DNA of 56,376 nt from Candidatus Caldarchaeum subterraneum (lineage in GTDB: Archaea > Thermoproteota > Nitrososphaeria_A > Caldarchaeales > Caldarchaeaceae), in NCBI GenBank assembly GCA_937934305.1, contig CALHAG010000008.1, positions 1-56,376 of the forward strand, written 5' to 3'. Positions 1 through 56,376 of this stretch are shown in pieces. Made by a program: the position numbers and the translations under genes. The notes beneath the pieces were generated by a model. That model was not told where the DNA came from and made no database searches. It saw only the letters and a list, made by a program, of their open reading frames with translations. Numbering within the stretch: the stretch's first letter is position 1; every line of letters starts with the position of its first letter.

Positions 1-761
1 ACCAACGTCCCAACCATATCCTTCCTCGCAACCTTCTCCGAAACCTTTTGAACCATGAATACATGCAGGCCTCCGCGAAAAACCGTTCCCGAGGGAACCA
101 CCTCAACAAAGCCTAACCGCCTCTGACCAGAACCCCCAAACCTCATGCTAAGAAGCCGCGCCACACAAGTCTCCACCTCAGCCTCTGGAAACAAGTCAGA
201 TGGTCTCAGAAGCCGCAACAAATCACTCTCGAAAGAATGAGTATCCCGCCTAAGAACACTCTCCACCACAGCACCTTTCCCCTTTCTTTCCTGCTTAATT
301 TCCTCCAACAACTTTCCGGCCAAACCTGAGTTACTCTTCAAAATCCCATATATCAGAGAAGTCCTGAGCGAGCCCTTCAGACTGCTCCCCGGCAGATACA
401 CCGACCCCTCAAGCGTTCTAATGAAAGGCATCAACTCAGAGCTGAAACTGTCATCACGCAAATGGTCCCGGAACCTTATCCTGTATCTCGCCACCTTTTC
501 AGCGAAGCGCTGCACGTCAACACCGTTATTCCTAAGGAACAGGGTGAGAGAAAAGTGTCCTGACTCCAGCTCCCTTAGATACATGTTCACAAGCCGATTT
601 TTTTCCAGTTCTTGGAAAAGTTTGTCATGGTCCACCACGTAAAGCCAGCCGCCATGGTGTATGTAATCGACGCCGGTCAACCTCTCGTTCATTCCCACGT
701 GAATAGGAGTTAGGGCCTGGACACGAATCTCGTAAACCTCAACCTGTGACAGCCGAGGCAT
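1..761 (-). CDS. csm5: Csm5, type III-A effector subunit (partial, runs off the window)
   Basis: I translated this leftward frame by hand. It opens with an ATG at 761 inside the end of csm4 and stays open to position 1, so about 253 N-terminal residues are present and the C-terminus is missing. Csm5 is a RAMP subunit that caps the 3' end of the crRNA in the Csm complex. The family pattern is clear: a TPIHVG motif about 15 residues in and, after about 110 residues, YLPGSSLKGSLRTSL, the glycine-rich helix typical of Csm5. It overlaps csm4 by 23 bases, so it is probably translationally coupled in the csm1-2-3-4-5 operon. No in-frame stop is visible. Confidence 0.9.
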   Translation of the reverse strand, partial: MPRLSQVEVYEIRVQALTPIHVGMNERLTGVDYIHHGGWLYVVDHDKLFQELEKNRLVNMYLRELESGHFSLTLFLRNNGVDVQRFAEKVARYRIRFRDHLRDDSFSSELMPFIRTLEGSVYLPGSSLKGSLRTSLIYGILKSNSGLAGKLLEEIKQERKGKGAVVESVLRRDTHSFESDLLRLLRPSDLFPEAEVETCVARLLSMRFGGSGQRRLGFVEVVPSGTVFRGGLHVFMVQKVSEKVARKDMVGTL

Positions 762-1737
762 CCATCATCACCGGAAAAGCATACCCATAACGGTATACGC
801 CGCCGTATACATGCAACATACGCCCAAAGACTCGCTTACCACCGAACGCGGGAAAAACAGAACCCTCCTCGAAAACATAACATCTAAACCTCCCAACCCC
901 AGAGTACATCGCAGTCCTCTCAACAACAACATAGCCAAGACCATCTCCAAAACTTTGTATCACTTGGGCTTCATCCCTAGTCGGAGAATATGGAGAAAGT
1001 GTGTAAAAGAGGCCGCCGCTGTCGCGCAAAAATTCGTCGTCCCGAATTATGAGCGGCTCTCCCTCAGATACGCCTAAACCAATCGACCTCTCACCACCTA
1101 CCCCGAGTTCCGCAACAGCCCTGAAGGACGCTAAGAAACGACTATCCTCATCAAACATTCTCAACCAAAAAGCTAGGCCACAGCCCTCTCCAAGCTCCAC
1201 CGCAGCGGACCTGAAGAGCTGGGTTCTCATGCTTAGTCTATCCAACACCACCCTCCTACTCTTCACAAGCCTGTGGCCAGGAATCATCCCCTCCTCGGAA
1301 CTCAGCGCCAAAACACCCTCTACAATCCTCAACTCCTCCAAGGTCCCTGCGATAAGCCTGGAGACAGCCTCTACAGTCCCGAAAACCACTCTCTGCGCCA
1401 GCTTAGCGGCCTTCCCCTCATCACTTTCCAACCTTTTCGCTACATCAAATAGCCGAGCTCTCAGCCTGGGCATCCGCGGCACAGGTATCAAAACACTTAC
1501 CATACCTTTCACCCTCTTCGCAGGGAACATGGATGAGACGAGGAAAGACGGAGCACCGTTAACGAAACGCGACAGAAGAGACTTCAGCTCATCCCCACCG
1601 TAAAGCAGGGAGTAGGCCCAGCAAAAAGCTCCGAACAACGTATCCGCCCCCACGATAACCCGGTAGTCCTCCATAGAAGGGCCGGAACCGGCTCTATAAC
1701 TTCTTACGGGGAGGAAAACTAGGAGAGCGTCTGACAC
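739..1737 (-). CDS. csm4: Csm4, type III-A effector RAMP subunit
   Basis: This 332-residue protein starts at a GTG. Csm4 is the Cas5-like RAMP that holds the 8-nt 5' handle of the crRNA and contacts Cas10. The N-terminal strand followed by a helix rich in phenylalanine and glycine (around residues 30-50) matches the RAMP ferredoxin-like fold of Csm4. A glycine-rich stretch lies near the C-terminus (VFGRMLHVYGGVYRYGYAFP). The gene sits 6 bases after csm3 and overlaps csm5 by 23 bases. Sequence conservation alone is weak, so the assignment leans on position between csm3 and csm5 and on length, which is normal for the family. Confidence 0.85.
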   Translation of the reverse strand: MSDALLVFLPVRSYRAGSGPSMEDYRVIVGADTLFGAFCWAYSLLYGGDELKSLLSRFVNGAPSFLVSSMFPAKRVKGMVSVLIPVPRMPRLRARLFDVAKRLESDEGKAAKLAQRVVFGTVEAVSRLIAGTLEELRIVEGVLALSSEEGMIPGHRLVKSRRVVLDRLSMRTQLFRSAAVELGEGCGLAFWLRMFDEDSRFLASFRAVAELGVGGERSIGLGVSEGEPLIIRDDEFLRDSGGLFYTLSPYSPTRDEAQVIQSFGDGLGYVVVERTAMYSGVGRFRCYVFEEGSVFPAFGGKRVFGRMLHVYGGVYRYGYAFPVMMDASAVTG

Positions 1738-1743
1738 AAACTC

Positions 1744-2580
1744 TCACTTGCTATTAATTTTTAAGAATTGCATTATCTGGGACTTGACATCTTCAATATT
1801 CGTAAGAACATCGTCAACCGTTTCATAATATCCTTCAGCGGGTATTTTCATGACCCCGTCTTTCGGGTTGCTGAAGTGGTTTGGTGAAATAACCTTAAAC
1901 ACGATATTCTTGAACTTAATCCTGCCATAACCTCTTGAGCCATAGCCCCCCAAGTAATCCTCTTCGACGAGCTTCATCGCCTCAAAGACTATCTTAAAAC
2001 GTTCCACATCCCTTTTCCCATTGTTTCCTTCTCCGTCGAAGACGAGGTACGACATGTTAACCTCGAACTCAGAATCTTTGGGAATCCTCTCCACCCACCT
2101 CGGGTTCGCCTTGCTAGTCAGTCTATCCAGCGCGTTCTCCCCCTTTACCTCGATCGAGCCAAATACCCTCCACCTATTTCTCGTCTGATCTGTTGCATAT
2201 GAGTCGCTGACTCTCAAACGAGTAAGCGATAAGATGTTTTGAACCTCGCCCGACTCCTGACTCTGTTGCTTTTCAACCAACTCGGGCTGCCTCCCAAAAA
2301 CTATGCAAACATCGCAATCGATATTGTCGCATAGGTGAATGCTCATTTTGAGCTTGGTGCTGAGGGGTAGATCCCTGTAAAGCTCATACTTTGACCTCAT
2401 CGCGCCCTTCAGTGAGGAACCGGGGATATACGGCTCCTGAGTGAACGGGTCCTTTATCACAACGTTCTCCACACCACCTATTTCGGTGCCTCCGGGAGTT
2501 CCACCGATCCTAAGCCCAGTTAGACAGGACAACAAAGCATTTACCTTAATGAAACCAGCAATCCTAACCATACCTTTCAC
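1744..2580 (-). CDS. csm3: Csm3, type III-A backbone subunit and expected target-RNA nuclease
   Basis: This is a 278-residue Cas7-type RAMP. Copies of Csm3 form the filament that holds the crRNA and normally cut target RNA at 6-nt intervals. The family signature is clear: TGLRIGG at residues 21-27, VIKDPFTQEPYIPGSSLKGAMR at about 41-62, and a C-terminal GGYGSRGYGRIKF glycine-rich loop. Aligning without gaps to the Streptococcus Csm3 sequence as I remember it, the catalytic aspartate (D33 there, in GAIDSPV) corresponds to glutamate 38 here (GGVENVV). A second ATG three codons in is an equally possible start. The gene overlaps csm2 by 17 bases. Confidence 0.93.
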   Translation of the reverse strand: MKGMVRIAGFIKVNALLSCLTGLRIGGTPGGTEIGGVENVVIKDPFTQEPYIPGSSLKGAMRSKYELYRDLPLSTKLKMSIHLCDNIDCDVCIVFGRQPELVEKQQSQESGEVQNILSLTRLRVSDSYATDQTRNRWRVFGSIEVKGENALDRLTSKANPRWVERIPKDSEFEVNMSYLVFDGEGNNGKRDVERFKIVFEAMKLVEEDYLGGYGSRGYGRIKFKNIVFKVISPNHFSNPKDGVMKIPAEGYYETVDDVLTNIEDVKSQIMQFLKINSK

Positions 2581-3025
2581 GCTCCATCTCTTTTATGAAG
2601 TTGTAGTAGGCGATTATGGATTCAGAGACGTTGAAGACCAGCTCTATATACTTGTGCGGCTCTGGCGAATCCATCAACTTAGTCACCAAATTTTTCATTA
2701 AATTGAAGTAGTTGTCGATGCTTTTATTTTTACGAGGTCCCTGTCTTGCATGTTGATAGGTAGTTATGTAACTTAGCTTAACTAACCCCCTCTTTAACTC
2801 AGTTATCTGTTCCCGAGGGACGGTATCGGCATATGCTCTGAGACTGGCGGCCAGCTTGTTCAACCTTATCAGCTCTGAATGAATTCTTCTCAACTGGTGT
2901 TCGGCGAAATTCTCTCTAACTAACCCCTCCCCCAAGAATTTACCTACCTCATCTATCAAAGACGGTTCGTTTTGTAGCTGTGTTAAATCTGGATTTTTTA
3001 CAAAGTCTATTTTCCCTGAACTCAT
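2564..3025 (-). CDS. csm2: Csm2, type III-A small subunit
   Basis: This 153-residue, charged, helix-rich protein lies between cas10 and csm3, the usual position of Csm2. Csm2 is the small subunit that lines the crRNA/target duplex. Small subunits diverge fast, and I see no residue motif that would name it without context. The assignment rests on gene order, length and predicted all-helical character. Its ATG overlaps the cas10 stop by 4 bases, the usual coupling pattern in this operon. Confidence 0.85.
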   Translation of the reverse strand: MSSGKIDFVKNPDLTQLQNEPSLIDEVGKFLGEGLVRENFAEHQLRRIHSELIRLNKLAASLRAYADTVPREQITELKRGLVKLSYITTYQHARQGPRKNKSIDNYFNLMKNLVTKLMDSPEPHKYIELVFNVSESIIAYYNFIKEMERERYG

Positions 3026-5397
3026 GCTACCACCTCTTTTCTAGTGTATTTTTCCACGAGCCATGTTAGGGCTCTCATCATGGGGAATAATATTGTAAGC
3101 TCTTGTAGATATGTCTTTTCTAGCTGGTCTAGTCTCTGGCTAGCCCTTCTCTCCTCTTCCTTGGCCATGTGTTTTGACAAGACGTATTTCAGCCTATGTC
3201 TCGTCACCGACCAGTAGTGCTCCACTGAATACTCTGTGAAAAGTTGTTCGAGTTTGAAGATAAGCGCCCTCGAGACCTCTCCTTTTTTAATCCCATTCGA
3301 CAACTGGTGAGCTACCTTTAGTAGGTCTTTGAATACGTTCCAGCCAATGACCTCGCCCTCACAAGATATGCAGTTCTTTCTCTTTTTCGCTTCCGCCATC
3401 AAGTTGTCAAGCGTCTCTGTGGCAACCTTGACAGGGGTTTTCGGGTCTTCGACCAAGAGGGCGCAGCTCATCGTCGGCCTTTTGGTTCCGAAGCATTTCC
3501 TGATTTCGGTTTCAAGGACCTCGGAAAATTCGACAACTTCGTTCCATGGACCAATGATTAGAAGGTCATCCCCACCAGAGTAAATTAGGTATAGGTTGTT
3601 TGTCCTTGTCCCGGTTTTATCTAGGCGTGTTTTTCTCACCAGCTGCTCTACCACCCCCTCCATAACTATGGAGACAAGCTGGGAAACCGTGGACAGGACA
3701 GAGAATCTGTCGGCCCTGTCTCTTATAAGAGAGCCCATGCCGTCCAAGTCAAGGCGTAGGTAACCGATCTCGGCGGACCCCTCTGAGCTAGAGGCTAGGT
3801 CGTCGAAGGACATTATCTGGCCGTCTCCGGTTAGTGGGGCCCATTGGGGCATGAACATGAAGCCAACCGATATGGGGAGTTTTCCTATTTGGTTGCTGAT
3901 GTGGTTGATTATTTCGGTGAGGTTAGTGTCGTTGATTATTTTGACGGAAACAAGCCTGAGGCTTTTTTGTTTATCTTCTAAGAATCGGAGGAAAGTCGCT
4001 AGTTCCTCTTTTTTCTCGGCAAGGTAGTAGCTGATGCTTAGGCCGTCAGTGGTGAAGTTGATCACGTCCTGCCAATCGTCTAGGTTTTCGATTTCTGCAT
4101 CCTGCGTCCATATCTCTACGAGGTACTTGGACTTTGTTATTCTTCGTCCAAGGTCGGCTAGCCCGTAGCAAATTGAGCATACTCTTAGGCCCTCCTCACC
4201 CTCGCCAATCATCTTAGCCTTCCCCTCGTCCTCGATGTATATCCCGCATGATTCGCAGACCATGTTCTCCTTTTCGATTCTTTCCCCGAACAGGGTATCG
4301 TAAAACTCGGAGAGCAGCTCCTTGAAAGCGTTTTCCTTTCTTTTCTTCAAGTCTTCATGGGCCTCGTTTATTTTTTGCTTTAACAATTCCCAGGTCTTCT
4401 TTTGACCGGTGCCTGTTGATGGTTCTCCGAGATTTACGTCGGCGAAGCCTATGTATAGTCTGAGGGAGCCTTTGTGTCTCTTCAACAGGAATCGGTTTAT
4501 TTCTTTCACTAGCTCGGTTTTTGCGCTGCTGTATAGGGTTGGGGAGATTATCATGAAGTGTCCTCCTCCTGAGTAGATGAGGTTGAATGGCGGTAGTCTG
4601 AGTTTGATTAGGAGGTGTTTGGCGACGGCGTCGGATAGGAAGGAGATGTATGCGCTTCTTCCTTTCAGTGATTTTAGGGCTTGTTTGTAGACTCTTTGGC
4701 CGTAGACGAATCGTTGGATGCCTCCTATGTCTCCAACTATTATTGTGAAGGATTTTTTCTGGCTTCTTTTGAAGCAGATGGAGAGGGCGGCTGTTAGCCT
4801 TGAGTGTTCGTATAGGGAGTTGGTTGGCTCCTTTTCTACGGCTGGCGCGGATGGGACGAGAAAGAGCTCCTTTCTCAACAGCTCTGAGAGACTGGCGATG
4901 TATGGTAGCGTGTTTCCCATATTGTAAAGTCTTTCTATTGATTGCATGCCTTCTTCGAGCTCGTTTGCAATCTCTATGTATTCTACGATTCCTGCTTCTG
5001 CTTGGCTGGATGGATAAAATAGGGTGAGGTCTCCGATGCTAAGTCTTCTAGCTGGGTAGTAAACCTTCTCGTCCGGGTCTGCTAAGGGGGATTTTAGGGG
5101 TCTGTGGAGTGGGTAATAGATTTGGCCAGTCTCCTCGCTTCTTTCCATTTCTCTTTCACCAGCTGATGCGTGGTCGGCTTCTATGAGTAGTCGCAGTAGT
5201 GGGTCGTCTCCTCCCTCATGATGTCCTTCGACCAGCCGAGATACATTTTCAGCGGTCGTATAATCTGGAATGTGTTCTTTTACAAAGTTTGCTGAGAGTC
5301 TTTCATGTTTAACGTGGTTACCGGCTCTCTGTAACACTTTTCCGATGTCGTGGAGTAGAGATGCGAGGGAGAGGATGACCTCGTCGGTATCTAACAA
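3022..5397 (-). CDS. csm1: Cas10/Csm1, HD nuclease and cyclic-oligoadenylate synthase subunit
   Basis: This 791-residue large subunit of the Csm complex appears active at both of its known sites. The N-terminal HD domain carries LLHDIGK (H16, D17) followed by a GHHEGG histidine cluster, as in single-strand DNases of this family. The second Palm domain carries an intact GGDD (residues 608-611), the cyclic-oligoadenylate synthase motif, while the first Palm is degenerate (YSGGGHFM). A CxxC...CxxC zinc site lies around residues 378-412. It is the first gene of the leftward csm operon. A TATA-like box about 30 bases upstream supports the chosen ATG and a leaderless transcript. Confidence 0.96.
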   Translation of the reverse strand: MLDTDEVILSLASLLHDIGKVLQRAGNHVKHERLSANFVKEHIPDYTTAENVSRLVEGHHEGGDDPLLRLLIEADHASAGEREMERSEETGQIYYPLHRPLKSPLADPDEKVYYPARRLSIGDLTLFYPSSQAEAGIVEYIEIANELEEGMQSIERLYNMGNTLPYIASLSELLRKELFLVPSAPAVEKEPTNSLYEHSRLTAALSICFKRSQKKSFTIIVGDIGGIQRFVYGQRVYKQALKSLKGRSAYISFLSDAVAKHLLIKLRLPPFNLIYSGGGHFMIISPTLYSSAKTELVKEINRFLLKRHKGSLRLYIGFADVNLGEPSTGTGQKKTWELLKQKINEAHEDLKKRKENAFKELLSEFYDTLFGERIEKENMVCESCGIYIEDEGKAKMIGEGEEGLRVCSICYGLADLGRRITKSKYLVEIWTQDAEIENLDDWQDVINFTTDGLSISYYLAEKKEELATFLRFLEDKQKSLRLVSVKIINDTNLTEIINHISNQIGKLPISVGFMFMPQWAPLTGDGQIMSFDDLASSSEGSAEIGYLRLDLDGMGSLIRDRADRFSVLSTVSQLVSIVMEGVVEQLVRKTRLDKTGTRTNNLYLIYSGGDDLLIIGPWNEVVEFSEVLETEIRKCFGTKRPTMSCALLVEDPKTPVKVATETLDNLMAEAKKRKNCISCEGEVIGWNVFKDLLKVAHQLSNGIKKGEVSRALIFKLEQLFTEYSVEHYWSVTRHRLKYVLSKHMAKEEERRASQRLDQLEKTYLQELTILFPMMRALTWLVEKYTRKEVVA

Positions 5398-5623
5398 CTT
5401 AATTTATCGATTATGTAAGGGGTCATATAACTCTTTAGCCGTTCACATCGCTGCACCATCGTAAAGTTGTTGCAAATAGTGGAGTTTTGGAGGTTTGAGT
5501 CGGTAACTGTGAAACATTTACGGAGGGGCTGGTGGCTAAATTGATAGAGGGACAGCGTGCATGAAGTTGTTTGCTATACTTTCAATGAAAGCTCACAAGT
5601 ATTCGGCCCCAGCATAGAAACCA
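5398..5623. other. Gap between csm1 and the leader-distal end of the CRISPR array
   Basis: This stretch holds the csm promoter at its left end and no recognisable gene. At 5579-5591 there is a short palindrome, CTTTCAATGAAAG. It resembles the two ends of the CRISPR repeat joined together and lies just outside the last (oldest) repeat, so it may be a decayed repeat. I see no other structure. Confidence 0.4.
5424..5436 (-). promoter_or_regulatory. Probable promoter of the csm operon
   Basis: On the minus strand the sequence GAGTTATATGA is centred about 33 bases upstream of the csm1 start codon. This is the spacing expected for an archaeal TATA box feeding a nearly leaderless mRNA. Assigned by eye from sequence and spacing only. 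Confidence 0.55.
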
Positions 5624-6542
5624 CTTTCCATCCTCTTTTCATTGACAGTGACAATTCATTTGGAGAATTGCGGCATCATCGAAATTGACACCTTTCCATC
5701 CTCTTTTCATTGACAGAGAAACACCATCAAAAGAATACTCCTACCCGCCGAATACTACTTTCCATCCTCTTTTCATTGACAGTTCAACTTTTACGGCGAG
5801 ATAGTGGCGTTCACAGTGGCCTTTCCATCCTCTTTTCATTGACAGTAACTTTTTTTGAAATGTTGAGAGTGTTATGCATAAATTGTAAGAGCTTTCCATC
5901 CTCTTTTCATTGACAGGTAGCTAAGATGCTGTTGGGTGAAGCATGAATGGGGGGGTTGTTAGTCTTTCCATCCTCTTTTCATTGACAGCCGGAGGGTGGT
6001 GGGACGCCCTCCAGCACCTCTCCAAATGTCTTTCCATCCTCTTTTCATTGACAGTCTAATTTGCTACCAATGGGTGAATGGCAGATATGTATACTTTCCA
6101 TCCTCTTTTCATTGACAGGGCTGGGCAGGTTTACGCGAACAGTATCGAAGAGGTCTACGCCAACTTTCCATCCTCTTTTCATTGACAGAGGGTTGCGAAG
6201 CCTAAGCGTTGCCCAAAATGCATGAGGTGGTTGAACTTTCCATCCTCTTTTCATTGACAGGTTTACCGAAGTAACAGTGGTTTAGTGTATATGTATCTAT
6301 ATCTTTCCATCCTCTTTTCATTGACAGTTAACCGACATCATGAACGCGCTTAACACTTTGCAGACGAAGACTTTCCATCCTCTTTTCATTGACAGTTTCT
6401 CTCGCCAGCCGCCTCAACCTCGACAAAGACTTCTGGATAATCTTTCCATCCTCTTTTCATTGACAGTTGGCCCAGTGGTGCCAGGTGGGGCTGGGAATTC
6501 TGTAGGCGGCTGGGGTACTTTCCATCCTCTTTTCATTGACAG
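5624..6542 (-). CRISPR. CRISPR array, 14 identical 25-bp repeats and 13 spacers
   Basis: The repeat on the plus strand begins CTTTCCATCC and ends TTTTCATTGACAG. Copies start at 5624, 5692, 5758, 5821, 5892, 5964, 6030, 6094, 6164, 6236, 6303, 6371, 6442 and 6518. All 14 copies read identically. Spacers are 38-51 nt. The reverse complement ends GGATGGAAAG, which resembles the ATTGAAAG handle of thermophilic archaeal repeats. The array is therefore probably transcribed leftward and the crRNA 5' handle would be ATGGAAAG. The leader would be at the right end, next to cas6. The variable, fairly long spacers fit type III use. Confidence 0.98.
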
Positions 6543-6640
6543 TGTGCCTGATTTCCGGAAATTTCAGGGAATTGGGTGATTTTGTCGGGTGAGGGTGTCG
6601 GGCGACGAATTTTTGGAGCCTCTATTTAAGTTCTACGTGT
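6543..6640 (-). promoter_or_regulatory. Probable CRISPR leader and promoter
   Basis: If the array is read leftward, its leader is here. On the minus strand AACTTAAATAG (6622-6632) is a good TATA-like box about 80 bases before the first repeat. Between it and the repeat, at 6551-6562, is a perfect 12-base palindrome, ATTTCCGGAAAT, ending 8 bases from the first repeat. The motif TGTCGGG occurs twice in the same stretch on the plus strand. The palindrome could be a site for a regulator or for spacer integration. Direction is inferred from the repeat and not from data. Confidence 0.6.
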
Positions 6641-6790
6641 GTCTACGCCAATCCTCGGAAGCGGACCTATGCTAAAAGAAAAAACACAGCCAAAACCCTT
6701 GGTTCATCACCTCCTCGACAAAAAATCGCGAAAGCCATCCCTGCGGCACACGTCTACCACCTTGGGCAAACCCCCAAATAAACACAACAA

Positions 6791-6800
6791 TCATATATAA
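6791..6800 (+). promoter_or_regulatory. Promoter of cas6
   Basis: TCATATATAA is a strong archaeal TATA box. Its centre is about 35 bases before the cas6 ATG, giving a leader of only a few bases. The stretch from 6641 to this box shows no gene. It separates the leftward CRISPR leader promoter from the rightward cas6 promoter. Confidence 0.65.
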
Positions 6801-6831
6801 CCTCATCTCAAAAACACCGGAAACAAACAAA

Positions 6832-7731
6832 ATGATAATCCTCTATGACCTCATAGCCGAATGCAGCGACGATAAACTACTCATGACAAGCCTCCCAACA
6901 GCCAGACTCAGAGGCCTCCTCGGACAATGCATAAAAGTCTACTCAAAAACCCACAACCTAAAACTCTACGAAAACTTCTTCAAACCCAGAAGAGGGATGG
7001 TGGGAAGGGACATTGCCAGAAAAATACCTACACCCAAACCCTACATAATCAACCCCCCAACACTACTCCACAGAGACACAATTCAGTTCAGACTCACTGT
7101 ATTCGGACACGCCAACCAGCTCATGCCCCACATCCTCAAAGCAATAAAAAAAGAACACGGCAAACTGCAACTATTAGAAGCAACAATAATAAACGACGTA
7201 ACAGGCGAAAAATGGGAAATCACCGACGACGAAAAAAGAACACAACAACACGCAATAACATACCAAATGCTCCTCCAAAACACAAGACAACACATCGAAG
7301 ACAGAGAGAACTTAGACATAACACTGATGTTCCTCACACCCGTAAGACTAACCCGCGACGGCTCAGACATCAAACCCAACCAGCTAAAACCATCCGACCT
7401 CATACGCTTCGCAGCCCGACGCCTCTTCCTACTAGACTACCTATACTACTCAGCTGGTAGAACACTGCCCTTCAAGCTATCACCAGAAACCGTGAAAAAA
7501 CTCACGGAATGCGCAGACTCCACAACCAATATAGAAACAACACTCAGCGAAAAAATCCTCAACCTCAAGCAAAAAACAAAAACACTCACCGGAAAACTCA
7601 AACTCAAAATCCAACATAAAGGAGAGGAGACGCTAAAGGCAGTCTTCCTGCTAAAAGCATGCGAATACCTAGGCATAGGAAAACACACAGCATACGGACT
7701 GGGAAAATACACACTAACATACAGCACATGA
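6832..7731 (+). CDS. cas6: Cas6, pre-crRNA processing endoribonuclease
   Basis: This 299-residue protein is a Cas6-type RAMP that would cut the array transcript within the repeat to release crRNAs with an 8-nt handle. Support comes from its position beside the array, the family length, and the C-terminal glycine-rich loop YLGIGKHTAYGLGKY (about residues 279-293). The middle part (LTPVRLTRDG, then RFAARRLFLLDYLYYSAG) matches the second ferredoxin-like domain seen in archaeal Cas6. The catalytic histidine is not obvious by eye. The coding strand is very rich in A and C (AAA, ACA, CTC codons), more so than most neighbours. It diverges from the CRISPR leader and is transcribed away from the csm genes. 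Confidence 0.88.
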   Translation: MIILYDLIAECSDDKLLMTSLPTARLRGLLGQCIKVYSKTHNLKLYENFFKPRRGMVGRDIARKIPTPKPYIINPPTLLHRDTIQFRLTVFGHANQLMPHILKAIKKEHGKLQLLEATIINDVTGEKWEITDDEKRTQQHAITYQMLLQNTRQHIEDRENLDITLMFLTPVRLTRDGSDIKPNQLKPSDLIRFAARRLFLLDYLYYSAGRTLPFKLSPETVKKLTECADSTTNIETTLSEKILNLKQKTKTLTGKLKLKIQHKGEETLKAVFLLKACEYLGIGKHTAYGLGKYTLTYST

Positions 7732-7925
7732 ACAACCCAAACAACATATGCGACATCTATCCACCTTCCCGCAGCCATAAACCAACTTTGAGTCACGTTT
7801 TGCTCAATTCGCTACCCCAATATTCTTTTCTACACACCTACAGCTAAGACATAGCACCTATAAACAGCCCACTAGTCAAAACTCCCAATGCCAAGCGTTT
7901 ACATCTGTAGAGAAGGGGTGGGAGT
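7732..7925. other. Non-coding stretch after cas6
   Basis: I see no gene, tRNA or repeat here. It is the left flank of the decayed transposon. The true boundary of that element is not visible because I could not find terminal inverted repeats. Confidence 0.4.
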
Positions 7926-8582
7926 ATGCCTGCCCCGAAAACGGAGTCCCCAATATTATCCAGCTCTGTAAAACACTCTACCCATTTTTATCAATCCCTT
8001 TTGCCTTGTGGCTTATCTTCTCTCCCTCCTCTGGCTCTCGAGGCCTTTCTACGGTTCTGTCTAGTGGCTTTTCGGGTCTTGATGGTGGTTGCTTATAAGG
8101 CTTATGGCCTACCGTTACTTCCCCTTCTTGATGATGTCCTGCTGGGGGAGGGTTGATGGGAGGCTCATATGTAGAGGCTCTGAGGGAGTCTAGAGAACCA
8201 GTTGTTAGACTCTACTGGGGTTAAGGCCCATAGGGCGGGATCATGGCTGGGGAGGAGATACGGTAAGAGGGGGAGGTATGTTAGGATGCATGTAGCTGTA
8301 GATGCTAGGACTGGTGAGATAATAGACGTGGAGGTTTCCAGGGATGGTGTTCATGACTCTGAGATGGCTAGGTCCTTCTAGAAGATCAGCTGCTAGGATG
8401 ATGAGGGACCTAGGATACGACTTATGGAGGAGGATAATGGTAGGAGGTGGATGGCTGAGACAGCCATATCGGTATTCAAGTCGATATTCTGCGAAGAGAT
8501 ACTATCAAAGAAGCCTAGATGGATGAGCATAGAGATAGTACATAAAACGTTCATATACAACCTCCTCCTGAACGCTGCGTAA
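7926..8582 (+). pseudogene. Decayed IS5-type transposase
   Basis: One reading frame runs across this stretch and is broken by stop codons at 8154, 8172, 8181, 8379 and 8394. After the third stop it reads LLDSTGVKAHRAGSW and then YVRMHVAVDARTGEI, which match the first catalytic aspartate region of IS5-family DDE transposases in archaea. The end reads RRWMAETAISVFKSIF and then HKTFIYNLLL, matching the region with the catalytic glutamate. The part that should carry the second aspartate (about 70-80 residues) is missing. The residues before 8154 (ALEAFLRFCLVAFRVLMVVAY) may be the N-terminal domain. The gene is therefore dead by stops and internal deletion. I found no clear terminal repeats. Confidence 0.8.
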
Positions 8583-8706
8583 CACAAGACACAGGAAAAC
8601 CAGCGGGAAAAGAGGGCATAGAACCAAAGAAATTAGGCCACAACGCATATTTTTTCTAAAGCTTATATAGCTTGATGTGGTAGTGTTTACGCTGGTGGGC
8701 TGAATA
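8583..8706. promoter_or_regulatory. Gap with promoter of the small gene pair
   Basis: This gap follows the transposase remnant. GCTTATATAG at 8661-8670 is a good TATA box, about 42 bases before the ATG at 8707, so this mRNA would have a short leader of roughly 15 bases. Nothing else is recognisable. Confidence 0.5.
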
Positions 8707-8919
8707 ATGGATCATCAGCATAATTTGGATAATTTCTTTCCTGAGAAGGTTTTTGAGAGTGTTGAGGCTTGTAAGGTCTATGAGGCTACGGGGACGCTGA
8801 GGCTTAAGGTGAGTAAGAAGGTCTGGAAAGCGTTTAACATCCCAGATAAGGCTGTTGTAAGGTGTAGGGCGTTTAAAAGCAGGTATGATACCACTGCCGC
8901 CCTCAGGCTACCTGTTTGA
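8707..8919 (+). CDS. Small protein of unknown function
   Basis: This 70-residue open frame begins 42 bases after a good TATA box. I do not recognise a family. The middle (TGTLRLKVSKKVWKAFNIP) could be a beta-strand/helix unit. Its last 35 bases overlap the next frame in the +1 frame relative to it. The two may be a coupled pair or one gene of about 160 residues split by a frameshift near the A-run at 8873-8880. Its place beside a dead transposon means it could also be a remnant. Confidence 0.45.
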   Translation: MDHQHNLDNFFPEKVFESVEACKVYEATGTLRLKVSKKVWKAFNIPDKAVVRCRAFKSRYDTTAALRLPV

Positions 8920-9199
8920 GAACGGTTTCATGGAGTATAGTGATGGAGAAAATAATGGTCAGAGGCGTTTATTTATCGACTTATGGGTTGAGGACGGCAT
9001 CCTATGCACGTCTTATAAGCCTGACGAGGAATATGACCATTACGAGAATACACCGAGCTTTAAAGCGCCGAATTATGGGAAAGGTATAGGCTTCTGCGCA
9101 AGATGCCAAGGAGGATACATTCTCGAATACTCTCCCAAATGCCCAATTCACGGTATAAAACTAAGAACAAAACCAAGAAAAAAGAAACAAACAACATAA
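8885..9199 (+). CDS. Small zinc-ribbon-like protein
   Basis: Read from 8885 this is 104 residues. An ATG at 8930, after the preceding stop, would give 89 residues. The C-terminal half holds C-x2-C-x11-C-x2-H (FCARCQGG, then KCPIHG), a plausible zinc-binding knuckle, and a very basic tail (KLRTKPRKKKQTT) that could bind nucleic acid. The N-terminal half is acidic and tyrosine-rich. No family is recognised. Function is not assigned. Confidence 0.5.
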   Translation: MIPLPPSGYLFENGFMEYSDGENNGQRRLFIDLWVEDGILCTSYKPDEEYDHYENTPSFKAPNYGKGIGFCARCQGGYILEYSPKCPIHGIKLRTKPRKKKQTT

Positions 9200-9241
9200 T
9201 TAGGGCATTATTGTGATATTTAATTTTGGCTTCATGTAACG

Positions 9242-11125
9242 GTGGCTGGGTTGAGGAAGCTTCTCGAAGAGGTTGGCAGACTGCTGACATATGCTGGAGT
9301 GGGTCAGCCTAAGGTTTCGCTGGCAAAGGATGCGAGGTTCGGCGATGTCACGTCCTCGGATGCTTTTGACTTGGCGAAGAAGACGGGGAAGAAGCCCATC
9401 GAGGTGGCGAAGGAGCTGGTTGAGCGGATGGATTTGTCGAGGACGGTTTATGTGGAGAGGGTTGAGGTGGCAGGAGCAGGTTATATCAACTTCCACGCCC
9501 GCTGGCCCCGTCTCGCCGTGGACATATTAACCGAGGCCTGTGAAAAGGGAAGAAGCTATGGCGAAACCAGCATGGGAGGCGGCCAATATGTCTTGGTTGA
9601 GCATACAAGCGTAAACCCGAATAAGGCACTTCACATAGGACACGCCCGCAACGTCTGCCTAGGCGACAGCCTCGCACGGCTGCTCAAGAAAAACGGATAC
9701 CGCGTCGCTGTAGCCAACTACATAGACGACAGCGGTGTGCAGATGGCTGAGCTGCTTCTCGCGTTCAAACACCTCGGATACAGCATGGAGCCTCCAAGCG
9801 GGGAGAAGTTCGACGAATACTGCGGCAGAGTCTACACAGAGGTGAGCAAAAGGATAGAGGCGGACCCGCAGCTCGAAAATATGAGGCGGCAGCTGGCGGC
9901 ACAGCTTGAGGACCCTTATTCAGAGACATCGCAGCTCAACAGGCTGGTCGTGGAGCGTGTCTTGATGGAGCAGCTTCGGACATGCTGGCGGCTGGGAGCG
10001 CGGTATGATGTCTTGAACAAGGAGAGCGACATCTTGTTTTTCGACTTATGGTCGGAGGTTTTCAAACGGCTTCGGGAGATGGGTCTGCTCTATGTGGCGG
10101 AGGATGGGCCGAAGAAAGGCTGCTGGCTGTTCGACCTTAGCAGCCACCCCAAGCTAAGCAAAGAAGGTGACGAGGTTGTTGTCAAGAGCGACGGCTCGAC
10201 AACCTACGTCGCCCGCGACTTCGGATACGCCGCCTGGAAGCTAGGGCTGCTGGACAAAGATTTCCGCTACAAGCTTCTCGCAAAAAATCCCGACGGCTCA
10301 CCGGTCTACATCACCGACCGCGGCGGAGCAGAGACCCACAAATACGGAAACGCATCCTTCACGATAAACGTTGTAGATGTAAGGCAGAAGAGGCCGCAGG
10401 AAATTGTGCGGTATGCGTTGGAGAAGCTTGGAGCCGACCCTTCAAGATACATCCACTACGCCTACGAGGTTGTCTCCCTCAGCAAAGCCGACGCCGAGAA
10501 ACTAAACCTCAACATCGGTGAGCGAGGATTCGTCCACATGAGCGGCAGAGGAGGAATCTACGTCAACGTAGACCCGCTTCTAAACTATGTTAAGCAGAAG
10601 GCGGCTGAAGGAGCTCGTCAGAGACATCCAGACTGGAGTGATAACCGCGTCTCCGATGTCGCGGAGAAAATAGCTGTCGCAGCCATCAGATACTTCCTCA
10701 TACGAGCTGACCCTGATAAGATGATTGTTTTCGACAGCGAAGAGGCTTCTGACATAGAGGGAGACACCGGCCCCTACATACAGTACGCATACGCAAGGGC
10801 CACGAGGATACTCGAGAAAGCCGACAGCCAGCCCAACCCCCACAACCCGCCGCCAACACTCGACACAAAAGAGATATCACTCATCAAGGAAATAGGGATT
10901 CTTCCCCTCGTCTATGAAGAAGCCGCCAGAAACCTCTCCGTCAAAAGGATAGCAACATACCTAAGGGAACTCGCCTTCATCTTCAACGACTTTTACGAAA
11001 ACTGTCCAGTTCTCTCCGCCGAGGAAAATGTCAAGGTTTTCAGGCTTGCTTTGGTCGAGGCCTTTAGGTCGGCTGTTTCATCGGCTGCGGAGGCCGCTGG
11101 TATTCCGCTTGTTGAGGAAATGTAG
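9242..11125 (+). CDS. argS: Arginyl-tRNA synthetase
   Basis: This 627-residue class I synthetase charges tRNA-Arg. The ATP-site motif HIGH is at residue 131 onward (KALHIGHARN), and the KMSKS equivalent is the MSGR form usual for archaeal ArgRS (FVHMSGRGG, about residue 433). The N-terminal 110 residues form the tRNA-binding Add-1 domain. The C-terminal 150 residues form the helical anticodon-binding domain (DTGPYIQYAYAR onward). It starts at GTG. An AT-rich box (GATATTTAATT) about 25 bases upstream fits a leaderless mRNA. Codon bias changes abruptly near 9480, from G/T-ending to C/A-ending codons, with no break in the protein. Confidence 0.97.
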   Translation: MAGLRKLLEEVGRLLTYAGVGQPKVSLAKDARFGDVTSSDAFDLAKKTGKKPIEVAKELVERMDLSRTVYVERVEVAGAGYINFHARWPRLAVDILTEACEKGRSYGETSMGGGQYVLVEHTSVNPNKALHIGHARNVCLGDSLARLLKKNGYRVAVANYIDDSGVQMAELLLAFKHLGYSMEPPSGEKFDEYCGRVYTEVSKRIEADPQLENMRRQLAAQLEDPYSETSQLNRLVVERVLMEQLRTCWRLGARYDVLNKESDILFFDLWSEVFKRLREMGLLYVAEDGPKKGCWLFDLSSHPKLSKEGDEVVVKSDGSTTYVARDFGYAAWKLGLLDKDFRYKLLAKNPDGSPVYITDRGGAETHKYGNASFTINVVDVRQKRPQEIVRYALEKLGADPSRYIHYAYEVVSLSKADAEKLNLNIGERGFVHMSGRGGIYVNVDPLLNYVKQKAAEGARQRHPDWSDNRVSDVAEKIAVAAIRYFLIRADPDKMIVFDSEEASDIEGDTGPYIQYAYARATRILEKADSQPNPHNPPPTLDTKEISLIKEIGILPLVYEEAARNLSVKRIATYLRELAFIFNDFYENCPVLSAEENVKVFRLALVEAFRSAVSSAAEAAGIPLVEEM

Positions 11126-11158
11126 CAAGAATTTATACAACCCCGCAGAAGCGTCTAC

Positions 11159-11854
11159 ATGAGGTACGAAATTAAACACAGGCCATCCTATGCGCTTCTA
11201 GAGGTGGAGCTAATGCCCGGTGAAGCCATAGAGGCTGAGGCCGGCGCCATGACCTACATGACGCCCAACATCAGGGTTCAGACACGTATCAGAGAATCCA
11301 ACTTCATCAAAGCACTTGGGCTCACGCTCCTGGGCGGGCAGTCATTTTTCGTAAACGAGTACACAGCCATAGAGAAATCAGGTAGGATGGGGCTTGTCTC
11401 TGCCCCCCTCGGCGACATAGCCCAACTCAGAGTAACGCCTGAAAACGGCTACATCATACAGCGCTCCGCATATGTGGCATCATCTCCGACTGTTGACCTC
11501 GACATCAAGTGGCAGGGTTTTACACGAGGCATTTTTGGTCAAGGCCTCTTCATGATAAGATGTTCAGGTAGCGGCGACCTCTTCATAAACACTTTCGGCG
11601 CCCTCGAAAAATTCACGCTCTCACCTGGAGAGGAGCTGGTTGTTGACAACTTTCATCTCGCCGCCTTCTCAACGACCTGCCAATACGATGTCACTAAATT
11701 TGACAACCTAAAGTCGACTCTGCTCGGCGGTGAGGGGCTTGTTGTAAGAGTGAGAGGCCCCGGAGAAGTATTTGTCCAGACGAAGAATCCTGCAGAGTTC
11801 GCGGAGTGGCTTTGGAGTCTTCTCGAACCCTACGTCCGTTCAAGGGCCCGTTAA
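11159..11854 (+). CDS. AIM24/TIGR00266 family protein
   Basis: This 231-residue protein belongs to the AIM24 family, once called DUF124. These are beta-rich proteins found across archaea and bacteria and, as Aim24, in mitochondria. The biochemical role in prokaryotes is not settled. The family signature is visible: GEAIEAEAGAMTYMTPNI near the N-terminus, then QSFFVNEYTA, and a late GDLFINTFGALEKFTL segment. It lacks a signal peptide and membrane segments. It follows argS by 33 bases. Its stop overlaps, tail-to-tail, the stop of the RNase J-like gene in a shared TTAA. Confidence 0.85.
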   Translation: MRYEIKHRPSYALLEVELMPGEAIEAEAGAMTYMTPNIRVQTRIRESNFIKALGLTLLGGQSFFVNEYTAIEKSGRMGLVSAPLGDIAQLRVTPENGYIIQRSAYVASSPTVDLDIKWQGFTRGIFGQGLFMIRCSGSGDLFINTFGALEKFTLSPGEELVVDNFHLAAFSTTCQYDVTKFDNLKSTLLGGEGLVVRVRGPGEVFVQTKNPAEFAEWLWSLLEPYVRSRAR

Positions 11855-13254
11855 AACACATCCATCGCCCTACCCTGAACAGGCTCCTCGACAATAGGCT
11901 TCAAACCGGAGTTGTTTAGAAGCTGCTTCATGAGTGTGGGCTTTTGAGTGTGAACTGGAATAACTTTCCGCGGATTTATCTCCTCAATAATTTTTATCAG
12001 GTCTTTTTGGGGAGCATGCCCCGAGGAATGTATGTGTTTGTAGCGGAGGTTGAGAAGGTTCACCCAGTTGTGTATCCGTTCTTCCTCAAGCACCTGCTCC
12101 TCCGAATGGGCCTCGCTAGTCGATAGTATGAAGAGAGAGCCCGGCGCGGGCTCTATGTCGCTCAGCTTGATGATGTCCTCGGCCCTGCTCAAAACAAGTA
12201 GATACTTTTTCTGGTCGCGGCGTATCTCCTCGTCCCCGACGGTCGGTATCTGCTCTATTAGCTCAGTTTGCCAGCTTGGATAGTCTGTTTTAGAATATGT
12301 GCCGGTGCGTCTTCTCTCTAGAAAGGCCACAAGCTTTTCATCTCTTAGCTCTGGGATGTTCATCCGGGCTCCACCTCTTCTGAGTGTGGTTAGCAGGTTG
12401 GCGTGGTGAAGAGAGATTGCGACGACGCGGTCGAGTTTCTCCGCAACGCTCAGCACGGTGTTGAGCCTGTCGAAATCCATCATAGCCACAACCACAGACA
12501 CAAGCCTGTCGCCTACTTCAGATGCGACACGGGTCAACTCTTTTCTCACATCATCCTCTGTAGAGACCTCTGTTTCATCCACACGTGTTCCCTCGATGAC
12601 CAGCGTCTCGACATTCATCTTTACACATTTCTCCACAAAGTCATGTGTCATCTCTGATTTGGGACCATGCATCCGAAGGTCTCCCGTGTATGCGAGCACG
12701 CCTTCGCCTGTTTCTATCACAAGGCCGTAGGCGGCGGGTATGCTGTGGTCCACGTGTACTGGATATATGACGGCGTCTTCGAAAACCAGCTTTGAGCTTG
12801 TGCGGAAAACCTCTACGGGATGGTTCTCGTTCTTGTTGAACAGGTTCTCTGGTGATTTCTGCTTTGTGTTCTCCCGTGCTTTTATGAGAAGCCTAGTTGT
12901 CTCACCCATGTATAGAGGTATGTCTGGACGCAGAAGAGAGGCGTGTCCATAGTGGTCTAGATGACCGTGGGTTATTACCACGGCTTCGGCGAACGGCGGC
13001 TCGTCTTTTTCGTAAAGGCCTTTCAAAGACGGCAAAACGCCTGTGGCGATGTAGTCTTTGACGAGGGCGAATCGGCGGGGTTGGAGAAAGGTGCTGAAAT
13101 ACTTGCTTCGTGTGTTGAAGTCGACGCCGAAGTCGAGGAAAACCCGGCTCTGTCCCTCCAGAAGTATTTTGTTTCCACCTATTTGCCCTGCTGCTCCGTA
13201 GACCGTCAGCCTCAACGTTGGGTAAATGTGGAAGCTGCCGTAAATTCTTTGCAC
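11851..13254 (-). CDS. RNase J-like metallo-beta-lactamase-fold nuclease
   Basis: This 467-residue protein has the zinc motif THGHLDHYGH (H96, H98, D100, H101), further metal ligands in VHVDHSIP and TGDLRMHG, and the C-terminal HSSGHAPQKDL and PVHTQ motifs. This set is typical of the beta-CASP group that includes RNase J, a 5'-3' exonuclease and endonuclease in RNA decay. It could also be a related hydrolase of unknown substrate. It starts at GTG. A TATA box at 13281-13288 lies about 30 bases upstream and is shared with the divergent sufC. Confidence 0.82.
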   Translation of the reverse strand: MQRIYGSFHIYPTLRLTVYGAAGQIGGNKILLEGQSRVFLDFGVDFNTRSKYFSTFLQPRRFALVKDYIATGVLPSLKGLYEKDEPPFAEAVVITHGHLDHYGHASLLRPDIPLYMGETTRLLIKARENTKQKSPENLFNKNENHPVEVFRTSSKLVFEDAVIYPVHVDHSIPAAYGLVIETGEGVLAYTGDLRMHGPKSEMTHDFVEKCVKMNVETLVIEGTRVDETEVSTEDDVRKELTRVASEVGDRLVSVVVAMMDFDRLNTVLSVAEKLDRVVAISLHHANLLTTLRRGGARMNIPELRDEKLVAFLERRRTGTYSKTDYPSWQTELIEQIPTVGDEEIRRDQKKYLLVLSRAEDIIKLSDIEPAPGSLFILSTSEAHSEEQVLEEERIHNWVNLLNLRYKHIHSSGHAPQKDLIKIIEEINPRKVIPVHTQKPTLMKQLLNNSGLKPIVEEPVQGRAMDVF

Positions 13255-13280
13255 AATTCTGCGGGTGTTGTTGTAGCGTC

Positions 13281-13288
13281 TTTAAATA
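13281..13288. promoter_or_regulatory. Shared bidirectional TATA box for sufC and the RNase J-like gene
   Basis: TTTAAATA (in TTTAAATAAC) is nearly palindromic. Its centre is about 32 bases before the sufC ATG (13317) and about 31 bases before the GTG of the leftward gene (13254). Both transcripts would begin a few bases before their start codons. No other good box is at the right distance on either strand. Confidence 0.6.
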
Positions 13289-13316
13289 ACGGCGTTATAC
13301 CCACCTAGCCAGAGAC

Positions 13317-14090
13317 ATGGAGCTAAAAATCGTCAACCTACACGCAAGCGTAGAAGGCAGGCAGATTCTAAGGGGCGTCAACCTAACGGTCAGAGAAGGG
13401 GAGATTCACACATTAATGGGCCCCAACGGCTCAGGCAAAAGCACCCTCGCAGCAGTAATCATGGGTCATCCAAAATACACTGTTGATGAAGGAGACATAC
13501 TTCTCGACGGCGAAAGCATAGTCGACCTAAGCCCCGACCAGCGAGCCCGCAAAGGCCTTTTCCTCGCCTTCCAGTACCCCGTCGAGATATCGGGCGTGAC
13601 TTTGGCGAACTTTCTCCGAAGAGCCTACATCAACATGAAATATGGCGGCGACGCAGACAAGTCAAAAATTAGCGTACCCGAATTCCAGAAGCTTTTGAAA
13701 GAGAAAATTGAGATGCTGAAGCTTGACCCAAGCATCGCGAGACGCTACCTGAACGAAGGCTTCTCAGGCGGAGAGAAGAAACGCTGCGAAGTCCTTCAGA
13801 TGGCAATCCTCTCTCCACGTATAGCTATTCTCGACGAAACCGACTCAGGCCTCGACATAGACGGTGTAAAAATTGTGGCCGAGGGGGTAAAAACAATAGC
13901 CGCGTCCACTGGAATGGGTGCTCTGGTGATCACGCATTACCAGAGAATACTCAACTACTTGAAGCCCGATGTTGTGCATGTGATGTATGGCGGGAAAGTA
14001 GTTGAGACAGGGGGCTATGAGCTGGCCCAGCTGCTCGAGGAGAAGGGTTACAGCATCATAGAGCAGAGGTATGGTCCCGTCAGCGGCTGA
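13317..14090 (+). CDS. sufC: SufC, ATPase of iron-sulfur cluster assembly
   Basis: This is a 257-residue ABC-type ATPase. Walker A is GPNGSGKST (35-43), the signature is FSGGEKKR (149-156), and Walker B is ILDETDSG (171-178). The LDETDSGLD and SGGEKKR forms are specific to SufC within the ABC family. SufC drives the SufBCD scaffold that builds iron-sulfur clusters in the cytoplasm. Here it stands alone: neither sufB nor sufD is adjacent, unlike the usual operon. Its 3' end overlaps the next, convergent gene by 11 bases. Confidence 0.96.
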   Translation: MELKIVNLHASVEGRQILRGVNLTVREGEIHTLMGPNGSGKSTLAAVIMGHPKYTVDEGDILLDGESIVDLSPDQRARKGLFLAFQYPVEISGVTLANFLRRAYINMKYGGDADKSKISVPEFQKLLKEKIEMLKLDPSIARRYLNEGFSGGEKKRCEVLQMAILSPRIAILDETDSGLDIDGVKIVAEGVKTIAASTGMGALVITHYQRILNYLKPDVVHVMYGGKVVETGGYELAQLLEEKGYSIIEQRYGPVSG

Positions 14091-14856
14091 CGCTGGGCAA
14101 CGTTATTCTGGCTCTCACGGCCTTGTATATTGGAATAGCCACTGCGGAGCCTATCACGACTTGGCCTATGTTGAGCGGAACCTCGGCCAAAGGCAAGATG
14201 TCGGGTAAAATTCCCAGCAACACGGCTATTGTCTCGTAGAGAAAGTATCCCGCAACCATCACGAGACCCGCCAACAGAAGAGAGCCCACCAGCCAAGCCT
14301 CATACTCCTTCCTCCTAAACACGTAATAGGCTGGAACGGCTGAGCCGAGAAGCGCCAGCAAAACCCATGTGCCAGGGTTGACCGCCAGCTGGAAAGTCTC
14401 GCCCGTGTAGAACGTAATCTCCACTATGCCGCTCATCAGAAAAATGCCGACGGACACGATTATTCCGAAGTAAAGCCCCACAACTATTGCCGACAAGAGC
14501 AGCGCATTGGGCACAGAGACTTTTCTCAGCCGCCTGTAGAGCAACGCTGCCACAGCTCCCTCTGCAGCTTTTATCAACAGAGTCCCGGGTGCGAAGGCTG
14601 TGTAGCCCAGTAAAATGTCTGCGAGAGCCGAGCCAACACCTCCCGCGAAGGCGCCGACGACTGGGCCTCCGACTAAAGCAGCGAGGTAAACCATCGTCTC
14701 TCCTAGGTTGAAGTATCCTCTTGTAAGCGGGAAGTAAACACTTAAGACCATCGTGGCCGCTGCGACCAAGGCGGTGAAAACAACCAGCAACGCGACTTCA
14801 GATGACTTCACAACACCTGTTCTACGTCTCGGGTTATAAATTTTATCCGTCATCAC
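14080..14856 (-). CDS. ECF-type transporter substrate-binding (S) component-like membrane protein
   Basis: This 258-residue protein has about six membrane segments. It carries a FNLGETMVYLAALVGGPVVG stretch followed by GGVGSALADILLGY, a pattern typical of ECF S components, which bind vitamins or related compounds in the membrane. The extra segments in the C-terminal third make it longer than usual (about 180-200). No energising ATPase or T component is in the window, so it would depend on a shared module elsewhere or work alone. The substrate cannot be named. It overlaps the DUF309 gene by 14 bases and ends the cutA-DUF309 operon. Confidence 0.75.
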   Translation of the reverse strand: MMTDKIYNPRRRTGVVKSSEVALLVVFTALVAAATMVLSVYFPLTRGYFNLGETMVYLAALVGGPVVGAFAGGVGSALADILLGYTAFAPGTLLIKAAEGAVAALLYRRLRKVSVPNALLLSAIVVGLYFGIIVSVGIFLMSGIVEITFYTGETFQLAVNPGTWVLLALLGSAVPAYYVFRRKEYEAWLVGSLLLAGLVMVAGYFLYETIAVLLGILPDILPLAEVPLNIGQVVIGSAVAIPIYKAVRARITLPSVSR

Positions 14857-15385
14857 TTAAAAAAATCCGAAAAGGCCTAGGATTTTCCATGACATTTTCA
14901 ATCTCTCTCCGGAGGGTGTCGATTGAGACGCCTTGGTAGCTTTTTGGAGCGTTGCTCAACGCTTTGAGGGCCCTGCGTAGAATAGACCTGAATCCTTTAA
15001 CATCATTTTTCTGGAGATGGACAAAGGCCGCGGCGGTGAGTATCAACCCGTGCAAAACATCTTTCTCAGGCGGCTTCGACTGTCGCCAGAGTGGCTCGAG
15101 GGTTTCATGCGCTTCCCAGAATCTTTCGCTGTTGAAGAGTGCCACGGCTTTTTCGACTGTCTCCGGTGGAGCTGAGACAGGTTTCTCGGTTATCTCCAGT
15201 ATCTCGATGACCTCCTCACCAGATAGCTCGGGCGCCCTCTCATGCAGCATGTCGACCTCCACATGATTCGTGGCCACTCTGACATCCACAACCCTGAAAC
15301 CCCGTGCACGGAATGCTTCTATTAGGCGGCGTGAGTCAGCTGGGCTGTAGCCCCTGTTCCTAACGAGAGCCAGAAACCGCTTCAT
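14843..15385 (-). CDS. DUF309 domain protein
   Basis: The DUF309 signature LFNSERFWEAHETLEPLW is at residues 83-100, within a C-terminal helical domain. About 70 N-terminal residues form an extra alpha/beta region that I do not recognise. I chose the ATG at 15385 (180 residues) because it overlaps the cutA stop as ATGA. A longer version begins at 15409. DUF309 proteins have no known reaction. The small helical fold and conserved histidine and glutamates suggest a binding protein or an unknown enzyme. Confidence 0.82.
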   Translation of the reverse strand: MKRFLALVRNRGYSPADSRRLIEAFRARGFRVVDVRVATNHVEVDMLHERAPELSGEEVIEILEITEKPVSAPPETVEKAVALFNSERFWEAHETLEPLWRQSKPPEKDVLHGLILTAAAFVHLQKNDVKGFRSILRRALKALSNAPKSYQGVSIDTLRREIENVMENPRPFRIFLSDDG

Positions 15386-15693
15386 TCCCCTGTGGTCTCC
15401 ACAACCCATTCTAGATATTTTGTGTTCACTTTCTCGGGAGCTATCTCGATGATGGCTGGGACACGGTAGGGATGCTCCGACTCCAGCGCTTTCCTTAACT
15501 CATCAGCCTTGGCCGAGCTTGTCTTGATAAAGAGCAACACCTCCTCCACCTCGTTTAGCCTGTTTTCCCATAAGAAGAAGGAAACAACGTTTGCTGCGTT
15601 TATGCTTGCGGCGAGCCTTCGAGATACTAGGCTTCTACACCACGATGCATAGTCTCTATCCCTTGGATAGGGGACCAGAAAGAGGCGTAACAT
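15382..15693 (-). CDS. cutA: CutA1-like protein
   Basis: This 103-residue protein fits CutA1, a very stable trimeric protein linked in bacteria to tolerance of divalent metals. Visible family features are NAANVVSFFLWE near residue 35, EVLLFIKTS in the middle, and HPYRVPAIIEI towards the end. The length is normal. It is the first gene of a three-gene leftward operon. On the minus strand TGTTTTATT (about 15714-15722) is 27 bases upstream of the ATG, which fits a leaderless start. Confidence 0.9.
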   Translation of the reverse strand: MLRLFLVPYPRDRDYASWCRSLVSRRLAASINAANVVSFFLWENRLNEVEEVLLFIKTSSAKADELRKALESEHPYRVPAIIEIAPEKVNTKYLEWVVETTGE

Positions 15694-15774
15694 GGCATAG
15701 ACAAGCCCGTCGGCAATAAAACATTATCCCACGGTGAGACTAAAATTATTGTAAATCTGTTGATTGGCGAGGAT

Positions 15775-17688
15775 ATGTTGCCTTTGGCTCCGTGGCTTGC
15801 ATGGGTTATACCTTTTCTCGGCAGCCTCTTTGTCCCCGCTTTCTTCAAAGCCGGTAAACGTGTTGGAGAAGTTTACTCGGTTGCGGTGGCGTTTCTCGCC
15901 GCGGCGTTCAGCCTCTCCATGATTCCCGACGTGTATGGTGGAAAATATTCCCAAGTTATTCGAGTTCCGTGGATTCCTCTTGGCGGAGACCGGTTCATAG
16001 AGGCAAGCCTTCTAGTCGACCCGCTTAGCGTCCTGATGGCCTCGATAGCGACTGGCATAGGTTCTCTGATAGTGTTATACAGCGTCGGCTACATGGCTCA
16101 TGAGGAGGGGCTTCCGCGTTACTACTTCTACATGCTCTTCTTCATAGGCGGCATGACTCTTCTCGTGATGTCGGAGAACCTGTTGATGCTATACATTGGC
16201 TGGGAAATCGTCGGCCTCTGCAGCTACGGCCTCATCAGTTTCTATAACAAGAAGCCTGAGGCTAACCATGCGGGCATCAAAGCCTTTGTCACCACGAGGA
16301 TAGGTGATGCCTCGATGCTTGTAGGCATCTTGATTCTCTTCGCGTTGTTCGGCACCTTCAGCTACGGCCACCTAAGCGAGAGCATAGCCGAGGGCTTGAG
16401 AACAGGCGCGGTTTCCGCCAGCTTCCTAGTTATACCGTTGCTTCTGCTTTTCGGTGGGGCAGTGGGCAAGTCAGCCCAATTCCCGCTCCATGTATGGCTG
16501 CCCGATGCGATGGAGGGTCCAACGCCGGTCTCGGCTCTCATCCACGCCGCCACCATGGTTAAAGCCGGTGTCTACCTCGTCGCTAGAATGATTTACACGG
16601 TGATACCTTTTGAAGAGTTTCCGCCGGTGTTGTTTGCTGACTGGTATCTGGTTGTTGCAACGCTCGCGGGATTTACCGCTTTCTTCGCCGCGACGATGGG
16701 CCTCGTCTCCAACGACATCAAGAGAGTGATTGCATACTCGACGATAAGCCAGCTCGGCCTCATGCTCGCGGCCCTTGGCATGGGTTCGGAGACGGGATTG
16801 TTTGGTGGAACATTCCATCTCCTAAGCCACAGCATCTTCAAGGCTCTTCTCTTCCTGGCGGCTGGAGCAGTCATCCACGCTGTTCACACAAACAACCTCG
16901 ATGAAATGGGTGGGCTGAGGAAGAGTATGCCCATAACCTTCTGGACATCAACAGTCGGAATATTGTCTCTTTCGGGAGTGCCTTTATTCAGCGGCTTCTG
17001 GAGCAAGGACCTAGTCATAGAATCCTCGCTGCAGGCCCCTAACATCCCCGTCTACCTATTCATCACAGGCGCCTCCATACTCACAGTGGCTTACAGCCTC
17101 AGATGGCTCTACAAAGTCTTCCTCGCACCTCCAAGCAACGGCCACCACAACCATGTCCACGAAGCGCCAAAGGTGATGACAATACCGCTCATCATACTCG
17201 CGGCCCTGTCGGTTTTCATAGGCGTAACAGGCCCATTCTTCGAGGAAGAATTTCACCACTACCTCGGGCTACACGGCGAAATAGGGGTAAGCCTAACCAC
17301 CTACGCCTCCACCGCGGCCATCCTCGCCTTAGGCGGAGGCCTGGGCTACCTATACTACCTCGGCGGCGTCAGAGACCCTGCAGCTGTTAGACAATCAGGT
17401 TTAGGGGCGGGATTGCACAAATTGCTGGAAAACCGCTACTACATAGACGCCTTCTACTATAGAGTGTTTGTCAACGGCCTTGATAGGCTCGGCTCCATTA
17501 TCTACCGCTTCATAGAGGTCAAGGTGATAGACGGCTTCAACTACTTCCTCTCAAGAGCCACCGTGGCCTTTGTCCAAGTGTTCCGCAGCATCCAGACAGG
17601 CGAGAGCAACATCAACATCAGCGGCCTCATCCTCGGCCTTGCAATTCTACTGCTACTTCTCCTCAGAGTATTTTTCGGCGTCAGCTAA
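15775..17688 (+). CDS. nuoL: NuoL-type proton-pumping subunit of complex I
   Basis: This 637-residue membrane protein has about 14-16 membrane helices. It carries the antiporter-like signature of NuoL: WEIVGLCSYGLISFY, then FPLHVWLPDAMEGPTPVSAL, then LLSHSIFKALLFLAAG. The long C-terminus includes the region for the lateral helix that distinguishes NuoL from NuoM and NuoN. It is part of the membrane arm of an NADH-, ferredoxin- or F420H2-type dehydrogenase. I chose the ATG at 15775 over an upstream TTG (15760) because the box TAAAATTATT (15741-15750) is 28 bases before it. The gene overlaps the convergent neighbour by 8 bases. Confidence 0.95.
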   Translation: MLPLAPWLAWVIPFLGSLFVPAFFKAGKRVGEVYSVAVAFLAAAFSLSMIPDVYGGKYSQVIRVPWIPLGGDRFIEASLLVDPLSVLMASIATGIGSLIVLYSVGYMAHEEGLPRYYFYMLFFIGGMTLLVMSENLLMLYIGWEIVGLCSYGLISFYNKKPEANHAGIKAFVTTRIGDASMLVGILILFALFGTFSYGHLSESIAEGLRTGAVSASFLVIPLLLLFGGAVGKSAQFPLHVWLPDAMEGPTPVSALIHAATMVKAGVYLVARMIYTVIPFEEFPPVLFADWYLVVATLAGFTAFFAATMGLVSNDIKRVIAYSTISQLGLMLAALGMGSETGLFGGTFHLLSHSIFKALLFLAAGAVIHAVHTNNLDEMGGLRKSMPITFWTSTVGILSLSGVPLFSGFWSKDLVIESSLQAPNIPVYLFITGASILTVAYSLRWLYKVFLAPPSNGHHNHVHEAPKVMTIPLIILAALSVFIGVTGPFFEEEFHHYLGLHGEIGVSLTTYASTAAILALGGGLGYLYYLGGVRDPAAVRQSGLGAGLHKLLENRYYIDAFYYRVFVNGLDRLGSIIYRFIEVKVIDGFNYFLSRATVAFVQVFRSIQTGESNINISGLILGLAILLLLLLRVFFGVS

Positions 17689-19018
17689 GAGCCTTGATTA
17701 AGAAGACGCATTTCTTGCCTCCCTTACCGCTGCACTCCATCTCCGAAACATCTACACCAGTCTTTAAAACGGCCTTGGCGGCTCCAACTAATATCGGTGA
17801 AAAAGTTTCCTGACAGTGTTGCTGGTTCTCGATGGTGTCCAACTCGCCGCATACGGGGCAGCTCTTCACCTCCACCACAAAAATCTTGGATGATTTCTTC
17901 TTAACATCCGCCTTCAACCCAAGCTGCTCCCGCAACATTTTAGCCAACAGAGTGTCAAATGAGATGCTCTCCATGTAGGACCGGGAGTATGAGTAGAGCC
18001 GTGCATAGAGCTGCCGCAGGTAGCTAAGGGCTTGGCCAAGTTGCAAATCTTTGTCGTGGTTTAGATAATCTGTTGTCGTCTCGGCTAACTCCTCAAACGC
18101 AGCCGTGAAAACAACAGCAAGCTTCTGGCCATAGTTGTCCACTTTTTCGTTGAGAAACGACCTGTCAACAGGAATTGTTACAAACTTGACCACACCCATG
18201 TCATATAGGATTCCGAGACTCTTTAACACGTCATCCAACTCGTCCCAGAATGCTTCCCCAACCCAGCTGAGGCTCCAGCCCGAAACCTCTCTCAACAAAA
18301 AATAGTGATTCAAAGATATTTTACCAGCATGTTTACCTGTGAAAACAACTTTAACCTCCTCCCCCGATATAAGCAACTGCCTTATCCTCGATAGAGCGGA
18401 TTCAGGAGTCTGCACCTCAGGCCTTACCAATAGTTTACCGTCATCAATCACATATGAGACTGGTTTTAGATTGTGTCTATCATCCGAGAGCCTTATGGGT
18501 GTAAAAAATGTTTCATAGCCGGATTGTTTCCTTTCTACACTCAGCTCAAGAGCTCCATCGACTATGGCGAGGAGTTTCCTCTCAAAGTCTGTGAAAGTAT
18601 GCTTAGGTATGATGAAGAATTCGAGATGCCCGTTTCTCCTAATCTCGTCGAGCCAGAAATTAATCATTCTCAGAACGTTTTCTTCTCCGTGTTTGACCAA
18701 GATGTCGGGGAGATAGAGATGTAGGAGAATCATCGGTTGATGAGTTTTCCTAACGGTGTTCACCTGAATGGAGAGGGACTGGAGATTGTCAACCTCCACG
18801 TGAAGAAACATCCTGCTCTCAGAGGAACCGCGTGGGGAAATAATTTCCATGATAGGCATTTTCGCGAACAATGCTTGTATGAAGTTTCTTCCCTCGGCGA
18901 AGCTCTCATCCAGCACGAGGACAGCACTGCCTCCGGTAAACTTCACTATCTCGTCGAATTCTTTGTTGCCGGTCTTGAACCGCTCCCCTGCTGCGGGACG
19001 CGGTCTCTCACCGCTCAA
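17681..19018 (-). CDS. KaiC-like protein without a P-loop, with C-terminal V4R-like domain
   Basis: This 445-residue protein starts at TTG. The first about 200 residues follow the RecA/KaiC layout, ending in a segment like KaiC proteins (IVDGALELSVERKQSG). The P-loop position reads VLDESFAEGRNF (about residues 35-46) instead of GxxxxGKT, so ATP binding is unlikely. A middle region I do not recognise follows. The last about 110 residues look like a V4R domain: C387-x2-C390, H401, C402, and the closing MECSGKGGKKCVFLI with C429 and C437. V4R domains bind small molecules or metals in regulators. It sits on the opposite strand between nuoL and nuoM. Confidence 0.65.
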   Translation of the reverse strand: MSGERPRPAAGERFKTGNKEFDEIVKFTGGSAVLVLDESFAEGRNFIQALFAKMPIMEIISPRGSSESRMFLHVEVDNLQSLSIQVNTVRKTHQPMILLHLYLPDILVKHGEENVLRMINFWLDEIRRNGHLEFFIIPKHTFTDFERKLLAIVDGALELSVERKQSGYETFFTPIRLSDDRHNLKPVSYVIDDGKLLVRPEVQTPESALSRIRQLLISGEEVKVVFTGKHAGKISLNHYFLLREVSGWSLSWVGEAFWDELDDVLKSLGILYDMGVVKFVTIPVDRSFLNEKVDNYGQKLAVVFTAAFEELAETTTDYLNHDKDLQLGQALSYLRQLYARLYSYSRSYMESISFDTLLAKMLREQLGLKADVKKKSSKIFVVEVKSCPVCGELDTIENQQHCQETFSPILVGAAKAVLKTGVDVSEMECSGKGGKKCVFLIKALS

Positions 19019-19185
19019 GTCTCTAAATTATAATGGGTAATACTATCCTAATAAGCGTGTGGATGATGCTATGAACGTCCATTCGACTTCTATGGCTGCA
19101 GTATGGCGTAACTCGGAAACGGTGCATATGTTTGGCCATGGATGGGGATTGGCTTAGCATTATATTGTAGTTTTTGGCTGGATGG

Positions 19186-20676
19186 ATGATGCTGCCCGGT
19201 ACACAGCTTGATATTCCCCTTCTATCGCTCGCGGTCTTCCTCCCCATCGCCATGACCCCGTTCGTGTATCTGGTGGGTAGAGTGGTTTCTTGGCGGGCAG
19301 CCTACCTCTTCTCCTCAGTTGTTCTCTTTATCCCGTTGGCTGTTTTCCTCAGCCTCACCCCCATGGTTTTAAACGGCGTCGGTTTCCATGAGGAGTATGA
19401 GTGGGTGCCGTTTCTCGGCCTCAGCGTGGGACTGGTGCTCGACAGCCTCAGCTACCCATTCATCCTCCTAATAACTCTCGTCGGATTCCTTGCGACAGTT
19501 TACTCAGGAAAGTATATGGAGAAAGAACACGGCTTGACATCCTACTTCACGCTTTTGACGCTATTTGTCGGCGGGATGATCGGCGTCGTCCTTGTCTCGA
19601 ACCTCTTCCTCTTCTACATCTTCTGGGAGCTAATGCTCATCCCATCATATGCGTTGATAGCGTACTGGGGCACCGGTAACCCGAGACTGATTGGCTTCAA
19701 ATATTTCATCTTTACACACGCGGGTGCTCTATCACTTCTCATCGGCATAGCTTGGCTCGCCGCTGTATTCGGCGACCTGAACATCTTCTCCCTCTCCGAA
19801 AAAGCTATGCTGGCCTCTGAGACACTACGCCCTATTCTCACATCCATAGCTGTGCTAATTTTCATAGGAGCGGCCGTTAAGATGGCTGTTTTCCCCTTCC
19901 ACACGTGGCTGCCCGACGCCCACGCAGAGGCACCCACACCCATTAGCGTCCTACTGAGCGGAGTGATGATTAAGACAGGTGTCTACGCAGTCGCTAGACT
20001 AGTCCTCGGAATAATGCCTTTCACAATGATGGACCTAAGGCTGCCCATAGCTATCTTAGCGCTTGTCAGCATGGTTTGGGGCGGGGTTATGGCGCTTGTG
20101 CAGACAGATGTGAAAAGGCTGCTCGCCTACAGCAGCATCAGCCAGATAGGCTACATCGTCTTCGGGCTTGCGGCGGCGAACCTCGCTGGTGTACAGGGAG
20201 CCTTGTTCCACGTACTCAACCACGGCTTCGCCAAAAGCCTCCTCTTCATGGCCGCGGGCGTGCTCATCCACGAGGTGCATGAAAGAGACATCCGCAAACT
20301 AGGCGGCCTCGGCTCAAAAATGCCCCTCACCACGGTAGCTATGCTGGTCGGCGGCCTCTCAATAGCCGGCACCCCTCCGCTGGGCGGGTTCATGAGCGAA
20401 TGGATGATATTCGCGGGAGGAGTTGAGGCTGGGTGGATCATATCCGTCGCTGTGGCTGTGTTCGCCACCGCCATCACAGCGGGATACTATCTAAGAATGG
20501 TGAGAGCTGTTTTCTTTGGTGAAGGGAGAGTAGAGGGAAGAGACCCGGGCGTGATGATGGCCGCACCCATGTCCCCTCTGCTGGCTCTCGTCATCGTGTT
20601 AGGTTTCCTCGCTTCGCCCATTCTCACAGTGATAGGAGAGAGCGCCGCGGCCCTTGTCTTAAACGTGTTGGCTTAA
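19186..20676 (+). CDS. nuoM: NuoM-type proton-pumping subunit of complex I
   Basis: This protein of about 496 residues has roughly 14 membrane helices and the NuoM pattern: FYIFWELMLIPSYALIAYWG, then FPFHTWLPDAHAEAPTPISVL, then LFHVLNHGFAKSLLFMAAG. The key lysines and glutamates of the antiporter fold are present. A longer start (TTG, 19174) exists, but the TATA-like box ATTATATT at 19159-19166 is 26 bases before the ATG at 19186. nuoL is upstream on the same strand but separated by an opposite-strand gene and 1.5 kb, so nuoM has its own promoter. Confidence 0.95.
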   Translation: MMLPGTQLDIPLLSLAVFLPIAMTPFVYLVGRVVSWRAAYLFSSVVLFIPLAVFLSLTPMVLNGVGFHEEYEWVPFLGLSVGLVLDSLSYPFILLITLVGFLATVYSGKYMEKEHGLTSYFTLLTLFVGGMIGVVLVSNLFLFYIFWELMLIPSYALIAYWGTGNPRLIGFKYFIFTHAGALSLLIGIAWLAAVFGDLNIFSLSEKAMLASETLRPILTSIAVLIFIGAAVKMAVFPFHTWLPDAHAEAPTPISVLLSGVMIKTGVYAVARLVLGIMPFTMMDLRLPIAILALVSMVWGGVMALVQTDVKRLLAYSSISQIGYIVFGLAAANLAGVQGALFHVLNHGFAKSLLFMAAGVLIHEVHERDIRKLGGLGSKMPLTTVAMLVGGLSIAGTPPLGGFMSEWMIFAGGVEAGWIISVAVAVFATAITAGYYLRMVRAVFFGEGRVEGRDPGVMMAAPMSPLLALVIVLGFLASPILTVIGESAAALVLNVLA

Positions 20677-20677
20677 T

Positions 20678-21406
20678 CTACTGCTCACTCTTTAACAGGG
20701 GTAGCTGCCTACTTCTCTTTTTCTCCTGACCCGGATTGGGTATGAGCAACGCTGTGTCGATTTTCTCAAACAGTTCGGGAAAGTTTTCTCTAAAATAGAG
20801 TCTGACAACGTAAACGGTTATGCCCATGCCGACTATTCCTGACAATATCATGGCCCATCGTGGGTAGAAAAGCGACTCCGTCAAGAAAGAGGAGACCGCT
20901 ATCCAGAGGGCCGGTGTCAATATGATGAAAAGGGCTACAACCGCTTTTGTCACAAGCATCTTGTCGGCAAGAATTCTCGCTATCGCGGCGGAGAATCCCT
21001 CCTGTGTTTCAAGCTCGGAGACGAGGTCGGGTGAGATGTTGTAGAAGGTTTTGCCTATGTTTTCGAAGAGCTGTGGAGTGGTGGCCGCGAAAAGGTCGGG
21101 CCTCAGCAAAGCCCTTCTCACACCGTCTCGTGCAACGAGGTAGATGTTGTCGCCTTCTATAAACAGTCTAAGGCCCCTCCTTTTAGCAAACCTCTCTATT
21201 TTTCCAAGGTTCTCTGCGGCTGTGATGCCCGGTATAGGGGTTTTGAGAGCCATTCCCAGCAGCGGCGGTGTGGCTGGGATGTATCTATTTACAACAAATG
21301 CACCGTCCCTGAACTCGGGCATCTTCTCCATCATCACAGCCTCGGGAACACCTTTGCCAAGCTGCTCCGACACGTGTTTGAAAGCTTTAGAGAAGGCCTC
21401 CGACAT
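20678..21406 (-). CDS. Membrane protein of unknown function at the end of the peptide-transporter operon
   Basis: This is a 242-residue protein. About 150 soluble residues are followed by two membrane segments (around 155-180 and 185-205) and a basic tail (KKRSRQLPLLK). I do not recognise a family. It lies 24 bases after oppF on the same strand, so it is probably co-transcribed with the peptide transporter. It may be a regulator or partner of that system. Its 3' end lies one base from the convergent nuoM. Confidence 0.6.
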   Translation of the reverse strand: MSEAFSKAFKHVSEQLGKGVPEAVMMEKMPEFRDGAFVVNRYIPATPPLLGMALKTPIPGITAAENLGKIERFAKRRGLRLFIEGDNIYLVARDGVRRALLRPDLFAATTPQLFENIGKTFYNISPDLVSELETQEGFSAAIARILADKMLVTKAVVALFIILTPALWIAVSSFLTESLFYPRWAMILSGIVGMGITVYVVRLYFRENFPELFEKIDTALLIPNPGQEKKRSRQLPLLKSEQ

Positions 21407-21430
21407 GTTTACTCAACACATGTCCATCGT

Positions 21431-22426
21431 CTATTTAATCGTGACTTTCTCCTCGTGCAGAAAACATGCGGAAAACCTCTCAACCCCCACACGATACATC
21501 GGCGGCTCCAGGACGTCGCATTTCCCCTGCATGAAGAATGGGCAGCGTGGATGAAAACGGCAGCCCTTAGGTGGGTTGACAAGACTCGGCGGCTGACCGG
21601 GTGGAATCTTCCTCATCACAAACCTGTTAGAGGGGTCGGGGTCGGGTATAGCATCTATAAGAGCCTGAGTGTAGGGGTGGAGAGGCTCTGATAGAACAGC
21701 CTTGGTGGGACCCGTCTCCACAATTCGTCCAGCATACATAATAGCTATCCTATCAGAGAAATATTTTGCTGTGGCGAGGTCGTGTGTGATGTAGAGGAAG
21801 GAGACGCCATGCTTCTTCTGTATTTCTCTAAACAGTAGAAGTATCTCAACTCTGATGGATGCATCAAGCATCGAAACAGGTTCATCGGTCACGACGAACT
21901 CGGGCTTCGTGATAATCGCTCTCGCTATAGCCACCCTCTGTCTCTGTCCACCGCTGAGCATGTGGGGATACTTCGAGGCAAAGAACTCCGCCGGGTTAAG
22001 CTTCACCTCCTCCAAAGCCTTCAAAACCATCTCTCGCCTCTCCTCTTTGCTTCCTATTTTGTTGACGACAAGCGGCTCCTCCACGATTCTGTAAACGGTG
22101 AAGGAAGGGTTGAGGCTGGCGTACGGGTCCTGAAAAACCACTCCCATTCTTCTCCTCATGAGCTTAAGTTCCCTTTCACTCAGAATCGTCAAGTCTGTTC
22201 CATCGAAGAAGATTTTGCCAGATTTTGGCTTAACCAGCCCGAGCAGGGCTCTGCCCAACGTTGTTTTTCCGCAGCCACTTTCACCCACCAGCGCCACAGT
22301 TTCCTTGCGGCCAATTGATAAGTTGACGCCGTCAACCGCCTTCACCTCTCCCACGGTGCCAAAGAATTTCCTCACTGGGAAGTATATCCTCAGCTCCTCT
22401 GTCCTAACCAGGGACTCTGTGGTCAT
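21431..22426 (-). CDS. Peptide ABC transporter ATPase, OppF/DppF type
   Basis: This 331-residue ABC ATPase has Walker A GESGCGKTT, signature LSGGQRQR and a Walker B ending VTDEP. The C-terminal extension has CRFHPRCPF and further cysteines, the conserved four-cysteine tail of Opp/Dpp ATPases that in some members holds an iron-sulfur cluster. It pairs with the OppD subunit encoded just upstream (3-base gap) to power import of peptides or related compounds. Confidence 0.95.
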   Translation of the reverse strand: MTTESLVRTEELRIYFPVRKFFGTVGEVKAVDGVNLSIGRKETVALVGESGCGKTTLGRALLGLVKPKSGKIFFDGTDLTILSERELKLMRRRMGVVFQDPYASLNPSFTVYRIVEEPLVVNKIGSKEERREMVLKALEEVKLNPAEFFASKYPHMLSGGQRQRVAIARAIITKPEFVVTDEPVSMLDASIRVEILLLFREIQKKHGVSFLYITHDLATAKYFSDRIAIMYAGRIVETGPTKAVLSEPLHPYTQALIDAIPDPDPSNRFVMRKIPPGQPPSLVNPPKGCRFHPRCPFFMQGKCDVLEPPMYRVGVERFSACFLHEEKVTIK

Positions 22427-22429
22427 TTT

Positions 22430-23413
22430 CTATTTTTCCTCCAGTAACCAACACGCGGCCCAGTGTTCGCCGTCTGCCTTGAACATGGGAGGTGTAGAGA
22501 CATCGCACTTTCCCTTTATGACGTATGGACATCTTGGATGGAAGCGGCAGCCAATAGGGGGTTCTATTGGGTCTGGTGGAGAGCCGCGTATGAATGTCGG
22601 CTCTTTATCTTGTCTAAGAAAAGGTACACTGTTTATCAAAAGCTCGGTGTAGGGATGTCTCGGTTTAGGATACAGTTCATCAGAGGGGCCAAGCTCAGCC
22701 ATCAGCCCACCATACATTACCGCAACCCTGTCAGCCAGCTCGCTCGCCAAAGCAAGATCATGTGTGATGAAGATGTATGTCAAGCCAAGCTCCTTCTTCA
22801 ATTTCTTCAAAAGATTCATCACGTTAGCTTGCGTCATTACATCGAGTGCCGAGGTCGGCTCATCCAGTATCAAAAGCTTAGGGTTGGTGATAAGGGCCAT
22901 AGCGATGAGGGCTCTTTGCTTCATGCCGCCGCTAAGCTCGAAAGGGTATCTTTGAGCCACTGATCTCTCCAGCCCCACGAGTTCAAGAGCATCCTCCGCC
23001 TTCTTGTAAGCTTCTTCCCTCGGCACCCCTAGATTGACAATAAGTGGCTCAGCCACTTGAAATCCAACCCTCAAAACAGGGTTAAAAGAATTCATCGCTC
23101 CCTGGAACACCATCGATATACCGCCCACCCGCACCCTTTTCCTAAACTCTTCATCATCTAGATTCATAAGCTCCATTTTCTCGAAAATTATTGAACCTCT
23201 GTATGCTGCCACATTTCTGGGAAGAAGCCTGATTATGGCCAGTGCTGTGGAGGATTTTCCTGAACCGCTTTCACCCACGAGGGCAAGCGTTTCTCCATGC
23301 CTTACCGAAAAAGAGACTCCGTCAACAGCTCTCACTATCCCGCGGGAGGTAGTGAAATGGAGGACTAGGTTTTTAACCGATAATAGAGCGTCATTAGGCT
23401 CAATATCATCCAT
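22430..23413 (-). CDS. Peptide ABC transporter ATPase, OppD/DppD type
   Basis: This 327-residue ATPase has Walker A GESGSGKSS, signature LSGGMKQR, Walker B LLILDEPTSALD and the same cysteine-rich Opp/Dpp C-terminus (CRFHPRCPYVIKGKC). The SGGMKQR form is typical of OppD. It follows the 64-residue membrane protein by 6 bases and precedes OppF by 3 bases. The two ATPases would form the nucleotide-binding heterodimer. Confidence 0.95.
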   Translation of the reverse strand: MDDIEPNDALLSVKNLVLHFTTSRGIVRAVDGVSFSVRHGETLALVGESGSGKSSTALAIIRLLPRNVAAYRGSIIFEKMELMNLDDEEFRKRVRVGGISMVFQGAMNSFNPVLRVGFQVAEPLIVNLGVPREEAYKKAEDALELVGLERSVAQRYPFELSGGMKQRALIAMALITNPKLLILDEPTSALDVMTQANVMNLLKKLKKELGLTYIFITHDLALASELADRVAVMYGGLMAELGPSDELYPKPRHPYTELLINSVPFLRQDKEPTFIRGSPPDPIEPPIGCRFHPRCPYVIKGKCDVSTPPMFKADGEHWAACWLLEEK

Positions 23414-23419
23414 GTAAAA

Positions 23420-23614
23420 TCACTCCTTGGTTCTGTGAATCATAAAGATGCCGTGAAGCCCTATCGCAAAGCCTGCCAGCGATGCTGCATAGGTTACGAA
23501 GCTGATGAGCAAATCCTTCTCAAGGAACCCGATAACCATGAAAAACGCTACGGCAACCGCAATCACCATCATCAAGCCGCCGACCAACACCTCGATGTAC
23601 TCGTTGTTTAGCAA
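23420..23614 (-). CDS. Small two-helix membrane protein within the peptide-transporter operon
   Basis: This 64-residue protein has two hydrophobic segments (about 10-29 and 36-57) and a short charged C-terminus. It fits exactly between the OppC and OppD genes with 6-base gaps on both sides, which makes a real gene likely. I do not know a named family. A small accessory subunit of the transporter is the natural guess, but this is inference from position. Confidence 0.7.
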   Translation of the reverse strand: MLNNEYIEVLVGGLMMVIAVAVAFFMVIGFLEKDLLISFVTYAASLAGFAIGLHGIFMIHRTKE

Positions 23615-23620
23615 ATTATC

Positions 23621-25030
23621 TCACACCTCTCTAAGCCGCGGGTTAAATATCTTGTCCAACGTCAGACCGACGAGTGCAAAACTCAGTGATGTTATCAGCA
23701 GTAAAAACGCTGGCTGTAGTGTCCAGTAGTAGAGACCCTTGAATAAGGCGCCGCCGTAGAAAGAGTCCTCTATGACCTTGCCCCATGTAGGTGTCCGTGG
23801 ATCACCTATGCCCAATATTGCTAAGGCCGCCTCTAGGAACACAAAGTCTGCAACAGAGTAGACTATTGCCGGTATCATGGTGGGTATTACCCTAGGCACT
23901 AGATGTAGGAGGATTATTCTCGGAGCGCCAGCTCCGAAGGCTTTAGCCGCCTCGATGTATTGTGACTCTTTGAGCTGTAGAAAAACAGCTCTGTAGTTTT
24001 TCACACCGGGTCCGAAAGAGAGTAGAATTATCACGACGAGAAGTATGGTCCAGATATCGATTTTATACAATGTTGAGACCATTATCAGTGTTGGGAGGAA
24101 AGGCAGCACGATGAAGACCTCGGTGACGCGTTGGATAAAGTTGTCAACAACTCCGCCGAACCAGGCGCTGACAGCACCTATAGCCATTTGAATCAAGGCT
24201 ATAGAGACCGAGGCTATGAGGCCGAAGGTGAGAGCTATCGGTGTACCCCAGAGGAGCGCTATCCCGATATCGCGTCGCAGGTGGTCGGTTCCAGCCCAGC
24301 CGTAAACCTTTCCATAAACAACTAGCTTTAGGTCAAAGTCGCTCTGCGGGTCTAGGAGAAGCCCCTCAACAGACAGCCTGTAAACACCCTTCATCACGGT
24401 GACCGTGTCTCTTTCAAGAATAGATCGGTCCTCCACGGCGAATAATGAGACAGTTGGAGTTAGTTCATAGGATGGTCTCTGGCCAAACTTGTTTACCAGC
24501 CTCTCAACCTCTCTGGAAGCTAGGGACGCGTCCACGCTCAGGTAGTAGGCGCCGTCGGAACCTGGATTGAATTTCCGAAGCTCGATCTCTGTACCATCAG
24601 GTTTTATCCATGTCATCGTTATCTGGGGAGCTGATTTGTTATATCTCACGGTGTAGAATATGTTGATCTCGGAAGGGATATCGTCGTAGTCGAACGCGAA
24701 GGACATCTCTATTCTGAGGACCTTTATTGTTTCGCCCGCTGGGACGATAACCTTGTTGACCCCTAGCTCTGGTTTTGATGAATCCTTGATGATGGTCTCC
24801 GGCAGCCTTTTTTGAAGTATGTAAGAGTACCAGGTTGGGTATGCGTTTCTAGGCGCCTCTATCCATGTCTGTTCTCCAGCCCTCCACAGCCTAACAGCTT
24901 CGTCATAAGGTATAGCCGCGACTGTGTATATTGATATTCCCACGAGCATCAAGATAATGGCTGCACCGATTAGGGCTGATTTGTAGGATGCGACAGACTT
25001 TAGGCCCTCAGCTATGATCGACGACATCAT
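23621..25030 (-). CDS. Peptide ABC transporter permease, OppC/DppC type, with a large outer domain
   Basis: This 469-residue permease is much longer than the usual 280-300. One membrane helix near residue 20-40 is followed by about 190 residues of predicted soluble, strand-rich sequence outside the membrane. The standard BPD_transp_1 core follows, with the EAA loop EAAKAFGAGAPRIILLHLVP that contacts the ATPases. The inserted domain may dock the large binding protein encoded upstream. The start overlaps the end of oppB by 4 bases. Confidence 0.93.
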   Translation of the reverse strand: MMSSIIAEGLKSVASYKSALIGAAIILMLVGISIYTVAAIPYDEAVRLWRAGEQTWIEAPRNAYPTWYSYILQKRLPETIIKDSSKPELGVNKVIVPAGETIKVLRIEMSFAFDYDDIPSEINIFYTVRYNKSAPQITMTWIKPDGTEIELRKFNPGSDGAYYLSVDASLASREVERLVNKFGQRPSYELTPTVSLFAVEDRSILERDTVTVMKGVYRLSVEGLLLDPQSDFDLKLVVYGKVYGWAGTDHLRRDIGIALLWGTPIALTFGLIASVSIALIQMAIGAVSAWFGGVVDNFIQRVTEVFIVLPFLPTLIMVSTLYKIDIWTILLVVIILLSFGPGVKNYRAVFLQLKESQYIEAAKAFGAGAPRIILLHLVPRVIPTMIPAIVYSVADFVFLEAALAILGIGDPRTPTWGKVIEDSFYGGALFKGLYYWTLQPAFLLLITSLSFALVGLTLDKIFNPRLREV

Positions 25031-26091
25031 GAAACACCTATTCTAATACGGGGGTCTAGGATTGCGTAGACAAGTTCTAGGACAAACACTGTGATGGCGA
25101 GTAAGTAGGCATATATCACTACAAGTCCGACGATTACGGGTGTGTCGAACAATGCTGCGGCTTCGTAGAAGAGCCTACCTACTCCTGGCCAGTTGAAGAC
25201 TGTCTCGGTTATCACTGCGCCTGTCCAAGAAGCTATGAGGGTGAGGGAGAGGTCTGTCACGATGGGTGGAAGCGTGGGTCTAAGTATGTATCTCCGTCTC
25301 ACCAAGTCCTCTGGGAGACCCTTCGCTTTAGCTACTTCGACGAAATCCTCTTTTGAAAAAATTAGGAAAAATGTTCTTCTGGTGTATATGTTGAAGAAGC
25401 TGTAGGCGATGAGCCAGGACATTATCGGTAGTATCATGTGTCGGAGGACGCTGAGTGCGTACTCGAATCTATCTGTCGGAGGAGGTATGTCCACCATCCC
25501 GCCATATGGGAGAATTCTGAGGACCGAGGCGAAGATAATGATGAGGAATAGTCCGTAGAACCAGCCGGGAAGGGCTGAGAAAGGTGCCAGCAGTGAAACT
25601 ATTTTATCGGTTCTCGAGCCGTATTTTCTGCTGAGGTATAGTCCGCCAAATAATCCGATGAAGAAGAGTATGAGCTGTGTTGTAGTGAAGAGTAGGACTG
25701 TGTTAGGAAGCCGCTCCATGAGGATTATTCTAACGTTTCTGGAGCCGCTGTCGCTGCTGAGGAAGAGCGCTCTTCCAAGGTTGAGCGTCAACGCGTCTGC
25801 TAAGTAGTTGAAGCTCCTTATGAAAAATGGCTGGTCAAATCCCAGCCTTTTTATCTCGTTTTCATAGAGTTCTGTGACGAGTTTCTTTAGAGCCGTCTCG
25901 TTCAAACCCCTGTAGGCAGGGTTCTGGTATACTGATGTGGAGACTCTGAAGAGGACCTCGCTCTTGATTATCTCGTCAACGTATCCACCCATGTTGGCTA
26001 TAAGTATAGTTACATACACCGCTGCCACTACCGTCAGAAATAACACTATCCCCCGTCTGGCTAAGTAGAGAGCTATACGCTTTACCTGCAT
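25027..26091 (-). CDS. Peptide ABC transporter permease, OppB/DppB type
   Basis: This 354-residue inner-membrane permease has the OppB layout: an N-terminal helix (about 10-30), an outer loop of about 90 residues, five further helices, and the EAA loop VEVAKAKGLPEDLVRRRYILRP. The terminal LDPRIRIG is characteristic of OppB. It is encoded 46 bases after the binding-protein gene and overlaps oppC by 4 bases. Confidence 0.95.
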   Translation of the reverse strand: MQVKRIALYLARRGIVLFLTVVAAVYVTILIANMGGYVDEIIKSEVLFRVSTSVYQNPAYRGLNETALKKLVTELYENEIKRLGFDQPFFIRSFNYLADALTLNLGRALFLSSDSGSRNVRIILMERLPNTVLLFTTTQLILFFIGLFGGLYLSRKYGSRTDKIVSLLAPFSALPGWFYGLFLIIIFASVLRILPYGGMVDIPPPTDRFEYALSVLRHMILPIMSWLIAYSFFNIYTRRTFFLIFSKEDFVEVAKAKGLPEDLVRRRYILRPTLPPIVTDLSLTLIASWTGAVITETVFNWPGVGRLFYEAAALFDTPVIVGLVVIYAYLLAITVFVLELVYAILDPRIRIGVS

Positions 26092-26137
26092 ACCCTGTTT
26101 AAAAAATGAAAGAGTTTGAAAAAAGGGTTTTGTTTCT

Positions 26138-28867
26138 TCAGCTCTTTTGCTGTGCTGCGGCTCTTCTTCCCCTTGCGAACGTTAACCCTATGCCGGCGAG
26201 TGACAAGACTATCGCTACTGCGGCGAGTGCCGTTGCAAGCGTGATGGAGCCCTGCACTCCCTGGAGTGATGTGTTGACGTTGTTTAGCTGGTTGTTCAAG
26301 TTGTCGATCGATGACCTGAGGCCTGCGATCTTCGAGTCGGCGTCTGCTTTGGCTTTGGCTATCTCGCTAAGCATAGAGTCTCTAAAGCTGAGGACGTTGA
26401 GGGATGCTGTTGCCGATACGGGGACTCCGACGAGTTTCGAGACAACAATCGCTTCTATGGATGCCGTGCCTATCGGCATTGCGTAGGTGTTTTCTGGCTT
26501 GAGGATTATGCGCCATTCACCGTCTGTCACTGGTTCAGCGAACCCGACCGAAACACCTGCGGGGCTTGACAGGATGTACTTGACGTATGCGATGTCATCG
26601 GTTCTGTATGGTTGTCCTCCGAAAGTGACCGAGAGCTTAAGCTCTGAGGGGAATCCCTGCTCCACGGCTGATGGAACACTTGTGAACTTGGCTTCTGGGA
26701 TGATGGGTTTGGTGAACCGTGCCCATTTATCAGCTGTGTCTGGGAATTCCCTGAATGCCTTTATCACCACTGCCTTGGCGGTTGGGTCGACCTTCTCTAT
26801 GTAGAAGGGACCATTTCCTACGAGGAAGTGGCCCATGCTCTGGTACCATCTCTTGAGGTTCTGGTATCTGTTGACCGCCTCGTCCTTCGTGACATATTGT
26901 CCGAGCACCTTCTCATACGGGATGTACTGCTGCGCGATTGCTTTGTCTAGCTGGGCCGCGAGGACGGGTAGTGAAGGGCCTGCTAGCAGGTTCATCCACT
27001 CTACCTTCTGTGCATCGGCTTTGTCGGCGGAGAACGCGAGCTCCCCAGCCTCCTCAGCCAAAGCACCAACAGCAACGACATGCCATGGACCGGGTCCTTG
27101 GGCGTAATCTGTGAAGAACCATGAAGCGGCTTCATTCGCAATCCATTCAGCGTCAAGGTAGGTCCTGTCAGAGTACACTTCTATCACCAGCGGGTCCTCG
27201 CTTATTATTCTTAGACCCTTGAATACAGCTCTGAACTCCTCGAAGACTGGGACGTATGATTCGTCGTACAATGGGCTCTTCGGGTCGGCTCTGTCAAAGG
27301 TCAGTATGTAGGAGTAGACTATGTCGGCTAAGGAGAACGTGCTGCCGTCATGGAATTTTCTCTTAAACAGGTCGTCCTCGAAATATATCACTGACTTGAC
27401 TTTTGCGGTGGTTCCGGATGGCGCGGTGATTATCTCCTGTTTTTCAGCATCCCAACCATACCATGCATCTTCAGGAACCCTAATCTCGGGAACAAACCTC
27501 AGAGTTACCCAGTCAAGCGTGGCGCCTACGGGGTTTCCGAATGTGACATAGACTTCTGCGTTCTTTATCCTGTTAGGCCAGTAGAGCCCTGTGTAAGGGT
27601 CGGGCATGAGTGCTGGGTCGGACGTAGCTCTTATGAAGAACATGTCGTAAATCCAGTTGCTTCCTGCGACAGGGTTGACAGGGTCTACAAGAAGGTCTGT
27701 CGACGCTATCTTAACGGAGCCGCCTACTCTGTCGCTGAATCTAATTGTGTAGGGCCAAAGCCTCGCGCCGGAGAATCCTCCCGCCAGGTCATATGTTAGA
27801 ACAACATCTTTTCTTGCAGGCCATGGAGCTATTTGGTGAATAACCCATACTCTTGCCGAGTCTCTCATCGACAGCCACAGAGCCTTGGTGACCAGCTCAT
27901 CTCTCTCCTCTATCGTGGCGAAGTCGTTGTTCCAAAGCTTGCCAGCGACTCTGTCGAACTCTGGGTCAGGTTTGTAGGCCTGCCACAACGGCACGGGCTG
28001 ACCTCTCGGCGTGTAATAGAAACCAAAGTTGGTTCCCCCCTCGTTTCTGTCAATAGCTGTAGCTATCCAGCCGCCTGTGTAGAGATGCCAATTTCCATCG
28101 GCTGGGTTGCCCCTCAACCATATCGGTGAGGCCTCTCTGCTGGTCTTATACTGTCTATCAACTGTGAAGCCAAGCTTTTCAAGCTGCGAAGCCACGTAGT
28201 CACCTATCTGCCTCCTCTGATCCTCGACTCTTATTAGGAATATCAGGGTTACAGGCTCGCCTTTATAGTACCATTTGCCCTCACGTAACTCAGCTCCCAG
28301 TTTCGTCATCTCTTGGTTGATGATTTGGCGCCCCTTTTCGAAATTGTACGCATACTCCTTCTCGATTTGCTTGATGGTGTCGGCGTATCTCGCGTAGTCT
28401 GGGAAAGCAGGTGTGAGAGCTGTGTATCTCGGGACACCTAAGCCACCCATTATCTCGTTGGCTATGTAGTCCCTGTCGATGACATAGTTCATAGCTTCTC
28501 TTATTCCCGGTACACTGAATGGGTTAAGCTTCCCGGTAGCAGGAAACTCTGGGCCAACGGGGTTGAAGGTCAACTCATAGAATAGACCGTAGGAGTAGAT
28601 GTACCAGAGGTCGGGTGACTCCCTGACCCTCCTGAAAAGCTCCGGGTCTCTCAAGTCCCTGAAGTAGACATGCATTTCTCCCTTCTGAAGCATGTCAATT
28701 GCCTTAGCCTGGTCTTGTTCGATGAAGAAGCTTACTTCGTCCACCCAAGGACCACGCGGAACCTGCTGCGCCTGCGCAGGAATAGTTCCAATCACCAGTC
28801 CAAGCAACAGCAGCGAAGCAAGGGCAGCTAGAAATTCTCCCCGATTTAAAGGCGACCTTTTCAACAT
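26138..28867 (-). CDS. Large membrane-tethered solute-binding protein, family 5 (peptide type)
   Basis: This 909-residue lipid-free binding protein has a Sec-type signal peptide ending about residue 33 (AQA before Q). Family 5 sequence motifs appear in the first part (ADPELFRRVRESPD, then YVIDRDYIANEIM). At 909 residues it is about 300 longer than common OppA proteins. The last about 90 residues form a predicted coiled coil (SKIAGLRSSIDNLNNQLNNV) and then one membrane helix with a basic end (ARGRRAAAQQK). It is thus anchored to the outer face of the membrane by a stalk, as is common for archaeal binding proteins. First gene of the opp operon. Confidence 0.92.
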   Translation of the reverse strand: MLKRSPLNRGEFLAALASLLLLGLVIGTIPAQAQQVPRGPWVDEVSFFIEQDQAKAIDMLQKGEMHVYFRDLRDPELFRRVRESPDLWYIYSYGLFYELTFNPVGPEFPATGKLNPFSVPGIREAMNYVIDRDYIANEIMGGLGVPRYTALTPAFPDYARYADTIKQIEKEYAYNFEKGRQIINQEMTKLGAELREGKWYYKGEPVTLIFLIRVEDQRRQIGDYVASQLEKLGFTVDRQYKTSREASPIWLRGNPADGNWHLYTGGWIATAIDRNEGGTNFGFYYTPRGQPVPLWQAYKPDPEFDRVAGKLWNNDFATIEERDELVTKALWLSMRDSARVWVIHQIAPWPARKDVVLTYDLAGGFSGARLWPYTIRFSDRVGGSVKIASTDLLVDPVNPVAGSNWIYDMFFIRATSDPALMPDPYTGLYWPNRIKNAEVYVTFGNPVGATLDWVTLRFVPEIRVPEDAWYGWDAEKQEIITAPSGTTAKVKSVIYFEDDLFKRKFHDGSTFSLADIVYSYILTFDRADPKSPLYDESYVPVFEEFRAVFKGLRIISEDPLVIEVYSDRTYLDAEWIANEAASWFFTDYAQGPGPWHVVAVGALAEEAGELAFSADKADAQKVEWMNLLAGPSLPVLAAQLDKAIAQQYIPYEKVLGQYVTKDEAVNRYQNLKRWYQSMGHFLVGNGPFYIEKVDPTAKAVVIKAFREFPDTADKWARFTKPIIPEAKFTSVPSAVEQGFPSELKLSVTFGGQPYRTDDIAYVKYILSSPAGVSVGFAEPVTDGEWRIILKPENTYAMPIGTASIEAIVVSKLVGVPVSATASLNVLSFRDSMLSEIAKAKADADSKIAGLRSSIDNLNNQLNNVNTSLQGVQGSITLATALAAVAIVLSLAGIGLTFARGRRAAAQQKS

Positions 28868-28897
28868 TTTTCCTCAAAAATAAATGAACATCAGATG

Positions 28898-28907
28898 TGT
28901 ATAAACG
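28898..28907 (-). promoter_or_regulatory. Promoter of the peptide-transporter operon
   Basis: GTTTATACAC on the minus strand is centred about 35 bases before the ATG of the binding-protein gene. A TGAGGA sequence just upstream of the ATG could be a ribosome-binding site, so this mRNA has a short leader. Confidence 0.5.
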
Positions 28908-28998
28908 TTTTGTTCATAACTGACATTGAGGCAAATGACAGTTTTCCCACATTTCACGCATAACATAAATAAAGCACCACAGTCGGCTGAAGTTGGGG

Positions 28999-29072
28999 GC
29001 CCAGGTGGTATAGCCAGGTTAGCATCGCCGGCTGTCGCCCGGCGGACCCGGGTTCAAATCCCGGCCTGGGCG
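28999..29072 (+). tRNA. tRNA-Asp (GUC anticodon)
   Basis: The cloverleaf can be drawn directly. The acceptor arms GCCCAGG and CCTGGGC pair over 7 bases with discriminator G73, as needed for Asp. The anticodon stem GCCGG/CCGGC encloses the loop CTGTCGC (anticodon GTC). The T arm is CCGGG-TTCAAAT-CCCGG. The D arm is the usual GTATAGCCAGGTTAGCAT type, with one weak pair. There is no intron and no encoded CCA. An AT-rich box (CATAAATA, 28964-28971) sits about 31 bases upstream. Confidence 0.97.
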
Positions 29073-29114
29073 CTGCTTATGAACTTTTTAATCGTGTCGG
29101 AGGGTTAACAGATT

Positions 29115-30323
29115 ATGCGGGAGAGGCTTTGGGCCTCTAGGCGGGTTGCTGTCCCCGGCATTGCTTTGGCTACTTTAGCGGGGGTGTTTGGGGTTTTGCT
29201 TGGAGCGTTCTGGCTGCTGTCTTTGTCCGGTTCAAGGATGTTCACTCAGCTTGTCATACATCATCCTAAGCTGGTGCTTTACGGCTTCGTCTACACGTTC
29301 ATAGCCTCTGTAGCAGCCATACTGGTCCCAAGGTTCAGAGAATTTTCTCCTCAGAGGTATGTGAGGATGCGGCAGGTTTCGGTTTCTCTTCTCGCGGGAG
29401 GCATTGTATTGTCAGTTTTAGTGTATCCTTTCAATTTTCTTGGATTTTTGCTGGCAAGCTTGGGAGCCTCGGCGTTGACCGTCTATATTGTGAAGATTGT
29501 CGGCAGGCCGAGAGGATATCTCGCACCCGCCGACCCCTTAATTATTCTCTCGATGATTTCGATGTCTGTCACGGTAGCGGTTCATGGCTGGCTTGAGCTA
29601 TCGGGTTTCAACCCATTCTCGAGAGAAGGAATGGTGCAGCTAGGATTGTACGGTGCACCGGCCTCCATGGTCTTCGGCATAGGCATCAAGACCGTGCGCT
29701 TCCGCATAGACACTCTTTTGCGAAGAGGTTTATCATGGATGCTCACCCCCACACAGCTCCTCACTATTTTCTCCGCATTAGCTGCAGCGGTCACCGGAAA
29801 CCATCTCTACGAAACTCTATCATCTGTGTTTTTCCTCGCATCATCGGCTTTGTGGATTTTTTCTGTCAATGCTTTTCACAGAATTACAAGTGGGGTGTTG
29901 TTTGATAGGATGGCTGAGAGAGACAGGGCGCGATATCTCTATTTCTCGATGCTATACACTATTGCCTCGGCCTGGCTCCTCGCGGCAGCGGCACTTGGAC
30001 TGCTCACGCAGCTAATCAGGGAAACTCATCCGATGACAGGGTATCTACTCAGGGACAGCTTCATCCACTCATTCACGGTAGGCTTCATAGCAAACATGAT
30101 ACTTGCATATTCGCCGATAATTCTCCCAAGCCTCATCACCGGCCGCATACCATACAAGGGCCTGAGCTATCTGCCAGCTATTTTACTAAACATGGGAAAC
30201 ATCGCCAGAGTGGGATGGTTTCTCTCCGGAGCGTTTCCGAGCATTCTCCTCACAACAGCGATTACAGTGCTATACATCGCCTCGATATTCCTGACGTTAG
30301 CCATGATGCATAATCTACGTTAG
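29115..30323 (+). CDS. NnrS-like multi-pass membrane protein
   Basis: This 402-residue protein has about 10-12 membrane helices. The early HHPKLVLYGFVYTFIASVAA and later DSFIHSFTVGFIANMILAYSP segments resemble NnrS proteins, haem- and copper-containing membrane proteins linked in bacteria to nitric oxide response. Family placement is by eye and only moderate. CTTTTTAAT at 29084-29092 is 26 bases upstream of the ATG, so the mRNA looks leaderless. It meets a hemerythrin gene tail-to-tail with both stops in a shared TTAG. Confidence 0.6.
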   Translation: MRERLWASRRVAVPGIALATLAGVFGVLLGAFWLLSLSGSRMFTQLVIHHPKLVLYGFVYTFIASVAAILVPRFREFSPQRYVRMRQVSVSLLAGGIVLSVLVYPFNFLGFLLASLGASALTVYIVKIVGRPRGYLAPADPLIILSMISMSVTVAVHGWLELSGFNPFSREGMVQLGLYGAPASMVFGIGIKTVRFRIDTLLRRGLSWMLTPTQLLTIFSALAAAVTGNHLYETLSSVFFLASSALWIFSVNAFHRITSGVLFDRMAERDRARYLYFSMLYTIASAWLLAAAALGLLTQLIRETHPMTGYLLRDSFIHSFTVGFIANMILAYSPIILPSLITGRIPYKGLSYLPAILLNMGNIARVGWFLSGAFPSILLTTAITVLYIASIFLTLAMMHNLR

Positions 30324-30856
30324 ATTTCGTCCGCGGCTTTTTCGAGCCTGTGATGCTCCTCCTCGCCTACTTCCCTCAGCTCGACCTCTTCATAGCATGT
30401 GTGGGTTTGGCGGACATCTTCTTCGGTGACCACGTTCTCGCCCATGGGAAAGAGAATATCGTTCTCTTTCGCTATGTGTTGTCTAATCAGGCTGATGTAG
30501 TCTTCGCAAACTGTCAACACCTCATCCAGTCCTGAGCCATCGCTGAAGTATGTCTCAGCGGCTTTCTCCAACCGACTTATCAGCTGTCGGCCCAATTGAT
30601 GCTCATACAACATGACTCCAATAGGCCCGCCTTCACGCGGTATACCCCTCTTCTCCATACATGGGAAAAGGCATCGTTCCTCTTTGCCGTGGTGGCACCT
30701 ATCGGTGAACAGTTTGGCAAACTCAATAAACTTCTCGAGGCTGCCACGTTCTATGCGCTTGCTCCGCCGCCACTCCGACACCCTGTTCTCAAGCCTTGCA
30801 ACAGCTCTCAAAATAACCTCATGATCCCTCAATAGAGAATGTGTCAAACTCTCCAA
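30320..30856 (-). CDS. Hemerythrin-type (HHE) diiron protein
   Basis: This 178-residue protein of helical bundle type has the ligand pattern of hemerythrin-like proteins: H12 (RDHEVIL), H56 and E60 (CHHGKEE), H86 (YEHQLGR), H127 and E131 (HIAKEND). Such proteins bind O2 or nitric oxide at a diiron site or help repair iron-sulfur damage. The proximity to a NnrS-like membrane protein suggests nitric oxide or oxygen handling. The C-terminal tail (VGEEEHHRLEKAADEI) is acidic. Confidence 0.9.
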   Translation of the reverse strand: MESLTHSLLRDHEVILRAVARLENRVSEWRRSKRIERGSLEKFIEFAKLFTDRCHHGKEERCLFPCMEKRGIPREGGPIGVMLYEHQLGRQLISRLEKAAETYFSDGSGLDEVLTVCEDYISLIRQHIAKENDILFPMGENVVTEEDVRQTHTCYEEVELREVGEEEHHRLEKAADEI

Positions 30857-30950
30857 GGCATTATCCAGTCACTCTACCTAGATATAAACCAGTTGCGGCA
30901 AGTCTCCAACCTAACTTTTCTAAATAATAGCCGCTTCTATGCTCTGAAGT

Positions 30951-31520
30951 TTAAATCGGCTCTATATCGCATTTGATGATGCCTTTTCCAACCGTTTCGT
31001 TGCGTGTCTTGTATCCATACTCGTGGAGTATGGCTTTGACAGATTCATAGACACATTGGGTTGACTCGGGCCTACTTCCTACGCCCAGCACAGCTATTTC
31101 ATATTGCTTCATCTGCTTATGCCTGACTTCGAGGCGTTTGAGTGGAAAGAATTGTCCGACGGTTTTTGCAAGCTCGAAAAGCTCCTCAACACTTGCAGCA
31201 TAGACTTTGAGGACTTTGCCGACATCTCTTCCAAGCTGCCTAAACCTTTCAAGAAGTTTCTCTTTGTTCACGGTGTAGAGGTCAGCTATCAACATGTCCA
31301 TGAACTCTGAGGGGAGCACCACCGCGTCCAAGTCTCTCAGTAGAACATGAGCCCTGAAAAGTGCCTTTACATCTTGAGGCTCAATGTTTTCGTTCATCAT
31401 TTCCACGAAGGTTTGGAGAATCTGGTTGGTCAATGAATAAAGTGTCATGTGCTTAGCTTCAGCCAGTTTTGATAGCGCGTCAGCTATCTCGGCGTCGACT
31501 GCAAGGGAGGCTCTAACCAT
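30951..31520 (-). CDS. Ribbon-helix-helix domain protein of unknown role
   Basis: This is a 189-residue protein. The first about 45 residues (RASLAVDAEIADALSKLAEA, then TLYSLTNQILQTFVEMM) fit a ribbon-helix-helix DNA-binding unit. The remaining about 140 residues form an alpha/beta domain that I do not recognise, with a conserved-looking VLGVGSRPESTQCVYESVKA segment. It is likely a transcription regulator with a sensor domain, but the ligand and targets are unknown. It is 31 bases downstream of the radical SAM gene on the same strand. Confidence 0.6.
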   Translation of the reverse strand: MVRASLAVDAEIADALSKLAEAKHMTLYSLTNQILQTFVEMMNENIEPQDVKALFRAHVLLRDLDAVVLPSEFMDMLIADLYTVNKEKLLERFRQLGRDVGKVLKVYAASVEELFELAKTVGQFFPLKRLEVRHKQMKQYEIAVLGVGSRPESTQCVYESVKAILHEYGYKTRNETVGKGIIKCDIEPI

Positions 31521-31551
31521 GGCCGTAAACCATGCGTCAGCTCTATTAAGC

Positions 31552-32811
31552 TTAACGGAGAAACAGTGGATGAAAACGCAGAGACTTCTCGAAGGTTATT
31601 TCCTCGAAGTTGATGCCCAGCGACCGTGCGTATCGATATGACTCCAATATCTCCTCCTCTGTTGGATACCGTGCCATGTCGCTGTATCTTTTGTCGAAAC
31701 GCGGGTCGGATGGGTTGCAGTAGCAGTCTGGATGATACTGGTCCATGATGTTGACTGGGGTGCCTGGCATGTTCTCAGCTATCCATCGGAGCACCGGCTT
31801 CGTGCAGCATTCCAAGTGACCGGGCATAACCAGATGTCTGATGACAATGTCCTCACCCCATTCGTATATCTGTCTATGGTTTTGTGAAACTGTCTCAAAG
31901 TACCATGGTGTTCGAGAGAGCCATATTGCGCATTTGTTGTTGCCGAACTTGAAGTCGGGCAGCCAGATGTCGACGAGTTCGCGGAGTATCTTCATGGTTT
32001 CCCCGCTCATGTACATGTTGGAGTTCCAGAGAATAGGTGTGTTGAACTCCCCTTCGTAGTAGGCGTTTCTTGTGTCGAGGCTGTAGGGATAGTATATGTC
32101 CGCTTTGGCATCCATCGCCTCCGCATAGGTTTCTTTGAAAAACCTGAGCATGTTTATGGCTTCGACGATGGTGTGGAGATGTATGGTTGGCTCTCCGCCG
32201 ACAAGGTTGATGTTGTGACATCCCTCCATGCGTAGCTGCCACATGGCCCACGCCAGCATCTGGGAAGTGAAGACAACGCCGTTGTCCTTGTCATGTGATA
32301 TGTCGGCGTTTTGGCAGAAAACGCATCGCATGTTGCATGATGTGAAGAAGATTGTTCCGGAGCCTTTTGTGCCTCTTATCGGCAGCTCCTCTCCTCTGTG
32401 GTGAAAATAGCTTGAGACACGTGTGGTGGATTCAAGCTGACATGTCCCGTGTTTGCCGCCTGTCGTCCTGTCAACTCGGCAGTTCCATCGGCAGAAGTTG
32501 CAGTGGCGAAGCATCTTTTTCACCAACGCGGCTTTTACATCGAGGAGGTTAGGCTTCTCGGGCCTGAGTTCTTTGAATGTGATGGAGCCCTCTCTAATCC
32601 CTTGACGAATACGATGAAATTCTGAAGCAGCTTTGTCATGTAGGCGCCAAAGCTCCTCCTCTGTTAATCCATCAAGCTCATCGTAGATGGGGACGCGTCT
32701 GCACAGTAGATACTTCGCGGGCAGCTTGTTCACCGACACTTGGAAATACCAGTCGAGCCTTTCCCGTATCTCTGGTGTTTTCCAGACATGCAGGGACTCG
32801 AAGGCCGCCAT
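31552..32811 (-). CDS. Radical SAM enzyme, PflA-like
   Basis: This 419-residue protein has the radical SAM cluster motif C159-x3-C163-x2-C166 (CNMRCVFC) followed by GGEPTIHL. An extra cysteine cluster lies upstream (C104-x2-C107-x3-C111, C124), which could hold a second iron-sulfur cluster. The layout resembles proteins annotated as pyruvate-formate-lyase activating-like. No glycyl-radical partner is in the window, so the substrate is unknown. The C-terminal third (VMPGHLECCTKPVLRWIAEN) matches this group. Confidence 0.85.
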   Translation of the reverse strand: MAAFESLHVWKTPEIRERLDWYFQVSVNKLPAKYLLCRRVPIYDELDGLTEEELWRLHDKAASEFHRIRQGIREGSITFKELRPEKPNLLDVKAALVKKMLRHCNFCRWNCRVDRTTGGKHGTCQLESTTRVSSYFHHRGEELPIRGTKGSGTIFFTSCNMRCVFCQNADISHDKDNGVVFTSQMLAWAMWQLRMEGCHNINLVGGEPTIHLHTIVEAINMLRFFKETYAEAMDAKADIYYPYSLDTRNAYYEGEFNTPILWNSNMYMSGETMKILRELVDIWLPDFKFGNNKCAIWLSRTPWYFETVSQNHRQIYEWGEDIVIRHLVMPGHLECCTKPVLRWIAENMPGTPVNIMDQYHPDCYCNPSDPRFDKRYSDMARYPTEEEILESYRYARSLGINFEEITFEKSLRFHPLFLR

Positions 32812-32874
32812 TCCTAATACTAAATGGACTCGGTAAACTTATGCTTTTTATCCAGCCTGGGGAAACTCAGCCCC

Positions 32875-33894
32875 ATGTATAGGATCAGCGTTATCAAGGG
32901 AGACGGCATAGGCCCCCATATTGTTGAAGAGAGCTGTCGGCTCGTAGACTGGCTTTGTAAGAGGCTGGGTGTTGAACTGGAGTTCGCCGATGCTCCTGCG
33001 GGTGATGCGGTCAAAGAGGAGACCGGCTCTGCTCTTCCGCCCGAGTCTCTGGAGACTATTATGAAGAGTGATGCATGTCTCAAGGGCCCCGTAGGCGAGA
33101 CAGCGAGAGATGTGATAGTTTTTCTCCGGCAGAGACTGGACCTTTACGCCAACATCAGGCCTTTCAAGAATATGCCCGGCGTGAGGAGCAAATGGAGCGG
33201 GGTTGACTTTGTTGTCGTGAGGGAAAACACTGAGGATGTCTACAAATCTGTTGAGGATGTGGGGGTCGATTATGCCGTGGCTTTACTGGTTGTTTCGCGG
33301 CGTGCGGCTGAGAGAATCGCCCGTGTTGCCTTTGACATGGCGGAGACGAGGCGCCGTAAAGTTACTGTTGTTCACAAGAGTAACGTTGTCAGGGCTTATG
33401 GATTTTTCCGAGATGTTTGCCTAGAGGTTGCCAAAAATTATCGTGATGTGGTTGTTGATGAGATGTATGTGGACAACGCCGCTTACCAGATGGTTTTGAA
33501 TCCTCAGCAATTTGACATAGTTCTTACACCCAACATGTTCGGGGACATTTTAAGCGACCTCGCGGCAGGTGTTGTTGGCACAATCGGGATAGCTGGGTCA
33601 GCCAACGTGGGCGACCGTTTCGGGTTGTTTGAGCCGGTTCACGGCTCCGCTCCAACACTCAACCCTGAGCAAGCCAACCCAACGGGTCAATTGCTCGCCG
33701 CGAGGATGATGCTGGACTGGATGGGTCGCTTCAAGCAGGATAAGCGGTTGACGGAGGCTGGAGAGGTTCTCGAAAGAGCCGTGTACAACGTCTTGTCAGA
33801 GGGCCTTGTCCTGACAATGGACCTGGGAGGCTCGGCCACATGCAGCCAGTTTGTCGAAGAAGTGCGGAAAAAAGCAGAGACTCTCCTTAGGTGA
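32875..33894 (+). CDS. NAD(P)-dependent isocitrate/isopropylmalate-type dehydrogenase
   Basis: This protein of about 339 residues belongs to the beta-decarboxylating dehydrogenase family. It carries [10 protein letters not shown] at the start, [44 protein letters not shown] and [24 protein letters not shown] (not the RELTGG of isopropylmalate dehydrogenase) points to an isocitrate or homoisocitrate type. The exact substrate is uncertain. I chose the ATG at 32875 over an upstream one at 32824 because an AT-rich box (CTTTTTATC) is 27 bases before it. It is in an operon with homoserine kinase. Confidence 0.88.
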
Positions 33895-33900
33895 GGGCCT

Positions 33901-34884
33901 GTGGTCGCCGGCGTTTTCGAGGCGCCCGCCAGCTCCGCCAACCTCGGCCCCGGATACGATGTTTTCTCACTGGCTCTTGAGAAACCGAGGCTAAGGCTCA
34001 GCATCGTTGCCGAGAATAGCGACGATGTTGAGGTAGAGCTGAAAGCAATTGGTAGGTACTGCTCCGAGATACCTGTCAACCTGGCTGAGAACGCCGCGGC
34101 GAAGGCGGCCGAGGCTGTGCTACGCTACAGGAAAATCTGCAAAAAACTTTCTCTGACAATAGATGCATCAATTCCACCTCGTAAGGGCCTTGGAGCAAGC
34201 GGGGCCGAAGCAGCGGCAGCGGTTTATGGACTCAACACTTTGCTTGAACTTGGGCTGACAAGGGAGGAGATGGTTGAACTTGCTTCAACAGCTGAGCCAG
34301 GACAGCATGCGGACAACGTTGCGGCGTCTCTCCTTGGAGGGTTCATCATCGCTCATCGAGACGAATTCGGGTTTAGCGTCCTATCGCTGAAGCCGCCGGA
34401 AAACCTCGGAGCCGTTTTGATAATCCCCGACGTAAAAAAAGAGTCAACCGCGGCCGCGAGAGAAGCTGTTCCCCAAAATGTGTCAACCTCTGTTCATGTC
34501 AAGATAGCTGCGGAGACAGCCTTGGCGGCCGCGGCTATTGCCCGAGGAGATGTTGACCTTTTTCTAAGAGCTGTTCTAGTGGACCCGCTTGTAGAGCCTG
34601 CGAGGGCCGACGCAGGAGTCTATGGTCGTGGTTATGATGCCCGTAAACTTTTGAGGGAGAAGCTGGAACTCTACAAGGGTTTTGGTGTTGCCATGGTTAT
34701 TAGCGGAGCAGGACCTTCGCGCCTGTTACTGTTCAACCGTGTAAAAAACACGGGGAAAGTGGGGGGGAGGCCTGTGGACAAGGCTGTGGAGAAAGTGGTT
34801 CAAGGATTGGATGAAGAGGGGATAAAAGTTCTCGAAATTCTTGAAACATTTCCAGACACCAAGGGCTGTGTAAAAATTTCCTGA
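33901..34884 (+). CDS. thrB: Homoserine kinase
   Basis: This is a 327-residue GHMP-family kinase. It phosphorylates homoserine in the threonine pathway. Motifs: SSANLGPGYD near residue 11, the ATP loop PPRKGLGASGAEAAAA (92-107), and a late SGAGPSRLLLF. These match archaeal ThrB. It starts at GTG, 6 bases after the preceding dehydrogenase, so the two are cotranscribed. The neighbour suggests amino-acid biosynthesis as the shared theme. Confidence 0.93.
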   Translation: MVAGVFEAPASSANLGPGYDVFSLALEKPRLRLSIVAENSDDVEVELKAIGRYCSEIPVNLAENAAAKAAEAVLRYRKICKKLSLTIDASIPPRKGLGASGAEAAAAVYGLNTLLELGLTREEMVELASTAEPGQHADNVAASLLGGFIIAHRDEFGFSVLSLKPPENLGAVLIIPDVKKESTAAAREAVPQNVSTSVHVKIAAETALAAAAIARGDVDLFLRAVLVDPLVEPARADAGVYGRGYDARKLLREKLELYKGFGVAMVISGAGPSRLLLFNRVKNTGKVGGRPVDKAVEKVVQGLDEEGIKVLEILETFPDTKGCVKIS

Positions 34885-34897
34885 ATACACCGGTCCT

Positions 34898-36055
34898 TTA
34901 TTCCTCCCGCAAAAGCTGGAAAACCTTCGCAAGCTGGTTGACCGAGGCCAGTATGAGGTCGGCCTCGTTCTCAAACATGTAGTCCAATCGCCTATAGTCG
35001 TTGTCAGTTACGCCGGCGAAGAGGAGGTTCTCTTGGCTGCTCAGAGCTCTCTGAAACATTATGTGGTCTTCTGCCGAGTTGCCGACGTATAGCTTAGGTT
35101 CATCGCCTCCGAGTCCTTTGAGAGCTTCGAGGAGAGGGATGGGGCTTGGTTTCTCGAGATAACTGTATTTGACTGGGTCTATGTTGATGTAGTCGCTGAT
35201 GAACATACACGCCTCCTTAACAAAATACCTGCTGAACTCACCCAGCGTTCTCCATGTCTCCCAGGAACCACGTCCCGTGCATATTCCCAGCCGTATTCCA
35301 TGCAGTGATAGTTTTTCGAGTGTGTCGCGGCTGACTATGAGTTTTTCCTCGTCAAGCTTTCCGGTAAAGGAGAAGAAAGGCCCCGCGTTCCTCACATTCT
35401 GAACATTCTCTGACCCGTAGAAGGCCTCGTCAAAAACAGTGGTCAACAGGCTCTCTCCATATCGTCCACCGGGTTTCAACACATCCTTGACCATATTCGT
35501 CAACTGCATGTCTATGCCGATTTTTTCCTCCAAAGTCGTTAAACCGGCCGCCGAACCTGAAAAAGACGCAACCTTTCTCGACAATTCTCTCAACCAGCTT
35601 TCAACGAGGGGGCCTGAAATATTCCCGCTGCTTTGCAGAATATTAGGCATCTCTGTGAAGGTTTTCGACCTAAGCTCAGCCATTCTCTCCCAAACTTTGT
35701 CATCCAACTCAGCCGAAATTCGGTCCACAAGCCACTCGACCAGCAGCTGGATAGTGTTTGCGTCGTTGTTGAAGCTACCTATTGCCCTTATGTCATAGAT
35801 TGTCTCCTGCCTGATAGATGAAGCATCCACCGTGTAGCCTGTCAACATATGTGTCAGAAAAGCGGTCACCTCCTGGATAACCTTGTCATATGAGGTCTTC
35901 TCGTCAATCAACACACCATCACAGTCAAAAATTACACCATCTACCCTGGAGAGAGGCTCCAGTGCTGAGTATTTCACGTAGATTGTGCCCATGCCTGTCC
36001 TGTACTCCAGATATTTTCTCTCAGGGGGTTCCAAGGTCCTCCCAAGATGCTGCAT
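34898..36055 (-). CDS. HAD-superfamily hydrolase
   Basis: This 385-residue protein has HAD motif I FDCDGVLIDE (D44, D46), a late motif with ICTGRGSWETW, and motif III/IV around YVGNSAEDH. It is a phosphatase-type HAD enzyme with a long helical cap of about 200 residues (roughly 55-255). The first 25 residues may not be translated, as an ATG at residue 22 gives an alternative start. The substrate is unknown. It is convergent with thrB at a 13-base gap. Confidence 0.82.
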   Translation of the reverse strand: MQHLGRTLEPPERKYLEYRTGMGTIYVKYSALEPLSRVDGVIFDCDGVLIDEKTSYDKVIQEVTAFLTHMLTGYTVDASSIRQETIYDIRAIGSFNNDANTIQLLVEWLVDRISAELDDKVWERMAELRSKTFTEMPNILQSSGNISGPLVESWLRELSRKVASFSGSAAGLTTLEEKIGIDMQLTNMVKDVLKPGGRYGESLLTTVFDEAFYGSENVQNVRNAGPFFSFTGKLDEEKLIVSRDTLEKLSLHGIRLGICTGRGSWETWRTLGEFSRYFVKEACMFISDYINIDPVKYSYLEKPSPIPLLEALKGLGGDEPKLYVGNSAEDHIMFQRALSSQENLLFAGVTDNDYRRLDYMFENEADLILASVNQLAKVFQLLREE

Positions 36056-36073
36056 TAGATGATGTATCTTAAA

Positions 36074-36083
36074 GATTTTTAAG
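36074..36083. promoter_or_regulatory. Shared TATA box for the HAD gene and the cupin gene
   Basis: GATTTTTAAG is about 27 bases before the rightward cupin ATG (36106) and about 24 bases before the leftward HAD ATG (36055). The same box, read on either strand, could serve both leaderless genes. A second AT-rich box (ATCTTTAAG, minus strand) overlaps it. Confidence 0.5.
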
Positions 36084-36105
36084 CTGTTCAGGGATTCGGA
36101 ATGAC

Positions 36106-36465
36106 ATGTCTAAGGTGCGAAGCGTTTGTTGGGATGACTTGGCTTGGGAGAAGGTTCGCGACGATTTTCATAGGAAGATAGTTTCAGGTGAGAGGGTGAT
36201 GGTTGCGAAGCTGTTGCTTAAGAAGGGGGCCCGTGTCCAGATGCACAGGCATGAGAATGAACAGCTCACGGTGGTTCTTGAAGGGAGCATAAAATTCTGG
36301 TTCGACGATAACACGGAACTCGTCGCGAAAAACGGTGATGTGGTCGTTATTCCGTCAAACGTCGGACACGCGGCCGAAGCCCTCGAGGACACGGTGACTT
36401 TTGACATTTTTGCACCACCGCGTGAAGACTGGTTAAAGGGACGGGACCATTATCTACGCCAATAG
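36106..36465 (+). CDS. Small cupin protein
   Basis: This 119-residue single-domain cupin has metal ligands H47-x-H49-x3-Q53 and H88 (HRHENEQ and NVGHAA). It would be a small metal-binding protein, possibly an isomerase, dioxygenase or sensor. The family does not reveal the substrate. It ends 3 bases from the convergent SWIM gene. Confidence 0.88.
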   Translation: MSKVRSVCWDDLAWEKVRDDFHRKIVSGERVMVAKLLLKKGARVQMHRHENEQLTVVLEGSIKFWFDDNTELVAKNGDVVVIPSNVGHAAEALEDTVTFDIFAPPREDWLKGRDHYLRQ

Positions 36466-36468
36466 CCC

Positions 36469-36813
36469 CTAAGCCTTTTCGTAGAAAACCCATTCATTCA
36501 TCAGCCTTTCATGCCACTCAATCGTCTCCTCTATGACCGTGTATATCTCCGTAATCTGGGCTATTTTGACTGCGAGAAGATGGTAGCACATGGGCTTCTC
36601 ATGGCTCATGACTCTGAAGAAAAAGTCTTCACAGCTGCAGTAACCGGCCTCGGGTAACACAAGATAGTCTCGTGTTTTTCCGACAACCACCCACCTCACT
36701 CTGTCACCGGGCTTGAAAACATACTTCTTTACACGCTTAGCCTTCACGGTTTCGTAAGCCTCTTGGAAAAGCTCCGGGTTCTCTTTCTCCAGCTTCGATA
36801 GATCGGTGTTCAA
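36469..36813 (-). CDS. SWIM zinc-finger protein
   Basis: This 114-residue protein has the SWIM motif C59-x-C61-x14-C76-x-H78 (CSCEDFFF and MCYHLLA). SWIM fingers bind DNA or proteins and occur in recombination factors. It overlaps the metallophosphoesterase gene by 4 bases, so it is cotranslated with top6A and that nuclease-like gene. A role in DNA repair or recombination is likely but unproven. Confidence 0.82.
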   Translation of the reverse strand: MNTDLSKLEKENPELFQEAYETVKAKRVKKYVFKPGDRVRWVVVGKTRDYLVLPEAGYCSCEDFFFRVMSHEKPMCYHLLAVKIAQITEIYTVIEETIEWHERLMNEWVFYEKA

Positions 36814-37595
36814 CTAACCAGCCTCCGCAGGTCTGCAAGTGTGCCCAGAAAGGCCCCGTCGAGCCCTATGACCTCCGCCTCTTCGAGGTGGAAAGCTCCT
36901 GACCTCAGTAACGGGCCTCTTGTTAGGCTGCTTTGGCTGAGCTCTGTGACAGATCTTCCCTGCATGATTTTGTTGAAGCTCGGCATGATGATGAGGGAGA
37001 CCTCGCTACTTGCCTGTGGAGCATCTGTTTTGAAAAGCTTTGTGAAAAGTTTTCTCCTGTCACCTCGGATTTTCAGCCAGACGCCCATTCTTACAGATGA
37101 GCCGCCACGTCCGATTTTTAGAACTGGGTGTAGATGTCCTGTCACAATAACATCCATAGAGGCCACTTGGATTGAGGGCTTTACATGTCCATGGGTAAAC
37201 CCGACAGATTCCTCCTCTACAACAAACCCGTCCGCCCTACATAACGTGGCATGGCCCGTCAAAACTTTCTCAATCTTTCCATCATGGTTTCCGGGAAGGA
37301 TTATCAACTCATCGACCAGACTCTTAACCGGCTTAACAAACCTCGGAAGAACCTCGTACTCAAGCCTTGAAGGGCCTTGGACGTTGTGTTTAAGGTCGCC
37401 GACCACAACCAGTCTTTTCGCCCCCGTCGACTTTATTACTGACACTAATTCTTCGACTATTTTGATGCTTTGGAGAGGGACGCGGACGCCTTTGCTCCGA
37501 AGCTCCTCCTCAAACCCGAGGTGGAGGTCAGCGACTGCAAGTGTTTTAACTGGTTTTTCGAGTAGCAGCGCACCATGGCCCTCGACGAGTCTCAT
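36810..37595 (-). CDS. Metallophosphoesterase of the archaeal TIGR00024 type
   Basis: This 261-residue protein has the five calcineurin-type metal motifs in order: ADLHLG (D23, H25), GDLKHN, PGNHDG, THGH and TGHLHP. Related proteins may act on nucleic acids. Position between top6A and the SWIM gene, with 4-base overlaps on both sides, points to a DNA transaction. Confidence 0.87.
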   Translation of the reverse strand: MRLVEGHGALLLEKPVKTLAVADLHLGFEEELRSKGVRVPLQSIKIVEELVSVIKSTGAKRLVVVGDLKHNVQGPSRLEYEVLPRFVKPVKSLVDELIILPGNHDGKIEKVLTGHATLCRADGFVVEEESVGFTHGHVKPSIQVASMDVIVTGHLHPVLKIGRGGSSVRMGVWLKIRGDRRKLFTKLFKTDAPQASSEVSLIIMPSFNKIMQGRSVTELSQSSLTRGPLLRSGAFHLEEAEVIGLDGAFLGTLADLRRLVS

Positions 37596-38689
37596 GACTT
37601 TGTCAGCTCAGCGAGCTTCTCGGGCAGGTAGTCGGACACTATGTATTCGAGTCCGTAGCGGCTGAGTGCCTCGAGCTCCGCTTTTTTCTGCAGTTTTTTG
37701 AAGTTGCTTATTTCACGTTTCCAGGGGTCTGAGAGATAGCGGGGGTCTTTCTCCAGCTCAGCTACCCGGCGAATGTCTTCGTCGTTGAACTTCATGGCGG
37801 GGAGTTTATACTTTGTTATGTCGCTGGCCCAGAGGCCGGCCCAGACAGCGTCGGGTACGTTTAGTTCTCTGACATGTGCGGAGAGGGCTGAGCCAAAGAC
37901 TATGACGCTCGCTATATGCATACCCCATGGGTCGGCGTCGGTGAAGATGTAGACAGGCAACCCCAGCTCCGTGTTGAGTCTTCGTATGAATTTTCGCGTG
38001 GCCCGTGGAGCTTGACCCGCTGTATGCACAACTATCGCCTTATACTTGGATGGCACGTTTTCCTCGAGAAACCTCTGATATATCGCGCCTTTCTCGACCA
38101 CGAAAACCTGTTTGGCGGATGTTTTTACGAACTTGGCCGTGGTCATGGCTGGCCCTATCATAGCTCCGTCCGGAATTGTTGTGAGGTCCAGCCTCCTTCC
38201 CTCATAGCCCGGCACATCATATTCTATCGTCAGGGGGCCGAAGACGCTTGAACGCTCCTCGGGATAGATGTTAAAATCTTCGCGCACAGTGCCTATGATG
38301 GTTTCGAGCTCTGTGACCGCTTCGTCGCTTTCCTGCTGGTCCTCAAAGTCTACTTCGTAGCCGAGGGCGTTGTAGAACGCGTCTCTCAGGGTGCTGGTTT
38401 TTCTTGAGCGTATGAGCTGTGATGCGAACATGGCCATCCAGCTGAGCTGAGCAAGCGGCCGAAGATGCTTGATGTTTCTGGCTGTTCTAACAATCTTCCG
38501 CTCCCCTAGCACATATTGTCTGAGCTGAGGATTGTATTCGATGTTGGATGTTGTTCTAGCCGGGATGGCTACTTCAGGAAATTCTCCACGCTCAATGCTC
38601 TTGATGAGTGTTTCAGCAAACTTTGTAATGCTTCTGAGAACCTTGTCTCTCGTGTCATCCTTTTTTTGGAGAGGTTTTGCTTTGGTCAC
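37592..38689 (-). CDS. top6A: DNA topoisomerase VI subunit A
   Basis: This 365-residue type IIB topoisomerase subunit A is the homologue of Spo11. The catalytic tyrosine is Y106 (TLRDAFYNALGY). The Toprim metal residues are E199 (VVEKGAIY) and D251/D253 (FTDADPWGM). It cuts both strands of DNA and needs the ATPase subunit B, which is not next to it here. The archaeal order top6B-top6A is broken, as nuoN lies upstream instead. Confidence 0.96.
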   Translation of the reverse strand: MTKAKPLQKKDDTRDKVLRSITKFAETLIKSIERGEFPEVAIPARTTSNIEYNPQLRQYVLGERKIVRTARNIKHLRPLAQLSWMAMFASQLIRSRKTSTLRDAFYNALGYEVDFEDQQESDEAVTELETIIGTVREDFNIYPEERSSVFGPLTIEYDVPGYEGRRLDLTTIPDGAMIGPAMTTAKFVKTSAKQVFVVEKGAIYQRFLEENVPSKYKAIVVHTAGQAPRATRKFIRRLNTELGLPVYIFTDADPWGMHIASVIVFGSALSAHVRELNVPDAVWAGLWASDITKYKLPAMKFNDEDIRRVAELEKDPRYLSDPWKREISNFKKLQKKAELEALSRYGLEYIVSDYLPEKLAELTKS

Positions 38690-38720
38690 CGCTATGCTAT
38701 GGTTTAAGCTGTTCTTAAGT

Positions 38721-40181
38721 CTAAGCCATTAAGATGGTGGAGATTGTTAGGGCTGCGTCAAGGAAGGGTGTCGGGTAGACGCCTATGACTATTGCTGATG
38801 CCGCTAGTACTAGTAGTGAGAACCGCATACCCATTGTCACCGGCTTTTTGATTTGGAGTGTATTGGATGGTTCTTTGAGGAAAATTGTTTGGACGAGTCT
38901 CATGTAGTATGCTACGCTGACCAAGATGTTGATTATCATGACCGCGGCTAGGATTGAGTAGATGCCGCCTGCTTGTAGGGCTGCCGTGACTATGGTGAAC
39001 TCGCTCCAGAAGACGTTTAGACCGGGTATGCCGGCTAGCGAGAAGGCGCCTATGCCGAAGCAGGTGGCTGCGAGAGGCAGTTTCTTACCGATTCCAGCTA
39101 GGTCATCTAATCGCCGTGTCTGAGCCGCGTGTATGAATGCTCCAGCCCCGAGGAAGAGCAGAGCCTTCATGAGAGCGTGGTTGAGAACATGAAATATTCC
39201 GCCCGTTAACCCGGTAACAGTCGCTATGCTTATACCAAATACGATGTAGCCGATATGCGCTATGGAACTGAAGGCCAGCAACCTCTTGACATCTTCCTGC
39301 ATAAGCGCCAACAGGTTCCCCAAAGACATGGTCAAGACGGCGAAAACAGCCAACCCCAGCTGCCAACCGAAGAGACTCGGCGTAAACACTCCCATCAACA
39401 CCCTTATCATCGCGTAAACACCCGCCTTGATCACCACGCCAGAAAGCATGGCGCTGATTGGGCTGGGTGCCGCCGGATGAGCGTCGGGGAGCCAAGAATG
39501 AAACGGAGCCATCGCTGCGTTGACGCCGAACCCTGTGATGAGTAGAGCGATTGCGAGATAAGCCCATGGCTCGGCTGCAACAGCCTGTGACGCGAGGGCC
39601 TCTCCGAGCCTAGTCAGCTCAAGGGTGCCTGCGAGGCCATACATCAGCGACATCCCGAAAAGTATCGCGGCAGCTCCCGCGGCGCTCATTATGAGGTACT
39701 TTAGCGAGGCCTCCACAGCCTCCCACGTCCTGTACCTGAATGCGACGAGGAGGTATGAGGAGATTGACATCATCTCCCAGAAAATGAAGAAGGTGAAGAG
39801 GTCGCCTGAGTAAACCACTCCCACCAACCCCGTCACCAAAATCATCAGAAGGGGGTAGAACTCGGGTTTACGCTCCTCGACGTAGCCGAAGGAAAACAAA
39901 GTCGAAAGCAGACCAACAACTAGGAAGATTAATGCAAGAAATATCGAGAGGCCATCCACGTATATCTGCGAGCCCGGAGACCCGTAGGAAACTGTGTAAA
40001 CCTTTCCCGCGAAAATTTCCGAAGCCTGAGTCAAGGCAATAGCCGTCGCAGCCGCCAAGGCTACAGCGGTGTATACCTCAACAACTCTTGGCTTGTTCAA
40101 ACCTCTGCCAACCAGTGAAAAAACAGGTGAGAGGAGTGTGAAAATTATCAGGGCGTTTAGGGATGGGGTGAAGTCTATCAT
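38721..40181 (-). CDS. nuoN: NuoN-like proton-pumping subunit of complex I
   Basis: This 486-residue membrane protein has about 14 helices and the antiporter core FFIFWEMMSISSYLLVAF, then FHSWLPDAHPAAPSPISAML, then HVLNHALMKALLFLGAGA. It lies over 18 kb from nuoM. It could also be a MrpD or HyfB-like subunit, since these share the same core. The short C-terminus and the order of motifs make NuoN the best guess. Confidence 0.85.
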   Translation of the reverse strand: MIDFTPSLNALIIFTLLSPVFSLVGRGLNKPRVVEVYTAVALAAATAIALTQASEIFAGKVYTVSYGSPGSQIYVDGLSIFLALIFLVVGLLSTLFSFGYVEERKPEFYPLLMILVTGLVGVVYSGDLFTFFIFWEMMSISSYLLVAFRYRTWEAVEASLKYLIMSAAGAAAILFGMSLMYGLAGTLELTRLGEALASQAVAAEPWAYLAIALLITGFGVNAAMAPFHSWLPDAHPAAPSPISAMLSGVVIKAGVYAMIRVLMGVFTPSLFGWQLGLAVFAVLTMSLGNLLALMQEDVKRLLAFSSIAHIGYIVFGISIATVTGLTGGIFHVLNHALMKALLFLGAGAFIHAAQTRRLDDLAGIGKKLPLAATCFGIGAFSLAGIPGLNVFWSEFTIVTAALQAGGIYSILAAVMIINILVSVAYYMRLVQTIFLKEPSNTLQIKKPVTMGMRFSLLVLAASAIVIGVYPTPFLDAALTISTILMA

Positions 40182-40223
40182 CGAGACTCGTTTATTCGGT
40201 TCTACAGCGGCTTTTTAAGATAA

Positions 40224-43200
40224 TCAGGAGCAGCCCGTTGTGGCTCCGCAATTGGTGCAGACGTAGCAGCTGCCGCTTCTGGCCATTATGCTTCCGCATT
40301 CTCTACACGCGGGGGCATCGGGCGCAGGTGTCGCGGAAACTCTCTTCAAAGTCTCTTCTCCTGCAACAACCGGCGTCTCAATAGGCGCCTCGGATATGCC
40401 CAGCTCAGCTATCTCGCTTTCCGGCAGAAACTTCAGCGCAAGCCATCTGAAAACATAGTCCACAACCGATTTCGCGAAACGTATCTGAGGGTTGTCGGTG
40501 TAGCCCATGGGCTCAAACCGCGTGTGTATAAACTTCTCAACCAAAACACGCAAAGGAACACCGTACTGTAAAGCTATCGAGGTCACGATTGAGAAGGAAT
40601 CCATCAAACCTGCTAGAGTGCTTCCCTCCTTAGCCATCTTGATGAATATTTCGCCCGGTGTACCGTCTTCGTAGAGTCCGACCGTTATGTATCCTTCCTG
40701 TTCTCCGACCCTGAACTTGTGTGTGATGGCTTTTCTCTCAGCGGGTAGACGGCGGCGAACCGGTCGAGGCGCCTGCTCCTCGGTTTTCTTAGCTGTTGTC
40801 AAGGGCTGGGAAAGCTTGCTCCCATCCCTGTAGATGGCTATGCACTTTAGTCCAAGCCTCCACGCATCCATGTAAACCTCAGCCACATCCTCCACCGTCG
40901 CCTCGTTAGGCATGTTCACAGTCTTGCTTATCGCTCCGCTGAGAAACGGCTGGATAGCGGCCATCATCAAGATATGTGCCCTGTAGTGGACAAAGCGTTT
41001 ACCCTTCCGCCCCGCTGGAACAGCGCAGTCAAACACTGGAATGTGCTCGGGCTTGATATGCGGCGCACCCTCCACCGTCAAGGAGCCGCAGATAACATCT
41101 TCCGAAACTCTAATCTCATCGTCGCTGAAGCCGAGATACTTGAGCAGTGAAAAGTCCGGTCTCTTGTAGACATTCTCGGGGATGCCGAGTCTCTTCATGG
41201 CTTCGACACCGAGTGTATGCGGGTTGATGACATCACTCAAACGAGTAGCCGACACCAGTAGCTGCTCTATCTTCTGCAACTCAACCTCTGTCAATCCCCT
41301 CTTCTTCAACGAGTTGTAGTTGATGGGCTGATTGCCGTGTAAAGTGTTTGTCCCGATTACGTATTCTATGATGTCTCTGATTTGTTTCTCGCTGTACCCC
41401 AGTTTTCTCAGAGCGGGTTCAAGAGACCTGTTGACAAGCTTGAAATAGCCTCCGCCCACCAGCTTCTTCAGCTTCACGAGGGAGAAGTCCGGCTCTACGC
41501 CGAGAGTGTCGCAGTCCATCAAAAGCCCAATTGTCCCCGTCGGCGCTATCAGGGTTGCCTGAGCGTTTCTGACGCCGTATTTCTCCGCCATCGCGACAGC
41601 ACGGTCCCAGCTGGCCCTCGCCTCATCGAGAAGATACTTTGGAGCCAGCTCAAGCGGTGGTAGATGCGGCTTAATCTCAAGTCCCTCATATTCATGGGGC
41701 TTGGCTTGGTAAATGGCTCTACGGTGGTTGTTCAAAACCCTGAGAACATGGACACGGTTTTTCTCAAACTCTTCAAACGGGCCCGCAATACTCGCTATCT
41801 CCGCAGATGTCGCATAAACCTCGCCGGTCATCAAAGCCGTTATAACGGCGGCGACTGCGCGGCCCTCGTCACTATCATAAGGTAACCCCATTCTCATCAG
41901 CAATCCGCCAAGGTTGGCGTACCCGAGGCCAAGACTCCTAGTCTTGTAGCTCATCTCCGCAATCTCTGGGCTGGGATACTGAGCCATCCCAACCGTTATC
42001 TCAAGCACTATCGTCCAAAGCCGTACAGCGTGTCTAAAGGCTTCCACATCGAACACACCTTTTTCCTCGTCGTAGAATTTTACGAGGTTGAGGGATGCGA
42101 GGTTGCAGGCTGTGTTGTCGAGGAAGTTGAACTCCGAGCAGGGATTGGTTGCGTTTATTCTACCGGTCTCGGGACAGGTGTTCCACTCGTTAATCGTGGT
42201 GTCGAACTGTAGACCTGGGTCTGCGCAAGCCCAAGCAGCTTTCGCAATCTTCTCCCAGAGATAACGGGCTTTGACAAACTTGGCGGGTTTGCCGTCTGTT
42301 CTCCGTATAAGCGCCCAGTCCCTGTCCTCGAGAACGGCGCGCATAAACTCGTTAGTAACTCTGACAGAGTTGTTTGAGTTCTGGCCCGAAACGGTTTGGT
42401 ATGCTTCGCCTTCGAAATCAGGTGAATATCCTGCGGCAACCAACGCGGCGACCTTCTGCTCCTCCTTCATCTTCCAGTCGATGAAATCCTCTATCTCAGG
42501 GTGGTCGATGTTTAGCACAACCATCTTGGCCGCTCTCCGCGTCGTCCCACCTGATTTGATGGAGCCGGCCACGGCGTCTCCAACCTTGAGGAACGACATA
42601 ACACCGCTTGAGACACCTCCACCCGAAAGAGGCTCACCCTTGGCCCTCAAAGTAGAGTAGTTGCAGCCCTCGCCGCTTCCATACTTGTAGATACGAGCCT
42701 GCTTAACCCATGTATCCATGATGCCTCCCGGGTTAACCAAGTCATCCTTGATGGAGAGGATGAAACATGCATGCGCCTGTGGCCGCGAATAGGCATCCTT
42801 CGAAGGAACAACCTGTTTAAGCTCCTCATCATAGTAGTAGTGGCCCTGGGGTGGGCCAGTTATGCCGTAGGCCCAGTGAAGCCCTGTGTTGAACCACTGC
42901 GGAGAGTTAGGCGCACATATCTGGCTTATCAGCATATACTCTATCTCGTCTTGGAAAGCTTGTGCATCTTCTTGTGAGGCGAAATAGTTGAACCGTTCTC
43001 CCCAGTATCTCCAGCAACCGGCCAGTCTCCTAACAACCTGTTTAAGTGACCTCTCAGGCCCCAGCACGGGTTTGCCGTCTTTGTCGAGAATCGGGTTACC
43101 GTATTCGTCATACTGGGGAACACCTGTTTTCCGAAAATATTTCTGCGCAAGAATGTCGGTCGCCACCTGCGACCAGAAGCTGGGGACCTCGACATCTTTC

Positions 43201-43346
43201 ATCTCGAAAATGACGTTGCCAGCCAAGTCCCTTATTTGAGAAGTCCTCCTCTCCCACTTGAAGTAGGAGAAGACATCACGTCCATCGGTGTAGAAACGAT
43301 TTATCTTCAAACCCTTTGAAGCTCCCTTCTGCTCCACAATAGTCAT
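40224..43346 (-). CDS. nrdJ: Adenosylcobalamin-dependent ribonucleotide reductase (class II)
   Basis: This 1040-residue single-chain enzyme makes deoxyribonucleotides with vitamin B12. Features: ICAPNSPQWFNTGLHWAYG near the N-terminus, the NPCSEF active-site motif, ATLIAPTGTIGLLMDCDTLG, and a C-terminal zinc-ribbon (CRECGS, then CYVCTNCGATTGC) typical of archaeal and related B12 enzymes. A GTG start 4 codons upstream (43358) is possible, but the TATA box at 43368-43375 lies 25 bases before the ATG at 43346, so I use that. Oxygen independence fits a cell that sees both oxic and anoxic states. Confidence 0.96.
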   Translation of the reverse strand: MTIVEQKGASKGLKINRFYTDGRDVFSYFKWERRTSQIRDLAGNVIFEMKDVEVPSFWSQVATDILAQKYFRKTGVPQYDEYGNPILDKDGKPVLGPERSLKQVVRRLAGCWRYWGERFNYFASQEDAQAFQDEIEYMLISQICAPNSPQWFNTGLHWAYGITGPPQGHYYYDEELKQVVPSKDAYSRPQAHACFILSIKDDLVNPGGIMDTWVKQARIYKYGSGEGCNYSTLRAKGEPLSGGGVSSGVMSFLKVGDAVAGSIKSGGTTRRAAKMVVLNIDHPEIEDFIDWKMKEEQKVAALVAAGYSPDFEGEAYQTVSGQNSNNSVRVTNEFMRAVLEDRDWALIRRTDGKPAKFVKARYLWEKIAKAAWACADPGLQFDTTINEWNTCPETGRINATNPCSEFNFLDNTACNLASLNLVKFYDEEKGVFDVEAFRHAVRLWTIVLEITVGMAQYPSPEIAEMSYKTRSLGLGYANLGGLLMRMGLPYDSDEGRAVAAVITALMTGEVYATSAEIASIAGPFEEFEKNRVHVLRVLNNHRRAIYQAKPHEYEGLEIKPHLPPLELAPKYLLDEARASWDRAVAMAEKYGVRNAQATLIAPTGTIGLLMDCDTLGVEPDFSLVKLKKLVGGGYFKLVNRSLEPALRKLGYSEKQIRDIIEYVIGTNTLHGNQPINYNSLKKRGLTEVELQKIEQLLVSATRLSDVINPHTLGVEAMKRLGIPENVYKRPDFSLLKYLGFSDDEIRVSEDVICGSLTVEGAPHIKPEHIPVFDCAVPAGRKGKRFVHYRAHILMMAAIQPFLSGAISKTVNMPNEATVEDVAEVYMDAWRLGLKCIAIYRDGSKLSQPLTTAKKTEEQAPRPVRRRLPAERKAITHKFRVGEQEGYITVGLYEDGTPGEIFIKMAKEGSTLAGLMDSFSIVTSIALQYGVPLRVLVEKFIHTRFEPMGYTDNPQIRFAKSVVDYVFRWLALKFLPESEIAELGISEAPIETPVVAGEETLKRVSATPAPDAPACRECGSIMARSGSCYVCTNCGATTGCS

Positions 43347-43367
43347 GACCTCAATCACTCATAATGC

Positions 43368-43375
43368 ATATTATA
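43368..43375 (-). promoter_or_regulatory. Promoter of the ribonucleotide reductase gene
   Basis: TATAATAT on the minus strand lies about 25 bases before the ATG at 43346. This spacing decides the start codon in favour of that ATG over the upstream GTG at 43358, which would be too close to the box to be transcribed. Confidence 0.65.
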
Positions 43376-43445
43376 TCCTTTCTTCTCCCGGCCAAAGATG
43401 ATGATAAGCAATTGACGAACATCTATGCTTGAAAACCGTTTTTGC

Positions 43446-44537
43446 TCATCTTGTGATTTCCTGCGACCTGACAAATTCGTACAGCTCTTTTGCATGATGA
43501 TTGGTCTCGAACCATTTTCTTATCGGTGTTAGGAGTTCGTCGAGGTAGCGTGCGACGGTGTTTTTGAGGTCGAGTGGATGAAGTTTTCCCTCTGTGTAGT
43601 CTTTCTCGAGGGATGGATAGTCAGTGTAGGTTATTTCTCCACCATATTTCGCGGGCCGCTCAACCACGATTGTTTGCTTGAGTGGGAAGATTATGTATCT
43701 GCAGTATTCGAGGACTGGGTTGCCTGTTGCCTGTCGCGGTGGGCAGTATGCGTTGTTTATTTTTCTCTTGATGGTTTCGGTGTCGTCGTGGACGAAGATG
43801 CTTGACTCTGGAATGCTTTTGCTCATTTTAGAGCTTATCTGGATGTCGAGGTTCTCCTCTTCCTCGAGACCTTTGGGACCCGTCGGGCCCTCTAATCCCA
43901 TGAGCATGTGGTGATGCACGGCAACAGGTTTCCAGAACCCGAGTTTTGGCCCAAGTTCTCGGGCGAGGATGTTGGCTCGCCGCTGGTCGAGCCCGAGCTG
44001 ACATATTTTGGCCTCGAGCTTGAATATGTCCGCGACCTGCATACCGGGGTAGAGCATCTGGGCAGCCTCCTGCAGTTCACCCTCTTTCCGGCCCATGATG
44101 GGTAGGCATCTGAGAACACGGCGCAGAGTTGTGTTCTGCAACACCTCGATGACGAGACGCCAGTAGTCTCTGTCGGAGGCCAAGTCGCTCGCCCAGACAA
44201 TTTCGACGCGGCTAGTGTCTATGCCTGATGCTTTCCACACCTCTACAAAATATTCACCTACTTTCCTGATTTTCTCGAGGTCGCCGCCCATTTTCCTATT
44301 GATTGCCGCGTGCCAGTCCGCCAGCAGAAGCTTGAAGCGGCACCCTGCTTCGAGCATATCGCGAAGCTTGATGGCTCGGAGAAGGGCGAAGGGGATGTGG
44401 GCCAGCCCACTTGGTTCAAAGCCATCATAGGCGACTGGGGAGGACTCGGTCTCGAGAAGAGTCCGTAGCTCTTCGGGTGTTAGAACCTCCTCTGTCGGCT
44501 GCCTCATGATTAGCTCAAGCCTTCTTTCGATATCCAT
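43446..44537 (-). CDS. tyrS: Tyrosyl-tRNA synthetase, archaeal type
   Basis: This 363-residue class I synthetase carries the HIGH-like motif HIPF at 47-50, the KMSKS motif at 237-241 (SSKMSKS), and archaeal-type features such as [14 protein letters not shown] and [11 protein letters not shown]. It lacks the S4 tail of bacterial TyrRS, as expected in archaea. The KMSKS is intact. It diverges from a DUF255 gene with a shared AT-rich box at 44571-44579. Confidence 0.95.
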
Positions 44538-44570
44538 GCACGCTCAGCCCTATCACCGACGAGAAGCCAA

Positions 44571-44579
44571 GTTATATGA
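44571..44579. promoter_or_regulatory. TATA box between tyrS and the DUF255 gene
   Basis: GTTATATGA lies about 28 bases before the ATG at 44603 and, read on the minus strand as TCATATAAC, about 38 bases before the tyrS ATG. It may serve both genes. Because it occupies the region of an upstream ATG (44576), that ATG is unlikely to be the DUF255 start. Confidence 0.5.
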
Positions 44580-44602
44580 ATATGCTCTTTAGCTGGATAA
44601 AC

Positions 44603-46660
44603 ATGTCTGACGGCATGCATAAGCCCAATCGGCTAATCAACGAGCGGAGCCCTTATCTCCTGCAGCATGCCTACAACCCTGTAGACTGGTATCCATGGGG
44701 TGAAGAAGCTCTTAGGAAGGCCAAGGAAGAGAATAAGCCCATTTTCCTCAGCATAGGATACTCATCATGCCACTGGTGCCACGTCATGGAGAAGGAATCT
44801 TTCGAGGACGAGAAAATTGCTGAGCTTCTCAACACCTATTTTGTGCCTGTTAAGGTGGACCGTGAGGAGAGGCCGGACATAGACGAGTTCTACATGAAGG
44901 CCGTTATCATGATGACTGGACACGGTGGATGGCCTCTCACCATTTTCCTCACACCCGACTTGAAACCATTCTTCGGAGGAACATATTTTCCGCCGAGGAG
45001 GAGGGGTGGTTTACGGGGTCTCGACGAAATACTGCGGGGAGTTGCGGAGCTTTGGAGGAAAGACCCCAAGCAGATTATGGAGGCTGCTGAGCAAAACGTC
45101 AGCTTACTCAAATCATTCTACACCACTGAAAAATCCGTCTCCACACCTTCCTACAACCTCGTCGTCACAGCCTTCGATATCCTCGCCACATCCTTCGACA
45201 GCCTTTACGGAGGCTTCGGCGGAGCACCCAAGTTCCCCATGCCAGTGTATCTCGACTTTCTACAGGTCTACAGTGTGTTGGAGAAGGAGTCAGCCGCTGT
45301 CCGCATGGTTTCAACTACTCTCGAGAACATGGCTCGCGGCGGGCTACGTGACCATCTTGGGGGCGGCTTCTTCAGATATTCGACCGACCGTGTATGGCTG
45401 GTGCCACATTTTGAGAAAATGCTCTACGACAACGCCCTGCTAGCCCGCGTCTACATGCAACACCACCTTATCACAGGAGACAGTTTCTACAGAGAGGTTG
45501 GAGAATCGACTCTTGACTGGCTGATGAATGAGATGATGGCTCCATCGGGAGGTTTCTTCTCGGCGGTGGACGCAGACAGCGCCGAGGGAGAAGGTGCATA
45601 CTATGTGTGGAGACTAAGTGAATTGGAGCAGATTCTCGGCCCCGAGTTGGCGAAGATTGCTGCGAAAATTTTCGCCGTAACAGACACGGGCAACTTCGAG
45701 CATGGGAAAAACATTTTGACTATGCGTAAGAGGACCGCGGACCTTGCCGCCGAGCTGGGAGTGGAAGAGACTACACTGAAACAAATGCTTGAGGAGATCA
45801 GGAGCAAGCTACTGGATGCAAGGAGGGAAAGGCCGGCACCAGCTGTCGACGACAAAATAATAGCGGCATGGAACGGTTTGGCTGTCTCAGCACTCTGCAC
45901 AGGATACCGCGCCACTGGTGAAAAGCGTTACCTTGACGCCGCCGTGAAAACCATGGACTTTATCATCTCCAACATGTGGCTTGACAACACTCTTCACCGC
46001 ATATACAAAAACGGAGCATTCATCAACGGTTTTCTCGACGATTACGCTGCCGTGGTCAACGCTTTGCTTGACGTCTTTGAGGTTAGCTTTGAGCCAAGAT
46101 ATCTCGCGGTGGCTGTCGATATAGCGGATAAGATGGTTGAGCTTTTCTGGGACAATGTCGACGGAGGCTTCTACTACACTGTGGAGGATGTGGCCGAAGT
46201 TACGCGGATAAAAGATGCCTATGATGGCGCCATACCATCGGGAAACACATTGGCCGCAGCCGCACTTCTAAAACTCTCCGAACTCACCGGAGAAACCAAG
46301 TATCTCCAATATGTTGAGGAGACGTTTAAGTGCTTCGCTTCCCGGCTTGAGGCGGCGCCGGCTGAACACACAGGGCTTATCACGGTGTTGGCGGGTTTCC
46401 ATAAGAGTAGGATGGGGGTTGTGCTGGTCACGGAGTCGCTGCAGGATGCGCAACCATATCTGGCTCACCTGTATAGAGAGTTCAAGCCGTTTAGAAGCGT
46501 TGTCGTGGTTCATAACGGCAACCGGGAGATGCTGCAGAAATATACAAGCCTCGTGGCCGACAAACCAGCCAAGGGGCCTGTGACCGCCTATGTCTGCGAA
46601 AACTATAGCTGCAGAATGCCTGTAACCAGCTTAGAGGAATTTGTCAAACTACTGAGCTGA
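44603..46660 (+). CDS. DUF255 thioredoxin-like protein with glycosidase-like C-terminal domain
   Basis: This protein of 685 residues has an N-terminal thioredoxin-like domain with C56-x2-C59 ([10 protein letters not shown]) and the conserved [21 protein letters not shown] start, followed by a six-hairpin helical barrel like N-acylglucosamine 2-epimerases ([11 protein letters not shown], then [14 protein letters not shown]). It is the YyaL/SPATA20 family. The reaction is not known. I chose the ATG at 44603 because of the TATA box position. Confidence 0.92.
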
Positions 46661-46666
46661 AATGGT

Positions 46667-47827
46667 ATGAGGAAAAAATTCGCAGCTCTCTTGCTTACCT
46701 GGGTTTCATGGTTCTGGAGCCATGGAACACGTGTAGGCATCTCTGCGATAACGCCTTTTCTCCGCCAGCGATACAGCATGTCCACACCTGAGGCAGCCGC
46801 GGTGCCCGGCATACTAAACCTCGGCTTCTATGGATTCGCGGTCCTCTCTGGAAAAGTTCCAAGCAAAACGGGATATAGGAACACGGCTGCGGCCGCTGCC
46901 CTCGGCTCGGCGGCGTTCATGCTTGCCGCTGCTATACTCGATAACAGGTTTTTCCTCTATGTGGCCGTTTTTATGACGGGCATATTCCTCTCTCTTCATC
47001 TCCCGTCGGCTATACCATGGCTGGGCACTCTTTTCAAAGGTGGTCGACAGGGGTTCATCATTGGTGTGCACGAGTCTGCTGCCCCCGCTGGCCAAACACT
47101 CGGGCCCATCATTCTGGCGTTTCTCGTCTCGGCCGCTGGTGTATCCTACATGTTCGCCTTATGGTCATTGATTCCACTATTCGCAGGCCTTGGTTTGCTT
47201 CTTTTCTTCCGAATGGATAGGCAGATGCCAGCTAAAGTGCAGGGAGGCGGTGAGAAAATACTGGGAGCAGGTTTCCTCGCTCTAACGCTTGTCACCGTGG
47301 CCAACCTCGTTGGGAACCTCGGCGTAGTCGCGATTGTGCCACTACATCTTGTCGACACCTTCGGGCTTGAGAAAACTTTCGTGGCGACGGTGGTGGGTGT
47401 GAGCAGGTTTCTTGGAGTGTTTGGGCAACCTTTGGGCGGTTATCTGCATGACAGATATGGGTTCTACAGGGTTGCGCTCGCCGTGACAGTTGCCAACTTT
47501 TTCTCAAACATCTACATGATTCTCGCCCCATACAACCCCGTGTATCCCGTGGTCATGACCCTGCAAGCTTTCGTGACAGCCATGTATTTCCCCCTAGTCT
47601 ACAGCCACCTGGTCAAGACCCATGGCGCACAGGCATCACAGTACCTCGGCTCCATGTTCTTCATAGCAGGCCTCGCAGGCCCGACAACCGCGCCCATATT
47701 AGCCGGCCTTATAGCTGAAAGGTTTGGATACGCCGTTGCTCTCGGCTATCCAGCCGCACTGGCCTTGGCGGGTACGTTGACTATGCTCTACTTGCGAAAA
47801 GGAAAAAAACATGCTTTCAAGAGTTAA
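46667..47827 (+). CDS. MFS transporter
   Basis: This 386-residue protein has about 12 membrane helices and the common MFS motif GGYLHDRYGFYRVAL near the middle. No substrate can be deduced. It starts 6 bases after the DUF255 stop, and the E2 gene follows, so the three may form one operon. Confidence 0.88.
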   Translation: MRKKFAALLLTWVSWFWSHGTRVGISAITPFLRQRYSMSTPEAAAVPGILNLGFYGFAVLSGKVPSKTGYRNTAAAAALGSAAFMLAAAILDNRFFLYVAVFMTGIFLSLHLPSAIPWLGTLFKGGRQGFIIGVHESAAPAGQTLGPIILAFLVSAAGVSYMFALWSLIPLFAGLGLLLFFRMDRQMPAKVQGGGEKILGAGFLALTLVTVANLVGNLGVVAIVPLHLVDTFGLEKTFVATVVGVSRFLGVFGQPLGGYLHDRYGFYRVALAVTVANFFSNIYMILAPYNPVYPVVMTLQAFVTAMYFPLVYSHLVKTHGAQASQYLGSMFFIAGLAGPTTAPILAGLIAERFGYAVALGYPAALALAGTLTMLYLRKGKKHAFKS

Positions 47828-47843
47828 TCAAGGATGATTTGAA

Positions 47844-48980
47844 ATGGTCGTCATCAAGTTGCCAGATGTTGGAGAAGGAATAGCTGAAGGAGAGGTGCTG
47901 AAGTTTCTGGTGAAGGAAGGCGATTTTGTGGAGAAGTATCAGCCGCTGGTCGAGGTTATGACGGTGAAGGTGACTGTTGAAATTCCATCTCCCGTCAAAG
48001 GCCGGGTAACCAAGCTTCTCGCCAAAGAGGGGCAGGTGCTCAAGGTCGGCGACCCATTCATCGAAATAGAGACAGAAGAGGCCGTAGAAACACCTGTTGA
48101 GGAAAAGGGCGCAGCTACTCAGGCTGCCTCAGCTCCTCCGCCGGTTGAAAAGGCTGTAAAGGTTCAGGCCACCCCCGCTGTCAAGAAGCTGGCAAAAGAG
48201 CTTGGCGTAGACCTTTCAACGGTTGTGGGAACAGGGCCCGGCGGTAGAATCACTGAAGAGGATGTTAGAAGAGCGGCGTCAGCAGGGGAGACTCGGATAC
48301 CCATCAGAGGTCTTCGCCGCATCATCGCCGAGAGGCTTGTGCAGGCCAAGTCAAGGGCTGCCCTGGTCACGGTTTTTGAAAACGTCGACGCCGAGGAGCT
48401 GGTAAAGCTTAGGGATGAGCTCCGGGCTGTGCAGGATGAGAAGGGTGTGAAGATGACATATCTGCCGCTGGTTATGAAAGCGGTGGTTGCGGCCGTGAGG
48501 GATGTGCCTGCGATGAACGGATGGATTGATGAGGAGAGAAACGAGATAGTGTTATCTAAATCCGTAAACATCGGCATAGCCGTCGACACACCCGACGGGC
48601 TTCTAGTGCCAATCGTCAAAAACGTCGAGTCAAAAGATGTGTGGACTCTTGCCCGCGATATAGAGGAGTTGGCTGAGAAGGCACGAAGCGGAAAACTCTC
48701 CCTTGACGACGTGAAGGGCGGAACCATAAGCATATCTAGCTACGGGTCCCTCGGCTCGTTGTCCGGAACTCCGATAATCAATTACCCGGAGATAGCTATC
48801 GTGGGGGTTGGGCGTGTGGAGAAAAGGCCTGTGGTGAAAGATGACAAGGTGGTGGTTGGACATGTGATGGAAATCGCTGTTACGATGGACCATAGAGCTG
48901 TTGACGGTGGGACGATGGCAAGGTTCGTCAACTCCCTGAAACATCATCTCGAAAACATCAGGGCCGCTGCGGGAGTTTGA
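47844..48980 (+). CDS. 2-oxoacid dehydrogenase E2 component (lipoyl acyltransferase)
   Basis: This 378-residue protein has three parts. A lipoyl domain carries the likely lipoylated K42 (EVMTVKVTVEI). A peripheral-subunit-binding domain lies around residue 112-150 (ATPAVKKLAKELGV, then GPGGRITEEDV). The catalytic acyltransferase domain ends in MDHRAVDGG (H350, D354). It would transfer acyl groups to CoA in a pyruvate or branched-chain complex. No E1, E3 or lipoate gene is next to it, so its partners must be elsewhere. Confidence 0.93.
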   Translation: MVVIKLPDVGEGIAEGEVLKFLVKEGDFVEKYQPLVEVMTVKVTVEIPSPVKGRVTKLLAKEGQVLKVGDPFIEIETEEAVETPVEEKGAATQAASAPPPVEKAVKVQATPAVKKLAKELGVDLSTVVGTGPGGRITEEDVRRAASAGETRIPIRGLRRIIAERLVQAKSRAALVTVFENVDAEELVKLRDELRAVQDEKGVKMTYLPLVMKAVVAAVRDVPAMNGWIDEERNEIVLSKSVNIGIAVDTPDGLLVPIVKNVESKDVWTLARDIEELAEKARSGKLSLDDVKGGTISISSYGSLGSLSGTPIINYPEIAIVGVGRVEKRPVVKDDKVVVGHVMEIAVTMDHRAVDGGTMARFVNSLKHHLENIRAAAGV

Positions 48981-49600
48981 AAAAAGTCTCAGAGCTGGGG
49001 TTTAGGACTGACAGCTGGTATGAGGTGATTGTCTCGACATATTCAGAGCACGGCGAACCACATTTCGCGGCCATGGGATGCGGCCTCATCGACGAGGAGC
49101 ATCTTATCCTCAAACCCTACATCAACACAGAGACCTACAGAAACCTGTTATACTGGAAAGCTGCGGCCATAAACGTCACCAACGAACCCTATCACTTCTA
49201 CTCCGCTGTCTTCAATAAACCGCTGCCCCATAGACGGGGCGAAAAGGTGACAGCACCAATTCTCGATGGAGCAGAAGCATGGATAGAAGCGGTGGTCGAA
49301 AACATATCCGCCGACACAGCTGACAGAGCCACAGTCACACTTATCCCCTCTACCATAAAATCAGCTCAGCCAATCATTCAACCATATTCAAGAGCAGGCC
49401 ACGCACTCGTCGAGATGCTTATACACTATACACGGGTCAGGGTCTTCGCCCAAAGCTCAGAGCATCATAGAGCTGTCTCTCTGGCTGAGAAGATTCTAGA
49501 TTATAGTGCTCTTGTTAGACGTGTCTCCTCTAACCCTGTATATCTCCAAATATGTGATGAGGTTGTAAGTGAGTTGAAGAAGTTGGGTGTCCTGGGTTGA
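48977..49600 (+). CDS. DUF447 family protein
   Basis: This 207-residue protein is of the DUF447 family, found with methanopterin-type cofactor genes. The fold resembles FMN-binding split barrels; LDEEHLILKP-type spacing and INVTNEPYHFYSAVF near residue 65 fit. The TTG start overlaps the E2 stop as TTGA, and its own stop overlaps the next start in the same way, so the genes are coupled. Its direct function is unknown. Confidence 0.8.
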   Translation: MKKVSELGFRTDSWYEVIVSTYSEHGEPHFAAMGCGLIDEEHLILKPYINTETYRNLLYWKAAAINVTNEPYHFYSAVFNKPLPHRRGEKVTAPILDGAEAWIEAVVENISADTADRATVTLIPSTIKSAQPIIQPYSRAGHALVEMLIHYTRVRVFAQSSEHHRAVSLAEKILDYSALVRRVSSNPVYLQICDEVVSELKKLGVLG

Positions 49601-50532
49601 TTGTTGAGGTCGAGGCATTTGCAAGGCTTCACATGGGATTGTTCGAGCTTGGGCAACACTTTGGGAGGAGATGGGGAGGTGTCGGAGTATCTATCAAGCA
49701 GCCGAGCATGCGCGTCACAGTAAACACCGAGGGTAGCGAAAAGGTTGAAGGTGTAGATGTTGAGGAAGTGGAGAGGGTCGTCACCACATTGTCTAGGAGC
49801 TTTGGCAGAGAATTCAAGGGTGGGATAAGTGTTGATTCTGGAATTCCTGTGCATAGGGGGTTTGGGTCACGGACACAGCTTCGGCTTGCGCTGGCGACAG
49901 CCATTTGCAAGGCCATGAACGTAGAGTGTGAGGTTCACAGCATCGCAGAGATTCTGGGAATCGGCGAAGTATCTTCCGTTGGGACTCATCTATTTGCATA
50001 TGGTGGTTTCGTTGTCCAGCTTCCCCGGCAAGCTAACCGCACGGGCCTCGGCTCTTTCATCAGGCTAGAGTTTCCCGAGGACTGGTGGTTTGTTGTAGCC
50101 TATCCCGTTGACGGCAGGGGCCTTGATGAGCATGAGGAAAGACGGCTCTTCGCCGCTCTGTCTCCCCAAGAGCCTTTAACATGCATGGAGATAAGCCATC
50201 TAATCCTCGGCTATCTCTTACCCACGTTACTTGAGAGAGACCTGACAGGGTTTGGGGAATGTTTATCGATTCTTCAGCGGCTAGTGGGACAGTATTTTGC
50301 ATCTGCCCAGGGAGGTGTTTTCAGGATGGCTGAGGCTGTTCAACTATTGCGGATGGCTGGAGCGAAAGGTGTTGGGCAGAGCTCGTGGGGCCCCGCGGTC
50401 TACGGCTTGTTTGGAGACCGTTTAGAGGCCGAGAATGCGGTTTCAGAGGTTAGAAAGCATCTCGGCGACAACTGGAATGTTTATGCAACAACCATTGTGA
50501 ACCATGGTGCACGTGTCTCAGTCAGACCTTAG
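49597..50532 (+). CDS. Beta-ribofuranosylaminobenzene 5'-phosphate synthase-like protein
   Basis: This 311-residue GHMP-like enzyme has the opening AFARLHMGLFELG and the SGIPVHRGFGSRTQLRLALA block (81-100) of RFA-P synthase. That enzyme joins 4-hydroxybenzoate (or p-aminobenzoate) to PRPP in making tetrahydromethanopterin-type cofactors. It starts at TTG, overlapping the DUF447 stop. The 3' end overlaps the convergent DUF1464 gene by 15 bases. Presence of the pathway suggests C1 metabolism with H4MPT-like carriers in a non-methanogen. Confidence 0.9.
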   Translation: MIVEVEAFARLHMGLFELGQHFGRRWGGVGVSIKQPSMRVTVNTEGSEKVEGVDVEEVERVVTTLSRSFGREFKGGISVDSGIPVHRGFGSRTQLRLALATAICKAMNVECEVHSIAEILGIGEVSSVGTHLFAYGGFVVQLPRQANRTGLGSFIRLEFPEDWWFVVAYPVDGRGLDEHEERRLFAALSPQEPLTCMEISHLILGYLLPTLLERDLTGFGECLSILQRLVGQYFASAQGGVFRMAEAVQLLRMAGAKGVGQSSWGPAVYGLFGDRLEAENAVSEVRKHLGDNWNVYATTIVNHGARVSVRP

Positions 50533-51624
50533 CTCACCAATTATCTTCTCAACCTCAAACCCACTCAGCCGAACATAGTCAAGAACACTGCCACGCGCCC
50601 TCCTTATTTCAAGATTCTCGACAAGCTCGGAGTATTTTCCCCCTCCGAGGCCGTTGGCTATCAGAGCCGCTCCCATGGCCACGTCCTTGGCACGCTTCGC
50701 GAAAACATTCAAGGGCCTTCTCGCCTTGAACCCCAGCCTCCTCTGAAGCCAAGAGGCCACAGCTTCTCGTATGGATTCAACCCTTGAAAGACGGCCGGTC
50801 AAAATAACCTCCCGTGGCGTCTTATCCATGACCGCCGCCAGCATAGCAACCGCTTTACCCACGCCCTCGACAAAACAGCGGAAAGCATCGGCGTAACTTG
50901 TGCTCAGGCCTGCGGCGAATTTCTCGACCTCGACCTTTGACCCAGTCGCAATCCATGAAACTCCTCCCTCGAAAAGCGTCCTTTTGCTGAAACCATTTAA
51001 GAGATAAGCCAGCTCGCCGTCCATCAGCCCGATGGAGAGATAGCCGGGCCCGGGAAAAATCGTTCCACCTACTCCGTCCACGATTTTCCCATTCTCAACC
51101 GCCATGGCCGCGTTGTAGCCCAGGCCCATCTCCACACAAATCAGACATGTTTCATCATACCTCACTCCATGGACCCTTGACTGGTCCCACACCGCGTAAG
51201 CTGTCACACATGTTTTGTCCGCTGTGCCCATGTCGATTTTGTTGAATTTTCTGTGTATCGGGACGGTTGGTAGCTGGATAACCCCGGGCAGAGTGCATCC
51301 GTTCACATTTTTTTCACGCAACATGCGGAGCATCGACCTCACGCCCGACAACACAGGCGCCCCATAATCGCTCCTTCTCTCCAAAGTAGTCAACGCGAGA
51401 TCTTTTTCGTCGATTTCGCTCAGTTTCTTGAAGCTGAGACCATAGCCCGAGGGCCCTACAACTATATCAGGTCGAGCGGAGAGAACCAATTCCACCACTT
51501 CCTGAGGCTTCTCAGCCACCGTCGACGACGGAATGGTTTCGTCAAGAACCACGTGGTCCACATCGTCCTCGATGCAGAGAATATCGAAGTTGCCCGTTCC
51601 AGGGTCTACTCCAAGAGCTCTCAT
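50518..51624 (-). CDS. DUF1464, ASKHA-fold kinase-like protein
   Basis: This 368-residue protein has an N-terminal phosphate loop VDPGTGNFD and a glycine-rich GPSGYGLSFKKL segment, then CVEMGLGYNAAMAV and EVILTGRLSRV, in keeping with actin-like ASKHA folds such as acetate/butyrate kinases. The family is DUF1464. The substrate is unknown. It lies beside methanopterin-cofactor genes, which may be a functional hint. Confidence 0.8.
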   Translation of the reverse strand: MRALGVDPGTGNFDILCIEDDVDHVVLDETIPSSTVAEKPQEVVELVLSARPDIVVGPSGYGLSFKKLSEIDEKDLALTTLERRSDYGAPVLSGVRSMLRMLREKNVNGCTLPGVIQLPTVPIHRKFNKIDMGTADKTCVTAYAVWDQSRVHGVRYDETCLICVEMGLGYNAAMAVENGKIVDGVGGTIFPGPGYLSIGLMDGELAYLLNGFSKRTLFEGGVSWIATGSKVEVEKFAAGLSTSYADAFRCFVEGVGKAVAMLAAVMDKTPREVILTGRLSRVESIREAVASWLQRRLGFKARRPLNVFAKRAKDVAMGAALIANGLGGGKYSELVENLEIRRARGSVLDYVRLSGFEVEKIIGELRSD

Positions 51625-51649
51625 AATAGTTGAGAAAAAATGAAGGGAT

Positions 51650-52846
51650 TTAGTGTTTTTGAGAAGTTGGGAGAACTATTTTCAGGTTTGTCAGTGTTTG
51701 TCTAAGGCCTGTATCGCGGCTTATGCCGAGTGTTATGAGGCCGAGGCTGAAGCCCAACGGCAGCAGGTAGGCTAAGGTTGGGTTGACGGTGTAGAGGCTG
51801 AAGGATGGGAGTATTGGAGGTATGATGGCCCGCCAAAAGTCATAATGTAGGGCGAGAGTGGGCATGCCGAGGAAAATCGTCGAGAGCAACACCGTCATGC
51901 TGTAGATGCTGCCGCTTCCAGCTCTCCACTCGGTGCTGTAGATGCATGAACCTGCGAGGGCAATTCCTACCCCGAAGATAAGGCCGCCCAGAGCTATCTG
52001 TATCTGGCTGATGTTGGGAACCACGCCGCCGAAGCTGACAGGTATTCCGAGAAGCTGGATGACGTATATCCCGGTTGAGAAGGTTAGGAGAATTATTCCA
52101 ATTGCTTTGACGTTGACCCAGCTCGCAATCTCCTGTTTGACGAGGTCTCGGTAGCATGAGCCGAAGCAAATCCCCGAAAATGTCCCCAACACACCCAACG
52201 CTATCCCAGCGGCCCAGAACACAGCAACCAAAGGCGGCAGAAAAGGTATCAAAGCAACGCCCAGCAAAGCCAACACCACGCCGACAACCCTCTGCAACCA
52301 AGTGGGAGGCAGGTAGGAGAATTTATGAGCCCTCGCCCGAAACATGAAAACCCTTTCAGTAATCTTGAGACCGCCAAAAACTCCTACGAGTAGCGCAGCT
52401 GTGAAGGTTATTGCGTTGATGCCTGCAGCCGTCCATGCTGAGAGGAAGTTGCCGATGTTGCATCCTAGCGCAAGCCTCGAGCCGTAGCCCAGCAAGAAAC
52501 CGCCGGCGACGGCCTGTAGAAGCATCCACCTGTTGGGTAGATGTCGGAGCAGAAACTGTCCGGACAGTAGAGCCGGCAGCGCTCCGCCCAACAATATCGC
52601 CAGCACAATTGTCTGAGCCGCGTCTGAGAAAACAGGCACGAGCTTGAACTGCTGATAATAGGTCAGCGACTCAACCGGTAAGCCGAGGAGCTTGTATAGA
52701 TGGCCGCCGATCTTGGATTCACCTCCTGTTATTCCCCAGAGACTGCCGCGTCCGGTCACCGCATACACCCCAACAGCTATACCGACCGATACAAGCCCAA
52801 TCAGAAAAGCAGACGCATAGATTCTTCGAGACACTTTCTTATTCAC
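51650..52846 (-). CDS. YeeE/YedE-type sulfur (thiosulfate) transporter
   Basis: This 398-residue membrane protein has two similar halves with the sulfur-binding cysteines typical of YeeE: LALGCNIGNF, GICFGSCYRD and LAGSCIYSTEW. In bacteria such proteins import thiosulfate or transfer sulfur species. It is divergent from tusA, a common partner. It starts at GTG. Confidence 0.9.
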   Translation of the reverse strand: MNKKVSRRIYASAFLIGLVSVGIAVGVYAVTGRGSLWGITGGESKIGGHLYKLLGLPVESLTYYQQFKLVPVFSDAAQTIVLAILLGGALPALLSGQFLLRHLPNRWMLLQAVAGGFLLGYGSRLALGCNIGNFLSAWTAAGINAITFTAALLVGVFGGLKITERVFMFRARAHKFSYLPPTWLQRVVGVVLALLGVALIPFLPPLVAVFWAAGIALGVLGTFSGICFGSCYRDLVKQEIASWVNVKAIGIILLTFSTGIYVIQLLGIPVSFGGVVPNISQIQIALGGLIFGVGIALAGSCIYSTEWRAGSGSIYSMTVLLSTIFLGMPTLALHYDFWRAIIPPILPSFSLYTVNPTLAYLLPLGFSLGLITLGISRDTGLRQTLTNLKIVLPTSQKH

Positions 52847-52891
52847 CTCACTTTTTCGCTATTGTGAAATGTATCCTCAATATAAACCTAT

Positions 52892-52920
52892 TATTAGTGC
52901 AAAATAATACCAAACTAATA
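52892..52920. promoter_or_regulatory. Possible operator between the YeeE and tusA genes
   Basis: A perfect 7-base inverted repeat, TATTAGT (52892-52898) and ACTAATA (52914-52920), is separated by 15 bases. It lies between the two divergent starts and just before the tusA TATA-like box (CTATTTAAAC, 52931-52940). A dimeric regulator could bind here and control both genes. This is inferred only from the sequence pattern. Confidence 0.45.
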
Positions 52921-52961
52921 GCAACGGAATCTATTTAAACAACCAATTACCAACAAAAAGC

Positions 52962-53234
52962 ATGACACAAAACATTGAGCAAATGCTGAAAAAGGTTGAC
53001 GAGAAAAGATATGTGCTTGATGTACGCGGCTACTCATGCCCTTATCCGCAGCTCTTCCTCGCCCAAGCACTTAAAGCCGTCGAGAAAGAATCCCTTCTCG
53101 AAATCCTAACGGATAATCCGCCGTCCACAGAAACTCTGCCCCGCTCCATTCGCAACAACAAACAAGAATACATAGGCACCGAGGTCGTTCAGCCGGGTGT
53201 CTGGAAAATAACCGCAAAAAAAATTACTGCTTAG
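52962..53234 (+). CDS. tusA: TusA-family sulfur carrier
   Basis: This 90-residue protein has the TusA motif C26-P-x-P (YSCPYPQ) and the LDVRGYSCPYP opening. It carries sulfur as a persulfide between enzymes. A TATA box is about 26 bases before the ATG, so the mRNA is leaderless. It pairs with the YeeE-type transporter across the divergent promoter. Its stop shares a TTAG with the ATP synthase C gene. Confidence 0.93.
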   Translation: MTQNIEQMLKKVDEKRYVLDVRGYSCPYPQLFLAQALKAVEKESLLEILTDNPPSTETLPRSIRNNKQEYIGTEVVQPGVWKITAKKITA

Positions 53235-54286
53235 ACCAACAGCAGCGAGCTTTTGATAACCGAGACGTCGGAGACACCTTCCTCAATGTATTTCGCGATT
53301 GTTGAGAGGTTGCGTACCTCGGCCTCCTTTAGATAGATGAAGGCTATGAGGTTTAGCTGTTTGAAGGGTGTTTTGTAGAAGCTTTGTGAAGCCCATTTCA
53401 CTCGGTAGCTTTTCACCGTCTCCTCAATTGCTGAAACAACCTGTGCAACATCCTGCTCCGCCCGTATTCTGCTGAACACCGGGTTCTCAGGCAGTTGAGA
53501 CAACACCTTTTTCACGTCATCGGACTCGACCAAAATGTCTAACAACTGTCTCGGCACTTCAACGGTCTCCTCGGGCAGGAACTCTTTCAGGTTACTGGGC
53601 ACCAGCCCCCACAGCCGACCTCTAATCGCTATCGCCAAAGCTCTCAAATCTATTTCGAGAACCATGGCATGTTGAAGAAGCTTCCTCTCATCCCGTGGAG
53701 TCTTCCTATATGCTTTGTACAGTTGCTCGATATAGCCTTTGTCGATAACAGCGTCGACTGCTGAGAAGTCTCGTCGATTATTCCAAATCTCGACAGCTTT
53801 CTGCACGATGCTGTGATAGGGGGTGGCGAGAAATTCTTTAAGAAACTCTCCCAAGTCTTTAGCCGTTAAAGCTCTTAAAGCAGTGTCACGGACACCGAGA
53901 AGCTCCTCCGGATATAGGTCTATCCGCTTCAAAATCTCATCGTGGGCCAAGCCCAGTGCCCGTGACTTGAGAATGGTCTTGATGTTGAAGTAAACGTATC
54001 GGGTAAACAGTGCCTTTAACAGGTTAGGCCTGTTAGCTGTCTGAACCAGTTTATGATGTATGTTCACGAGTCCACGTGTGAGAGCTTTTTCGACCTCGAG
54101 GGCGGTGTATGGTTTCTGTAGTGTGGCGAGGAATGGGCCGTATGTTGTTGCACGGAGCCTGTCGACGAAGTCTGACAGGTTTTTTGAATATGCGAGGTCT
54201 TCGAGACCAGTAGCCGGCAGCAGCAGTGACTTTAGTGCGTATACTTTTGTCACCGCGTATACGGGGTCTCCGCGAAGAGTGACCAC
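53231..54286 (-). CDS. atpC: A/V-type ATP synthase subunit C
   Basis: This 351-residue all-helical protein with many repeated charged helices is of the V-type subunit C (d-like) family. It links the c-ring to the central stalk. Features such as VYAVTKVYALKSLLLP at the start, an LKEFLPEE turn and the late FKQLNLIAFIYLKEAEVRNL fit. It follows the small H-type subunit by 6 bases. The rest of the ATP synthase is not in the window. Confidence 0.85.
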   Translation of the reverse strand: MVTLRGDPVYAVTKVYALKSLLLPATGLEDLAYSKNLSDFVDRLRATTYGPFLATLQKPYTALEVEKALTRGLVNIHHKLVQTANRPNLLKALFTRYVYFNIKTILKSRALGLAHDEILKRIDLYPEELLGVRDTALRALTAKDLGEFLKEFLATPYHSIVQKAVEIWNNRRDFSAVDAVIDKGYIEQLYKAYRKTPRDERKLLQHAMVLEIDLRALAIAIRGRLWGLVPSNLKEFLPEETVEVPRQLLDILVESDDVKKVLSQLPENPVFSRIRAEQDVAQVVSAIEETVKSYRVKWASQSFYKTPFKQLNLIAFIYLKEAEVRNLSTIAKYIEEGVSDVSVIKSSLLLV

Positions 54287-54292
54287 GGCTGC

Positions 54293-54637
54293 TCAGCCTC
54301 GGATACCGAGAATTGTTTTCCGCACCAGCTCCTCGGCCTGAGTCTTAACCTGCTCGGCTCTTCTCCTGACTTTCTCAACCTCGTACACGCCCTTAGCCTG
54401 AATCTCTCGAGCAGCCTCCTCAGCTTTGCTGACCTCCTCGTCATACAGCCTGCTCTGCCACGCACGCATCTCCTCCAAAACAGCCTGCTTCCTCTTCTCC
54501 GCCTCCGCATAAGCCATGTCGAGGATAGCCCTTCTCATCGAGTTAGCCAACTCGTTAATCTCGTCGATAACCTTCTCAACTTGCTGAAGCTCATCAAGTA
54601 TCTTCTGCAGCTCGTCGACCACGGAGAAACTCGACAC
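54293..54637 (-). CDS. A/V-type ATP synthase subunit H-like stalk protein
   Basis: This 114-residue protein is almost all coiled-coil (alanine, glutamate, lysine and arginine rich), the character of the peripheral-stalk subunit H/G. Its position just before subunit C supports this. It starts at GTG. Because coiled coils are easily confused, the call leans on context. Confidence 0.7.
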   Translation of the reverse strand: MSSFSVVDELQKILDELQQVEKVIDEINELANSMRRAILDMAYAEAEKRKQAVLEEMRAWQSRLYDEEVSKAEEAAREIQAKGVYEVEKVRRRAEQVKTQAEELVRKTILGIRG

Positions 54638-54681
54638 ATCCCCGTTATAACCTTATTTCAGCCCAGAAAAATATACAGTCG

Positions 54682-54966
54682 ATGACGGACCTCGCTGAGG
54701 AGGTGAAAAAAGCTCTCTCCAAGCTGCGGGACCCTGTATCAAATGCTCCAGAAATCTTTCTCGAATGCGACGTCGTGATAGAGAAAGTAGGCGAAAACAG
54801 TCTCCACATAATATTGTATGCGCGAGACCCTTACTCTCCGAAGATGCTCACCTACGCCGAAGCAGCTAAGAGAATAGCTTCCAAAACAGCTCGGGTCGCG
54901 AGGGTCTTTGTGGAGGTGCGCAACCACTTCATGGCTGAGCAGATTAACCTGATGCTGAACGGATAA
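54682..54966 (+). CDS. Small protein, possibly MIP18/DUF59-like
   Basis: This 94-residue protein has a helix, then strands (LECDVVIEKVGENSLHIILYARDP), then two helices. This loosely resembles the MIP18/DUF59 family of iron-sulfur cluster factors, but the typical motifs are weak. The TATA-like box CTTATTTC is 27 bases upstream. Function is not assigned. Confidence 0.45.
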   Translation: MTDLAEEVKKALSKLRDPVSNAPEIFLECDVVIEKVGENSLHIILYARDPYSPKMLTYAEAAKRIASKTARVARVFVEVRNHFMAEQINLMLNG

Positions 54967-55003
54967 TCATACTTTTATCCAACCTCCTAGATGAGAACAT
55001 GTA

Positions 55004-56191
55004 ATGAACACAAACTTTTTCGGTGAAAGAACCGTTCTGATGATTCCCGGGCCCACGGAGCTTCATCCAGCCGTCCAGCGTGTGCTTAACTCCCCCATCA
55101 TGGCGCACTATGGACCTGAGTGGGCACCCGTTTACAACGAGGCTCTCAAGCTAGCGGCCGCCATCTTCAAGACTAAGCAAGAGGTTTTCATGATGCCTAC
55201 ACCAGGCACAGTCGCTCTCGAGACAGGAGTGGTTAGCTTAGTAGAGCCTGGGGAAAAGGTGGTTGCGGTTGTTAACGGATTCTTCAGCGAAAGACTCGCC
55301 GACATAGCGTCTTTAACAGGCGCAGAGACCATAAAGCTGGCGGCTGAGCTTGGCAAGGTCGTTGACCCCAACGAGCTTGACAAAGTTCTGAGTAAAAACA
55401 AAGACGTGAAGGCGGTTCTCGCTGTCCAAAACGAGACATCGACAGGTGTGTTAAACCCTATTCCAGAATATGCAAAAGTGGCTAGGCAGCATGATGCGCT
55501 CTTTGTGGTGGACGCTATCTCATCTTACGGCGGTGTTGAGATGGAGTTCGACGGCTGGGGTATCGATTTCTGTGTTGGATATGCCAACAAGTGTCTCGGC
55601 AGCATCCCCGGCACCGTTCCCGTGGCCGTTAGCGAGAAGGCCTGGGAGGCGTTTAGAAAGAGAAGGACACAGCCGAGGTCCTTTTTCACAAACCTCGGTG
55701 TCTGGAGACACTATATCGACGAATGGGCCCCAATCGGTCACCCCTATCCAACAACCATAAGCCCCCACGCAGTCCTCTGCTTCAAAGCCGCTGCGGAGGC
55801 CCTGCTTCAAGAGGGGCTGGAAAACCGTTACAGCCGACACCGTCTTGTGTCAGCTGCCTTCAGAAAAGCCGTCAGGTCCATGGGCCTCGAGACACTGCCT
55901 GAGGAGAGAGACGCATCACCCGTCGTAACAGCGGTCGCATTGCCTTCATCACTTTGGAAAGACGGTGGAAAAGTCGGGCAAATAATGCTGCAGAAACACC
56001 GCATCATGATAGGCGGCGGCCTCGCCCAACTACACAACAAAATAATCCGCATAGGACACATGTGCGTAACCGCGAGCAGCAGATACATCGTGCCAACCCT
56101 GGCGGCGCTAAGAGACACCTTCCAACAACTCGGCTACACCCTAAACGACGGCGTAGAAACCTTCATGAAGAACATAGGTGATTCAGGCTAA
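55004..56191 (+). CDS. Class V aminotransferase, alanine/serine-glyoxylate type
   Basis: This 395-residue PLP enzyme has the PGPTELHPAVQ start, VVDAISSYGGVEM with D170, and the PLP lysine K196 (GYANKCLGSIPG). The layout matches alanine- or serine-glyoxylate aminotransferases. The amino donor cannot be decided here. The ACTTTTATCC box (54971-54980) is about 28 bases upstream of the ATG, so it looks leaderless. Confidence 0.92.
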   Translation: MNTNFFGERTVLMIPGPTELHPAVQRVLNSPIMAHYGPEWAPVYNEALKLAAAIFKTKQEVFMMPTPGTVALETGVVSLVEPGEKVVAVVNGFFSERLADIASLTGAETIKLAAELGKVVDPNELDKVLSKNKDVKAVLAVQNETSTGVLNPIPEYAKVARQHDALFVVDAISSYGGVEMEFDGWGIDFCVGYANKCLGSIPGTVPVAVSEKAWEAFRKRRTQPRSFFTNLGVWRHYIDEWAPIGHPYPTTISPHAVLCFKAAAEALLQEGLENRYSRHRLVSAAFRKAVRSMGLETLPEERDASPVVTAVALPSSLWKDGGKVGQIMLQKHRIMIGGGLAQLHNKIIRIGHMCVTASSRYIVPTLAALRDTFQQLGYTLNDGVETFMKNIGDSG

Positions 56192-56222
56192 GCCTTAAAT
56201 CAATCAAAGCAGCATGTAGGCC

Positions 56223-56376
56223 ATGCCTCTACTCGGTGAAAAAGACAGAAGAGCCATTAGAAGCAGGCTAGAGGGTAACTTGGTCAATCCTGTCACGATG
56301 CGGGTTTTCACTCAGGAGTTTGAGTGCCAGTATTGTGCGGACCTTCGCTCTTTGGCTGAGGAGCTTGTCGAGATTG
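56223..56376 (+). CDS. Protein disulfide oxidoreductase-like gene (partial, runs off the window)
   Basis: About 51 N-terminal residues are present and the frame is open to the window end. A C35-x2-C38 motif (FECQYC) follows the strand VTMRVFT, a glutaredoxin/thioredoxin-like layout that resembles the N-terminal domain of archaeal protein disulfide oxidoreductases. A TATA-like box (CTTAAATCA, about 56193-56201) is about 27 bases upstream. Only the N-terminus is visible. Confidence 0.7.
   Translation, partial: MPLLGEKDRRAIRSRLEGNLVNPVTMRVFTQEFECQYCADLRSLAEELVEI

Follow-up and report, generated by a model that had tools for sequence, protein, structure and literature searches.

An archaeal V4R protein with a predicted KaiC fold and no P-loop, encoded between nuoL and nuoM, and its relatives beside a predicted prenyl/terpene synthase-fold protein

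Inactivated KaiC-like (iKaiC) domains occur in archaeal signalling proteins (for example, DUF835 and MEDS), and archaeal KaiC-like domains are usually interpreted as signalling parts, according to the sections of PMC5847659 available to us. V4R domains are found in the phenol sensors MopR, PoxR and DmpR, in the stand-alone TRAPPC3 of Thorarchaeota and in MsvR, a redox regulator of methanogens. The zinc ligands of DmpR are given as Cys151, Glu172, Cys177 and Cys185 in the available part of PMC7264223, and the accessible text of PMC10933270 describes zinc held by four cysteines in Thorarchaeota TRAPPC3 and V4R/TRAPPC3 cavities that accommodate palmitate or phenols. In MsvR, mutation showed the importance of C206, C232 and C240, which are spaced by 26 and 8, and one MsvR homologue carries a CX2C pair (PMC3729527, in the portion available). 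Inactivated KaiC and V4R are thus each known in archaea; the protein family described here, which we call c0, combines the two by fusion and co-occurs exactly with an undescribed family, c1.

The window analysed here is a stretch of 56,376 nucleotides from the hot-spring archaeon Candidatus Caldarchaeum subterraneum, whose genome assembly comprises 1.56 Mb in 30 contigs and is 97% complete. The genome of a sister species in the same genus (G002) is a single contig of 1,680,938 bases. The c0 gene of the window (17681..19018, minus strand, TTG start) encodes 445 amino acids, with a predicted inactivated-KaiC-like domain, a helical middle and a V4R domain. A first-pass annotation had placed it on the opposite strand between nuoL and nuoM, overlapping the end of nuoL. 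The coordinates agree, and both flanking antiporter-like subunits, of the nuoL type (15760..17688, plus strand) and the nuoM type (19174..20676, plus strand), are Proton_antipo_M proteins. The c0 gene is convergent with nuoL and overlaps its 3' end by 8 bases, and 155 bases lie between the c0 start codon and the start of nuoM. With a dN/dS of 0.144 against its G002 orthologue (dN 0.060, dS 0.419; 88% protein identity), the reading frame is a genuine gene, kept by purifying selection that is weaker than the selection on nuoL (dN 0.015, ratio 0.046) or nuoM (dN 0.020, ratio 0.058). Full-length relatives and the predicted KaiC fold also set it above a chance reading frame.

The N-terminal half of the protein is predicted to adopt a KaiC fold. 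In an AF2 model built on 14 aligned relatives (pLDDT 84, pTM 0.60), residues 8-211 (18386..18997, minus strand) form a KaiC/RecA-like domain that matches KaiC (8dba) with a VIA Z of 17.8 over 192 residues at an rmsd of 3.0 and archaeal PH0284 (2dr3) with a Z of 16.8, and that finds KaiC in Foldseek at an E of 2.9e-8, all three being comparisons of a predicted model; absence from a VIA match list was not counted as evidence. At the P-loop position of KaiC the window protein reads DESFAEGRNF (residues 37-46; 18881..18910, minus strand), a stretch that begins right where strand 32-37 ends and leads into helix 41-50. These results bear out the earlier reading of a KaiC-type layout without a P-loop, with DESFAEGRNF at the nucleotide-binding loop; structure prediction, which that reading had named as a check on a RecA-like fold, returned that of KaiC. 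A GxxGxGKT or Walker A P-loop was found at this position in none of the 14 aligned members, none of the 14 matched the PF06745 profile at an E of 1, and hhalign gave a probability of 4% for c0 against seven P-loop KaiC proteins. The last two results give KaiC membership no support by sequence; its support comes from the predicted fold. Judged by its motifs, the window protein is not an active KaiC; it is P-loop-less and probably ATPase-dead. Residues D22, G30, D37, N87, R90, H100, W122 and E133 are nonetheless invariant in the 14-sequence alignment, which suggests that the former nucleotide-site region retains some other role; we infer that H100 lies at the end of the strand that would bear Walker B in KaiC. 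What c0 has in common with iKaiC proteins, as far as their published description was available, is a multidomain archaeal architecture in which a KaiC-type fold has lost its nucleotide site and is fused to other domains. The V4R fusion and the linkage to a gene of predicted prenyl/terpene-synthase fold are features of c0. Matches of c0 to DUF835 and DUF7504 are marginal (one of 14 members each, E 0.13 and 0.18).

Residues 205-320 (18059..18406, minus strand) make up a middle region that is mostly helical in the AF2 model and acidic in its first part by charge counts (7-11 K/R versus 10-15 D/E), and for which no known family was found. A winged-helix reading of this region was dropped when a profile of 14 segments gave one PDB match, at an E of 0.67. 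Pfam scans of the window protein and the 14 members matched no HTH family.

The C-terminal domain links c0 to the V4R proteins. For the window protein alone, the Pfam V4R match (PF02830; residues 381-442; 17693..17878, minus strand) reaches 25.8 bits, under the curated cut-off of 31; all 14 members match at E <= 1, the best at 1.2e-18. Against the PDB, the V4R profile of the family matches MJ1460 (2osd; E 7.8e-8), Thorarchaeota TRAPPC3 (7yh2; 0.0065) and MopR (0.04 and 0.07). The domain holds C387, C390, C402, C429 and C437, together with E426 (17708..17860, minus strand), and the five cysteines are invariant both in the 14 aligned members and in 19/19 C-terminal segments. H401, which the first-pass annotation had listed with these cysteines, falls outside the conserved set because, apart from the window protein, only the nearest orthologue has it. 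The HMM alignments pair four of the five invariant cysteines (C387, C390, C402 and C437) with cysteines of TRAPPC3 and three (C402, C429 and C437) with cysteines of MopR; since zinc ligands have been published for DmpR and Thorarchaeota TRAPPC3, a Zn site in the V4R domain of c0 is likely by analogy. Compared with MJ1460, MopR, PoxR and DmpR, c0 has the extra invariant C387 and C390 and the N-terminal, probably dead KaiC half, and neither an AAA+ nor a DNA-binding domain was found in it. TRAPPC3 has no KaiC part. Nor is the window protein MsvR, which has an HTH at its N-terminus where the window protein has a predicted KaiC fold. Our verdict from these comparisons is that the window protein would have the sensory or accessory function of an iKaiC/V4R protein.

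We used the distribution of c0 to look at its functional context. Among 398 genomes of the phylum, full-length c0 is present in 16, in 19 copies; the profile matched 88 genomes, of which 72 were excluded for partial profile coverage, nearly all at the V4R end only. The c1 profile is likewise found in 16 of the 398, exactly those that bear c0. These genomes represent 7 genera in 6 families, and in every one of them at most one gene separates c0 from c1. The c1 protein is predicted to have a class I prenyl/terpene synthase fold: its model (pLDDT 91, pTM 0.90) gives a VIA Z of 22.2 with 9kgb, a tolypothrichol synthase, of 21.8 with the class IB enzymes 5yo8 and 6loo, and of about 20 with polyprenyl diphosphate synthases. 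Pfam gave no convincing match for the two c1 members scanned, and NCBIfam matches were stray only. The motifs LDNxND, GQ and YDDxxD are invariant in 15/15 c1 sequences. We take YDDxxD and LDNxND to be aspartate-rich metal motifs, the former a DDxxD-like second motif and the latter an altered first motif, and the three motifs would fit a class I prenyl/terpene synthase whose first motif is altered. In literature that lay mostly outside subscription papers, we found no description of the c0 family.

The companions of the c0-c1 module point to isoprenoid chemistry. Its third gene is of the HAD phosphatase type in 11/16 genomes, UbiA in 4/16 and geranylgeranyl-reductase-like in 1/16, as identified by Pfam at four HAD loci, one UbiA locus (L023, in the window's own genome) and the reductase locus, and by BLAST clusters at the others. 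A P-loop KaiC-type gene lies near the module in 7/16 (by BLAST cluster and sequence, with Pfam on L023 only). A linked UbiE-type methyltransferase is matched in 14 of the 19 genomes searched, comprising 11 of the 16 with the module and all three without it. Linked UbiA is matched in 7/19, and within family f1 it is present in all four module genomes and in none of the three searched that lack the module (G004, G006 and G007). A quinone product is one option only, because the UbiE-type methyltransferase is unmatched in 5/16 module genomes; together with UbiA matches that are strong in only four genomes, this led us to lower a firm quinone-pathway reading. Given that relatives of the window protein stand beside c1, its probable role is in the sensing or handling of isoprenoid lipids and not one peculiar to complex I.

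The window's genome carries a second c0 (L023:10939-12402), which lies between a UbiE-type methyltransferase gene and UbiA in a cluster that also includes c1 and KaiC. No c1 is next to the window copy. In a tree of c0, for which the tool printed long-branch warnings, the three copies at nuo loci join four other f1 copies (support 100/98); the stem is long, at 1.49 changes per column. The nuo copy therefore looks like a duplicate that arose inside family f1, lost c1 and diverged fast; in the alignment its linker is also shorter.

The first-pass annotation had asked whether the order nuoL-c0-nuoM is conserved. It is kept in 3/3 same-genus genomes that show both genes (G000, G002 and G003, the last with one more gene at the locus) and is restricted to that genus, being absent from the other genera of the family; in a further genome, G001, the contig ends inside nuoM and no c0 was found. 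We took nuoL-nuoM spacing by hand from match tables for the genomes described here, among 61. The two matches are about 10 bases apart in G004 and G007 and about 16-37 bases apart in 12 genomes of family f4, and in 11 genomes of family f2 the best matches are far apart or on different contigs. At the G006 junction there is a gene of 402 amino acids that is unrelated to c0 and reads, from its translation, as dihydrolipoyl-acyltransferase-like. In G005 the pair is 9.6 kb apart, with glutamine-synthetase-like and other genes between (again identified by reading), and a c0-c1 cluster lies directly upstream of nuoL. The locus thus tolerates insertions: depending on the relative, nuoL and nuoM are direct neighbours, lie 9.6 kb from each other or flank the acyltransferase-like gene.

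The junction is labile, yet a physical link between c0 and nuoL occurs in two different layouts. This bears on a first alternative, which is compatible with the explanation we prefer below: that the position is incidental, an insertion-prone junction having received a duplicated gene with no tie to complex I. We regard the chances of this as about even. The G005 and G006 insertions, the tight spacing in G004 and G007, the opposite orientation of the gene and its higher dN than that of nuoL or nuoM are what an incidental insertion would lead one to expect, whereas the constancy of the place in all three same-genus genomes and the second physical link to nuoL in G005 argue against it. The earlier proposal, a redox- or metal-sensing regulator of respiration, divides. 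That the protein senses metal or redox state is a reasonable suggestion because the cysteine pattern is like those of both Zn-binding V4R/TRAPPC3 proteins and MsvR, whereas the tie to complex I is weakly supported by an order found in one genus and is probably secondary to the better-supported tie to an isoprenoid enzyme.

The explanation we favor, tentatively and at somewhat less than even chances, is that c0 is an inactivated-KaiC/V4R protein acting with c1, that the ligand of its Zn-cysteine V4R domain is an isoprenoid or a quinone-like compound, and that the window copy has diverged and possibly serves respiration. The V4R domain would be held together by the Zn-cysteine cluster, and its ligand would be hydrophobic. 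The dead KaiC half would serve as a platform for docking or oligomerisation and so relay ligand binding to c1 or, where the neighbourhood encodes one, to an active KaiC. In the genus of the window, c0 would have been duplicated and one copy settled between nuoL and nuoM; this copy, left without its enzyme partner and diverging fast, might signal the state of the ligand, or the redox state, to respiration.

A different role for the same pairing is that c0 is no sensor at all, and instead a non-catalytic partner of c1 (a chaperone, substrate carrier or product acceptor), with the window copy serving another prenyl enzyme. The exact co-occurrence of c0 and c1 in 16/16 genomes and their tight linkage would suit such a partner, as would the ligand cavities of V4R/TRAPPC3 (PMC10933270, as available in part). 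We consider it unlikely given that the nuo copy stands without an adjacent c1 in three genomes and that the available sections of PMC5847659 present archaeal KaiC-like domains as signalling parts. That c0 is a redox regulator of the MsvR kind, in which V4R disulfides formed on oxidation change how the protein acts on DNA or complex I, seems quite improbable: C402, C429 and C437 are spaced by 27 and 8, close to the MsvR spacing (PMC3729527, in part), and NCBIfam MsvR matches residues 371-441 of the window protein weakly (E 0.0015, 18.3 bits, the cut-off of 220 not being reached), but the cysteine set also fits a structural Zn site, no DNA-binding domain was found, and the acidic middle segment has no confident match.

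Returning to the ligand-binding c0 that acts with c1, its boldest extension is a long shot: c0 and c1 would form an archaeal isoprenoid system not described before, the dead-KaiC/V4R protein sensing an isoprenoid or quinone and gating a new class of prenyl/terpene synthase, and an enzyme-less duplicate of the sensor would have come to serve complex I as a reporter of quinone state. The fusion and the co-occurrence with c1 suggest that Caldarchaeales, and other members of the phylum, have an isoprenoid pathway that is still uncharacterised. The c0-c1 pair offers a concrete route to asking what archaeal V4R domains bind, and it raises the question of whether isoprenoid or quinone supply in archaea is regulated through KaiC-type hubs.

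Lastly, we searched more widely for relatives. PADLOC at an E of 1 gave no match for the window protein, its own-genome paralogue or c1, a plasmid search with the window protein gave none, and a direct search of genome_contigs with the window protein returned no named relatives. A six-sequence profile run against genome_contigs found five loci, four in Candidatus Terraquivivens, a member of the Caldarchaeales, and one in an uncultured archaeon.

The P-loop-less KaiC-fold/V4R family (c0) strictly co-occurs with a partner family, c1, for which we find a member in the window's own genome (L023:13254-14414) and in 15 further relatives. c1 is an undescribed family: a Pfam search with two of its members returned no convincing match, and a structure model predicts a class I prenyl/terpene synthase fold. 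In Terraquivivens-type genomes (L029-L034), which belong to another genus of the order Caldarchaeales, the c1-c0 pair is adjoined by a Vps4/MIT AAA gene and by what reads like a gene for a CdvB/ESCRT-III protein; at locus L070, a similar CdvB-like gene is found about 5 kb from the pair. The window's genome also contains another V4R-type protein (L037 ~9050-9240; G000:C15:34050-34238), with an open frame of about 170 aa and a match confined to V4R.

The nuoL-nuoM junction that holds the window's c0 copy is occupied in G006, a relative from another genus, by a 402-aa gene on the opposite strand (L078:1910-3118) whose translation, read by eye, is dihydrolipoyl-acyltransferase-like. In the congeneric G003, an extra 339-aa gene (L025:6700-7719) lies between nuoM and c0; by sequence it resembles an HTH regulator, and it has no Pfam match at 1e-4. 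Adjoining nuoM in the window is a 242-aa protein (20678-21406, minus strand) whose C-terminal part contains hydrophobic stretches; it has no Pfam match at 1e-5, and its position beside nuoM is conserved in the genus (L024, L025, L079). A third Proton_antipo_M protein (38721-40181, minus strand) is encoded separately from nuoL and nuoM, and a class II ribonucleotide reductase gene adjoins it.
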